Below are positions 1 to 41,518 of a stretch of DNA of 41,518 nucleotides, in pieces; position 1 is the first letter of the stretch, and every line of letters begins with the position of its first letter. The stretch lies in the NCBI GenBank assembly GCA_030041495.1, contig JASHNT010000074.1, positions 1 through 41,518 of the forward strand. The letters run 5' to 3'. This stretch comes from Bryobacteraceae bacterium. Its GTDB lineage: Bacteria; Acidobacteriota; Terriglobia; Bryobacterales; Bryobacteraceae. A program made the translations under genes and the position numbers. The notes beneath the pieces are model-generated. The model was not told the origin of the DNA, ran no database searches, and saw nothing but the letters and a program-made list of their open reading frames with translations.

Positions 1-830
1 ACAGCCGCGGCCGCGCCGTGCGCCCCGTTGGCCGGCGATTCCAGTTTCCGCTGGAGCCGGGCGATCTCTTTCTCCACCGGCCGCAGCTCTTCCACCTCGG
101 CGCGCAGCCGCCCGGCCAGCGCGCGCCGCGTCACGGAAGTGAAGTGGATGCCGCGGATCAGGCGCGAGATGCATACCATCGTCCGCGCCATATTCCAGCG
201 CAGCGTGCGGTGCATCTTGGGTTTCATTCCGCGCGAAACCGATTGCAGTTTCTGCCGGAATTGCTGCGCCTTTTTGTAGTGTTTTTCGATCTCTTCGATG
301 GCGGCCAGCAGCCCTCCGCTTTGTTCCGCGATGGTTTCATCGGTCACCATCAGGTCCGGCATTACCAGCAGTTCCCGGACCATGGAGGGATCGGTGCGGA
401 TAGTTTCCCCCATGGAGAGGATATCGCGGATGACCAGCGCGGAACGCGAAAGCGCCTTGCGCACGGCGCCTTGGCCGCGCTCCATTCGCTTGGCCAGCTC
501 GATTTCGCCTTCGCGCGTGAGCAGCGGAACCGTGCCCATCTCGCGCAGGTACATGCGAACCGGATCGTTGGTCTTGTCGCTGAAATCCTGGGTCAGCTCG
601 ATGTCGGAGAACTCTTCGCCCTCCTCGATCTTTTTGTCGAATTCGATCTTGGGCTCTTCGAGGATCTCGACGCCGGCGCTGTCGAGTTCAGTCAGTAGAT
701 CATCCAACTGCCGGCCGCCGCTGTACTCTTCGGTAAGGAGGTCGTTGACCTCGTCGTACAAGACGTAGCCCTTTTCCTTGCCGTTGTCCATGAGCTGTCT
801 CAGCCGGCCGAATTTGTCTTCCGTCGCCAC
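1..830 (-). CDS. rpoD: RNA polymerase primary sigma factor (sigma-70), N-terminal part, 3' end beyond window
   Basis: The housekeeping sigma factor directs core RNA polymerase to -10/-35 promoters. The minus-strand frame is open from here to the left edge. It reads region 1.1 (EDKFGRLRQLMDNGKEKGYV, then LYDEVNDLL), an acidic linker (EEGEEFSDIEL), region 1.2 (NDPVRMYLREMGTVPLLTRE, then GEIELAKRMERG) and the start of the non-conserved region. Regions 2-4 lie outside the window. I chose the GTG at 830 because GGGG lies about 5 bases upstream and because it puts region 1.1 at the usual distance from the N-terminus. An in-frame ATG at 896 would add 22 Arg/Ala-rich residues and has no Shine-Dalgarno. 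The gene follows dnaG by about 120 bp, as in the macromolecular-synthesis operon of many bacteria. Confidence 0.93.
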   Translation of the reverse strand, partial: MATEDKFGRLRQLMDNGKEKGYVLYDEVNDLLTEEYSGGRQLDDLLTELDSAGVEILEEPKIEFDKKIEEGEEFSDIELTQDFSDKTNDPVRMYLREMGTVPLLTREGEIELAKRMERGQGAVRKALSRSALVIRDILSMGETIRTDPSMVRELLVMPDLMVTDETIAEQSGGLLAAIEEIEKHYKKAQQFRQKLQSVSRGMKPKMHRTLRWNMARTMVCISRLIRGIHFTSVTRRALAGRLRAEVEELRPVEKEIARLQRKLESPANGAHGAAAA

Positions 831-952
831 AATACCCCATCGGCTTCGCGCCGCCCGACCCCGTTGCTCCGCGGTGGCGCGCTCAACCAATTGCATTTCA
901 GTTTACAACACTGAAGGTGGGCCACATTCGCCCGTTCGATCCTTTCCTTTCC

Positions 953-2716
953 TCACTCCGCCTTGCTTTCTTGCTCCAGTTGGTGTATTCGCGTGAGCGC
1001 TCGCAGAGCGTCTTCCATCCTCCCCTCGCGCTCGGCCGATTTCACCTGTGCCCGCAGCTCATCCACCTGGCGCTTTCTCAAGCCGGCTTCGAGCGTACGC
1101 AGGCAGGCGCGGGCCTGCTCCAATCCGGACACATCGTCACTCATTTCATCGGCCGCAATCAGCTCGTGCAATAGACCTTGCGAGGCCGCATCCAGGCGGG
1201 CTTCCAGAGCCGAAAACGCCGCCGGCCCCCTCAATCCCCCCCCTGATCCATTGACATGGCGCAGGGCCTCGAAGATCTCGCGCGTCGAAAATTCCGCGGT
1301 CATCGCGGGGTTAAGCCGCGGCAGAACCTCGGCGCGAGCCTCATCGCTCGCCAGCAGAGCCGCCAGCAGGATCTTCTCCATCGCCGGAATCGCGGACTTG
1401 GCAGCCGTGCGGCGCTCGCCTGGGTTCTTGTTGACGGGCGCGCGCTTGAACTGATCAAGCACCAGGCTCTGTTCCACACCCAGATAGGCCGCCAGATCGG
1501 CGGCGAACTTCGCGCGCTCAATCCGGTCATGGATGTTCTGTACCACCGGCTGCAAAAACTTGAAAGCGTCGATACGGCCCTCGGTGGTCCTGGGAAAGCG
1601 GGCGCGGGCGCGGTCGGCGAGCCAATAAAAATATCCTGTGGCAGAATCAATTCGCGCCCGATACGTTTCCGCGCCGTGCTCTTTCACGAACTCGTCAGGG
1701 TCCAGCCCGCCTTCCAGAGTCAGCACGCGCACGTGCAGGCCTTCGTCCAGCAAAAGCTGGATCGCTTTCTCGGCGGCGTTTGCGCCCGCCGCGTCCGGAT
1801 CGAAATTCACCACCACCGCCGCCGCCAGCCGATGCAGTGTTCGCACCTGCTGCGGCGTCAACGCGGTTCCACAACTGGCCACCGCTTCCTTGACCCCCGC
1901 CGCGTAAGCCCCGATCACGTCCATGTATCCTTCCACCAATACCGCTCGATTGTGCTTGCGCATTGTGTCGCGGGCGCGATGCAGATTATACAGGACGGAT
2001 GATTTGCGATAGATGGGCGTTTCTGATGAGTTGATGTATTTCGGCTGACCCGGCTCATCGTTCATCGCGCGCCCTCCGAACGCGATCACCTTGCCGGTTT
2101 CACCATGGATCGGGAACATCAGCCGGCCGCGGAAATAATCGTAGAAGCCGGAACCCTCCTGCCGCCGCCGGACCAGGCCCGAGGCTTCCATTTGTTCCTG
2201 CGTGAAACCCTTGTCCATGAAGCGCCGCACCAGTGTTTGACCGGAGGCGTCCGAGAAACCGAGTTGAAACGTATCGATCATTTCCTGCGCCACTCCGCGC
2301 TTGGCCAGATACGCGCGCGCCTCCGAGCCTTGCGGCGACCGTAGAGTCTCCTGAAACGCCTGCGTCGCGAGCGCGTGCATGTCGTGGAGGGCCGCGCGCA
2401 GCCGAGTCTCGGCGTCGGAAAATTCCGCGCGCTTGGGCATGGGGATGCCGTTACGCTCCGCCAATTGCTTCAGAGCCTCGGGGAACGTCAGCCCCTCGAT
2501 CTCCATCACGAATTTCAGCACGTCGCCGCCCGCGCCACAGCCGAAACACTTGTAGATCTGGCGCGGCTGGTTGACGTTGAAGGACGGAGTTTTCTCCTGG
2601 TGGAACGGACACAGTCCCAGATACCGCCCGGTGGCTCCGACGCGCTTCAGGCGCACGTATTCCCCCGCAACTTTCACGATGTCGATGGAGGATTTGAGCT
2701 GCTCTACGAATTCCAC
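953..2716 (-). CDS. dnaG: DNA primase DnaG
   Basis: Synthesises RNA primers for Okazaki fragments at the replication fork. The 587-residue length is normal. An N-terminal CHC2 zinc ribbon is visible (C36, H39, C57, C60 in LCPFH...YKCFGC), followed by the RNAP basic domain. The TOPRIM core is next, with VLVEGYMDVIGA (catalytic Glu) around residues 260-270 and the metal-binding NFDPDAAG near 305. A helical C-terminal region of the DnaB-interaction type closes the protein. The start at 2716 gives the family N-terminus (EFVEQLKSSIDIVKVAGEYV). It lies directly upstream of rpoD on the same strand, the conserved dnaG-rpoD order, so co-transcription is likely. No anomaly seen. Confidence 0.97.
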   Translation of the reverse strand: MEFVEQLKSSIDIVKVAGEYVRLKRVGATGRYLGLCPFHQEKTPSFNVNQPRQIYKCFGCGAGGDVLKFVMEIEGLTFPEALKQLAERNGIPMPKRAEFSDAETRLRAALHDMHALATQAFQETLRSPQGSEARAYLAKRGVAQEMIDTFQLGFSDASGQTLVRRFMDKGFTQEQMEASGLVRRRQEGSGFYDYFRGRLMFPIHGETGKVIAFGGRAMNDEPGQPKYINSSETPIYRKSSVLYNLHRARDTMRKHNRAVLVEGYMDVIGAYAAGVKEAVASCGTALTPQQVRTLHRLAAAVVVNFDPDAAGANAAEKAIQLLLDEGLHVRVLTLEGGLDPDEFVKEHGAETYRARIDSATGYFYWLADRARARFPRTTEGRIDAFKFLQPVVQNIHDRIERAKFAADLAAYLGVEQSLVLDQFKRAPVNKNPGERRTAAKSAIPAMEKILLAALLASDEARAEVLPRLNPAMTAEFSTREIFEALRHVNGSGGGLRGPAAFSALEARLDAASQGLLHELIAADEMSDDVSGLEQARACLRTLEAGLRKRQVDELRAQVKSAEREGRMEDALRALTRIHQLEQESKAE

Positions 2717-2812
2717 TGCTACCTTTTAGTCTAAGCCGCAAAACGGAGCCCGCCGCACGAGCTGCGATATCGGCGGCCTACCGGTATAGGCGCGAACCGC
2801 GGCGAAAAGGGA

Positions 2813-3979
2813 TCAGGCCGAAGCGCGGATCAGCACCAGGGTTTCATCGTCGGTCTGCGCTCCGTGGCGGCGCACCGCGGCAAAGATCGACTCCGCCAGC
2901 TTCTCGGTCGGCGCATTCGCCTCCCGAACCAGGATGCCGCCAATGCGATCCAGGCCGAATTGGTCGTCTTGGGCGTTCACGGTCTCGGGAATCCCATCCG
3001 TCATCAGCGCAAGAATATCGCCAGGCTCCATTTGCAGGCCGCCGCTTTCAAACTCAGCCTTCGCGAACAAGCCGAGCGGAAATTGTTCCATTGCCGCCTG
3101 CTCACAGGATTTGGTTCGAGCGCGATAGTGCAGGATCGGCCCGCTGCCGGCCAACGAGTACTCGACGTGTCCGCCTTCACGGCAGCGCAGGCACGCAAAG
3201 GTCACATACGTGGCGGGGCTGGTCTTCACCTGGCAAATGACCTGATTCAGATCGCCCAGCAGCTCCGCCAAGGACCCCGGCCGCATCAGCGCCGTGCGCA
3301 CGCTGCTCTTGACCATCCCCATGAACACTCCGGCCTGGATGCCGTGACCCGCGACATCGGCAACGTAAAGTGCCAGGCCATCCCGCTCCTCGACGGCATC
3401 CAGAAGATCGCCGCCCATTTGGCTGCAGGGCGCGGACCGGCCGTGAACCTCGTAGCCCGCGGCGCGCATCGCCAGCGGAGGCGCGAGGGATTGCTGAACC
3501 ATCTCGGCGAGAACCAGTTCAGCGCGCGTGCGCACGTGACGGGCGACCTCTCCACCAACGGTGCGCAGGAAAATCGCGTAGCCCATCGCCGCTGATCCCA
3601 TCATCAGTGCAGCGTCCAGCGCCAAGCGCCGCCGAATTGGCTCGAGTTCCGGAGCAAATAGCGCGCGATTTACAGGAAGCTTCGAGGGAACCGCGCCGAT
3701 CCCGATAAGGGTACCGGCCATGACAATCAGGAACAAAACCACAACCCAACGGCGGTTCCGCCTGGTCCCCAGGGTGGCGGCGGCAGCCAACCCGATAACG
3801 GATGCTTGGGCGACGCTCCACCATAACGGAAACCGGATCCCATTCATCAAGTCGGTGCTCATGAACACCGATCCCACCATAAGAAACGCTGCCAGTGTCA
3901 GCCTCGCCAGGACCGGCTTGGGCAGCGTACGCAGGTCCTTGCTATAGTCCTCGGGCCAGCGGAACCGGAATTTTGTCAT
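2813..3979 (-). CDS. Membrane-anchored SpoIIE/RsbU-type PP2C serine phosphatase
   Basis: 388 residues. The N-terminal ~140 residues hold four or so hydrophobic segments (LARLTLAAFLMVGSVF, VAQASVIGLAAAATLG, WVVVLFLIVMAGTLIGIG, ALMMGSAAMGYAIFL). The C-terminal ~230 residues form a PPM phosphatase domain with QMGGDLLDAV and VADVAGHGIQAG (metal-binding Asp residues), GDILALMTDGIPE and TDDETLVLI. Family knowledge: SpoIIE/RsbU phosphatases dephosphorylate anti-anti-sigma (STAS) proteins in partner-switching pathways. No sensor domain other than the membrane part is visible, and no STAS or anti-sigma gene is adjacent, so the target is unknown. It starts 5 bases after the stop of the methyltransferase gene on the same strand, which suggests a shared transcript. 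Confidence 0.9.
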   Translation of the reverse strand: MTKFRFRWPEDYSKDLRTLPKPVLARLTLAAFLMVGSVFMSTDLMNGIRFPLWWSVAQASVIGLAAAATLGTRRNRRWVVVLFLIVMAGTLIGIGAVPSKLPVNRALFAPELEPIRRRLALDAALMMGSAAMGYAIFLRTVGGEVARHVRTRAELVLAEMVQQSLAPPLAMRAAGYEVHGRSAPCSQMGGDLLDAVEERDGLALYVADVAGHGIQAGVFMGMVKSSVRTALMRPGSLAELLGDLNQVICQVKTSPATYVTFACLRCREGGHVEYSLAGSGPILHYRARTKSCEQAAMEQFPLGLFAKAEFESGGLQMEPGDILALMTDGIPETVNAQDDQFGLDRIGGILVREANAPTEKLAESIFAAVRRHGAQTDDETLVLIRASA

Positions 3980-3984
3980 TGCCG

Positions 3985-4644
3985 CTAGCGCTTCAGCGCC
4001 AGTGTAACGCCGTCGCCCAAGGGGATCACGCTCAGAGTCACGCGCGAATCGCCCAGCAGTTTCTTATTGAACGCGCGCAGCGCCACCGTGTCCGGGGTTT
4101 GATCCGAAGGATCCAGCACGCGGCCGGACCACAGGACATTGTCGACCATGATGAGTCCGCCGGGCCGAAGCAGCTCCAGCGCGCATTCATAGTAGCCCTC
4201 GTAGTTGGTTTTGTCCGCGTCGATGAAGGCGAAGTCGAAGCGCCCGCGCTGGCCCTGCACCATCAGCTCCGTCAGGGTCTCCATCGCGGGGCGGATGCGC
4301 AGGTCGATCATGTGATCCACGCCCGCCTCGCGCCAGTAGCGCCGCGCCATGGCCGTAAACTCCTCGCTCACGTCGCAGGCGACAATGCGGCCATCCGGCG
4401 GAAGCGCCAGCGCCACCGCCAGCGAACTGTATCCGGTGAACACGCCCACTTCCAGTGTCCGGCGCGCGCCCGTCAATTGAATCAGCAGCGCCATGAACTG
4501 GCCGTGCTCCGGCGGGATCTGGAGCTGCTTGTTGGAAAGGGCTGCCGTTTCCTCGCGCAGCCTGCGCAGCACGGGAGGTTCGCGCAAGGAGACCGAGAGT
4601 AAATAGTCGGAGATATCTTCGGGGAAAAAAGGTCCGCGGGCCAT
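3985..4644 (-). CDS. Class I SAM-dependent O-methyltransferase (caffeoyl-CoA/COMT-like family)
   Basis: 219 residues, normal for the family. Motif I (LEVGVFTGYSSLAVALAL) binds SAM, IVACDVS carries the acidic ribose-binding residue, and FDFAFIDADKTNYEGYYE with GGLIMVDNVLWSGRV supplies the divalent-metal Asp/Asn set typical of metal-dependent O-methyltransferases. The substrate, probably a catechol-like or secondary-metabolite hydroxyl, cannot be deduced. The downstream neighbour on the same strand is the membrane phosphatase, 5 bases away. A divergent small gene lies upstream. Family assignment is firm; the specific substrate is open. Confidence 0.92.
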   Translation of the reverse strand: MARGPFFPEDISDYLLSVSLREPPVLRRLREETAALSNKQLQIPPEHGQFMALLIQLTGARRTLEVGVFTGYSSLAVALALPPDGRIVACDVSEEFTAMARRYWREAGVDHMIDLRIRPAMETLTELMVQGQRGRFDFAFIDADKTNYEGYYECALELLRPGGLIMVDNVLWSGRVLDPSDQTPDTVALRAFNKKLLGDSRVTLSVIPLGDGVTLALKR

Positions 4645-4686
4645 ACAACAATCTTATGCTAAAATGGTTTCGTGCTTGGAGCAGCC

Positions 4687-4884
4687 GTGGATGCGGTTCA
4701 AGAGTTCAAGCAGCGCACGGAAGATAAAGTCCGCAACCTCCGCTGCCCCCATCATCGCCAGGCTCCCCGCCTGAAATTCCACGGCGCGACCCTCCGCGAC
4801 GTGACCATCCAGATGAGCGGTTGCTGCAACACTCTGATCGAGATGGCCAACCGGGCTATCGCCGAAAGTCCGAAGTCCCTCTAA
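4687..4884 (+). CDS. Small conserved-looking Cys/His protein, function unknown
   Basis: About 65 residues. The chosen GTG at 4687 has GGAG five bases upstream; an in-frame GTG at 4672 lacks any ribosome-binding site. The sequence has an N-terminal charged helix (AVQEFKQRTEDKVRNL), a CPxH motif (RCPHHRQAPRLKF), a short strand-rich stretch and a CC pair (MSGCCNTLIEMANRAI). The CxxH plus CC spacing could bind a metal or form a disulfide; this is inference. It is convergent with the glycosyltransferase gene and overlaps its stop by 4 bp. Codon usage matches the host. I do not recognise a named family. Confidence 0.6.
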   Translation: MDAVQEFKQRTEDKVRNLRCPHHRQAPRLKFHGATLRDVTIQMSGCCNTLIEMANRAIAESPKSL

Positions 4885-6101
4885 CCCGCCATCAAGATTG
4901 TCGCCAGCTCCGCGGCGCGGTCCGAAAACCGCTGCGTCTCCGCGAATCGGCGGGCCGCTTCGCCCATTTTCTTCCGCTCTGCCTCATCCGCAAGCAAGCG
5001 CGCCAGCGCGGGCCGCAGTTCGCCCGGCTTGACAATCGCGCCAAACTCCTCGCGCATCACGCTGCGCGCGCCCACATGATCCAGACACGCCGCCGGAAGA
5101 CCGGACGCGAGCGCTTCCAGCAGCGTCAGTCCGTAACTCTCAAAACGGGACGGGAAAACGAAAACATCCGCCAGCGCGAAGAATGCGGCTTTGAGCTCTC
5201 CGGTGACGTGTCCGGGAAAGACAACCCGGGTTTTGCGCAAGCGAGCCGCGAGGTGCTTCAAGCGCTCCAGAAACCACTGCCCCTGCATGAACGCCGCGTC
5301 GCCGCACACGAACAGCCACAGCGGGCGCTGGGGGAAATCGTCGCGCTGCTCCCATTCAAACAACGCCTGGAGCAACAAGTCCTGGCCTTTTTCCGGAGAA
5401 ATCCTGCTGAGGGTCAGCAGAACATGCGCGTCATCAGGCACGCCGAATTCTTTGCGTAAGCCGTCCGCATCTCCCGCACGAGCACCCGGCCATGCACCCC
5501 ACGGCAATACGTGCGTCTTTTCCGGAGGGCACCACGGGTAGCAGCGCAGCATGGTCTCGCGCATTCCTTCCGACGGCATGATCAGGCCGCGCGAGTACCG
5601 CACGCTCGCCTCCTGTTTTTCCCACACCAGGCGAGCCATCGCCGGCAAAACAGCTCGCATCCGCGGGTACCAGCGCACGGTAGTCTCCGGACGAATCCAT
5701 CCGCGCAAGTAGATGGCGGCCACGTAAGCAACCACGTCGACGTGATAGATCGTGTACACGCGATAGCCGCGCGCCCCCAGTGCCGCAAAGTCCGGACCCT
5801 CGGAGACGTCGTTGGCCAGCGCGACCACGCGCGACGGGTCATGCCGCAGGATCTCGTTCGTGGCGGCGCGCTCAAAGGCTCGGGAAAATCGCGCGTACTC
5901 GCGCTCGCCGAAGTGCACCAGTTGACTGCCCGGCGGCGCGGATGCGCCCAAGATCGCCGGCGTGATCAGTCGAAACGCAAACGGCTGGGTGCGGGTCCAT
6001 TCCTCGACCACGCGGTCGCACACCGCAGCGCCCCCGCCGAGTGGAACCCCCTGGCTCCCAAACCCTCCGTGGGCCGCGGTGTATAAGACCGTAACGCTCA
6101 C
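4881..6101 (-). CDS. GT4-like family glycosyltransferase
   Basis: 406 residues with a two-Rossmann GT-B layout. The N-terminal acceptor half has a Gly-rich opening (TAAHGGFGSQGVPLGGG). The C-terminal half carries LLTLSRISPEKGQDLLLQAL, the usual start of Glycos_transf_1, and the donor-binding EX7E motif in FESYGLTLLEALASGLP. It should transfer a sugar from a nucleotide donor to an unknown acceptor in the cytoplasm. Its ATG overlaps the stop of the upstream FHA-GAF phosphatase (6098-6101), so translation is probably coupled and the phosphatase may control the same process. Confidence 0.9.
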   Translation of the reverse strand: MSVTVLYTAAHGGFGSQGVPLGGGAAVCDRVVEEWTRTQPFAFRLITPAILGASAPPGSQLVHFGEREYARFSRAFERAATNEILRHDPSRVVALANDVSEGPDFAALGARGYRVYTIYHVDVVAYVAAIYLRGWIRPETTVRWYPRMRAVLPAMARLVWEKQEASVRYSRGLIMPSEGMRETMLRCYPWCPPEKTHVLPWGAWPGARAGDADGLRKEFGVPDDAHVLLTLSRISPEKGQDLLLQALFEWEQRDDFPQRPLWLFVCGDAAFMQGQWFLERLKHLAARLRKTRVVFPGHVTGELKAAFFALADVFVFPSRFESYGLTLLEALASGLPAACLDHVGARSVMREEFGAIVKPGELRPALARLLADEAERKKMGEAARRFAETQRFSDRAAELATILMAG

Positions 6102-7771
6102 GCCGGAGGAGCGTACTCCAGCACCAGAACCGTGATGTCGTCGGTGACCGCGCCGCCTTCGCTGAAGCGGTCCTGCGCGGCCAGCATGGCATCGTGCAGC
6201 GCGGAAGCCGAATCGCGAAAGTGGTCGCGGGCGCAGGCGCGCACGCCTTCGGCGCCGAAAAACTCGCCGGCGGCATTTGGGGCTTCGGTAAGGCCATCGC
6301 TATAAATGACGAGTTTGTCACCGGGCGCAAGTTGCACTTCCACCGCCTGCACCTCTACGCCCTCGATCATTCCCACCGGCATCCCCGAGGTGTGCAGTTT
6401 GCGCACGCGGCCGTCCAAGCCCACCAGAAACGGCGCGCAATGGCCTGCATTGGCATACCGCAGGAGGCCCGCTGAGCTCAAAGTGCAGTAGAACACGGTC
6501 GCGTATTTTTCGCCGTGCGTGCGCTCCAGCAAGAACCAGTTGAGCGCGGCGAGCATTCCCTCCAGATCGTCCGGCTTTGCCGACGCCATCAGGAACACGC
6601 CTTGCAACAGGCCCGCAAGCAGCGCGGAGCTCACGCCTTTCCCCGATACATCCGCGACCACCGCGGTCCACAAGTCCGGGCGCACCTGCCGCACGTCGAA
6701 GTAATCGCCACCGACCTGCGTGGATGGTTGGCTGGAGCCGGCCGCGCGGAACCATCCTTCGGCCGGTAGCGACGCCGGCAACAAGCCTTGCTGAATCTCG
6801 CGCGCGACTTGCAACTCGTTCTCAATGCGCTGTTTGCCGCGCTCTTCTTCCATCAGGCGCGCGTTCTCCAAAATGGTGGAGGCTTCCATGGCCAAGGTTT
6901 GCAGCAATTCGCGGTTCCCTGCGGATAGATCGGCAGGAAGCGCCCGCGAGTCCAGATACAATAATCCGATTGTAGCTTCCGCCGCGGTGCTGACCCGCGT
7001 TTCCTCGGACGACCCGCTGCGCACCTGCACCAGAGGGATGCACACCACGCTGCGCAGCTCCAGCGCGGCGATGCTCATCTCCGAGGTGACCCCTTGCGCC
7101 GACAGCGGGTCGAAGTTCATCGACAACAAGTCCCTCCGCGAGCGCAACGCGCGCTGGATCACGGAAGTGGGCACGCGCAGATCCTCCGGCGGAAGCGGCT
7201 TGCCTTCCGCATCGCGAGCCACGGCCACATCCAATCCCTCGCCCTTGCGCAGCAGCAGGAATCCGCGCTCACAGCCGGTGACCGAAAGCGCCGCATCCAC
7301 CACCGCCGTCAGCACCTCCTGCGTCGACAGCGAGTTCTGAAGCGCCCGTGCGACCTCCATCAGCGAACGCAGCTTGCCCAGATGATTCGGGCCCTCGCTG
7401 CCGGCGTGCGAAGTGGTGGCGAACTGGTCCAGGATGCGGTTGATCCCTCCGTGGTCCAGCGTGAAGGTGAGCTGATAGGATTCCCGGAGTCCGAAATCGA
7501 TGCGGTCGGAGTTGCGCAGCACGCGGCGCGCGATCTGGTTTCCGTTGACCCAGGTTCCATGGCGGCTGTTGAGATCTTCGATCACGTAACGGCCATTCTC
7601 GGCGAAGATGCGCGCATGCGTGCGAGAGACCCGGTTGTCGCGCAGCACCAGTTGGTTGTCGGCGTTGCGGCCCAGGAAAAACGGGAGCGGCTCCAACGTG
7701 ACGCGCTGGCGCTGGCCGGAGGGATTGAGCACGATTAAAGCAGCGGGCGGAAGACCTGTGGTGGAGTCCAT
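6098..7771 (-). CDS. FHA-GAF-PP2C (SpoIIE/RsbU-type) serine phosphatase
   Basis: 557 residues from the ATG at 7771; a longer open frame runs back to 7975, but that extension overlaps the fur-like gene and is low-complexity Ser/Arg. Domains in order: FHA phosphothreonine-binding domain (about 15-100; FLGRNADNQLVL, VSRTHARI, LNSRHGTWVNG), GAF sensor domain (about 130-290; LTAVVDAALSVTGCERGFLL, VVCIPL), and PPM phosphatase (about 320-555; EIQQGLLP, TQVGGDYFDV, VVADVSGKGVSSAL, YSDGLTEA, TDDITVLV). Family knowledge: such proteins dephosphorylate anti-anti-sigma factors, and FHA couples them to a Ser/Thr kinase. It starts 13 bp after the fur-like stop and overlaps the glycosyltransferase start by 4 bp. 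Confidence 0.92.
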   Translation of the reverse strand: MDSTTGLPPAALIVLNPSGQRQRVTLEPLPFFLGRNADNQLVLRDNRVSRTHARIFAENGRYVIEDLNSRHGTWVNGNQIARRVLRNSDRIDFGLRESYQLTFTLDHGGINRILDQFATTSHAGSEGPNHLGKLRSLMEVARALQNSLSTQEVLTAVVDAALSVTGCERGFLLLRKGEGLDVAVARDAEGKPLPPEDLRVPTSVIQRALRSRRDLLSMNFDPLSAQGVTSEMSIAALELRSVVCIPLVQVRSGSSEETRVSTAAEATIGLLYLDSRALPADLSAGNRELLQTLAMEASTILENARLMEEERGKQRIENELQVAREIQQGLLPASLPAEGWFRAAGSSQPSTQVGGDYFDVRQVRPDLWTAVVADVSGKGVSSALLAGLLQGVFLMASAKPDDLEGMLAALNWFLLERTHGEKYATVFYCTLSSAGLLRYANAGHCAPFLVGLDGRVRKLHTSGMPVGMIEGVEVQAVEVQLAPGDKLVIYSDGLTEAPNAAGEFFGAEGVRACARDHFRDSASALHDAMLAAQDRFSEGGAVTDDITVLVLEYAPPA

Positions 7772-7784
7772 GCGGGGACTTGGA

Positions 7785-8246
7785 TCAACTCGCGGCTGGC
7801 GTCGCCTCTTCCTGCTCGCGCAGAGCCCGGCAGTGCGGGCAATAGCCGCCGATTTCGGTGCGCGCGAACAGAATCTCGAAACCGAACTGCGAGCCGACCT
7901 GCGCGCGAAGCTGCTGCAGCTCTTCGCCGAAGAATTCCTCCACCCGCCCGCAGCGCAAGCAAATGATGTGCGCATGCTCCTTCTTCAGTCGCGTCTCGTA
8001 ATAATGCTGGTCGCCTTGGAAATGAGCCAGATCCAGCTCGTCCACCAAGCCGCCCTCCTTGAGCAGCTTCAAGGTGCGGTAGACCGTGACGCGGTTGAGC
8101 CTGGCGTCGCGCTCCTTGGCCATCTGGTACAGGCTTTCGGCATCCAGGTGAAGACCGCTGCTGTCGATGAGGTCCAGCAGTAACCGGCGCTGCCGCGTGA
8201 GACGCACGCCCCTCTGCTTGAGCGATTCCTGAATCCCGGCCGGCAT
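7785..8246 (-). CDS. Fur/PerR-family metal-responsive transcriptional repressor
   Basis: 153 residues, typical of the family. The N-terminal winged helix reads RLTRQRRLLLDLIDSSGLHLDAESLYQ and NRVTVYRTLKLLKEGGLVDEL. The dimerisation domain has the regulatory metal ligands HYYETR and KEHAHIICLRCG, and a second CxxC (GGYCPHC) completing the structural zinc site. Whether it senses iron, zinc, manganese or peroxide cannot be settled from these motifs. It begins a minus-strand run with the FHA-GAF phosphatase 13 bp downstream. No obvious Fur box was recognised in the 50 bp upstream gap. Confidence 0.92.
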   Translation of the reverse strand: MPAGIQESLKQRGVRLTRQRRLLLDLIDSSGLHLDAESLYQMAKERDARLNRVTVYRTLKLLKEGGLVDELDLAHFQGDQHYYETRLKKEHAHIICLRCGRVEEFFGEELQQLRAQVGSQFGFEILFARTEIGGYCPHCRALREQEEATPAAS

Positions 8247-8297
8247 CCTAACAGTGACTGTAGCAGAATCGGCGGGCGCCGATGCCTTCCAGCGCGT

Positions 8298-9086
8298 CTA
8301 CTTCTCTTTGCACTGCCCGCCGGGGCAGCGGTTATTCTCTTCGCACACGTATTCGAATAAGCCGATTTTGTCCCAATCCGGCCGCGCCTTCATTTCGAAA
8401 TCCTCGGTCCACGGCGCGGTGAAGATTTTGGGATCGTCGATGGTGAGCTCATAATCGATCGTCGAGGCGTCCTTCCAGCGAATGTGCTCGATGGTGTGCA
8501 GGGCTTCGCTGTGCATGCGGTACTGCGTGGGATCGGTGTAGTAATAATCGTCCAGCGACCAGCGCTTGAAGTTGGTCGTATCGACCACCAAAGTATCGCC
8601 CTCCCAATGGCCCACCGGGTCGCCGTAGAACATCGGCTCCAGGCCCTCGCGGTGCGCGCGGCCATCCATGGGAATAATGCGGGTCATGCGCTGGAATTCA
8701 TGCACGATCACCAGGTAATTCTTGTTCTGCACCATCTGCACCGCGTTGGCGGAGAGCATGCCGGAAGGAAATCCAGCGGGCATGCAGAACGCGCGAGGCT
8801 CATCATGCGCAGGGTCGCCGGTGCGCGGCTCGAAGAACGGCTCGCCACCCGGCTTGAGGGGAGACATCTTGGCGGGATCGAAAATCGTGGCCGAGCACTT
8901 GCATCTCGGTCCGCCATTGGCCTTGGGCCATTCGAACGTGCCGCTGAAATCGGGCTTGCCGTCCGGCGTGCGCGGAATCTTCGGACCCTGCGCGTCGAGC
9001 CCGGCGGGCGTAACCAAAGCCGCGACTGCGGCTGCAGCTAACACGGCCGCGCTGGCGAAAGAGAAATCGCGAAAGGTTTTGCGCAT
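8298..9086 (-). CDS. Secreted protein of unknown function (Cys-rich, translationally coupled to a DUF6152-like gene)
   Basis: 262 residues from the ATG at 9086, one base after the stop of the upstream gene. That coupling and the good signal peptide (MRKTFRDFSFASAAVLAAAA, cleavage near LDAQG) decide the start over longer frames. The mature part contains PRTPDGKPDFSGTFEWP, then several Cys (RCKCSAT, AFCMPAG, YVCEENNRCPGGQCKEK), a GHWEGDTLVVDTTNFKRWS segment and a TIDYELTIDDP strand. The 'DGxPDFSG' plus 'HWEGDTLVVDT' pattern is common in secreted acidobacterial and proteobacterial proteins of unknown role. Export to the periplasm is inferred; no catalytic motif is recognised. Confidence 0.8.
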   Translation of the reverse strand: MRKTFRDFSFASAAVLAAAAVAALVTPAGLDAQGPKIPRTPDGKPDFSGTFEWPKANGGPRCKCSATIFDPAKMSPLKPGGEPFFEPRTGDPAHDEPRAFCMPAGFPSGMLSANAVQMVQNKNYLVIVHEFQRMTRIIPMDGRAHREGLEPMFYGDPVGHWEGDTLVVDTTNFKRWSLDDYYYTDPTQYRMHSEALHTIEHIRWKDASTIDYELTIDDPKIFTAPWTEDFEMKARPDWDKIGLFEYVCEENNRCPGGQCKEK

Positions 9087-9087
9087 G

Positions 9088-9473
9088 TTACTTCTTGGTT
9101 TGGTCTCCGACTTCCGCGCCGGCGGTGAACACCTGGCGGCCATCCGGAAAAGTCACGCTGTTGCCATAGGCGTTATTGGAGCCGTCCTTGGCGCGCGAGC
9201 CCTTCACCACCACGGTCATCCCCTCTTTGATCACGTCGCGCGTGATGCCGCGCCGCATCAATTGCCCCGGAGCGCCTCCCGAAAAAGCCCAATGCACACG
9301 GAGCCGTCGGCGGTCTTTTCGTCCACGTAAAACCAGACGTGCGGATTCTGCCATTCGACCTTGGTCACGACACCGGTTACGCTGACCGGTTTGGTTTCGT
9401 CATATTCGGCGTTAAAGGAATGATGAGCAGCCAACGGCAGCGCTAAGGCAATGAGCACGACAGCAGTCTTCAT
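9088..9473 (-). pseudogene. DUF6152-like small secreted protein, disrupted by a frameshift
   Basis: Two overlapping minus frames together make one family-like protein of about 128 residues. The first frame (from 9473) gives a signal peptide (MKTAVVLIALALPLAAHHS), then FNAEYDETKPVSVTGVV and WQNPHVWFYVDEKTADGSV. The second frame (to 9088) continues with HWAFSGGAPGQLMRRGI, DVIKEGMTVVVKGSRAKDGS and SVTFPDGRQVF. The switch point is at about 9291-9299. Restoring one base between GTG and CAT TGG reunites the frames. The 386-bp total is one short of a multiple of three, consistent with a single deletion. The protein is presumably periplasmic and co-transcribed with the secreted gene 1 base downstream. 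It may be a real mutation or a sequencing error. Confidence 0.75.
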
Positions 9474-9514
9474 AGGCTTTAGTGTACTCGACTGCCGGCG
9501 GACCGCAAGGCTCG

Positions 9515-11611
9515 CTATTCTTCTTCTTCCTCTTCGCCGGTTTTGGCCGCTTTGGCGGCGGCGATGATCTTTTCGGCCTGGAGGCCGGGCACGAAATCGT
9601 AGTGGTCGAACTCCATGCTGAACGATGCCCGCCCTTGCGTCATGGAGGTGAGATCGTTCTGGTAGTTCAGCATCTCGGCCATCGGCGCTTGCGCGCGGAT
9701 GATCTGTGTGCCGCCCTTGGTGTCCATGCCGGAGATGCGCCCGCGGCGGCCGTTCATATCGCCCATCAGGTCGCCGGCGAATTCCACCGGCGCTTGCACT
9801 TCCACGTTCATGACGGGTTCCAGCAGAGCCGGTTTCGCGGCTTCCATGGCCGCCTTGAATGCTTTTCGAGCCGCAAGCTTGAATGACATTTCCGACGAAT
9901 CGACGTCATGGTAAGAACCGTCGTAGACCACGACTTTGAAGTCGACCACCGGATATCCAGCCAGGTAGCCCTTTTCCGCGGCCTCAACAATGCCTTTCTC
10001 GATCGCGGGAATAAAGTTTTTCGGAATCGCGCCGCCGAACACTTCGTTGCCGAAGGCGAATTTCTCGCCGCGCGGCAGCGGCTCCATGCGGATCCAGCAG
10101 TCGCCGAACTGGCCGTGTCCGCCGGTCTGCTTCTTATGCCGGCCCTGCACGTCGGCTTTGCCGCGGATGGTTTCGCGATACGGGATTTTCGGCGCGTGCA
10201 GCTCCACGTCCACGCCGTAGCGTTTCTTGAGCCGGCTCACGATCACTTCGACGTGCTGTTGCCCGCAGCCGGCCAGCAGGAATTCCTTGGTCTGCGGATC
10301 GCGATAAAAGCGTAACGCCTGATCCTCTTCCAGGATCTTGTGCACCGCCTGGCCCATGCGGTCTTCGTCATTGCGGGTCTTGGCAGCGATGGCGTAAGCA
10401 ATGGAAGGCTCCGGCAAGTTGACCGGCGGGTAAGCGATCAGCGACGCCTTTTCGCCAAGCGTGTCGCCGGTCAAAGTGTCCTTGAGCTTCGCCACGCCGC
10501 CCAGATCGCCGGCATGCAGTTCGGTCACCGGGTGGATGGTTTTGCCGAACAGCGCGCCGATGTGTGAGAGGCGCTCCGCCGCGGCCGACCGGGCATTGAC
10601 CAGATTCGCGTCGTTGCGGACAATACCGGAGACAACTTTAAAGTAAGAAACCCGTCCCGCAAAAGGGTCGGCCACCGTTTTGAAAACGAAGGCGGAGACC
10701 GGAACGGAGTCCTTCACTTCCCGCTCCGCGCCGGCGCCGTTGACAGCGCCCTTCCACGGTCCGCGCTCCGCCGGGTTGGGAAAATCCTCCAGGAAAAAAT
10801 TGAGCAGCAAATCGCTCGCGACGTTGTGGAGCCCGGAGGCGCACAGCACCGGGAAGATGCGCATCCCGCGGACCGCGTCGCGCAGGCCTTCCAAAATGTG
10901 CTCCACCGGAAGCGTGCCCTTCTCGAAGAACTCTTCCATCAAGGCATCGTTGCCTTCAGCCACCATTTCCACCAGCGCCTCGTGCGCGGCTTGCGCGGCG
11001 TCGGCGAGGTTGGCGGGGATGGGCGCTTCTTTACCCTTGCCGTCGCCGTCGGGAGTATAGGTGTAGGACTTCATGCGCACCAAGTCGACGACGCCGTTGA
11101 AGTCGCGCTCCACGCCGAGCGGAAGTTGCACCGGCACCGCGGTTCGGCCGAAAACCGATTGGACGTTTTCCAATGTGCGCTCAAAACTGGAGCGCTCGCG
11201 GTCGAGCTTGTTGATGACGATGGCTCGCGGAAGCTCGAACTCCTGCGCGAAAGTCCAGACTTTTTCGGTTTGGACCTCGACGCCGGCCACGCCGTCCACC
11301 ACCACCACGGCGGCATCGGCCGCCACCATCGACGCCTTGGTGTCGTTGATAAAGATGTTGAACCCCGGGGTGTCGATGAGGTTGATCTTTTTCTTGTTCC
11401 ACTCGACCGCGGCGACGGCGGAGGAAATCGTGATCTTCCGGGCGATTTCGTCCTCGTCGAAATCGGTAATCGTGGTGCCGTCCTCGGTCCGCGTCAGGCG
11501 GTTGGTAGCGCCCGCCGTGAAGAGGAATCCGGCCACAAGAGAAGTCTTACCGGAGTTGCCGTGGCCCACCAATGCCACGTTCCGGATATCGCTGGTTTCG
11601 TAAACTTTCAC
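9515..11611 (-). CDS. Elongation factor G-like translational GTPase (EF-G paralogue)
   Basis: 698 residues with all five EF-G domains. The P-loop is GHGNSGKT (16-23), switch I reads ARKITISSAV, then DTPGF (G3) and INKLDRE (G4). The C-terminal half has GCGQQHVEVIVSRLKKRYGV, QTGGHGQFGDCWI and the domain IV/V stretch SSEMSFKLAARKAFKAAM. The divergent P-loop (canonical EF-G has AHIDAGKTTT) and RKITI for RGITI place it in the EF-G-like/FusA2 group rather than the main translocase. Cellular role is uncertain: ribosome-associated GTPase is likely. The tail ends in an acidic run (TGEEEEEE). It is a single gene with bio genes upstream, separated by 45 bp. Confidence 0.9.
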   Translation of the reverse strand: MKVYETSDIRNVALVGHGNSGKTSLVAGFLFTAGATNRLTRTEDGTTITDFDEDEIARKITISSAVAAVEWNKKKINLIDTPGFNIFINDTKASMVAADAAVVVVDGVAGVEVQTEKVWTFAQEFELPRAIVINKLDRERSSFERTLENVQSVFGRTAVPVQLPLGVERDFNGVVDLVRMKSYTYTPDGDGKGKEAPIPANLADAAQAAHEALVEMVAEGNDALMEEFFEKGTLPVEHILEGLRDAVRGMRIFPVLCASGLHNVASDLLLNFFLEDFPNPAERGPWKGAVNGAGAEREVKDSVPVSAFVFKTVADPFAGRVSYFKVVSGIVRNDANLVNARSAAAERLSHIGALFGKTIHPVTELHAGDLGGVAKLKDTLTGDTLGEKASLIAYPPVNLPEPSIAYAIAAKTRNDEDRMGQAVHKILEEDQALRFYRDPQTKEFLLAGCGQQHVEVIVSRLKKRYGVDVELHAPKIPYRETIRGKADVQGRHKKQTGGHGQFGDCWIRMEPLPRGEKFAFGNEVFGGAIPKNFIPAIEKGIVEAAEKGYLAGYPVVDFKVVVYDGSYHDVDSSEMSFKLAARKAFKAAMEAAKPALLEPVMNVEVQAPVEFAGDLMGDMNGRRGRISGMDTKGGTQIIRAQAPMAEMLNYQNDLTSMTQGRASFSMEFDHYDFVPGLQAEKIIAAAKAAKTGEEEEEE

Positions 11612-11656
11612 TGAACCCTTACGCTCCCTTAACGAAATCGCAAAACGTGGATCTTA

Positions 11657-12967
11657 TCACACCACCCCGGCTTGGAGCACTTCGCCGATCTGCGAGATCG
11701 CCCATTCGGTTTCGGCTTGCGTAATGGCGTAGGGCGGCATGAAATAGAGCACGTCGCCGAGCGGGCGCAGCAGCAGGCCGCGATCCAGTAACGCGCGGCT
11801 CAAGCGGGGGCCGAACTCGTTCAAGTAACCCGGATCGTCCGCGCGCATCTCAACGACGCCAACGCCGCCGATTACACGGACATCGCCTACGCCGTCGAGC
11901 GATCGCAGCGGCTCCAGGCCGCAGCGTAGCGTGCGTTCGAGCGATGCGACCCGGTCAAGCGTCGATTCTTCCCGGAATAATTCAAGGCTCGCAATCCCTA
12001 CGGCGCAGGCCAGCGGATTCGCGGTGTAAGAATGGCCGTGAAAGAAAGTCTTGGCGCGATCTTCGCTCAAGAATGCATCGTAGATTTTCGCGGTGGCGCC
12101 TGTCGCGGCCAACGGCATATAACCGCCGGTAAGAGCTTTTGAGAGGCAAATGATATCGGGCGAGACGCCGGCGTGTTCGCACGCGAACATTTTCCCCGTG
12201 CGGCCGAAGCCGGTCAGCACTTCATCGGCGATCATCAGCGTTCCGTAGCGATCGCACAGCCGGCGGACACCCGCGAGGAATTCCGCAGGCCAAATGATCA
12301 TGCCTCCGGCGGCTTGCAGCATCGGCTCGACCAGCACTGCGGCAGCTTGGCCGTTGAGTTTGGCGAGGCGATGTTCGAGATCGCCAAGACAATCGACGTG
12401 GCACGTGGAACGTTGGAGGCCGACCGGGCAGCGGTAGCAGTACGGTGACCCGACTCGCACGACGGAAAATAGCATCGGGTTGAAGGGTTTAGTGAAGAAG
12501 GAATCTTCGCTGGCGGACATCGCGCCCACCGTGTCGCCGTGATAGGCGTGATGCAACGTGATGAACGTCCGGCGGTCCTGGCCGAGATTGCGCCAATATT
12601 GGCAGGCCATCTTGAGCGCGACTTCCACCGCGGTCGATCCGTTATCGGAATAAAATACGCGCGCGATGCCGCGCGGCAACACTTCAAGCAGGCGCTCCGC
12701 GAGTTCTACCGCGGGGCGATGGGTGCAGCCCGCGAAAACCACATGTTCCAGCTCACGGGCTTGCCGCGCGAGCGCCTCATTCAACTTCGGATGCGAGTGG
12801 CCGTGGATGTTGACCCACCAGGAAGAGATGCCGTCCAGAATTTTGCGGCCGTCTTCCGTGTACAGGTACACGCCTTGCCCCCGCGCAATAGGCAGCGGAG
12901 CGGGCGCGGTCTGCATCTGGGTGTAAGGATGCCAGAGCGTGGCCCGATCCCGATCGATCAGATTCAT
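11657..12967 (-). CDS. bioA: Adenosylmethionine-8-amino-7-oxononanoate aminotransferase BioA
   Basis: Converts KAPA to DAPA with SAM as amino donor, the third of the four late biotin steps. 436 residues, class III PLP aminotransferase. Visible are LWHPYTQMQ near the N-terminus, [14 protein letters not shown] (the BioA substrate-site region), [28 protein letters not shown], the PLP Asp in [13 protein letters not shown] and the Schiff-base lysine in [15 protein letters not shown]. It is the last gene of the bioB-bioF-bioD-bioA cluster, starting 13 bp after the bioD stop. Full length with no anomaly. Confidence 0.96.
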
Positions 12968-12980
12968 TCAAACCCGGCTT

Positions 12981-13622
12981 TCATTGGAAAAATTCCTGCA
13001 GCCGGCCACCGGGGTCGAGCGAAAGGGGAGCCCAATCGCGCAGCGCAGCGGGCGTGAGAGGGTCGAACCGCGGCATCTCACCCAGCACCTCGACGTAGCC
13101 GTATTGTTCAATCGCGGCGCGATTGTCCGCATCCGGCTGGCCCACCATGACCACTCCGGCGATGGTCAGCCGCCGCGCGCGCAGAGCTTCGATGGTCAGC
13201 AGCGTGTGATTGATCGTGCCCAGCGTGCTGCGGGCGGCGATCAACACCGGCAAGCCCAGCCGTTCCATCAGATGAACCATCAAGTCCGACTCATTCACCG
13301 GAACCAGTGCACCGCCCGCGCCCTCGATAATCCATTTTTCGTCCATTTCTTTTATGGACGCGGCATGAGATCCGACATCAATACGAGTCCGCGCGCGACT
13401 CGCGGCAAGATGCGGCGAAACCGGATCGGGCAGGCGCACGCCGTGATGATACGCCGCGGCGCTGGGCAAATCGGAAAGGCGCAAGACTTCGGCCGTGTCA
13501 TCGTCCGAGCCGGTTTGGATCGGCTTCCAGTAGCGCATGCCGGGAAAGCGGACCATCAGCGCGGCCGAGACCACGGTTTTGCCGGCGTTGGTGTCGGTTC
13601 CGGTTACGAAGACGCCGCGCAC
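12981..13622 (-). CDS. bioD: ATP-dependent dethiobiotin synthetase BioD
   Basis: Closes the ureido ring of DAPA with CO2 and ATP to give dethiobiotin. 213 residues. The P-loop is VTGTDTNAGKTVVSAAL at residues 5-21, then YWKPIQTGSDDD (substrate/Mg site), and the DAPA-binding loop in WIIEGAGGALVPVNES. Its start lies inside the 3' end of bioF (19-bp overlap), so translation of the two is probably coupled. All hallmark motifs are present. Confidence 0.96.
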   Translation of the reverse strand: MRGVFVTGTDTNAGKTVVSAALMVRFPGMRYWKPIQTGSDDDTAEVLRLSDLPSAAAYHHGVRLPDPVSPHLAASRARTRIDVGSHAASIKEMDEKWIIEGAGGALVPVNESDLMVHLMERLGLPVLIAARSTLGTINHTLLTIEALRARRLTIAGVVMVGQPDADNRAAIEQYGYVEVLGEMPRFDPLTPAALRDWAPLSLDPGGRLQEFFQ

Positions 13623-14710
13623 AGGAGCTCGCTGAAACGATCGAGAATTGTTTCGGACAGATTCACGTTTACGGAAATTCTTAAGCGCGCCGAGCCTTCC
13701 GGCACCGTCGGAGGCCGGATGGCGCGCACATCGAATCCTTCCTGTTGGAGTTTCTCCGCGGCGGCCACGGTGCGTTCATTGGAGCCGAGAACCACCGGCA
13801 CGATCTGCGAATCGCCGGCCAGGCCGAGGCGAGTGCGAAAATGTTGGGCGAGCGAACGCAGCCGGGCGCGGCGCTCGGGTTCGGCATCGATCACATCCAG
13901 AGCGGCGTCCAGAGCAGCGGCGACGGCCGGCGGAGGAGCTGTGGAAAAAACGAACGGACGCGCGCGCTGGATCAGGAATTCAATGGCCCAGGAGGGTCCG
14001 GCGACAAAAGCTCCGGCGACGCCCAGAGCTTTGCCGGCGGTGCTGATGGAAAGGAACACGCCGTCTCCTGCGCCGGCTTCTTCGATCAAACCCGATCCGC
14101 GCGTGCCATAGATTCCCGTGGCGTGTGCTTCGTCGACGATCAGCGCCGCACCGGTTTGGCGGCACAGGCGCACGTAATCTGCCAGCGGCGCACGGTCGCC
14201 CTCCATGCTGTATAACGATTCGACTACGACGAATTTTTGTCCCGGCACAGCGGCTTCATTCAGCAACGCGCCAAGCGCCGCCACGCCGTTGTGCGGGAAA
14301 ATGACGCGGCGAGCGCGAGACAGGCGAACGCCGTCGATCAGGCTGGCGTGATTGAGACGGTCGGAGAAGATCGCGTCGCCGGATTGCGGGAATGCGGTCA
14401 GCACGGCGAGATTAGCGAGGTAGCCGCTGGAAAAATACAGCGCCCGTTCGGCTCCCTTGAAGCGGGCGAAGCGTTCCTCGATCTGACAGAAACATTCGCG
14501 CTGGCCGCGTAATAGCCGCGAGCCGGTGCTGCCGGCGCCCTCGCGGCAAACCGCCTCCGCCATGCGCTGCTGGATCGAAGGATGATGCGCCAGGCCCAGA
14601 TAGTCGTTGGAGGAAAGATCGACCCCGGAAGGCGTGCGCAGATGGCGGCGCAACCCGGCGCGATCCAGATCCTCAAGCCCGGCTCGAATGCGCTGTTCGA
14701 GGGACTGCAT
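13604..14710 (-). CDS. bioF: 8-amino-7-oxononanoate synthase BioF
   Basis: Condenses pimeloyl-ACP (or -CoA) with L-alanine to KAPA. I start it at the ATG at 14710 (MQSLEQRIRAGLEDLDRAGL), 5 bp after the bioB stop, giving 368 residues, normal for the family. The longer open frame to 14863 overlaps bioB and is not family-like. Motifs: LSSNDYLGLAHHPS, GSTGSRLLRGQ, VDEAHATGIYGTRGSG and the PLP lysine in STAGKALGVAGAF. Its end overlaps bioD by 19 bp. No bioC, bioH or bioW for pimelate synthesis is in this cluster, so the precursor branch must be elsewhere. Confidence 0.95.
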   Translation of the reverse strand: MQSLEQRIRAGLEDLDRAGLRRHLRTPSGVDLSSNDYLGLAHHPSIQQRMAEAVCREGAGSTGSRLLRGQRECFCQIEERFARFKGAERALYFSSGYLANLAVLTAFPQSGDAIFSDRLNHASLIDGVRLSRARRVIFPHNGVAALGALLNEAAVPGQKFVVVESLYSMEGDRAPLADYVRLCRQTGAALIVDEAHATGIYGTRGSGLIEEAGAGDGVFLSISTAGKALGVAGAFVAGPSWAIEFLIQRARPFVFSTAPPPAVAAALDAALDVIDAEPERRARLRSLAQHFRTRLGLAGDSQIVPVVLGSNERTVAAAEKLQQEGFDVRAIRPPTVPEGSARLRISVNVNLSETILDRFSELLCAASS

Positions 14711-14715
14711 CACCC

Positions 14716-15693
14716 TCAATCCCCTGCCCCCGCGGGAATTTCGGCGGATCGCAGCCGCAAACCCAGCTTGGCGAAAAGGCGGCGATCGGCATCGGCCTCC
14801 GGATTCGGAGTCGTGAGTAAGCGGTCGCCGAGGAACACGGAGTTGGCCCCTGCCAAAAGGCACAGTGTCTGCGCTTCGTCAGACAGTGACAACCGGCCGG
14901 CACTCAATCGGACCATCGACTGTGGCATCAGGATGCGCGCGGTGGCGATCGTGCGGACCATCTCCAGGGGATCGATTGCGGACGCATCGCCCAGCGGCGT
15001 GCCGTCTACGCGAACCAGAAGATTGACGGGGACGCTTTCCGGATGCGGATCGAGTGAGGAGAGCTCGCGCAGCAGGCCGTACCGTACGGAGCGATCCTCG
15101 CCCATGCCGATGATTCCGCCGCAGCAAACCGTGATTCCGGCGCGGCGCACGCGAGCCAAAGTATCCAGGCGATCCTGATACGTGCGGGTAGTAATGATTT
15201 CGCCGTAGAATTCGGGCGAAGTGTCCAGGTTGTGATTGTATGCAGTGAGGCCGGCCGCGGCCAAGTCTACGGCTTGCGATTCGGTGAGCATCCCGAGGGT
15301 GCAGCAGGCTTCCATGCCCAGGGCTCGGACGCCACGCACCATTTCCAACACGCGGGCGAACCGGGAATCGTGCGGGACGTCACGCCAGGCCGCGCCCATG
15401 CAGAAACGCGTCGCGCCCTGTTCGCGAGCCGCACGGGCGGCGGTAAGAGTTTGTTCCACACTCAGTAATTCTTGCCGCCCAACCCCGGTGTCGTAACGGG
15501 CCGACTGCGGACAGTAGGCGCAATCCTCGGGGCAGCCGCCGGTCTTGATGCTGAGCAGCATGCAACCTTGGACCTCGCCCGCTCGATGATGCTCGCGATG
15601 CACGGTCTGCGCCCGGAAGATCAGATCGGGCAAAGAAGTTGTATAGATGGATTCGATTTCGGGAAGGGACCAGTCGTGACGGATGGCGCTCAT
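14716..15693 (-). CDS. bioB: Biotin synthase BioB (radical SAM)
   Basis: Inserts sulfur into dethiobiotin using two SAM and two iron-sulfur clusters. 325 residues. The radical-SAM CxxxCxxC is CPEDCAYC (C54, C58, C61). Further conserved stretches are [37 protein letters not shown] and the 2Fe-2S arginine region MVRLSAGR. It is the promoter-proximal gene of the bioBFDA operon, divergent from a receiver-like gene across about 120 bp that should hold the bio promoter. I saw no clear BirA-type operator there. Confidence 0.97.
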
Positions 15694-15816
15694 GCGATCA
15701 AGCTTCAGTGTACCTTCCCGGCGCCCGGTGGCGTCTTACAGCCGAAGCTCAGTCGAGTCCTATAAAGGGGAGCCCGACCGGAACCGATGGCACGTGGAGT
15801 GCTCAGTGAAGGTGCC

Positions 15817-16278
15817 ATGCCGAACCCGACCGTAGTACTGCTTGGTAGTCTACCCATCGAGGCGTCGATGCTGGCGGATCTCGCCGGTGAGTTCGGCTGG
15901 TCGGTGGATACCGCTACGGATTTCAACGGACTAAAGGAATTGCGGCGGAATCGCAATGTAGTTGCAATTCTCTTCGATTCCCGGAGCCTGGGGTTGAGCG
16001 TGCTCCAAGCTCTGGAATCGGCTCGTGCAATTGCGCCGCAAGCGCAATTGATTCCGTGTTATCGCTTCTCGGAAGTCGTCAATTGGCCTGATCTGGCGGA
16101 AGCTGGGGCGTTTCACGCATTGGCGTTGCCGTTCGATACCCGAGAAATCCGGCAAAGCCTAGGATTTGTCTGGTCAGCTCGACTGCGCAAGACGGCGAAC
16201 GTTGTCCCTATGCGTCCCGCCTCAGAGCGGCCGCGCGAACTCGCCGCCAAAGCCGGTCAACTTCGCGACGCTTCCTGA
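15817..16278 (+). CDS. Receiver-like (CheY-fold) protein, probably degenerate
   Basis: 153 residues from the ATG at 15817, which has GAAGG four to five bases upstream; an in-frame ATG at 15787 lacks this. The sequence alternates strands and helices like a response-regulator receiver ([67 protein letters not shown]). The expected acidic pair at the N-terminal strand is absent, and PF replaces the usual KP, so phosphorylation is doubtful. The C-terminal 30 residues are an Arg/Ala-rich tail. It converges on the histidine kinase gene and overlaps its stop by 22 bp. Partnership with that kinase is only suggested by position. Confidence 0.65.
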
Positions 16279-17810
16279 ATCTGCTCTTCCTTGGTCCGCA
16301 CCGCGGGAATAGTAAAGGTGAAGCGGCTCCCTTTTCCCGGCTCGCTTTCGAGCGAAATGCTGCCGCCGTGCTGCTCCACTAATTCCTTGGTGATGGCGAG
16401 GCCGAGCCCCGTGCCTTCGCGAACCCCCTTGGTGGTTTGGCCGACCTGGCGGAACTTGTCGAATACGGCGCGCTGATCCTCCTTCGCGATGCCGATGCCG
16501 GTATCGGTCACGGAGACCTCCAGGAATCCGTCGCGCAGCGCGGCCCCAACGTGGATGTGCCGCTGTTTGGGGGTAAACTTCACCGCGTTGCTGAGCAGAT
16601 TGAGCAAGATTTGCTTAAAGCGCAGCGGGTCCGCATCGATCGTAACATTCGCAACGATATTGGTTTCGAGGCGAATCGATTTGGCTTCGGCGTGAGGCCG
16701 GATGGTGGCCACAGCTTGCTCGATGGCGGTGTGCGAATCGAAGGTTTCGCGCTTCAGCTCCAGCCTTCCCGCCTCGATCTTGCTCAAGTCGAGGATCTCG
16801 TTAATCAGCTCCAGCAGGTGCATGGAGTCGCGGTGGATGTGGCCGATGAAGCGTTTCTGATCGTCGTTCAAGGGACCTTTGAGCTGCTCTTCGAGCAGCT
16901 CAGAAAATCCGATTATGGTGTGAAGCGGTGTGCGCAGCTCATGGCTCATACTGGCCAGAAATTCGCTTTTAAGGCGGTTGGCGCGCTCAATTTCTTCGTT
17001 GCGTAGCCCTAATTCGCGATTCGCCGCAGTCAGCTCACGGGTGTATTTTTCCTGCACCACGCGGAGCTGTTCTTCCACGCGCTTGCGTTCGGTGACGTCG
17101 CGGATGATGGCGGTCACGTAGAACGTGTCTCCGGATTCGACGGGGCTCAAGCTGATCTCCACCGGGAAGCGCGAACCGTTCTTGCGCCGGCCTTCGAGCG
17201 CCAGCCCGCTTCCCATGGGACGGGTTGTGGGATGACGCCAATACTGATTGCGATGGTGCACGTGTTTGGCGCACAGGTCTTCGGCAATCAGAAGCTCGAC
17301 GGGCTGGCCCAGCATTTCCTCGCGGTCATATTCGAACAGCCGCTCGGTAACGCGGTTCACCAGGCGAATGCGCCCGGCCCGGTCGACCTCGATGATCGCG
17401 TCCGGAGCGGCCTCCAGCAGCCGGCGGAAGCGTCGCTCTATTTGAAACTGGTCGCGCGATTGTTGTAGCTCTTGCTCCATCGCGCGGCGTTGGCTCAAGT
17501 CCGTGACGAAGGCGACGGTTCCACGGACGACTCCCGCGCCGTCGCGCCAGGAAACCACGCGGAGCGCGGCATCGAGCGTGGTCCCATCCTTGCGCGCAAG
17601 CTGTACGTCCGGCTCACCCTCACTCGGCACGGAGATGTCCAATCCGGCGGGCGCCGGCTGACCGAGAACTTCCGCTTCGGACCATCCGAGCAGACGCTCT
17701 GCACCCGGGCTCCACAGAGCGACCCGGCCGCCGGCATCGAGCGCGATAATCCCCTCAGAGGAGGCCTCCAGCAGGGCGCGCAGGAACTCGGCGGGGTGTT
17801 GAGCAGGCAT
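16257..17810 (-). CDS. Cytoplasmic PAS-PAS sensor histidine kinase
   Basis: 517 residues, no membrane segment. Two PAS domains (about 8-110 and 125-245, the second ending [13 protein letters not shown], a PAC motif), a coiled coil (about 245-280), HisKA with phospho-acceptor H290 in [20 protein letters not shown], then HATPase_c with N box [14 protein letters not shown]1 TDTGIGI, F box FDKFRQV and G2 EGTGLGLAI. It autophosphorylates and should donate to a receiver protein; none with an intact receiver is adjacent (only the degenerate receiver-like protein on the opposite strand). The ligand or cofactor of the PAS domains is not evident. Confidence 0.93.
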
Positions 17811-17861
17811 GCTGCGAAGATAATATCATCCCACAGGATCAACCGCTTAGGAGCGCGGGAG

Positions 17862-18179
17862 CTAGGGCGTATTGATCCACGGGCCGAACGGGCCGTCGTC
17901 AATATTGACCCGGACGGTGGTGTGCCGGTTTGTGTACCAACAGGGGTTATCTCCGTAGTGGGGGAACAGGGAATTGACGCATTCCACAGGGCGAGGTTCG
18001 TCAAATATGTAATTGGTCTGCCCGTTCTTGAGCTTGACCGCATAAAAGTGGCGGACATCGACGCTCGAAAAGGCGTCGCGGCGGGGGATATTGAAGCGCA
18101 GCGAGAAATAGTCGGCGAGGAAGGCCAAGGCGGCGACGGCGGCCAGGGAAGCGGCCGAGATTCGGAAGATGCGCTTCAT
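17862..18179 (-). CDS. Small exported or membrane-anchored protein, unknown function
   Basis: 105 residues. The N-terminus is a signal peptide or anchor (MKRIFRISAASLAAVAALAF then LADYF). The rest includes VRHFYAVKLKNGQTNYIFDE, two Cys (VECVNSLFP, DNPCWYTNRH) and a C-terminal GPFGPWINTP. The two Cys may form a disulfide if it is periplasmic. It ends 51 bp from the start of the histidine kinase gene on the same strand and starts about 20 bp from the tRNA-Arg 3' end. I do not recognise a family. Confidence 0.65.
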   Translation of the reverse strand: MKRIFRISAASLAAVAALAFLADYFSLRFNIPRRDAFSSVDVRHFYAVKLKNGQTNYIFDEPRPVECVNSLFPHYGDNPCWYTNRHTTVRVNIDDGPFGPWINTP

Positions 18180-18201
18180 GCTTTGGCCACAGTTATGGTT
18201 C

Positions 18202-18278
<77 letters not shown>

Positions 18279-18379
18279 CTGCGGCTGCCACAACCTCTGA
18301 TCGTACCATTCAAATTCTTTTCCTTTCTGTATCAACCCAGGGCATAATGGTACAGTTAATTTTTTCTCGGGGAGGAGCG

Positions 18380-18985
18380 ATGAAGCCAACTGGGGGCAGT
18401 TGCGCCTCGGCGGTGAGCTTACTGCTGATCAACCTGTGGACCGCGCCGGTGTGGGCCCAGAATCAGCAGCCTATGCTCGAAATCACGATCGTGGAAGGCG
18501 AGGGCGCGATCAACAACGTCAAAGAGCGGGTGAACCGCGAGCCGATCGTTCAAGTGGAGGATGAAAATCACAAGCCGGTGGCGGGCGCGGCGGTGGTATT
18601 CTTTCTCCCCAACCAGGGTCCGGGGGGAACGTTTGCGGACGGCACACGCTCGCTAACCGTAACCACGGATGCGCAGGGCCGCGCGGTGGCTCGCGGCATC
18701 CGTTTTAACCGGGTGACCGGTCAGATGCAGATCCGCGTCACGGCTACGGCCAACGGCCAGACCGCGACAGCGACCATCACGCAGACCAACGTAGCCGGCG
18801 GCGGAGGCGGGGGCGCGGCGACCAGCGGGCTGAGCACGACCGCGAAGGTGCTGATCATCGTGGGGCTGGCGGCGGGCGCGGCGGCCGGCGCCATTGTGGC
18901 GACGCGCGGGGGATCGTCCAGCGGCAGCTCCTCCGGAATTCCCACGGCAATCACCGCAGGAACGCCCACGGTAGGAGCGCCGTAA
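18380..18985 (+). CDS. Secreted Ig-like-domain protein with C-terminal hydrophobic anchor
   Basis: 201 residues from the ATG at 18380, which follows a strong GGGGAGGAG ribosome-binding site; the longer frame runs back into the tRNA. Signal peptide MKPTGGSCASAVSLLLINLW with cleavage near VWAQNQ. Residues about 40-145 resemble a bacterial Ig-like (invasin/Big_1-like) strand domain: PIVQVEDENHKPVAGAAVVF, LTVTTDAQGRAVARGI, MQIRVTATANGQTATATI. A Gly-rich linker, a hydrophobic stretch (AKVLIIVGLAAGAAAGAIVA) and a Gly/Ser tail follow. Probably cell-surface or periplasmic, anchored by its C-terminus. Its TAA overlaps the ATG of the next gene, first of a four-gene coupled chain. Confidence 0.82.
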   Translation: MKPTGGSCASAVSLLLINLWTAPVWAQNQQPMLEITIVEGEGAINNVKERVNREPIVQVEDENHKPVAGAAVVFFLPNQGPGGTFADGTRSLTVTTDAQGRAVARGIRFNRVTGQMQIRVTATANGQTATATITQTNVAGGGGGGAATSGLSTTAKVLIIVGLAAGAAAGAIVATRGGSSSGSSSGIPTAITAGTPTVGAP

Positions 18986-19974
18986 TGAGAAACAGATGGA
19001 TTCGACAGGCGGCGCTTCTGGCGCTGCTGGCTGGAGCCGTATGGGCGCAGGTGAGCGCGCCGGTGCTGGGTTATCTTCCCGACGGCGGACAGATTCACCC
19101 AGTGATGGGGATCGCGGCGTCGGCCTTCGTCGGTCCCGCGCTGGATTTCGGCGGCGACTTTCTTCAGGCCGCAGTTTCGCCGCATCAGGATTTCGCGCTG
19201 GTGTCGTCGCTGAGCTCGGGAACGGTCATGATCGCGCAGCCGTCCGGAGGCACGACGCCGGTCGCCGGCGTTTCGGCATTCCCCAGCAAGATTGTGTTGA
19301 GCCCGTCAGGCTCAGCCGCGGTGTTGTGGTTTGCGTCAGAGCGCATGTTGGAGATCGTGTCGGGATTGCCGGGCTCTCCGGTGGTGCGATCGGTAAACGC
19401 GAACTTTTTGACTGGATCCTCTGGCGATCTGCCGGCGGCGCTGGCGGTGAGCGACGACGGCGCATGGGGCGCGGGAGCGTGGCCCAGCGGCGTGTGGGCC
19501 TTCGGGCCGAATGGCGAGGTGCGCAGCCTGCTGTCCGGAGAGCGCGGCCTGGCGCTCACTTTTTTGACGGGGCGTGAAGATCTGGCGGTCGCCACATCCA
19601 GCGGCGTGGAGTCCATCGCGGATGTAGGCGGAAGCGCGGCCGTGTCCGCGCTTTACACTTCGGACGGCGAAGCTCCAGCCGGATTGGGCGTCACGCCGGA
19701 CAACAGCAAACTGCTGCTGGCGGAGGTCCACGGGAACATTGTGACCATCGACGCGGCCACGGGCGCGGCCAGCACGGTCTCCTGTGGGTGCGGCCCGGCG
19801 GGCGTGTTTGGAATGGGAGGCTCACTGTTCCGGATCACCGGGCTGACCGGTTCGGTGTTCCGCGTGTTTGACGTGCGGAGCGGAGGCGTGTTCCAGGTGC
19901 CGCTTGCGGCGGGAGTGCAGGGGCAGGCGAGCACGGCATCGGCGATAGGCAATTCCACGGGAGGCACGCGATGA
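18985..19974 (+). CDS. Secreted beta-propeller-like protein, unknown function
   Basis: 329 residues with signal peptide (MRNRWIRQAALLALLAGAVW, cleavage AQ). The mature part has recurring blade-like stretches (DFALVSSLSSGTVMIAQPSG, LVLSP-like SPSGSAAVLWFASERM, LGVTPDNSKLLLAEVHGN, IVTIDAATGAAST) typical of YncE/SMP-30-type propellers. A CGCG pair is present late. It starts within the stop of the upstream gene and its own stop overlaps the next ATG by 4 bp (ATGA), so the set is translated together. A ligand or catalytic role is not visible. Confidence 0.75.
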   Translation: MRNRWIRQAALLALLAGAVWAQVSAPVLGYLPDGGQIHPVMGIAASAFVGPALDFGGDFLQAAVSPHQDFALVSSLSSGTVMIAQPSGGTTPVAGVSAFPSKIVLSPSGSAAVLWFASERMLEIVSGLPGSPVVRSVNANFLTGSSGDLPAALAVSDDGAWGAGAWPSGVWAFGPNGEVRSLLSGERGLALTFLTGREDLAVATSSGVESIADVGGSAAVSALYTSDGEAPAGLGVTPDNSKLLLAEVHGNIVTIDAATGAASTVSCGCGPAGVFGMGGSLFRITGLTGSVFRVFDVRSGGVFQVPLAAGVQGQASTASAIGNSTGGTR

Positions 19975-22880
19975 CGCGCCGCCCATTGCTGGTCCCATCC
20001 TTGCTGCTGCTGGCGGCGGCATCGGCGCTGTTGGGCCAGGTCCAGATCACCAGTACGTCGCCCTTGCCGCAAGGGTACGTGGGCATCAGCTACAACTACA
20101 CATTCACGGCGACGGCACAGCCGACGGCAACCGGCCTCACCTGGTGCCCGGCTGAGACGGCTCCGAGCTGCACGAGTCCGCCCGCCGGATTGACGGTGAG
20201 CGCAAACGGCACTCTTAGCGGGACCCCCACCGCGGCCGGCACCTTCACCTTCACCGTGGTGGCGTATGCGCCGAACGCAGGGCCTCCCCAGTCTGTGAGC
20301 ATGAACTTCTCGCTGACCATTGTGCAGCCGAGCATTCAGATCAACAACACCTCGCCTCTGCCTAACGCAATTGTGGGGCAGGCTTACTCGGACACGCTCA
20401 CGGCATCGTCCACGCCTGCGGGACCTATCACCTGGTTCCTGTCGGATGGCGCAATGCCGCCGGGGCTTACCTTGAGCTCCAGTGGCGTGATTTCGGGAAC
20501 GCCCTCTAGCGCCGGCAACTATACGGCGTTCATCGTGGCCGAGATCAGCGGCACGGAGATTACGACGTCAGGGAGGTTCCTAATTACGGTTTACCAGGGC
20601 CAGATTACCATCCAGACCACTTCCCTGCCCTTCGCGACCGCTGGCAAGGTGTATTCGGAGACGCTAAGTGTTAGTCCGTCGGGAGTCACTTGGACCCTCA
20701 GTGGCACGTTGCCGCCGGGCATTACGTTCAACACCGGTACCGGTGTGCTCAGCGGGACCTCCACCTCCGTGGGAATCTATCCACTCCAATTTACGGCCAC
20801 CCTTACCAACTACCTGAGCGCTACTCTCAACACGAATCTGGATGTGATCTCAGGACCGCTGGCGATCCCGCAACCGAACCTGCCTCCGGGGGTGCAGGGG
20901 TCGCCCTACACGACTACGGTCGGCGCCACGGGAGGCATTACGCCGTATCAATTCGCCTTCGTCAATGCGAGTAATGACGGTCTCAGCATCGGCGGATCGA
21001 CAGGAACCATCACGGGCACGCCGACAACTTCCGGGAGTTTCTTCATCCCGGTTTCTTTGAGCGACGCGACTGGTTCAAGCATCGTCGTGAATCTGAGTCT
21101 GTTCGTGGCGAATCCGCTTTCGGTATCCACCACTTCGCTTCCCAACGGCAGCATCGGAGTGGCCTACTCACAGATGCTGCAGGCGGGCGGAGGAACGGCG
21201 CCCTTTTCGTGGACGATCGTAGCGGGATCGGGATCGCTCCCGCCCGGACTATCGCTCTCCACGGCGGGCATCGTCAGCGGAACACCCACCGGCAACGGCG
21301 GAGTTTATACGTTTACCGTGCAGGTAACCGATAACGGCGGGCGCACGGCGACCAAGGCTCTGTCCATCGCAGTGAGCGTGGGCACCCTGAACATCACCAA
21401 TAGTTCGCTACCGGCTGCACTGCTCAACCAAGCGTACTCGCAGACGCTGACGGCGACCGGCGGGGCGCAACCATATACTTGGAGGCTCGCCTCGGGCGCG
21501 TTCCCGACGGGTCTTATTCTGGACCCGTTGAAGCCGGGGACTATCGACGGCACCCCGACGGGCCCGCTCGGTGCCAGCACGTTCACGATTCAAGTAACGG
21601 ATTCTTCCACGCCGCCTCAGACCGTATCGAAGGCGTTCACGATCACCGTCGAATTGACGCTGTCGATCACGACGCTCTCGCTTCCCAACGGAACCCAGGG
21701 CGCGGCATACTCGAGCACCATCGCGGCAAGCGGTGGAACCCAGCCGTACACCTGGTCGGTCACTTCCGGCACGACGCCGCCCGGCCTCAGCCTGAATACC
21801 AGCTCGGGCGTGATCAGCGGCACGCCAACGGCTACCGGGACCAACGTTTTCTCGGTCACCGTCACCGATGCCGCGGGACAGACCGCGACAGCCAAACTCA
21901 GCGTCACCATCAATGCGAGCGGTCCAGCGCTATCGATCACCACCAACGGCAGTTTCCCCGCGACCGTTGGCACGGCGTTTACGCTGGCGCTGGCAGCGAC
22001 AGGAGGCACGCTCACAGCCGGGGCATCATACACCTGGTCGGCAAGCGGCCTGCCGGCGGGGTTATCCGTGGCCGGCAGCACGATCGGCGGCACGCCCACG
22101 GCGGCGGGGAACGCGACGGTCACTTTGACCGTTACCGATTCGCAGAAGAACACCGCCACGGGGTCGATCACGATTAACGTGGCGCTTCCGCCCGCGCCAC
22201 CGGTGACGATTGGGACAATCGGCGGCGCGCCCGCGGCGCAGGCGTCGCCAGCATTGACGCTAAACACCTCTTATCCGGTGGCGCTGACGGGAACGTTGAC
22301 GGTCAGTTTCGCGTCGTCGGTGGGCGGGAATCCGACCGAAGTCGGATTCGTCACTTCAGGCGGCGGTTTGGTTTCCGCTGTGTCGTTCAACATCCCGATG
22401 GGAGGCACCAGCGCTGTTTTCGCAAACTCTCCCGTGCTCGCGACCGGAACCGTGGCCGGGACGATCACCTTGACCGCGACGCTCAACGCCGGCGGTACGG
22501 ATGTTACGCCGAGTCCGGCTCCGACCGAGACCATTACGATATCGCCCGCGGCTCCCGTGATCGAGACGGTGACGTTCTCCAATACGGGCGGAGGGTTGAC
22601 GGCAACCGTCATCGGCTACTCCACGACCCGCGAGATGGTCAGCGGACAATTCCAGTTCTACACTTCGACCGGACCGATCCTGACCCCAGTCGACGTAACG
22701 CTCAGCACGGCGTTCAGCACCTGGTATCAGAGTTCGGCGTCGAACCAGTACGGAAGTCAATTCATGTTGTCCGTTCCGTTCTCGGTGTCCGGCAATCCAT
22801 CCGACGTGGTTTCGGTGAACGCGGTACTGACGAATACAAAAGGCGCTTCCAATTCGCTGCAGTCGGTGCCGGGCCAGTGA
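19971..22880 (+). CDS. Large secreted protein of about eight putative-Ig (He_PIG) repeats
   Basis: 969 residues. Signal peptide (MTRRPLLVPSLLLLAAASAL, cleavage LGQ). I count eight repeats of about 85-95 residues, each opening with a strand like SLPNGTQGAAYSSTIAASGG or SPLPNAIVGQAYSDTLTA and closing with PPGLSLNTSSGVISGTPTAT-type turns; this is the putative-Ig (He_PIG) signature. After about residue 740 comes a different C-terminal module (ALTLNTSYPVALTGTLTVSF ... VIETVTFSNTGGGLTATVIG ... SGNPSDVVSVNAVLTNTKGA). It should be an extracellular fibre or adhesin. No LPXTG, PEP-CTERM or sorting signal is seen. Coupled to its upstream neighbour (ATGA) and to the 40-residue gene downstream (TGATG). 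Confidence 0.85.
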   Translation: MTRRPLLVPSLLLLAAASALLGQVQITSTSPLPQGYVGISYNYTFTATAQPTATGLTWCPAETAPSCTSPPAGLTVSANGTLSGTPTAAGTFTFTVVAYAPNAGPPQSVSMNFSLTIVQPSIQINNTSPLPNAIVGQAYSDTLTASSTPAGPITWFLSDGAMPPGLTLSSSGVISGTPSSAGNYTAFIVAEISGTEITTSGRFLITVYQGQITIQTTSLPFATAGKVYSETLSVSPSGVTWTLSGTLPPGITFNTGTGVLSGTSTSVGIYPLQFTATLTNYLSATLNTNLDVISGPLAIPQPNLPPGVQGSPYTTTVGATGGITPYQFAFVNASNDGLSIGGSTGTITGTPTTSGSFFIPVSLSDATGSSIVVNLSLFVANPLSVSTTSLPNGSIGVAYSQMLQAGGGTAPFSWTIVAGSGSLPPGLSLSTAGIVSGTPTGNGGVYTFTVQVTDNGGRTATKALSIAVSVGTLNITNSSLPAALLNQAYSQTLTATGGAQPYTWRLASGAFPTGLILDPLKPGTIDGTPTGPLGASTFTIQVTDSSTPPQTVSKAFTITVELTLSITTLSLPNGTQGAAYSSTIAASGGTQPYTWSVTSGTTPPGLSLNTSSGVISGTPTATGTNVFSVTVTDAAGQTATAKLSVTINASGPALSITTNGSFPATVGTAFTLALAATGGTLTAGASYTWSASGLPAGLSVAGSTIGGTPTAAGNATVTLTVTDSQKNTATGSITINVALPPAPPVTIGTIGGAPAAQASPALTLNTSYPVALTGTLTVSFASSVGGNPTEVGFVTSGGGLVSAVSFNIPMGGTSAVFANSPVLATGTVAGTITLTATLNAGGTDVTPSPAPTETITISPAAPVIETVTFSNTGGGLTATVIGYSTTREMVSGQFQFYTSTGPILTPVDVTLSTAFSTWYQSSASNQYGSQFMLSVPFSVSGNPSDVVSVNAVLTNTKGASNSLQSVPGQ

Positions 22881-23002
22881 TGCGGCCGGTTTCCGGGCGC
22901 TGGATCGTCATGACGCTTGTGATTTTTATCGGTGCGGTGGTGGTCTGGGCGGCGTGGTACTTGTTCTTCGGGCCTGGCTCGCCGAGTCACCACATGTCAT
23001 AG
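22880..23002 (+). CDS. 40-residue single-pass membrane peptide
   Basis: A short frame starting with an ATG that overlaps the stop of the Ig-repeat gene (TGATG, 22878-22882). It encodes a basic N-terminus (MRPVSGRW), one clear membrane helix (IVMTLVIFIGAVVVWAAWYL then FF) and a short tail (GPGSPSHHMS), ending TAG at 23002. The last 6 bp overlap the convergent rsmD stop. Perfect translational coupling plus a clean membrane helix make it likely to be real, fourth in the surface-protein chain; an anchor or export helper is conceivable but unproven. Confidence 0.55.
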   Translation: MRPVSGRWIVMTLVIFIGAVVVWAAWYLFFGPGSPSHHMS

Positions 23003-23530
23003 GCGTTCCGGCTCGTAGAAGCTCAGACAGTTACTGCCCTGCTTGACGATGCGAGTGCAGCGGAGCAAGCTGCAGACTTCTTCCAGTTTGAGCCGCGGGT
23101 CGTGCTGCACGATCACCAACGGCGGCGGTTGCTGGCCCAACAGCTCCAGCACCGGCGCGTATTCGGCCTCGAGCGCATACGGCGGATCGAGGAAAACGAT
23201 ACCGGCTTGGATCTTGGGGAGCAGCGCGCGGACGCTGCTCTGACTGAGCTGCGCGCGCGCCGTGAGGTGCAATGCGGCGAGGTTTTCGCGAATCACGCGG
23301 ATGGCTTCACGGCTCTGCTCGACAAAGATCGCGCGGGAGGCGCCGCGGCTCAGAGCCTCAATGCCCACCGCGCCGGTACCGGCGTAGAGATCGGCGAAGA
23401 CAACACCTTTAATGCGCGGCGCCAGGATGTTGAACAACGATTCGCGCAGGCGGTCGGGCGTGGGGCGCGTGTCCGGGCCAGGAACGCTCTTGAGCGAACG
23501 GCTGCGAAATTCGCCACCAATGACGCGCAT
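22997..23530 (-). CDS. rsmD: 16S rRNA (guanine-966-N2)-methyltransferase RsmD
   Basis: Methylates G966 of 16S rRNA in the 30S subunit. 177 residues. Family motifs: MRVIGGEFRSRSL, RPTPDRLRESLFNIL, DLYAGTGAVGIEALSRGA (SAM site) and the N6/N2-type catalytic FLDPPY. It starts one base after the recG stop on the same strand, so the two form an operon. The stop overlaps the 40-residue gene on the opposite strand by 6 bp. Confidence 0.95.
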   Translation of the reverse strand: MRVIGGEFRSRSLKSVPGPDTRPTPDRLRESLFNILAPRIKGVVFADLYAGTGAVGIEALSRGASRAIFVEQSREAIRVIRENLAALHLTARAQLSQSSVRALLPKIQAGIVFLDPPYALEAEYAPVLELLGQQPPPLVIVQHDPRLKLEEVCSLLRCTRIVKQGSNCLSFYEPERL

Positions 23531-23531
23531 A

Positions 23532-25628
23532 TTACCCCACTAAAACCAGCCCATAGCGGCGCTGCCAATGGTCGCGCAGGTACGCGACGGCGCGGCGCAG
23601 ATCTTCGTGCGCGGGAGCGTGCGCGACAAAGGCAGCGGCTTCGTTACGCGCAAGCTCCAAAATATCGGCGTCGCGCAGGATGTTGCCGATGGAGAGAACC
23701 GGCATGCCGGATTGCCGGGTGCCGAAAAACTCGCCGGGCCCGCGCAGCTTCATGTCCATCTCAGCGATGTAGAACCCATCGTTCGATTCGACCAGCGTGC
23801 GGATACGCTCCTTCGCGGTCTGGTTCAGTTTCCCGGTGACCAGGACGCAATAGCTCTGTTCGGCGCCGCGGCCGACGCGCCCGCGCAACTGATGAAGCTG
23901 CGCGAGGCCGAAGCGCTCGGCCTGTTCAATCAGCATCACCGTGGCGTTGGGAACGTCCACGCCGACCTCGATCACGGTGGTGGAGACCAGAATCTGGGTT
24001 TCGCCGCGCTGGAATTTGTCCATCGCGGCTTCCTTTTCGTCGGGCGAAAGCTTGCCGTGCAGCAGGCCGACTTTCAGGTCCGGAAAGACGATGCGCGACA
24101 GATGATCGTGCATCTTGGCGGCGGCCTTCATGGCTTGCGTTTCGGATTCTTCGATCACCGGATAAACCACGTAAGCCTGGCGGCCAACGTCGATCTGTTT
24201 GCGCAGGAAACTGTAGACCTGCTCGATGCGGGACTCCTCGACGTGTTTGGTGCCGATAGGCTTGCGGCCGGGCGGAAGCTCGTCGATGATGCTCACGTCG
24301 AGATCGCCATAGACGGTGAGGGCGAGCGTGCGAGGGATGGGGGTCGCGGTCATGACGAGAACGTCGGGATGGGTTCCCTTCTCCATCAGTTTCTGGCGCT
24401 GCTCGACGCCGAAGCGATGCTGCTCATCGATGATCGCCAGGCCAAGCTTGTGGAATTCGACGTCGGGCTCGAGCAGAGCGTGGGTGCCGACGACAACTTT
24501 CGCCAAGCCGTGCGCGACCAGTTTGCGGAGCTGCGTTTTTTCCCGAGCCGTGTTGGAGCCGGTCAGCAGGACGACGACGTAGTCCAGCTTCTGGAATAGC
24601 TTCTTGAAGTAAAGATAGTGCTGCGTGGCGAGGATCTCGGTTGGCGCAAGAACGGCGACCTGGTAGCTGTTTTCGATGGCGATAATCGCGGCTTCGGCGG
24701 CGACCAGCGTCTTGCCGCTGCCGACGTCGCCTTGCAGGAGGCGGTACATGGGGTGGGGTTCGGCCATGGCGTCGGCGATTTCCTTGAGCACGCGCTTCTG
24801 CGCTCCGGTGGGCTTGAACGGCAGCATTTGCAGGATGCGCTCGCGAACGCGGCTGTTGAGTTCGAAAGCGATGCCGGGATAGAGGCGGGCCTTGGCGCGC
24901 TTCAGTTCGAGGCCACATTCCAGCCAAAAAAATTCTTCAAAGATGAGACGGAACTGCGCGGGTGAGCGGAAGGAGTTGAGCAGCCGGAGGTCCGAATCGG
25001 GCGGAGGGAAATGGAGGGCGCTGATAGCGGCCCAGCGGTCGGGCAGTTTTAATTGCGCGAGGATGTGCGGCGGCAGCGGGTCGGACGACGGCTCGATGGA
25101 TTCGAGGATGCGATAAAGGAGATTGCGCAGGTGCCGGGTGGTGACTCGGCCGGCGGCTTCGTAGATGGGCACGACGCGGCCGGTGTGAATGGACGCATCG
25201 CCTTCGTCGTCGCCGGAGAGGATTTCGTACTCGGGATGCATCATCACTAGACCGCCCGAGTAGGAGTCCCATTCGACTTTGCCGTACAGCGATACTTTCA
25301 GGCCCGGCGTGAGAACGTCGGCGAGATACGCGCCGTGGAACCATTTACCCAAAAGGATTCCGCCGGAGGCGTCGGTGAAGGAGGCTTCGAAAAGGCCCAG
25401 ATTGCGGCGGCGAAAACCGGAGACTTTGGCGGAACGAACTTCGGCGAGGACCGTCGCCATCTCGCCGGGCGCGAGCTGGCGCACGGCTTTCACGTTGCTG
25501 CGGTCTTCGTAGCGGAAAGGAGCGTAGCTGAGGAGATCCTCGACGGTCTTGAGGCCCTTGGCCTCCAGCATCGCGGCGCGCGCGGGGCCCACGCCTTTCA
25601 GGTACATCAGTGGAGTGGATAGATCCAA
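23532..25628 (-). CDS. recG: ATP-dependent DNA helicase RecG
   Basis: Remodels stalled replication forks and branched recombination intermediates. 698 residues. The N-terminal wedge/OB part opens with LMYLKGVGPARAAMLEAKG and contains LGLFEASFTDASGGILLGKW. Helicase motifs follow: Walker A LLQGDVGSGKTLVA (about 295), APTEILA, DEQHRFGV (about 400), TATPIPRT, GLLHGKL, VSTTVIEVGVDVPNAT and QLRGRVGRG, then the TRG-type C-terminal stretch. Full length. It is divergent from fabI with only 26 bp between the start codons, so their promoters must overlap or lie inside coding DNA. Confidence 0.97.
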   Translation of the reverse strand: MDLSTPLMYLKGVGPARAAMLEAKGLKTVEDLLSYAPFRYEDRSNVKAVRQLAPGEMATVLAEVRSAKVSGFRRRNLGLFEASFTDASGGILLGKWFHGAYLADVLTPGLKVSLYGKVEWDSYSGGLVMMHPEYEILSGDDEGDASIHTGRVVPIYEAAGRVTTRHLRNLLYRILESIEPSSDPLPPHILAQLKLPDRWAAISALHFPPPDSDLRLLNSFRSPAQFRLIFEEFFWLECGLELKRAKARLYPGIAFELNSRVRERILQMLPFKPTGAQKRVLKEIADAMAEPHPMYRLLQGDVGSGKTLVAAEAAIIAIENSYQVAVLAPTEILATQHYLYFKKLFQKLDYVVVLLTGSNTAREKTQLRKLVAHGLAKVVVGTHALLEPDVEFHKLGLAIIDEQHRFGVEQRQKLMEKGTHPDVLVMTATPIPRTLALTVYGDLDVSIIDELPPGRKPIGTKHVEESRIEQVYSFLRKQIDVGRQAYVVYPVIEESETQAMKAAAKMHDHLSRIVFPDLKVGLLHGKLSPDEKEAAMDKFQRGETQILVSTTVIEVGVDVPNATVMLIEQAERFGLAQLHQLRGRVGRGAEQSYCVLVTGKLNQTAKERIRTLVESNDGFYIAEMDMKLRGPGEFFGTRQSGMPVLSIGNILRDADILELARNEAAAFVAHAPAHEDLRRAVAYLRDHWQRRYGLVLVG

Positions 25629-25654
25629 CTTGAATTTTCTAGAATAGCGGTTTC

Positions 25655-26422
25655 ATGCCTCAACTTCTAGAAAGTAAGACGGCGCTGATCCTAGGCGTCG
25701 CGAACAAATGGAGCCTGGCCTATGCGATCGCGCAGGCGTTCCGGCGCGAGGGCGCGGCGGTGCTGCTGACGTATCAAGGCGAGCGGTTGAAAAAGCCGGT
25801 GGAAGAGCTCGGCGCGGAGCTGGGCGCTGCGAAGGTTTTCGAATGCGACGTGACGAAGGACGAGGACCTGATGCGTTTGCCGGAGGAAACGCGAGGCTTC
25901 GGAAAACTGGATGCGATGGTGCACAGCGTCGCGTTCGCCAATCGCGAGGATTTGAGCCGGCCGTTTGTGGAGACTTCTCGTGCGGGGTTTCTATTGGCGC
26001 AGGATGTGAGCGCGTATTCGCTGGTCGCCGTGGCGAGGGCTTGCGCGCCGCTGATGACGGCGGGCGGCTCCATGATGACGCTGACATATCTGGGCTCCAC
26101 GCGAGTGGTGCCGAATTACAACGTCATGGGGGTCGCCAAGGCGGCACTGGAATCGGCGGTGCGCTATCTGGCGAATGATTTGGGGCCCGTGAACATTCGG
26201 GTCAACGCAATTTCCGCGGGTCCTGTGAAGACGGCCTCGGCGCGGGCGGTGAAGGATCTGGGCAGCATGCTCGAAAAGGCTCCGTTGCGCGCGCCGCTGC
26301 GCAGGAATTGCGATCCGGCGGAGGTCGCCGATACGGCGGTATTTTTGGCGAGTGACCTGGGCCGCGGCGTGACGGGCAATGTGATCTTCGTCGACGCGGG
26401 CCTGCAGCTTCTGGGGGCTTAG
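25655..26422 (+). CDS. fabI: Enoyl-[acyl-carrier-protein] reductase (NADH), FabI
   Basis: Reduces the enoyl-ACP double bond in the last step of each fatty-acid elongation cycle. 255 residues, SDR fold. The cofactor site is LILGVANKWSLAYAIA; VTKDEDL and VHSVAFA follow. The FabI catalytic set is Y145 (LTYLGS), Y155 and K162 in NYNVMGVAKAALE, then VRVNAISAGPVKT-like VNAISAGPVKTASA. Normal length and start. It converges on the membrane/TPR gene: the two are 5 bp apart once that gene's frameshift is corrected, whereas the uncorrected frame would overlap fabI by 221 bp. Confidence 0.96.
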   Translation: MPQLLESKTALILGVANKWSLAYAIAQAFRREGAAVLLTYQGERLKKPVEELGAELGAAKVFECDVTKDEDLMRLPEETRGFGKLDAMVHSVAFANREDLSRPFVETSRAGFLLAQDVSAYSLVAVARACAPLMTAGGSMMTLTYLGSTRVVPNYNVMGVAKAALESAVRYLANDLGPVNIRVNAISAGPVKTASARAVKDLGSMLEKAPLRAPLRRNCDPAEVADTAVFLASDLGRGVTGNVIFVDAGLQLLGA

Positions 26423-26427
26423 AAAAT

Positions 26428-28115
26428 TCACTTGCGCATGGTCCCGAGGTAGCTGAGGCCGTCGCGAGCATCGTAGTTGTTGGGATCGAGCCGCAAGGCC
26501 TGGTTGAATTCCTGAATGGCTTCCCGGCTTTGGCCTGCGCGCAGGAGGGCAAGCCCGAGGTTTCCGCGGCAGCGAAATCGGGTCTTAGTTGGATGGCAAT
26601 CCGATCCTGGGCGATCGCCTCGCGCACATTACCCTCACGCATGACGCATCGCGCCAGAGCCAAGCGGGCCTCCGGGTAGTTGGGCTGTATCCGCAGCGCA
26701 TTCAACAGGTGAGGGATCGCTTGAGCGGGGCGGCCCTGAAGATAGAGGGCCACTCCCACGCCGTCTTCAGCGACTTCGTTATCCTTCGTGACGTCCACAG
26801 CGTGTGACCAAATCGAATAACTGTCTTGCCAGAAGCCAACCTGCCGCCACGCAACGAAGCTCAGGGCCGCCACCACGCACATCGCGGCCGCCGGCGCGAC
26901 CTTAGGAAGGGATAATTGCGCGGCGTGTCCGCGCCATGGTGACCGAAGCGCATCGAGGCCGCCCCAGGAAACGATGATCGCCAATCCGGTAAGAGGTACG
27001 TACATGTAGCGGTCAGCCCACGCTTGGCCGCCCACCTGGACCAACCCGATTACCGGCACCAGCGTGCCCAGGTACCACAGCCAGCCCACAGCAAGATAGG
27101 GGCGCGTTCGAGCGGCCCGGAGGAGCAGGACGCTAAGGCCCACTAACACAGCCGCGCTCACCGCAGGCATCCACAGGGGCAGTGAGCGGACGTAGTGGTA
27201 GAAAGGCGCCAGGCCGGCGGGCCACAGAGTCATACCGAGGTAGACCACATAGGCAACGATGGAATGCGCAAGCCGCTGCGCAATTCCCACGGATTCGACA
27301 GTGGCCACAGCGCCGCCGCTCTTTTGGGCAACGAACGTGATCGCCGCGGACGCCGCGCTGAGCGCGAGCAGCGGAACCTTCTCCACAACCAGATTCCGCG
27401 CCGATGCCCGCAGCCCGCCCGCCGACGCCACTCGGCCCAACGGCCAATAATCCAGCAGCAGGAGCGTGAACGGGAGGGTTACCACCATGGGCTTCGACAA
27501 GAGGCCTAAGGTAAACAAAGCTGCCACAGCCCCGTACCGCGCCTTGCCGGGCTTCCGCACGTACCAGATGTAGCCCCAGATTGTGGACATCCAAAAGAAG
27601 GTGCTGAGCACGTCCTTGCGCTCCGCCGCCCAGGCCACGGATTCCACGTGCAGCGGATGCACCGCGAACAGCGCGGCGACAAACGCACTGCGCCCCATCG
27701 CTCCGGTCATCTGGCGCAGCGCGGCGAACAACAGCAAGGTGTTCAACATGTGCAGCAACAGACTGACAGCGTGATGAGCACCGGGATTCATCAATCCCAA
27801 CAGTTGGACGTCCAACATGTGCGAGATCCAGGTCAGGGGGTGCCAGTTAGCAGCGTAGGCCGAGCGGAAGGCCCATAGCACCGAATCCCAACTCAGTCCC
27901 GAAATGACGTGCGGATTCTGGTAGATATACGCTGCATCGTCCAGGTCGATGAACTCGTGGTGGGTGACCCCGGCGTAAACCGCCAGATTTATGGTGCACA
28001 GGCCGAGCGCTATCCAGAAAAAGGCGCTGCCTCTGAAACCTTGGTGTGCCGGTGTATGTTTGTGGAGTTTGGCTTCGGCCCGTTCTTGTAATCGCCTCGA
28101 CTTGCGTTCCCGCAT
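26428..28115 (-). pseudogene. Polytopic membrane protein with C-terminal TPRs (PMT/TMTC-like), frameshifted near its end
   Basis: The N-terminal ~430 residues hold about ten membrane segments with the pattern of acidobacterial PMT/TMTC-like proteins (FIDLDDAAYIYQNPHV, WHPLTWISHMLDVQLLGL, HPLHVESVAWAAERKDVLS). TPR units follow (EDGVGVALYLQGRPAQAIPH, PEARLALARCVMREGNVREA). After IAIQLRPDFAAA the frame turns into Arg/Pro-rich nonsense running into fabI. Around 26565-26571 one added base restores a third TPR (NLGLALLRAGQSREAIQEFN, then LRLDPNNYDARDGLSYLG) ending TGA at 26428. The restored product is about 562 residues. Such proteins may transfer sugars from lipid donors; specificity is unknown. 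Only the last ~46 residues are affected, so it may be functional or an assembly error. Confidence 0.8.
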
Positions 28116-28124
28116 TAACGAAGG

Positions 28125-28628
28125 CTAAGCGCTGGCAACCCGAAGCTCGCGAAGGTAGGCCATGATGTCGGTGGTCGGAGGTTTGACGCCGAGCTGCCGC
28201 AGCATACCGACCACTTGGCCGCGGTGCAGGGTCGCGTGATTGACCAAGTGCAGGATGATTTGGTTGACCGGCGCCTGCCCGGCGACTCCGGATGTCGACT
28301 TGAACTGCACCATGCGGTCGGTATCTGCGTCGTTAAGCGATTCGGCCCACGACTCCCAACGGGCCAGCAGCCCCGGCCAATCACCGTTGAGCGCCTCGAC
28401 CGATGAGAGACCGGCGATCGGGGGCATCTCCAAATCCGGCTCGACCGTGCGCTTGTACCAGATGCGATCGGCGAAATGAATATGGCCCAGAGTGCCCAAA
28501 ATACTTTCGTGGGAAACGCCCATGGGTTTGGCCTGCTGCTCCGGCGGAAGCGCCATGGCGGCGTCCAGGACTTTGCGCGAAGCCCAACCAGTGTAATGAA
28601 GATGCGTACGAATCTCGGCGGCGGTCAT
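28125..28628 (-). CDS. DinB-family (DinB/YfiT-like) four-helix-bundle protein
   Basis: 167 residues from the ATG at 28628. DinB-like proteins are metal-binding four-helix bundles, often thiol-dependent transferases. The metal His pattern is visible: LGHIHFADRIWYKRTV (first His), and LHLVNHATLHRGQVVGMLRQ (the HxxxH pair). An in-frame ATG at 28646 adds MRYKEY and its codon overlaps the start codon of the divergent glycosylase gene. The longer frame to 29051 is antisense to that gene and is discarded. The substrate is unknown. Confidence 0.85.
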   Translation of the reverse strand: MTAAEIRTHLHYTGWASRKVLDAAMALPPEQQAKPMGVSHESILGTLGHIHFADRIWYKRTVEPDLEMPPIAGLSSVEALNGDWPGLLARWESWAESLNDADTDRMVQFKSTSGVAGQAPVNQIILHLVNHATLHRGQVVGMLRQLGVKPPTTDIMAYLRELRVASA

Positions 28629-28644
28629 GTATTCTTTATAGCGC

Positions 28645-29547
28645 ATGCCGGAATTGCCGGATATCACGGTGTACATCGAAGCTTTGGAGCAGCGCATTCT
28701 CCACAAGACCCTGGGGCGAGTGCTGATCGGCGGGCCATCGTTGTTGCGCACGGTGGAGATTCCTTTGAGCGACGCCGAAGGGCACGTGGTCACGGAGTTG
28801 CGCCGCATCGGCAAGCGCATTGCGATCGGCCTGGATAACGAAATCTGGCTGGTGCTACACCTGATGATCGCCGGACGCCTGCACTGGAGCGCGAAGCCGA
28901 AAAAGCCGGACGGCCGCAGGACGCTGGCGGCATTCTTGTTCGATTCCGGCTGCCTTACATTGACCGAAGCCGGGTCGCGCAAACGGGCGGCGCTGCATAT
29001 CGTGCGCAGGGAGGAAGCGTTGCGCGCGCTCGATCCGGGAGGAATCGACATGATGAACGCGCCGGTCGAGGAGTTCGCCCGCGCACTCGCTTCAGAAAAT
29101 CACACGCTCAAGCGGGCGTTGACCGACCCGCGACTGCTCTCCGGAATCGGCAATGCGTATTCGGACGAGATTCTGCATCGGGCGCGGATGTCGCCGGTGA
29201 AACTGACATCGCGGCTGAACGCAGAGGAGATCGCGGCGCTGCGTCAAGCCGTTCAAGACACGCTACACGATTGGATCGAACTTCTGCGGAAAGAAGCCGG
29301 CGGAAAATTCCCGGAGCACGTGACGGCGTTTCGCGAAGGCATGGCCGTGCATGGGCGGTACGGCCAGCCGTGCCCCGTATGCGGATCGAAAATCCAGCGC
29401 ATCCGGCACCCGGATAACGAGACCAACTATTGCGCGACCTGCCAAACAGGTGGGAAGCTGTTGGCCGACCGCGCCTTGAGCCGGCTGCTACGCGAAGATT
29501 GGCCACGCACTTTGGAGGAGATGGAGGAGCGCAAAGCGCGCCTGTGA
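28645..29547 (+). CDS. Fpg/MutM-type DNA glycosylase/AP lyase
   Basis: 300 residues, Fpg/Nei fold for removal of oxidised bases. The catalytic N-terminal Pro2-Glu3 is present (MPELPDITVYIEAL; PELPD instead of the usual PELPE). Next come LHLMIAGRLHW, the H2TH region (LLSGIGNAYSDEILHRARMS) and a C-terminal zinc finger (CPVCGSKIQRIRHP ... NYCATCQTGG). This sub-group, with D in the fifth position, is a MutM/Nei homologue whose base preference (8-oxoG or oxidised pyrimidine) cannot be told here. Start codon shares bases with a possible DinB start. It precedes a NarL regulator by about 35 bp on the same strand. Confidence 0.9.
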   Translation: MPELPDITVYIEALEQRILHKTLGRVLIGGPSLLRTVEIPLSDAEGHVVTELRRIGKRIAIGLDNEIWLVLHLMIAGRLHWSAKPKKPDGRRTLAAFLFDSGCLTLTEAGSRKRAALHIVRREEALRALDPGGIDMMNAPVEEFARALASENHTLKRALTDPRLLSGIGNAYSDEILHRARMSPVKLTSRLNAEEIAALRQAVQDTLHDWIELLRKEAGGKFPEHVTAFREGMAVHGRYGQPCPVCGSKIQRIRHPDNETNYCATCQTGGKLLADRALSRLLREDWPRTLEEMEERKARL

Positions 29548-29583
29548 TACCTTAAGGTAACTAAGTTTTGAGTGAGGGTGGTG

Positions 29584-30222
29584 GTGGCAAAAACAACGGT
29601 CCTGCTCGCGGATGATCACGCGATCGTGTCGCAGGGATTGGAATCCCTGCTCCGCGAGAGTTTCGACCTGGTGGGAAGCGTGCGCGACGGCCGCGCGTTG
29701 GTGGCTACGGTTGCAGAGCTTAAACCGGACGTGGTGGTGACCGACATCTCCATGCCCGGCTTGAACGGGCTGGAGGCGATCCGGCAGATCAAGAAGATCC
29801 GCCGCTCGACCCGGGTCATCGCGCTGACCATGCATTCGGAGCCGACCTTAGTGGCGGAGGCGCTGAAGGCGGGCGCATCCGGATATGTGCTGAAGAGCTC
29901 CGCTGTAGAGGAGTTAGAACGCGCGATTCACGAGGTGCTGCTGGGCCGGACCTATGTCACGTCACTGATCGCCAAGGATGTGTTCTCGGTGCTGATGGAA
30001 GCGGGCTCGTCAGCGAGTCCGGAGCCTCAGCTTACGGCGCGCCAGCGCGAGGTGCTGCAGTTGATCGGCGAAGGGCGCACCATGAAGGAAATCGCCAGCG
30101 CGCTGAACATTTCGCCGCGCACCGCCGAATCGCACAAGTACGACATGATGCAGACTCTGGGGTGCAAGACGACTGCCGACCTGATTCGCCACGCGGTCAA
30201 ACTGCGTTTGGTTTCGCAGTAG
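29584..30222 (+). CDS. NarL/FixJ-family response regulator
   Basis: 212 residues. Four consecutive in-frame GTGs (29572, 29578, 29581, 29584) could start it; GAGG at 29574-29577 sits best for 29584. Receiver domain with acidic pair D10/D11 (LLADDHAIVSQGLESLL), phospho-acceptor D54 (VVTDISMPGLNG) and K104 (GYVLKSSAVEE). LuxR-type HTH at about 145-205 (LTARQREVLQLIGEGRTMKE, then NISPRTAESHK). It should be activated by a histidine kinase not located beside it and bind DNA as a dimer. It is convergent with the DUF3300 gene, 1 bp apart. Confidence 0.94.
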   Translation: MAKTTVLLADDHAIVSQGLESLLRESFDLVGSVRDGRALVATVAELKPDVVVTDISMPGLNGLEAIRQIKKIRRSTRVIALTMHSEPTLVAEALKAGASGYVLKSSAVEELERAIHEVLLGRTYVTSLIAKDVFSVLMEAGSSASPEPQLTARQREVLQLIGEGRTMKEIASALNISPRTAESHKYDMMQTLGCKTTADLIRHAVKLRLVSQ

Positions 30223-30223
30223 C

Positions 30224-31663
30224 CTAGCGGCGCCGTCCACCGCCTCCGCCACCACCAAAAGAATGTCCGCCACCGCCACCGGAGGAGCGTCCGCTTGAGA
30301 AGCCGCCGCCGCCGGAGGATCGCGGAGCAGAGAACGATCGAGGAGCGCTATAGGAACGCGGCGCGCTGTAAGACCGCGGAGAGAAGTTTTGGGCGCGAGG
30401 AGCTGAATAGGACCGGCCGTAGGAATTCGCCGCGCCGCCGTAGCTTCGTGACGGACTCTGATAGGATCGCGAAGCTCCACCGAAATTGGATGCAGACTGC
30501 CGGTTTCCGCTGCCGACGCTGCGCCAGTTGCTGGACGCCGCAGCCCGGTCGCCCGCCGCTGCTGCGCGGTTTCCAGCCGATGCTGCGCGGTTGCCGCTGC
30601 CCACGCTACGCCATCCGTTGGAGGCTCCAGAGCGGCCGTTGGCCCCAGCCTGGGATCCCCTGCCAGCGGCGGAGTTCGATTGTCCGCCCCGAGCCGCAGC
30701 GTACCGTCCTGCTCCCGCGTAATTGTTCGAATTGTAGCGCGCGGCCACGGACCGGCTGGAATACGGGACACCCATGCGGTGGGCCGGGTCATGCGCCCAA
30801 GCTGTGCGGCCGCCGAAGCCTCTGACGAATCCGCCGTAGCCTCGGAAGCCGTAGTTACCGAAGAACCCGGCATTTATAAACAAGCCTCCGCCGAACCATC
30901 CGCAACCCCAGCCCCATCCGCCCCAGCCGATCCAGCCGGGGAAGAACGCGCCCAGATAGATGCCCGGCCCGAAACCAAAGCCGAAGCCGAATCCGAAATC
31001 CGGATACCACAGGTCGGGGTAGTAATCCCAAACCGGCAGACCCCAGACGTATTCAGGCGAGTACTCAGGCACATACATCAGCTGCGGATTGGCGGGCTGA
31101 ATTTCGATGGCGCTCTGGCCCTCCTGCGCTTCGGTGCTCACCGTTTGTTGAGGCGTGGTCGCCAGCTTCCCATTGGCCTGGGCGCGAGCGCGCATGGTCT
31201 GCACGGCGCTCATCACATCGGCCTGTTGGGCGAGAAAAGCGTTACCCAGGTCGGTCGTCCATTGAACGTCGTTATTCAAGAGTCTCAACGCGTCCGGAAA
31301 AGCCACCAGGGCCGCCACGCTCGGATCCCAGTTCTGTTGCTTGGCGGTGTCCATCAATTGCTGACCCGACAGATTGCCGTTCTTCTGCAACCACTGCTGC
31401 GCCTCGATCACCTCCAGAGGATAGGTACTGGCTGCCAGGACCTCGCTAAGTAGAGGATCGGGGTACAGCGCGATCGGCGCGACCAGATCGTCGAGTTGGT
31501 CCGGTGTCAATAGAGTACCGGGTTGGGGCGTGGGCAGTGGTTGCGGCGTCACGGGCGTTGAGGTCACCGGCGTCTGCGCCACAGCGGCGGTAAAGGAGAC
31601 CAACAGCCCAACACAGAAAAACGCAGTTGCCTTTTGGAAAGCCGATCTTGCTATGGCTCCCAT
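30224..31663 (-). CDS. DUF3300 family secreted protein with low-complexity tail
   Basis: 479 residues from the ATG at 31663, placed just behind a strong GGAGGTGG site; a GTG-like start 12 bases further up is less well placed. Signal peptide (ATAFFCVGLLVSFTAAVAQ). The DUF3300 core is clear: LDDLVAPIALYPDPLLSEVL, ASTYPLEVIEAQQWLQKNGN, VPEYSPEYVWGLP. A Gly/Phe/Trp-rich stretch follows (FGFGFGFGFGPGIYLG, WIGWGGWGWGCGW). The last 170 residues are Ser/Arg/Gly-rich with repeated SYSAPR and WRSVGSGNR units. Probably periplasmic or outer-surface; role unknown. Repeats make this stretch prone to length variation. Confidence 0.88.
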   Translation of the reverse strand: MGAIARSAFQKATAFFCVGLLVSFTAAVAQTPVTSTPVTPQPLPTPQPGTLLTPDQLDDLVAPIALYPDPLLSEVLAASTYPLEVIEAQQWLQKNGNLSGQQLMDTAKQQNWDPSVAALVAFPDALRLLNNDVQWTTDLGNAFLAQQADVMSAVQTMRARAQANGKLATTPQQTVSTEAQEGQSAIEIQPANPQLMYVPEYSPEYVWGLPVWDYYPDLWYPDFGFGFGFGFGPGIYLGAFFPGWIGWGGWGWGCGWFGGGLFINAGFFGNYGFRGYGGFVRGFGGRTAWAHDPAHRMGVPYSSRSVAARYNSNNYAGAGRYAAARGGQSNSAAGRGSQAGANGRSGASNGWRSVGSGNRAASAGNRAAAAGDRAAASSNWRSVGSGNRQSASNFGGASRSYQSPSRSYGGAANSYGRSYSAPRAQNFSPRSYSAPRSYSAPRSFSAPRSSGGGGFSSGRSSGGGGGHSFGGGGGGGRRR

Positions 31664-31863
31664 ATCCACCTCCACTTTATGGACGCACGCCGGCTTCCAG
31701 CGGACTCAGTATCCAGCTCCCGCGAACCCAGTATCTATGGGTGGGTCGATCGAGTAGCGGCGCGGAAGGGAACTGCCCGTAAACCCCTGCCAGGTATATA
31801 CTAGCGGGAGTCGGGAGCCGACGCGCCTCGAAGGACCGGCCGCTGCCGAGAGGAGAACTGCCC

Positions 31864-32985
31864 ATGCGACGTTTCCACTTCCTATCGATTTCGGTTTTGA
31901 TGGCTGCTGGAGTCGCCCTGTTCGCGTTGACGGGGATCGCGCAGCAGGGTTCACCGGCCGGACCTTATAAGGTGCTGAAGACCGTAAAGGCCGGTGGCGA
32001 AGGAGGGTTCGACTACATCTACGCCGACGCCGACGGCAAGAAGCTCTATATCCCGCGGCGCAGCAATCCGCCTCACGTCTCCGTGTACAACCTCGAAACC
32101 CTGGAGTCAGTGGGCGAGATTCCCGATGCCAGCGCGGCAGGAGCGGTGGTTTCGCCGAAAGACGGGCATGGATTCGCCACCAGCAATCCGGTGACGATGT
32201 GGGACACCAAGACGCTGATGACCATCAAGAAGATCGATGTGCAGGGCGCGCCGGACGGGATTCTCTACGATTCCTTTAACGATCGCGTCTACATCCTCAG
32301 TCATCGCGCGCCCAACGCCACGGTGATCGACGCCAAGGACGGTAATGTGCTGGGGACCATCGATCTAGGCGGAGCTCCGGAGCAGGCCCAGAGCGACGGC
32401 AAGGGCAAGATCTACGTGGATATCGAGGATAAAGGCAACGTCGCGGTGGTGGACGCCAGGACCATGATGGTGCTGAATCATTACGATCTGATGGGCAAAG
32501 GCGGGCAATGCGCCGGGCTCGCGCTGGACGCCAAGAACGAGATCCTGTTCGCCGCTTGCCGCAATCCGCAAAGCATGGTGATCCTGAGCGCGAAGGACGG
32601 AAAGATTCTGGATACGTTACCGATCGGCCAAGGCACCGACGGCGCGGCGTTCAATCCCAAGACCATGGAGGCGTTCGCCTCGGCGGGCGATGGGACTCTG
32701 ACGGTGATCAAAGAAGATGGTCCGACCAGCTTCTCTTCGGAGGAGACGCTCAAAACCATGACCGGCGCCAAGACCATGACGCTGGACGTCAAAACCGACA
32801 AGATCTACGTGATGGCCGCGGAGTATGAGGCGCCGGCGGCCCCGCCTGCGGGAGCTGCTCCCGCTCCTGCGCCGGAACGCGGCGGAGAGGGCCGTGGACG
32901 TGGACCGGGCGGACGCGGCTTTGGGCGCGGGTTCGGGCGCGCAATGGTGCCTGGCTCGTTCACCATCCTCGAAGTCGGCAAGTAG
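31864..32985 (+). CDS. YVTN-type beta-propeller secreted protein
   Basis: 373 residues with strong ribosome-binding site (GAGAGGAGAAC) and signal peptide (MRRFHFLSISVLMAAGVALF ... IAQQ). Blades recur as KLYIPRRSNPPHVSVYNLET, VYILSHRAPNATVIDAKDGN, KIYVDIEDKGNVAVVDARTM and EAFASAGDGTLTVIKEDG. A Pro/Ala linker and an Arg/Gly-rich segment (RGGEGRGRGPGGRGFGRGFG) separate the propeller from the last strand (MVPGSFTILEVGK). Exported, function unknown; YVTN repeats usually bind partners or carry redox cofactors in related proteins. Confidence 0.85.
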   Translation: MRRFHFLSISVLMAAGVALFALTGIAQQGSPAGPYKVLKTVKAGGEGGFDYIYADADGKKLYIPRRSNPPHVSVYNLETLESVGEIPDASAAGAVVSPKDGHGFATSNPVTMWDTKTLMTIKKIDVQGAPDGILYDSFNDRVYILSHRAPNATVIDAKDGNVLGTIDLGGAPEQAQSDGKGKIYVDIEDKGNVAVVDARTMMVLNHYDLMGKGGQCAGLALDAKNEILFAACRNPQSMVILSAKDGKILDTLPIGQGTDGAAFNPKTMEAFASAGDGTLTVIKEDGPTSFSSEETLKTMTGAKTMTLDVKTDKIYVMAAEYEAPAAPPAGAAPAPAPERGGEGRGRGPGGRGFGRGFGRAMVPGSFTILEVGK

Positions 32986-32987
32986 TT

Positions 32988-33239
32988 TTAGGCTCGTAAG
33001 CCGCCTTGGGTTCGTCGCGGCGAGTCTCGTTTGTGCAAGCCAAGCGACCCGGCATGCCGTGCCATTTCGATCAGCAGCACCGTGAGTTCGGAGACAGCGC
33101 CTGCGGAGGCGCAGATGCGGCGCGTGACGGCGTGGGGCGGAAAGCTTACGGTGACCAGCACGCCGGAATCGTCGGTTCGAACGGAAACGTGTGAAGCCAG
33201 ACCAAGACGTTTGGCCGCTTCGAGAATTTGATCTTTCAG
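32988..33239 (-). pseudogene. Cryptic small gene, probably frameshifted at a G5 run
   Basis: The minus strand holds a protein-like frame of 83 codons with no usual start codon: LKDQILEAAKRLGLASHVSV, then RTDDSGVLVTVSFPPHAVTR, then SELTVLLIEMARHAG, ending TAA at 32988. It predicts helix, beta-hairpin, helix. The run CCCCC at 33243-33247 (GGGGG on the coding strand) lies just upstream. With four instead of five G the frame joins a TTG at 33255 (start MNKGPLKDQ). Ribosome-binding site is weak. Function unknown. It may also be a chance frame; the rest of the gap 33240-33362 carries only the upstream region of the LPMO-like gene. Confidence 0.35.
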
Positions 33240-33362
33240 AGGCCCCCTTGTTCAAGCTCGCTTACGGGGCCGCTGAATCAGAGGCGCGAGCGCTAACAGA
33301 AGAAATTATAGCGCGAGGCGTAGGGGAAACGCTGTGCTGGCTTCGATAGTAGGAGGAGACGA

Positions 33363-34001
33363 ATGAGACGCTACATCAATTGCCGTGGAGCGGACACGCC
33401 GCGCCATATCAAATATTGGCTGATTCCGGCGGCGATTCTGGCAGCCGCGCCGTTTGCTTGGGCGCATTTCCGATTGCTTGAGCCGCAGTCCTGGATCGTC
33501 GAGAACAACCTCGGCGATCCGCAAAAGCTGGGGCCGTGCGGCGGTGTGACGGGAAATCCGGGCATGCCGACCAATGCCGTCAATAAGGCGACGGGCGGAA
33601 GCGAGCTGCACATCAAGGTGCAGGAAACCGTATTCCATCCCGGGCACTATCGCATTGCGCTGGCCGTGAACTCGCGCGCGGAGCTTCCACCGGATCCGGC
33701 GACTACCACCCGCGACACGGAAAAAGGGCCGTGGTCGGTATCGGCAGCGATCGAGAATCCGCCCACGATGCCGGTGCTGGCCGACGGCCTGTTCGCCCAC
33801 ACGACGCGGCAAACCGGGCCGTTCGAAACCGACGTCCAGCTCCCCAACATCAGTTGCGCGCATTGCACGCTGCAGATCGTCGAATTCATGGCGGAACACG
33901 GGCTGAACACAGACGGCGGGTATTTCTATCACCACTGCGCGGACTTGGAGATCACCGCCGATCCATCCAAGCCGGTGGACGCGAGCTGGACCAGGCGTTA
34001 G
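33363..34001 (+). CDS. LPMO-like copper protein (SCE4755-type polysaccharide monooxygenase-like)
   Basis: 212 residues behind a strong AGGAGGAGA site. The signal peptide ends ...LAAAPFAWA, so the mature protein begins HFRLLEPQSWIVE: an N-terminal His (H35 of the precursor) suited to a copper histidine brace. Other conserved-looking stretches are LGDPQKLGPCGG, KVQETVFHPGHYRIALAVNS, LADGLFAHTTRQTGPFETDV, and SCAHCTLQIVEFMAEHGL with GGYFYHHCADLEI near the C-terminus. Four Cys in the mature part could form two disulfides. It would act outside the cytoplasm, with either oxidative polysaccharide cleavage or copper binding as role. Stop overlaps the convergent TlpA gene by 4 bp. Confidence 0.8.
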   Translation: MRRYINCRGADTPRHIKYWLIPAAILAAAPFAWAHFRLLEPQSWIVENNLGDPQKLGPCGGVTGNPGMPTNAVNKATGGSELHIKVQETVFHPGHYRIALAVNSRAELPPDPATTTRDTEKGPWSVSAAIENPPTMPVLADGLFAHTTRQTGPFETDVQLPNISCAHCTLQIVEFMAEHGLNTDGGYFYHHCADLEITADPSKPVDASWTRR

Positions 34002-34573
34002 CGGCCCGGTTCGGCGAAGGCAAGCACGGAGGGTGGTGCCGGGATGGACCCCCGCAGGACGCGGCCTTTCAGCAGCGTAGTGATCTCGTCCTCCCAGGTG
34101 TCCTTGCTGATGAGGCCGATGTGTTTCTTAACGACGCTGCCGTTGCGGTCCACCAGGAAGCTAGTCGGCAAGTCGTCGACGCCGCCAAACATTCGGTCGA
34201 TGGCGTCGCCACCGATCATGACCGGATAGTTGAGCTTGTGCGCCGCCATATAGGGGCGGACCGAATCCCACCCGTCTTCATCCATGGAGACGCCGAGCAC
34301 TTCGAAATCCTGATTTTGGTACTTCTGCTGGAACTCCACGAACCAGGGGATCTCGATTTTGCAGGGAGCGCACCAGGTGGCCCAGAAATTCAGCAATACC
34401 ACTTTTCCGCGATAATCGGACAGGTGAACCGTCTTGCCGGCGGAATCTTTCAAGGCGAAATCGAGCACCGGCTTCTTCTTGGCGCAGGACGCCATCCCGA
34501 GGATCAAGCCCAGCGCCGCGAGAGCCGCCGGCGTCGATTTCAATGGCGATTTCAAGGCTTTTGCGCGAGTCAT
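33998..34573 (-). CDS. TlpA/ResA-like thioredoxin lipoprotein
   Basis: 191 residues from the ATG at 34573; the longer frame upstream is Arg/Pro-rich and overlaps the next gene. Signal peptide with a likely lipobox (ALGLILGMASC). The mature domain is AhpC/TSA-thioredoxin-like: DFALKDSAGKTVHLSDYRGK, VVLLNFWATWCAPCKIEIPW with the redox-active CxxC, FEVLGVSMDE, and the cis-Pro DDLPTSFLVDRNGSV. Membrane-tethered disulfide reductase in the periplasm, e.g. for cytochrome c maturation or copper-protein assembly. It is convergent with the LPMO-like gene, possibly a client, though that is inference. Confidence 0.88.
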   Translation of the reverse strand: MTRAKALKSPLKSTPAALAALGLILGMASCAKKKPVLDFALKDSAGKTVHLSDYRGKVVLLNFWATWCAPCKIEIPWFVEFQQKYQNQDFEVLGVSMDEDGWDSVRPYMAAHKLNYPVMIGGDAIDRMFGGVDDLPTSFLVDRNGSVVKKHIGLISKDTWEDEITTLLKGRVLRGSIPAPPSVLAFAEPGR

Positions 34574-34584
34574 CCCAGTTGAAA

Positions 34585-35106
34585 TTATATCAGCAGGGGG
34601 CCCGCGCCGATGTGCCGGTCGAACCAGGCGCGGCGGACGCGGCGAAACGCCGGGCGCAGGGTGAATTCGGGATGCGCTTTCAATCCCGCAAAGCGCCACG
34701 CGGCGGTGTCGCAAAAGCTTTCGCAGGCGTAGAGCCGCCAACGTTGGGGGCGCGATTTCGCGTCTGCGGCGGATAGTTTCAGCTTGCGGCGCTGCGCGCT
34801 CCATCCCAGTTCGCCCCGGCCCAGTTCGCCCCGGCCCAGTTCGCCCCGGCCGCCACGGACAAATTCGCGAGCGAGCGTCCGTTCCCAATCGCGCCGTACC
34901 GCGTTGGAGAGCCGGACCCAGACGAAATGAAACAGTTCATGCACCAGGATGCGTTCGAAATCGCCTCGGCGAGCGAGCACTTCGGCATCGAGGAGAATGA
35001 GACGGCGGCGGATGAAGGTCGAAGCCAAGTGCGGGCCCAGCGACCGCTGGATACGAATTCGGATGGGTTTTCCGGAAAGCGTGGGTAGCCGCGCGGAAGT
35101 CCCCAA
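34585..35106 (-). CDS. HExxH-motif putative metalloprotease-like protein with internal tandem repeat
   Basis: 173 residues. The only motif is HELFHFVWVRLS (HExxH, about residue 58), with ESFCDTAAWRFAG downstream that could supply a third ligand. The only start is TTG at 35106, five bases from the stop of the PPIase gene, so coupled translation is likely. A 15-bp unit repeated three times (34805-34849) encodes GRGEL in tandem, a recent in-frame expansion. No signal peptide is visible. Zincin-like peptidase function is inference; it may be inactive. Confidence 0.6.
   Translation of the reverse strand: MGTSARLPTLSGKPIRIRIQRSLGPHLASTFIRRRLILLDAEVLARRGDFERILVHELFHFVWVRLSNAVRRDWERTLAREFVRGGRGELGRGELGRGELGWSAQRRKLKLSAADAKSRPQRWRLYACESFCDTAAWRFAGLKAHPEFTLRPAFRRVRRAWFDRHIGAGPLLI
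34805..34849. repeat. Three perfect tandem copies of a 15-bp unit
   Basis: Unit CCCAGTTCGCCCCGG repeated exactly three times (34805-34819, 34820-34834, 34835-34849) inside the HExxH gene; because 15 is a multiple of three, copy changes keep the frame and only lengthen the GELGR-type linker. Confidence 0.95.
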
Positions 35107-35111
35107 TCCGA

Positions 35112-36131
35112 CTAATTGCCCGAGGCGGCCTTCTGAGCTTGAATGAAGAAGTCCGGGCGCAGCACCTGCGGTGTGAAGCGCTTGTTCAGGTCGTTCAAGG
35201 TTTCGTTCATGTGCGTGTCGCGAAGCTCCTTGACGATGGAGGCCGTCAGCTCACCATCCAGCGGCTCGACGGTTTTGTCTTCCAAGCGGATGATGTAGTA
35301 CGAGTTCACCTGACGCACCGGATCGCTGACTTCGCCCTGTTTCAAATCGAAGACCACTTTCTTGATTTCGGGAGCGAAGCTGCTGGTGGCTTTGATGGAC
35401 ATCCCGAAATCGCCGGCGGAAGCTTTCGATTCCTTGTCGTCGGAATACTTCGCGACCAAAGCGCCGAAGTCGGCCCCGGCGCGAAGCTGCTTGACGATGT
35501 CATCGGCCAGCGTCTTGGCCTGCTCTTCGGAGCGGTCGTTCAAGACGTTGGCGCTTTGGACGACGTCCTTTGCGGCCGCTTCCAAGCGCTTGTCGATATC
35601 CTTTTCATCCGGCCCGATGGACTCAGTCCCCGAGGGCTTCGCAGGCTTGAAGGCGATCAGAATAATCTTGATCTTCGCCTCTTCGTAGCGCGATTGATGA
35701 GATTTGTAGAACTCGTTGATCTGGTCCGTGGTCACTTGATAGCCATTGTTGATCTGATTCACCATGGCGTTGGCAAGGATGTTTTCCTTTTGCCAGGTGA
35801 GAACGGCATCGAGAGTTTCCTTGGTGGGGTCCTGCTGGTCCAGGTGCTGTTCCACGGCCTGATCCGAGAGGTACTTCATCTGGTAGGCGGTGCTGAGGGC
35901 CTGCTGAGGATTCTGCTTGAAGATATTCACCAGATTGCCGGGAGCGTACTTCATCATCTTGGCGACGTCACCCGCCGTGACGCTGACTCCGGCGATCACG
36001 GCGACGACCGTATCGGGCTTGATCTCGCCTCCCGCCGCGCCCGGCGCTCCGCCAACGCCGGAAAGATCTTTGGGAACAAGTTGCGCGTAGCTCACGACGG
36101 CGAATGCCGCCAACAAAATGCAGGTTTTCAT
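35112..36131 (-). CDS. Parvulin-type (PpiC/SurA-like) peptidyl-prolyl isomerase
   Basis: 339 residues with signal peptide (MKTCILLAAFAVVSYAQ). The N-terminal half is a SurA_N/SurA-like helical chaperone region (VVAVIAGVSVTAGDVAKMMK, VTTDQINEFYKSHQSRYEEA). The parvulin domain is at about 220-300: ADFGALVAKYSDDKESKASA, GDFGMSIKATSSFAPEIKKV, VFDLKQGEVSDPVR, and YYIIRLEDK. Periplasmic folding factor for exported or outer-membrane proteins. It leads a minus-strand run with the HExxH and TlpA genes. Its upstream region was cut by the transposon 57 bp from the start codon, so its expression may now depend on element sequences. Confidence 0.9.
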   Translation of the reverse strand: MKTCILLAAFAVVSYAQLVPKDLSGVGGAPGAAGGEIKPDTVVAVIAGVSVTAGDVAKMMKYAPGNLVNIFKQNPQQALSTAYQMKYLSDQAVEQHLDQQDPTKETLDAVLTWQKENILANAMVNQINNGYQVTTDQINEFYKSHQSRYEEAKIKIILIAFKPAKPSGTESIGPDEKDIDKRLEAAAKDVVQSANVLNDRSEEQAKTLADDIVKQLRAGADFGALVAKYSDDKESKASAGDFGMSIKATSSFAPEIKKVVFDLKQGEVSDPVRQVNSYYIIRLEDKTVEPLDGELTASIVKELRDTHMNETLNDLNKRFTPQVLRPDFFIQAQKAASGN

Positions 36132-36187
36132 GTGCTGTTTCTGAAAATGGTGCCGTTACTAAAATAACATGACGGCTATGGCGGCTT

Positions 36188-36195
36188 TTCGTTAG
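36188..36195. repeat. Target-site duplication, left copy
   Basis: TTCGTTAG directly abuts the left inverted repeat and is repeated exactly at 39322-39329 behind the right one. A perfect 8-bp duplication is the mark of one transposition event and fits the 8-9 bp duplications of IS1-type transposases. Confidence 0.95.
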
Positions 36196-36220
36196 GGTAG
36201 TGTCCTAAATCTGCGTTGAC
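36196..36220. repeat. Left terminal inverted repeat
   Basis: Begins GGTAGTGTCCTAAATCTGCG; inverted partner at 39297-39321 with mismatches at positions 15, 16 and 24 of 25. The outermost 14 bp are identical. Confidence 0.92.
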
Positions 36221-36272
36221 CCCGAAACAGCAACCGGTTGTATTTTGGTCTGACTCCGCGCACACTGGGAGC

Positions 36273-36563
36273 ATGCCAGCAACAGACCGCGAACGCGATC
36301 TCCACGCGCTCCGCAACATCCTCGACGAAGCGCACGTAATCCTCACCACCATAGATCTACCGCAAGGCCGCGTAAAACGCGCCGCGCAATTGCTCACATC
36401 TGCACTCGCGCTCGCTGATGATCTGATTGCCGCGCCGTCAGTCGCTGTCGCACTTGGCCAGCGCGGTGGATTGAAGACCGCCGAACGTGGGAGTGACTAC
36501 TTCCGCAAGATTGCCGCGAAGCGCAAAACCCGCGGTGGCGGCAGGCCGCGCAAAGTAGACTAA
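36273..36563 (+). CDS. Transposon passenger protein 1, small helical, basic C-terminus
   Basis: 96 residues from the ATG at 36273; an alternative TTG at 36216 would lie within the terminal repeat and is rejected. Predicted mainly helical (ATDRERDLHALRNILDEAH, VKRAAQLLTSALALADDLI). The C-terminus ends in a basic AT-hook-like stretch (KRKTRGGGRPRKVD), compatible with minor-groove DNA binding. The ribosome-binding site GGGAG is very close to the ATG. No known family is recognised. As the first gene inside the element it may regulate transposition or bind its ends; this is inference. Confidence 0.55.
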   Translation: MPATDRERDLHALRNILDEAHVILTTIDLPQGRVKRAAQLLTSALALADDLIAAPSVAVALGQRGGLKTAERGSDYFRKIAAKRKTRGGGRPRKVD

Positions 36564-36568
36564 GTATA

Positions 36569-36603
36569 GCCCTCCATCCCTCCATCCATCCAACCCAACC
36601 CCT
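36569..36603. repeat. CCATC-rich low-complexity tract
   Basis: Short imperfect run of CCATCC/CCCAACC units between passenger genes 1 and 2; no gene or stem-loop is seen in it. Confidence 0.6.
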
Positions 36604-36636
36604 TGACAGGGGCCAATCCATGTACGAAGATTGGCT

Positions 36637-37059
36637 ATGGCCCTGATCGCTGAGACCCTACAGGGGGACCTAGACAAAATTCGGAAGGAGAAGGCCGAAA
36701 TTGAGGCGCGAGTCCAGGAGATGGGAGCACGTCTAGCGACCTTGCAAACGCAAGAGCGAGGCCTTCAGGCCGCGCTCGATTATTACACTGCCACATCAAA
36801 CACTAGGCCCATTCAGAGCACTGTTGCCAGCACGGCAGACTTTGCGTCCATGACCATTGCAAAAGCTGCGGCTTTGATATTTCGAGACAGGCAGAATCAT
36901 TGGTTAACCACGCGTGAGTTAGTGGCCGCGTTCGCCGAACGCGGCAAAATCACGTCCTATAATGCGATGGACATAACCTTGAAAGATGCTTCTAAAACCT
37001 TCGAGAAGAAGAAGGAGAGAGGCAAGAACTACTTCAGATTGACAGAACCGGAGTGGTAA
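36637..37059 (+). CDS. Transposon passenger protein 2, coiled coil plus winged-helix-like domain
   Basis: 140 residues from the ATG at 36637. The N-terminal ~50 residues form a heptad-rich coiled coil (LDKIRKEKAEIEARVQEMGA, RLATLQTQERGLQAALDYY). After a Thr/Ser linker, residues about 70-138 look like a small winged helix (MTIAKAAALIFRDRQNHWLT, TRELVAAFAERGKITSY, then a KKKERGKNYFRL wing). It probably dimerises and binds DNA. A strong hairpin lies 8 bp after the stop. No named family is recognised. It is read in the same direction as the transposase and may be a regulator of the element. Confidence 0.65.
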   Translation: MALIAETLQGDLDKIRKEKAEIEARVQEMGARLATLQTQERGLQAALDYYTATSNTRPIQSTVASTADFASMTIAKAAALIFRDRQNHWLTTRELVAAFAERGKITSYNAMDITLKDASKTFEKKKERGKNYFRLTEPEW

Positions 37060-37067
37060 AAAGCAAA

Positions 37068-37087
37068 AGGCCCGTTGACGCGGGCCT
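37068..37087 (+). terminator. Intrinsic-terminator-like hairpin after passenger 2
   Basis: AGGCCCG pairs with CGGGCCT around a short loop (7 GC-rich pairs plus a possible T-G), beginning eight bases after the passenger 2 stop and followed by CAGCTTTGATTT. The T tract is interrupted, so termination strength is uncertain. Confidence 0.6.
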
Positions 37088-37204
37088 CAGCTTTGATTTC
37101 TCAGTTCGAGCGCAGTGTATGAAACAAACGCCCTACGTGTATCTTAACCCAATTCGTGGACCACCACAAGCTCTAAAATCCGCGCCGAAGTGCGTGGAAG
37201 GTTT

Positions 37205-37230
37205 GCGGAGCCGCAGAAATGCGGCTCCGC
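37205..37230. other. Perfect 11-bp hairpin with GAAA tetraloop
   Basis: GCGGAGCCGCA - GAAA - TGCGGCTCCGC: eleven uninterrupted pairs closed by a GNRA loop. It is not followed by a T tract, ends 6 bases before the tRNA-like gene and so is more like a structured RNA element or processing signal than a terminator. Inverted on either strand, so orientation is unknown. Confidence 0.75.
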
Positions 37231-37236
37231 GCATAT

Positions 37237-37315
37237 GGCCGGAGCGCTTATCCTGGAAGGTCCTGGGACGGGAGCCTGCAACTCCCGAGCGATGGGTTCA
37301 AGTCCCACTCCGGCC
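37237..37315 (+). tRNA. Non-canonical tRNA-like gene with 8/4 acceptor/T-stem geometry (allo-tRNA-like)
   Basis: 79 nt. The acceptor stem is 8 perfect pairs (GGCCGGAG with CTCCGGCC) stacked directly on a 4-bp T stem (TGGG-TTCAAGT-CCCA, seven-base loop), a 12-bp branch in 8/4 instead of 7/5 arrangement. The anticodon stem is 6 bp (CGGGAG/CTCCCG) with loop CCTGCAA, giving anticodon UGC (Ala codon GCA) with an odd C at position 33; a one-base shift would read GCA (Cys). The D region between acceptor and anticodon stem is 24 nt (24 bases 9-32) with possible stem TCCT/GGGA. Discriminator is T, no CCA is encoded, and T6 follows at 37320. Decoding function is unproven; it could also be a regulatory RNA. 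Confidence 0.7.
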
Positions 37316-37354
37316 TCACTTTTTTATCGTCAGGAAACGCATTTTGGTTGTCAA

Positions 37355-37384
37355 CTGCGTTGACAAAAGCAACCGGTTGCTGTA
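37355..37384. repeat. Internal copy of the left-end motif before the transposase
   Basis: CTGCGTTGAC followed by CAACCGGTTG-like bases recurs here and at the left end (36211-36243), with a 5-base longer spacer at the left end. The copy overlaps an inverted repeat TTGTCAA...TTGACAA at 37348-37366 and ends just before the transposase ATG. It may be a transposase or repressor binding site, or a relic of an earlier left end. Confidence 0.7.
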
Positions 37385-37394
37385 TTATCAAAGT

Positions 37395-38330
37395 ATGAAG
37401 TGTCCCACTTGCAAAGCCGAAGGACAGCGGTTCGGAACCAACCGAAACGGTAGCCAGCGCTTTCGCTGCGTGCAGTGCAAAAAAACCTACAGCGCTCCGG
37501 TGACGGATCGCCTGCCTGGTTCCACTATCCCGTTGGCCACGGTAGAGAACGTCCTTCAGCTTCTCATCGAGGGTTGCTCCGTGCGCTCCGTGGAGCGTAT
37601 CAGCGGGCTACACCGCGACACAATGTTGAAGCTGTTGGTTGCCGCTGGCGAGAAGTGCGAAAAGCTCCTGGGCCGTCTAATCGTTAACGTTCCCGTCCAG
37701 GATGTGTCCGCAGATGAGATGTGGGGATTCATTTTCAAAAAAGAGAAGGCCATGCGTTCAGATGACGATCCCAACTATGGCGATGCTTATTGCTTCGTAG
37801 CGATGGAAAACAACACGAAGCTCGTTTTGAACTTCGCTCTTGGAAAACGAAATCAGGCGACGACGGATATCTTCATCGAAGGCTTGCGACACGCTACTGC
37901 TCATGGCCGTTTCCAAATCACGACGGATGGCTTTAGGCCGTATCTTTCCTCAATCCCGAACACGCTCGCGGATCGAGCCGACTTCGCCACGCTGTCCAAG
38001 ATCTATCGCGCTACGCCGGAAGGCGAACGTCGCTATTCCCCTGCCGAAGTAGTCGCTACGGAGGTAGTCCCAGTCATGGGCGAACCCGATCCAAAGCGCA
38101 TTTGTACAAGTCACATCGAGCGCCAAAACCTCACGATGCGGATGCAGATTCGACGCTTAACCCGACTGACCAACGGGTTCTCAAAGAAGTGGGAGAACCA
38201 CTGGGCCGCGCTATGCCTGCACTTCGCCTATTACAACTTCTGCCGGATTCACCGCACGCTTCGGGTAACCCCGGCCATGGAGGCTGGCATCTCAGATCAT
38301 CCGTGGGAACTGCTGGAATTGCTCACTTAA
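37395..38330 (+). CDS. IS1-like DDE transposase with N-terminal zinc ribbon
   Basis: 311 residues from the ATG at 37395 (the upstream open frame is not protein-like). N-terminal zinc ribbon C3, C6, C25, C28 (MKCPTCKAEG and FRCVQCKKTY), an HTH-like segment (LLIEGCSVRSVERISGLHRD), then a DDE core with D107 (SADEMWGFIFKKEK), D178 (FQITTDGFRPYL) and E242 (TSHIERQNLTMRMQIRRLTR). The final stretch is FSKKWENHWAALCLHFAYYN. HIERxNL plus the zinc ribbon are characteristic of IS1-type enzymes; here it is a single unshifted frame. It would cut at the inverted repeats and make an 8-bp duplication. Length normal; intact. Confidence 0.93.
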   Translation: MKCPTCKAEGQRFGTNRNGSQRFRCVQCKKTYSAPVTDRLPGSTIPLATVENVLQLLIEGCSVRSVERISGLHRDTMLKLLVAAGEKCEKLLGRLIVNVPVQDVSADEMWGFIFKKEKAMRSDDDPNYGDAYCFVAMENNTKLVLNFALGKRNQATTDIFIEGLRHATAHGRFQITTDGFRPYLSSIPNTLADRADFATLSKIYRATPEGERRYSPAEVVATEVVPVMGEPDPKRICTSHIERQNLTMRMQIRRLTRLTNGFSKKWENHWAALCLHFAYYNFCRIHRTLRVTPAMEAGISDHPWELLELLT

Positions 38331-38350
38331 AAAAGAAGTACAATCCTCCA

Positions 38351-39220
38351 GTGGTCAAGAACCGCTGGCTATTTGCTGCTTCGGTTGTATTCGTGTGCGC
38401 GTGCTTCGCGCAGTCAAAGCCACCAGCCCCAACTCCAACTGTAATTGCTCAAGCAAAGAAGAGCCAGACTGCACCAAAAGAGACACAGGGTGGTCCAGAT
38501 CAGAATCCATCCCAACCATCGTCGCCCGTTACCATTAACCAAACTTTCCCCATAGTAGGCAGCGGGGAACAGCAGCGCCAAACAAACCAAACAAAAAATT
38601 CCGCGATTCCTGATTGGCTTGTCGCCATCTTCACTGGTGGACTGCTGCTCACCGCGATCTTGCAATGGATCGTCATGAATCGGGCTTTGGCCGAGAACAA
38701 AAGAACCGTTGAGGCTGCTAAGTCTTCTGCGGAAATCGCCCAGAGAACTCTTGAGGTTACTCAGCAAGCAAGCATCAGCATTCGTAGTGCCGAACTTAAA
38801 TATACAAGGCCGAAGAATACGCCGCAAACCAACCGAACGCACGCCGCGTATCTTAGAGCAGAGGTTACGGTTCAGAACTTGGGGCACAGTCGAGCCGAAC
38901 AGGTAGCTTACGAATTTGAGCTTGGCTATACCGCCGCCCAAGACTCCTCCATAGTCGGGAGTCTCGGCACCGTCCAGACATCCGAAATCCGCTCCTTCGT
39001 TTCCCAAGAATTCTTTCATCTGTTCCCCAACTGCTTGGATACCGATGTTCTTCACAACGACATTGACAAAGGCCGCTTTCATATCAGGGGCACGGTTTCC
39101 TACTTGGACATCTTCAAGAACAATTTGTGGTCCATTGTTCTGGACCGGTCCTTGGCTTCAATGAAGATGGCGGCTTCAATGAAGATGGCGACTATGTTTT
39201 TGATCTCAAGAGCAGCGTAG
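38351..39220 (+). CDS. Transposon passenger protein 3, exported membrane protein of unknown function
   Basis: 289 residues from the GTG at 38351, 20 bases after the transposase stop; an ATG/TTG further up overlaps the transposase and is disfavoured. A signal peptide or first helix (RWLFAASVVFVCACFAQS) is followed by a Pro/Thr/Gln-rich stretch, a membrane helix (WLVAIFTGGLLLTAILQWIV), a short coiled coil (NKRTVEAAKSSAEIAQRTLE) and a C-terminal strand domain (AEVTVQNLGHSRAEQVAYEF, FHIRGTVSYLDIFKNN). The last ~20 residues look wrong: a neighbouring frame gives a better tail (see findings). Codon use is AT-richer than the host genes. No family recognised. Confidence 0.6.
   Translation: MVKNRWLFAASVVFVCACFAQSKPPAPTPTVIAQAKKSQTAPKETQGGPDQNPSQPSSPVTINQTFPIVGSGEQQRQTNQTKNSAIPDWLVAIFTGGLLLTAILQWIVMNRALAENKRTVEAAKSSAEIAQRTLEVTQQASISIRSAELKYTRPKNTPQTNRTHAAYLRAEVTVQNLGHSRAEQVAYEFELGYTAAQDSSIVGSLGTVQTSEIRSFVSQEFFHLFPNCLDTDVLHNDIDKGRFHIRGTVSYLDIFKNNLWSIVLDRSLASMKMAASMKMATMFLISRAA
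39154..39189. repeat. 18-bp tandem duplication in passenger 3 C-terminus
   Basis: Unit GGCTTCAATGAAGATGGC repeated twice without mismatch. In the annotated frame it encodes ASMKMA twice; in another frame it encodes GFNEDG twice. Confidence 0.95.
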
Positions 39221-39296
39221 AAGAAACCCCACACACAAAACAAGATCGAGGCCCAAGGACAGAGGGATAAAAACCGGTGCGCTACGATCTCTAAGA

Positions 39297-39321
39297 GCCA
39301 ACGCATTTTTAGGACACTACC
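39297..39321. repeat. Right terminal inverted repeat
   Basis: Reads, inverted, as GGTAGTGTCCTAAAAATGCG, matching the left end 36196-36220 in 22 of 25 positions; directly followed by the second TTCGTTAG copy. Confidence 0.92.
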
Positions 39322-39329
39322 TTCGTTAG
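39322..39329. repeat. Target-site duplication, right copy
   Basis: TTCGTTAG, identical to 36188-36195. Confidence 0.95.
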
Positions 39330-39361
39330 TGGGCGCGGTTTGCGAACGCAGACGCGCCCAC
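39329..39361 (-). terminator. Hairpin after the large secreted gene, next to the insertion site
   Basis: GTGGGCGCG pairs with CGCGCCCAC (9 bp) around a 15-base loop, 18 bases beyond the stop of the minus-strand secreted gene. No U tract follows on that strand, so it may be a Rho-assisted or weak terminator. The transposon landed exactly at its edge. Confidence 0.4.
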
Positions 39362-39379
39362 TCGGTTCAAAACGGCGGT

Positions 39380-41518
39380 CTACTGAACCGGCATGTTGGC
39401 GACGACAGACGAGCCCGCCGCCCACTTTCCATTGACAGAACCACCCGCAGTAAGCGGGGCGGTGAAGGTCCCGTTCGATCCGGATTGGACCGGAGTCCAG
39501 TTAACGTCGATTCCGCTCTCGCCGTTGCCGTTGGACAACGAAGCCGCAGTAACCGCGGGCAGTTGGTTCAGGAGGGACGAAGAAATGTTGATGCCTCCCG
39601 TACCGGCGGTTGTAATGCAGACGATTTCGCCGCCGGTCGCCACGCCGTTCACCTGATTCGTAGCGCTGAGAGAAGCGATGACGATATCACTCGAGTTCCC
39701 GCCGCTCCAATTGAGCTGGAGACCGTCGGCGCGCGTGACCACCGATGGCATGTTGCTAACGCTCAGGATCGTGGGCACAACCAGGGTAGAGTTGAACTGC
39801 CCAACGTCGTTACCACCGGCGCCGGAGATCGTGTAGGTGCCGGGCAGGAACTGTCCATTGATCGTAGCCGCGGAGCCCTGGAAGATCAGGCTGTAAATGT
39901 TCTTTTTCTCCGTGATCGAGGTGTTGTTGAGCCCGCTTCCCGAGGGACCAGTCACGGTTACGTTCCCGGCATCGAGATAGGTGGGGTTTATCCCCCCTCC
40001 CGCGGCCGGGTTGGGCCCGGGCAAGGGAATCAACGTGCAGCCGTTCGTAGAGAAGCCGGTGTAGTTGTTCTGTAAGCTCGCGATGGCAGCGAGTTGAAAC
40101 CCGGTGTATCCATAAAACTCGCCGCCCACGGAAGCAAAGCTGAAATTGCCGAGCTGAGGGCTCGAGTTCAACTCCTGCTGTACGCCGAAGTCGCCGTAAG
40201 TCGCAAGGCCGCCCGCGTCGATAGCCTGTAGTTGCGACTCGGTGTAGCCTTGTAGAACACAGGCGTCAGAGCCGGCGGGGGCGATGGAGATGAAAGTACT
40301 TTGGCTGTTGACGCCGTTCACGGTGACGTAAAACGGCTCGATGCAACTCGTAGGAATGCTCGCAGGAAGGGTGAAGACGATTTCGTCCTCGCCCGCGCAG
40401 CATCCGGTGCGTCCGCCGTAAGCCGCAGGGATGGTCACTCCTCCCACGTTAGCCGTGACGGTGACGCCGTGCTGCGTAAAATCGTATCCGTTCCCACCGT
40501 TCGGAGCTGTGTTATCGGCCATGCCGGCCGGCAGCGGGTCCATGCCGGTGAGCCAGGCGACCTCGATCTGGCTCGGATGTGCTGGCGAAATGGTGCTGCC
40601 ATCCACGGTTCCGGTAGTGAAGCGGTTGATGTCGTAAGTCGTAGGCGACGCGGCGTTGTAGTTCTGCACGACGGCCAATCCGCTGCCGCTGGAATCCTGC
40701 GTGACGAGTCCGGGCTTGCTCGCGACGACCTGGGCGGAGAATGGCGCACTGGCCGAGCTCCCGTTGTTAACGGTCACCTGATAAGAACCAGGCTGAACGG
40801 TGGACGGCAATAGAGCGGCGAGCTGGTTTACGCCACCGGCGTTGTAAAGGTAGACCATGTAGGCGCTAATGGCGTTGCCGCCGCCCGCGGGAGCGAACGA
40901 GATCGACACGTTGTCGATCGAGGGGGGTAGCGGATAGGAAGCTTTATCGACTCCGTTTGTACCGGCTCCGCTCGGACTCAAGTTTGTTCCTTTGACGACG
41001 AAAATGCTTCCTTCCGCGATGTTAGCGGTGTAGCTGCCTGCATCGAGAACTGCGGTGATCGTGGGGGAGTTGCCGCCGCCCCCGCCTGGGCTTCCGCCTC
41101 CGGGACTACCGCTGCCCGTGAACGTATCGAACTGGAGCGTGATGGAGCCACCGCTGTTCGCAGTCACCAGCAGTTTCGCAAAGCTTCCGCCTCCGGTCTC
41201 CATGATGAACAGGTTGTTGACAACCAGGCTGCTTGATGGAATCGGGCTTGAGGTAAAAAGTGTCGCCTCGGCCGAAACAATGGCTTGAGTGTAGCTGGGG
41301 AAAAGCACGTTACCGCTGCTGCCGGGAGAATCCGAGCCTTCGGTATAAACGGCGGAGCAATAATAGACCACGAAGCGCCGCGTGAGCGGGGTTTTGTGGC
41401 GGTCGAAAAGTAGACCACCACACTTCAGTTCCAGAACATTACAGATGAGTTGTGTTTGTGGGACACCAGGGGGTGTACAAGGTGGAAGTGTATGCGCGCG
41501 TAAGACGAGCCGTGCAGG
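39380..41518 (-). CDS. Large secreted/surface protein of Solibacter type, 5' end beyond window
   Basis: The frame stays open to the right edge of the window. A GTG at 41371 exists but has neither a ribosome-binding site nor a signal peptide, so the real start is probably outside. The visible part includes a Gly/Ser-rich linker (GSGSPGGGSPGGGGGNSP), then a domain resembling the C-terminal domain recurrent in Solibacter secreted proteins (ITAVLDAGSYTANIAEGSIF, VVKGTNLSPSGAG, LAALLPSTVQPGSYQVTVNN, AVVQNYNAASPTTYDINR, PFYVTVNGVNSQ). An Ig-like tail follows (LQLNWSGGNSSDIVIASLSA ... KWAAGSSVVANMPVQ). Extracellular; function unknown. The hairpin just after the stop and the transposon lie 3' of it. 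Confidence 0.8.
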   Translation of the reverse strand, partial: PARLVLRAHTLPPCTPPGVPQTQLICNVLELKCGGLLFDRHKTPLTRRFVVYYCSAVYTEGSDSPGSSGNVLFPSYTQAIVSAEATLFTSSPIPSSSLVVNNLFIMETGGGSFAKLLVTANSGGSITLQFDTFTGSGSPGGGSPGGGGGNSPTITAVLDAGSYTANIAEGSIFVVKGTNLSPSGAGTNGVDKASYPLPPSIDNVSISFAPAGGGNAISAYMVYLYNAGGVNQLAALLPSTVQPGSYQVTVNNGSSASAPFSAQVVASKPGLVTQDSSGSGLAVVQNYNAASPTTYDINRFTTGTVDGSTISPAHPSQIEVAWLTGMDPLPAGMADNTAPNGGNGYDFTQHGVTVTANVGGVTIPAAYGGRTGCCAGEDEIVFTLPASIPTSCIEPFYVTVNGVNSQSTFISIAPAGSDACVLQGYTESQLQAIDAGGLATYGDFGVQQELNSSPQLGNFSFASVGGEFYGYTGFQLAAIASLQNNYTGFSTNGCTLIPLPGPNPAAGGGINPTYLDAGNVTVTGPSGSGLNNTSITEKKNIYSLIFQGSAATINGQFLPGTYTISGAGGNDVGQFNSTLVVPTILSVSNMPSVVTRADGLQLNWSGGNSSDIVIASLSATNQVNGVATGGEIVCITTAGTGGINISSSLLNQLPAVTAASLSNGNGESGIDVNWTPVQSGSNGTFTAPLTAGGSVNGKWAAGSSVVANMPVQ

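Follow-up and report, generated by a model that had tools for sequence, protein, structure and literature searches.

An 8/4 tRNA-like gene in an IS1-type transposon of Acidobacteria and its possible part in a private decoding circuit

The transposon and its passenger genes

The window, which is the whole stretch of DNA that was analysed, comprises positions 1-41,518 (41,518 nucleotides) of contig JASHNT010000074.1 of a Bryobacteraceae bacterium; labels of the form Lnnn denote other loci that were compared with it. It contains a transposon that spans 36196-39321, with 23-nt inverted ends that are 91% complementary and with the target duplication TTCGTTAG on both sides (8/8, perfect). The element is composed as follows:

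36196..36218, no strand: left terminal inverted repeat of 23 nt, with the target duplication TTCGTTAG outside it at 36188-36195
36273..36563, plus strand: passenger ORF 1 (96 aa), a small basic protein ending GGRPRKVD, with an internal ATG chosen as start
36637..37059, plus strand: passenger ORF 2 (140 aa), by eye a coiled coil with a winged-helix-like tail
37053..37166, plus strand: mini-ORF from the ORF list and the R[GA]PP scan, starting with GTG 37053, overlapping the ORF 2 stop and reaching Arg-Gly-Pro-Pro at 37155-37166
37205..37230, plus strand: GC-rich hairpin immediately 5' of the tRNA-like gene, GCGGAGCCGCA-GAAA-TGCGGCTCCGC as read from the sequence
37237..37315, plus strand: 8/4 tRNA-like gene, from fold, covariance models and covariation, with the loop CCTGCAA and U73, CCA not encoded
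37320..37325, plus strand: T6 tract as read from the sequence, possible transcript end of the tRNA-like gene
37360..37388, plus strand: transposase promoter-like site TTGACA-17-TATTAT (11/12 matches), with the palindrome GCAACCGGTTGC in the spacer
37395..38330, plus strand: IS1-like transposase (311 aa; NF033558, PF03400) with an N-terminal zinc ribbon
38351..39220, plus strand: last passenger ORF (289 aa, start chosen), no family match in Pfam and NCBIfam
39299..39321, no strand: right terminal inverted repeat, with TTCGTTAG at 39322-39329

Transposons of the IS1 family have terminal inverted repeats and generate target duplications of 8-9 bp, and both traits are found in the window element, whose duplication has 8 bp. 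A sequence-only reading of the locus had placed the tRNA-like gene inside a transposon, and the intact repeats and duplication around the gene bear this out. The transposase matches PF03400 with 29.9 bits (cut-off 24.1) and NF033558 with 90.3 bits (curated cut-off 100), and 8 of the 12 plasmid relatives among the matches listed are annotated as IS1 family. A label as IS1595 was considered and dropped, as the NF033558 match and the IS1-annotated plasmid relatives favour IS1. The element shares the transposase domain, the GGT ends and the 8-bp target duplication with the IS1-family insertion sequences, from which it differs as a long single-ORF form of about 3.1 kb with passenger genes and the tRNA-like gene.

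The product of passenger ORF 1 is a possible repressor; it had no match in Pfam at E 0.1 and none in NCBIfam at E 0.01. The palindrome AGCAACCGGTTG occurs twice, near the start of this ORF (36226-36240) and in the transposase promoter (37365-37379), and in several other elements a different palindrome was seen by eye at the equivalent promoter place. These promoter palindromes suggest that the small passenger protein provides element-specific repressors. The promoter scan found one sigma-70-like site, with 1.5 expected in shuffles. For passenger ORF 2, NCBIfam gave no match and all five Pfam matches were below the cut-off, and ORFs judged similar by eye are found ahead of the tRNA-like gene in L016, L034, L185 and L311. 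The 289-aa passenger ORF contains a perfect 18-nt tandem duplication, GGCTTCAATGAAGATGGC, at 39154-39189.

Fold and homologues of the tRNA-like gene

As read directly from the sequence, the tRNA-like gene has an acceptor stem of 8 bp (GGCCGGAG/CTCCGGCC), a T stem of 4 bp (TGGG/CCCA) with the T loop TTCAAGT, and an anticodon stem of 6 bp (CGGGAG/CTCCCG) with the loop CCTGCAA, in which positions 34-36 are UGC, GCA lies one base away, and position 33 is C. The interval between acceptor and anticodon stems has 24 nt and that between anticodon and T stems only 5 nt (AGCGA), so a long variable arm is absent, and the discriminator is U73. An extra 3-bp helix GCU/AGC (37246-37248 with 37288-37290) lies between the acceptor and the D arm and is whole in 4 of 5 homologous sequences. 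This reading agrees with the folding program, and the 8/4 fold described in the sequence-only reading, with its stems, TTCAAGT loop, 24-nt interval and U73, thus stands; the T6 tract is not directly behind it as had been stated, CAC being placed between U73 and the tract, and the terminator scan did not call the tract (37320-37325).

The predicted fold has -37.4 kcal/mol, which is equalled by 2 of 200 shuffles (z -2.2), a support that is modest if taken alone. The gene was not called by ARAGORN, and Rfam including RF00005 did not report it at the gathering threshold, the best Rfam match being tRNA-Sec (RF01852) with 22.9 bits at a gathering score of 47. A covariance model built from 14 ordinary tRNAs only also matched the gene with 22.9 bits (E 0.004 in 648 kb from 81 sources).

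Four homologues in four further genomes were aligned with the window gene. A DNA search of 300 genomes gave a full-length copy with 89% identity (L185) and a partial match (L186), L059 was obtained by the transposase search and L311 by an 8/4 covariance model. In these five sequences, 7 of 25 pairs are changed on both sides and 98.4% of the cells are paired, and neither figure was reached in any of 500 shuffles. The acceptor, anticodon and T stems are 100% paired throughout, each of the four acceptor pairs that vary does so with compensation, and shifting the pairing partner by 1-3 columns abolishes the covariation signal. In an earlier alignment of four sequences there were 5 double-changed pairs, which 9 of 500 shuffles matched. 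The sequence-only reading had proposed a look for the same gene in other genomes and for compensatory changes, the lack of which was to speak against the fold; with homologues at hand and seven double-changed pairs in five sequences, the opposite is found. The 8/4 model scored the first four copies above 98 bits among 257 genomes of the order, the next matches having at most 42 bits, and one further copy, L311, came from 399 genomes sampled across the class. The second-tier matches had been considered as Cys relatives, and four that were inspected in other genomes are ordinary tRNA-Ala(CGC) genes. A second full-length DNA copy was not found in the window's own genome, nor did the region match phage records.

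A fold that arose by chance within a coding region might be suspected, as the gene lies within the open frame 37053-38330 and the shuffle z-score is only -2.2, but this is contradicted by the covariation, the gene is matched by an independent tRNA model, and the RGPP frame of L186 ends within the tRNA-like gene, so that the probability of a chance fold is negligible. It is confirmed that 37237-37315 is a structured tRNA-like RNA gene inside an IS1-type transposon.

All five 8/4 copies are located in elements bounded by terminal inverted repeats or adjoin the transposase. Repeats, target duplication and transposase are all present in the case of the window and L059, and the copy in L186 adjoins transposase fragments. 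The copy in L185 belongs to a 1.1-kb element (L185:532-1631; repeats by eye, target duplication 7/8) that has both passenger ORFs, the hairpin and the tRNA-like gene without a transposase and that can be regarded as a natural minimal cassette. L311 has its copy in a 2.4-kb element with other ends, the target duplication CCCGCAAA and a second tRNA-like gene in tandem. At L312:4593-6960, an element with unrelated ends (GGKAATAATATACTTGAC) and an 8-bp target duplication has two tandem tRNA-like genes, a short one with a G3:U70 pair and an 8/4 one. The IS1-like transposase queries gave no match in L311 or L312.

Identity of the tRNA-like gene

G73 is an identity element for SerRS, and U73, which presumably would fit Cys, is also usual in Gly tRNAs. 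The sequence-only reading had seen an allo-tRNA in the gene, and the 8/4 branch holds, as it covaries, whereas an allo-tRNA of the Ser type does not, because the gene has no long variable arm and U73 instead of G73. A Cys identity, which is based on U73, is tentative, and pairwise comparison with the 44 host tRNAs called by ARAGORN gave ambiguous nearest matches with none clear for the window gene. U73 together with UGC at 34-36 is shared by the window, L059, L185, L186, L311 and L034. This combination and the mobility of the transposon would be in line with a missense tRNA that is spread by the transposon and inserts Cys or a different amino acid at Ala GCA codons throughout the host, or with a synthetase decoy. 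An amino-acid identity cannot be assigned from the sequence, however, C33 is present in 3 of the 5 8/4 copies, host-wide miscoding would be costly, and according to the excerpts of the review PMC7609411, E. coli synthetases were unable to charge irregular allo-tRNAs of a related kind. A missense or decoy function thus appears improbable.

tRNA-like genes as a class in these elements

The window gene belongs to a larger class, a context that escaped the sequence-only reading, as did the arrest-motif mini-ORF and the matching stop codons described below. Unique transposase regions, defined by a different 180-nt stretch of the transposase, number 126 and come from 80 of 179 relatives that were kept, 60 stretches picked from a search of 151 genomes, and L186. 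In 27 of them a tRNA-like gene precedes the transposase at a distance of 20-450 nt and in the same orientation, with 0.2 expected; there are 28 matches on this strand and 1 on the other, and a same-sized downstream stretch has 1. L186, which had been retrieved by way of its tRNA-like gene, was added to this count by hand, and without that choice there are 27 matches in 26 regions. With the criteria used, 61 of the 126 regions have terminal inverted repeats and a target duplication, and 16 of these delimited elements contain tRNA-like matches of at least 20 bits (17 matches in 192 kb; 1.4 expected from the host tRNA density, P 2.6e-13), while the flanks of the same loci have 5 matches in 293 kb, which corresponds to a 5-fold excess in the elements (P 6e-4). 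The other 45 delimited elements gave no tRNA-like match, and none was found with the closest transposase relatives L271/L272 (81%), L009 (75%) and L010 (74%), which is why the tRNA-like gene appears to come and go. L246 and L274 were dropped as duplicates and L061, L053, L125 and L151 as weak matches, and L085 and L278, which are tRNA-like by eye, were excluded from the counts.

The bodies of these genes differ among the elements. There are Leu-like genes with UUA or CUA, Ser-like genes with CCA or CAA, U73 types with UGC, and a short type with a G3:U70 pair and no D arm, these labels being leads rather than proofs, taken from discriminator, variable arm and similarity by eye. Each transposon gene shares 61-78% identity with the closest of the 44 host tRNAs (ARAGORN), a set in which CUA and UUA anticodons are absent. 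Short G3:U70 genes that by eye lack the D arm were seen upstream of the transposase in L022, L048, L054, L063, L066, L085 and L154, and they resemble the tRNA-like half of tmRNA. A two-hairpin second leader, conserved by eye, lies between the tRNA-like gene and the transposase start in L017, L026, L033, L040 and others. The genome of the window itself has an ochre-type UUA Leu-like tRNA in an IS1-like element (L126:4578-4665; contig C17:99877-99964); the element has terminal inverted repeats and an 8-bp target duplication, and as this tRNA passes the Rfam tRNA cut-off, an annotation might list it among the ordinary host genes. No matches were obtained when transposases were scanned for with L126 as the query.

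It could be supposed that the tRNA is a captured one that is neutral or decaying and only hitch-hikes in the transposon. The window gene has no canonical tRNA call by ARAGORN or Rfam, its loop CCTGCAA is odd and has C33, the genomes searched contained no more than four close relatives, and the closest transposase relatives are without the gene. Such a hitch-hiker would however not be expected to show seven compensated pairs and three fully paired stems, to recur at the same position in 27 of 126 regions, and to be kept in the shortened L185 element that has no transposase gene, and it is therefore quite improbable.

The main rival is an RNA punctuation, in which RNase P and 3' nucleases cut the fold and thereby part the passenger from the transposase mRNA, with the transposase also shielded from outside transcription, and in which anticodon and charging are irrelevant. 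This would account for the position and the diversity, as place and strand are mostly constant just upstream of the transposase, the body types are very diverse, and L022, L048, L063, L066 and L154 have by eye lost the D arm and kept the acceptor and T arms. On the other hand, the gene is encoded inside the element but opposite to the transposase strand in L126, L032, L050 and L036, and punctuation leaves unexplained the match of stop codons and anticodons described below. It is unlikely, if the most serious of the alternatives.

An arrest motif and matching stop codons upstream of the tRNA-like genes

In a number of elements, a mini-ORF with Pro-Pro is situated between the last passenger ORF and the tRNA-like gene, and in the window and nine other elements it contains R[GA]PP. 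RGPP and RAPP are experimentally established ribosome-arrest motifs, and according to the excerpts of PMC12992588, RGPP gives the most stable arrest of these motifs and, in many bacterial phyla, is avoided more strongly than any other sequence of four residues. R[GA]PP was found within 200 nt upstream of 10 of 36 tRNA-like genes, in comparison to 2.0% of 16338 control windows (P 1.6e-9) and 0.9% in shuffles, the 36 genes being not all independent, with the two of L016 counted once and with L031, L185, L186, L311 and L244 included though the ordinary-tRNA model had not called them. The motif is present with 8 of 8 stop-reading but only 2 of 28 other tRNA-like genes. The Arg codon varies among the elements (CGC, CGT, AGA, AGG), which speaks for a selection on the peptide. 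In the window, RGPP is encoded by CGT GGA CCA CCA and the frame does not end behind it, as it is open from 37053 to 38330, through the tRNA-like gene into the transposase ORF; in L186, the RGPP frame closes inside the tRNA-like gene. R[GA]PP is missing in L059, L185 and L311, and L059 has KGPP instead. Short ORFs at about the place of the mini-ORF, which end with I-E-P-P-stop or start with M-x-P-P(P), were seen in the leaders of L010, L271, L272 and L185 and of L026, L042 and L020, with or without a tRNA-like gene.

Eight elements have a tRNA that should read a stop codon, and in each of them a stop that matches the anticodon is positioned 1-3 codons before the Arg of R[GA]PP:

CUA anticodon with TAG stop: L011, L056, L031, L273
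UUA anticodon with TAA stop: L016, L017, L036, L126

The rule was drawn from L011, L056, L017 and L031 and then written down, and L016, L036, L126 and L273, which were examined after that, all fit. L031 and L273 have a large anticodon loop with CUA assigned by eye, L031 itself having been spotted by eye, L016 has two tRNA-like genes with UUA in the second, and L017 has C33. A scan that was blind to tRNAs searched loci of at least 1500 nt on both strands (3.47 Mb including overlaps) for R[GA]PP with an in-frame stop at most 5 codons away, and among 37 unique cases 10 had a tRNA-like fold behind, 8 of which are the suppressor elements. The remaining two were discarded, as L266 is an ordinary host tRNA-Leu gene (TGA) and L284 has an implausible fold. 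The 4-versus-4 match of stop and anticodon alone has P 0.014, and P is 0.006 for the in-frame stop, which 8 of 8 suppressor elements have and 0 of 3 further elements with RGPP or KGPP, both values being weakened by shared ancestry: L036 and L126 have similar passengers, and L017, L031 and L273 have similar leaders. L017 on the one side and L031/L273 on the other are alike in leaders and passengers and differ in stop and tRNA together, which looks like a linked change.

A six-member Leu-type model detected 30 loci in 257 genomes, namely four known elements, L246 (the same as L011), L244 with a Leu-type gene that has a CCA anticodon and no RGPP, and others that are Leu(UAA) genes or, in a few cases near contig ends, stretches in which the gene was not seen. 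The DNA pattern CGYGGRCCACCA was set aside, as its frequency in 61 genomes, judged by eye, was about that of the reversed control.

The window mini-ORF has no in-frame gating stop before RGPP, the frame being open from GTG 37053, and in the 34 codons before RGPP there is no GCA codon; two GCG codons are present, the nearer one 15 codons off. A GCA codon rule for the UGC class was considered and rejected, since GCA immediately precedes R-P-P-P in L034 and occurs further upstream in the L186 mini-ORF, and the window, L059, L185 and L026 are counter-cases, with no GCA shortly before Pro-Pro in L059 and L185.

A possible decoding circuit

In the window element, passenger ORF, RGPP mini-ORF, hairpin, tRNA-like gene, transposase promoter and transposase follow one another in this order, and it is about evenly balanced whether the tRNA-like gene belongs to a passenger cassette whose own tRNA controls the access of ribosomes to the arrest motif. 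The tRNA-like RNA would be processed and charged and, by reading a programmed codon in the mini-ORF, would act in cis on the element that encodes it. Once past this codon, ribosomes would stall at R-G-P-P and thereby determine how strongly the cassette, and perhaps also the transposase, is expressed; the arrest may hold open the hairpin in front of the tRNA-like gene, or the message may be spared or destroyed. In the suppressor versions the gate would be a stop codon that is passed only if the element's tRNA reads it. As no gate was found in the window, the tRNA-like RNA may there be ungated or differently gated, and its part in the circuit is inferred from a motif that is present with no gating codon.

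In a more general form, which must be seen as tentative and somewhat doubtful when taken as a whole, IS1-type transposons of Acidobacteria would carry a private decoding circuit. A dedicated tRNA would read a single programmed codon, which is UAG or UAA in eight of the elements, before R-G/A-P-P, with stop and anticodon changed together, the arrest would gauge the level of the element's tRNA and set the expression of cassette and transposase, the 8/4 gene of the window would be the version with a non-stop anticodon, and the acidobacterial allo-tRNAs would largely be parts of such transposons.

Relation to known systems

The window gene resembles the allo-tRNAs (Mukai et al. 2017, via the excerpts of PMC7609411) in the 8/4 branch, the long anticodon stem and the occurrence in Acidobacteria, and differs from them by the absence of a long variable arm, by U73 instead of G73, and by the anticodon UGC; for the window gene, the transposon with its ends, the class-wide position and the arrest-motif mini-ORF are seen in addition. 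The same excerpts report polycistrons of irregular tRNAs in soil transcriptomes and describe selC* tRNA-Cys, with which the window gene shares the 8-bp acceptor stem but not the long variable arm, the A51a bulge and the opal anticodon. Suppressor tRNAs of phages with stop recoding (PMC9523058) are similar in that the tRNA of a mobile element reads the element's own stops, but phages recode many genes, while the suppressor elements have a single stop, located in a mini-ORF ahead of an arrest motif. The known RAPP/RGPP arrest peptides likewise are small ORFs with the motif upstream of possible regulated genes (PMC12992588, PMC10951233 and PMC10987492) and, unlike the transposon mini-ORFs, accompany genes for protein localization, TonB or copper (PMC12992588, excerpts). 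PMC12992588 contains neither 'transpos' nor 'stop codon', and its excerpts describe no tRNA gene, and the titles and abstract openings among the matches listed from the open-licence literature included no transposon-borne suppressor tRNA, no tRNA-carrying IS and no stop-gated arrest leader.

The acidobacterial allo-tRNAs, with their scattered anticodons and puzzling use, thus gain a possible home and a testable job, and the RGPP arrest peptides a new setting and a putative new type of control. Should the circuit exist, mobile elements would spread a suppressor tRNA together with the sole codon that needs it, a natural pair of a tRNA and a recoded codon in which each would control the other.
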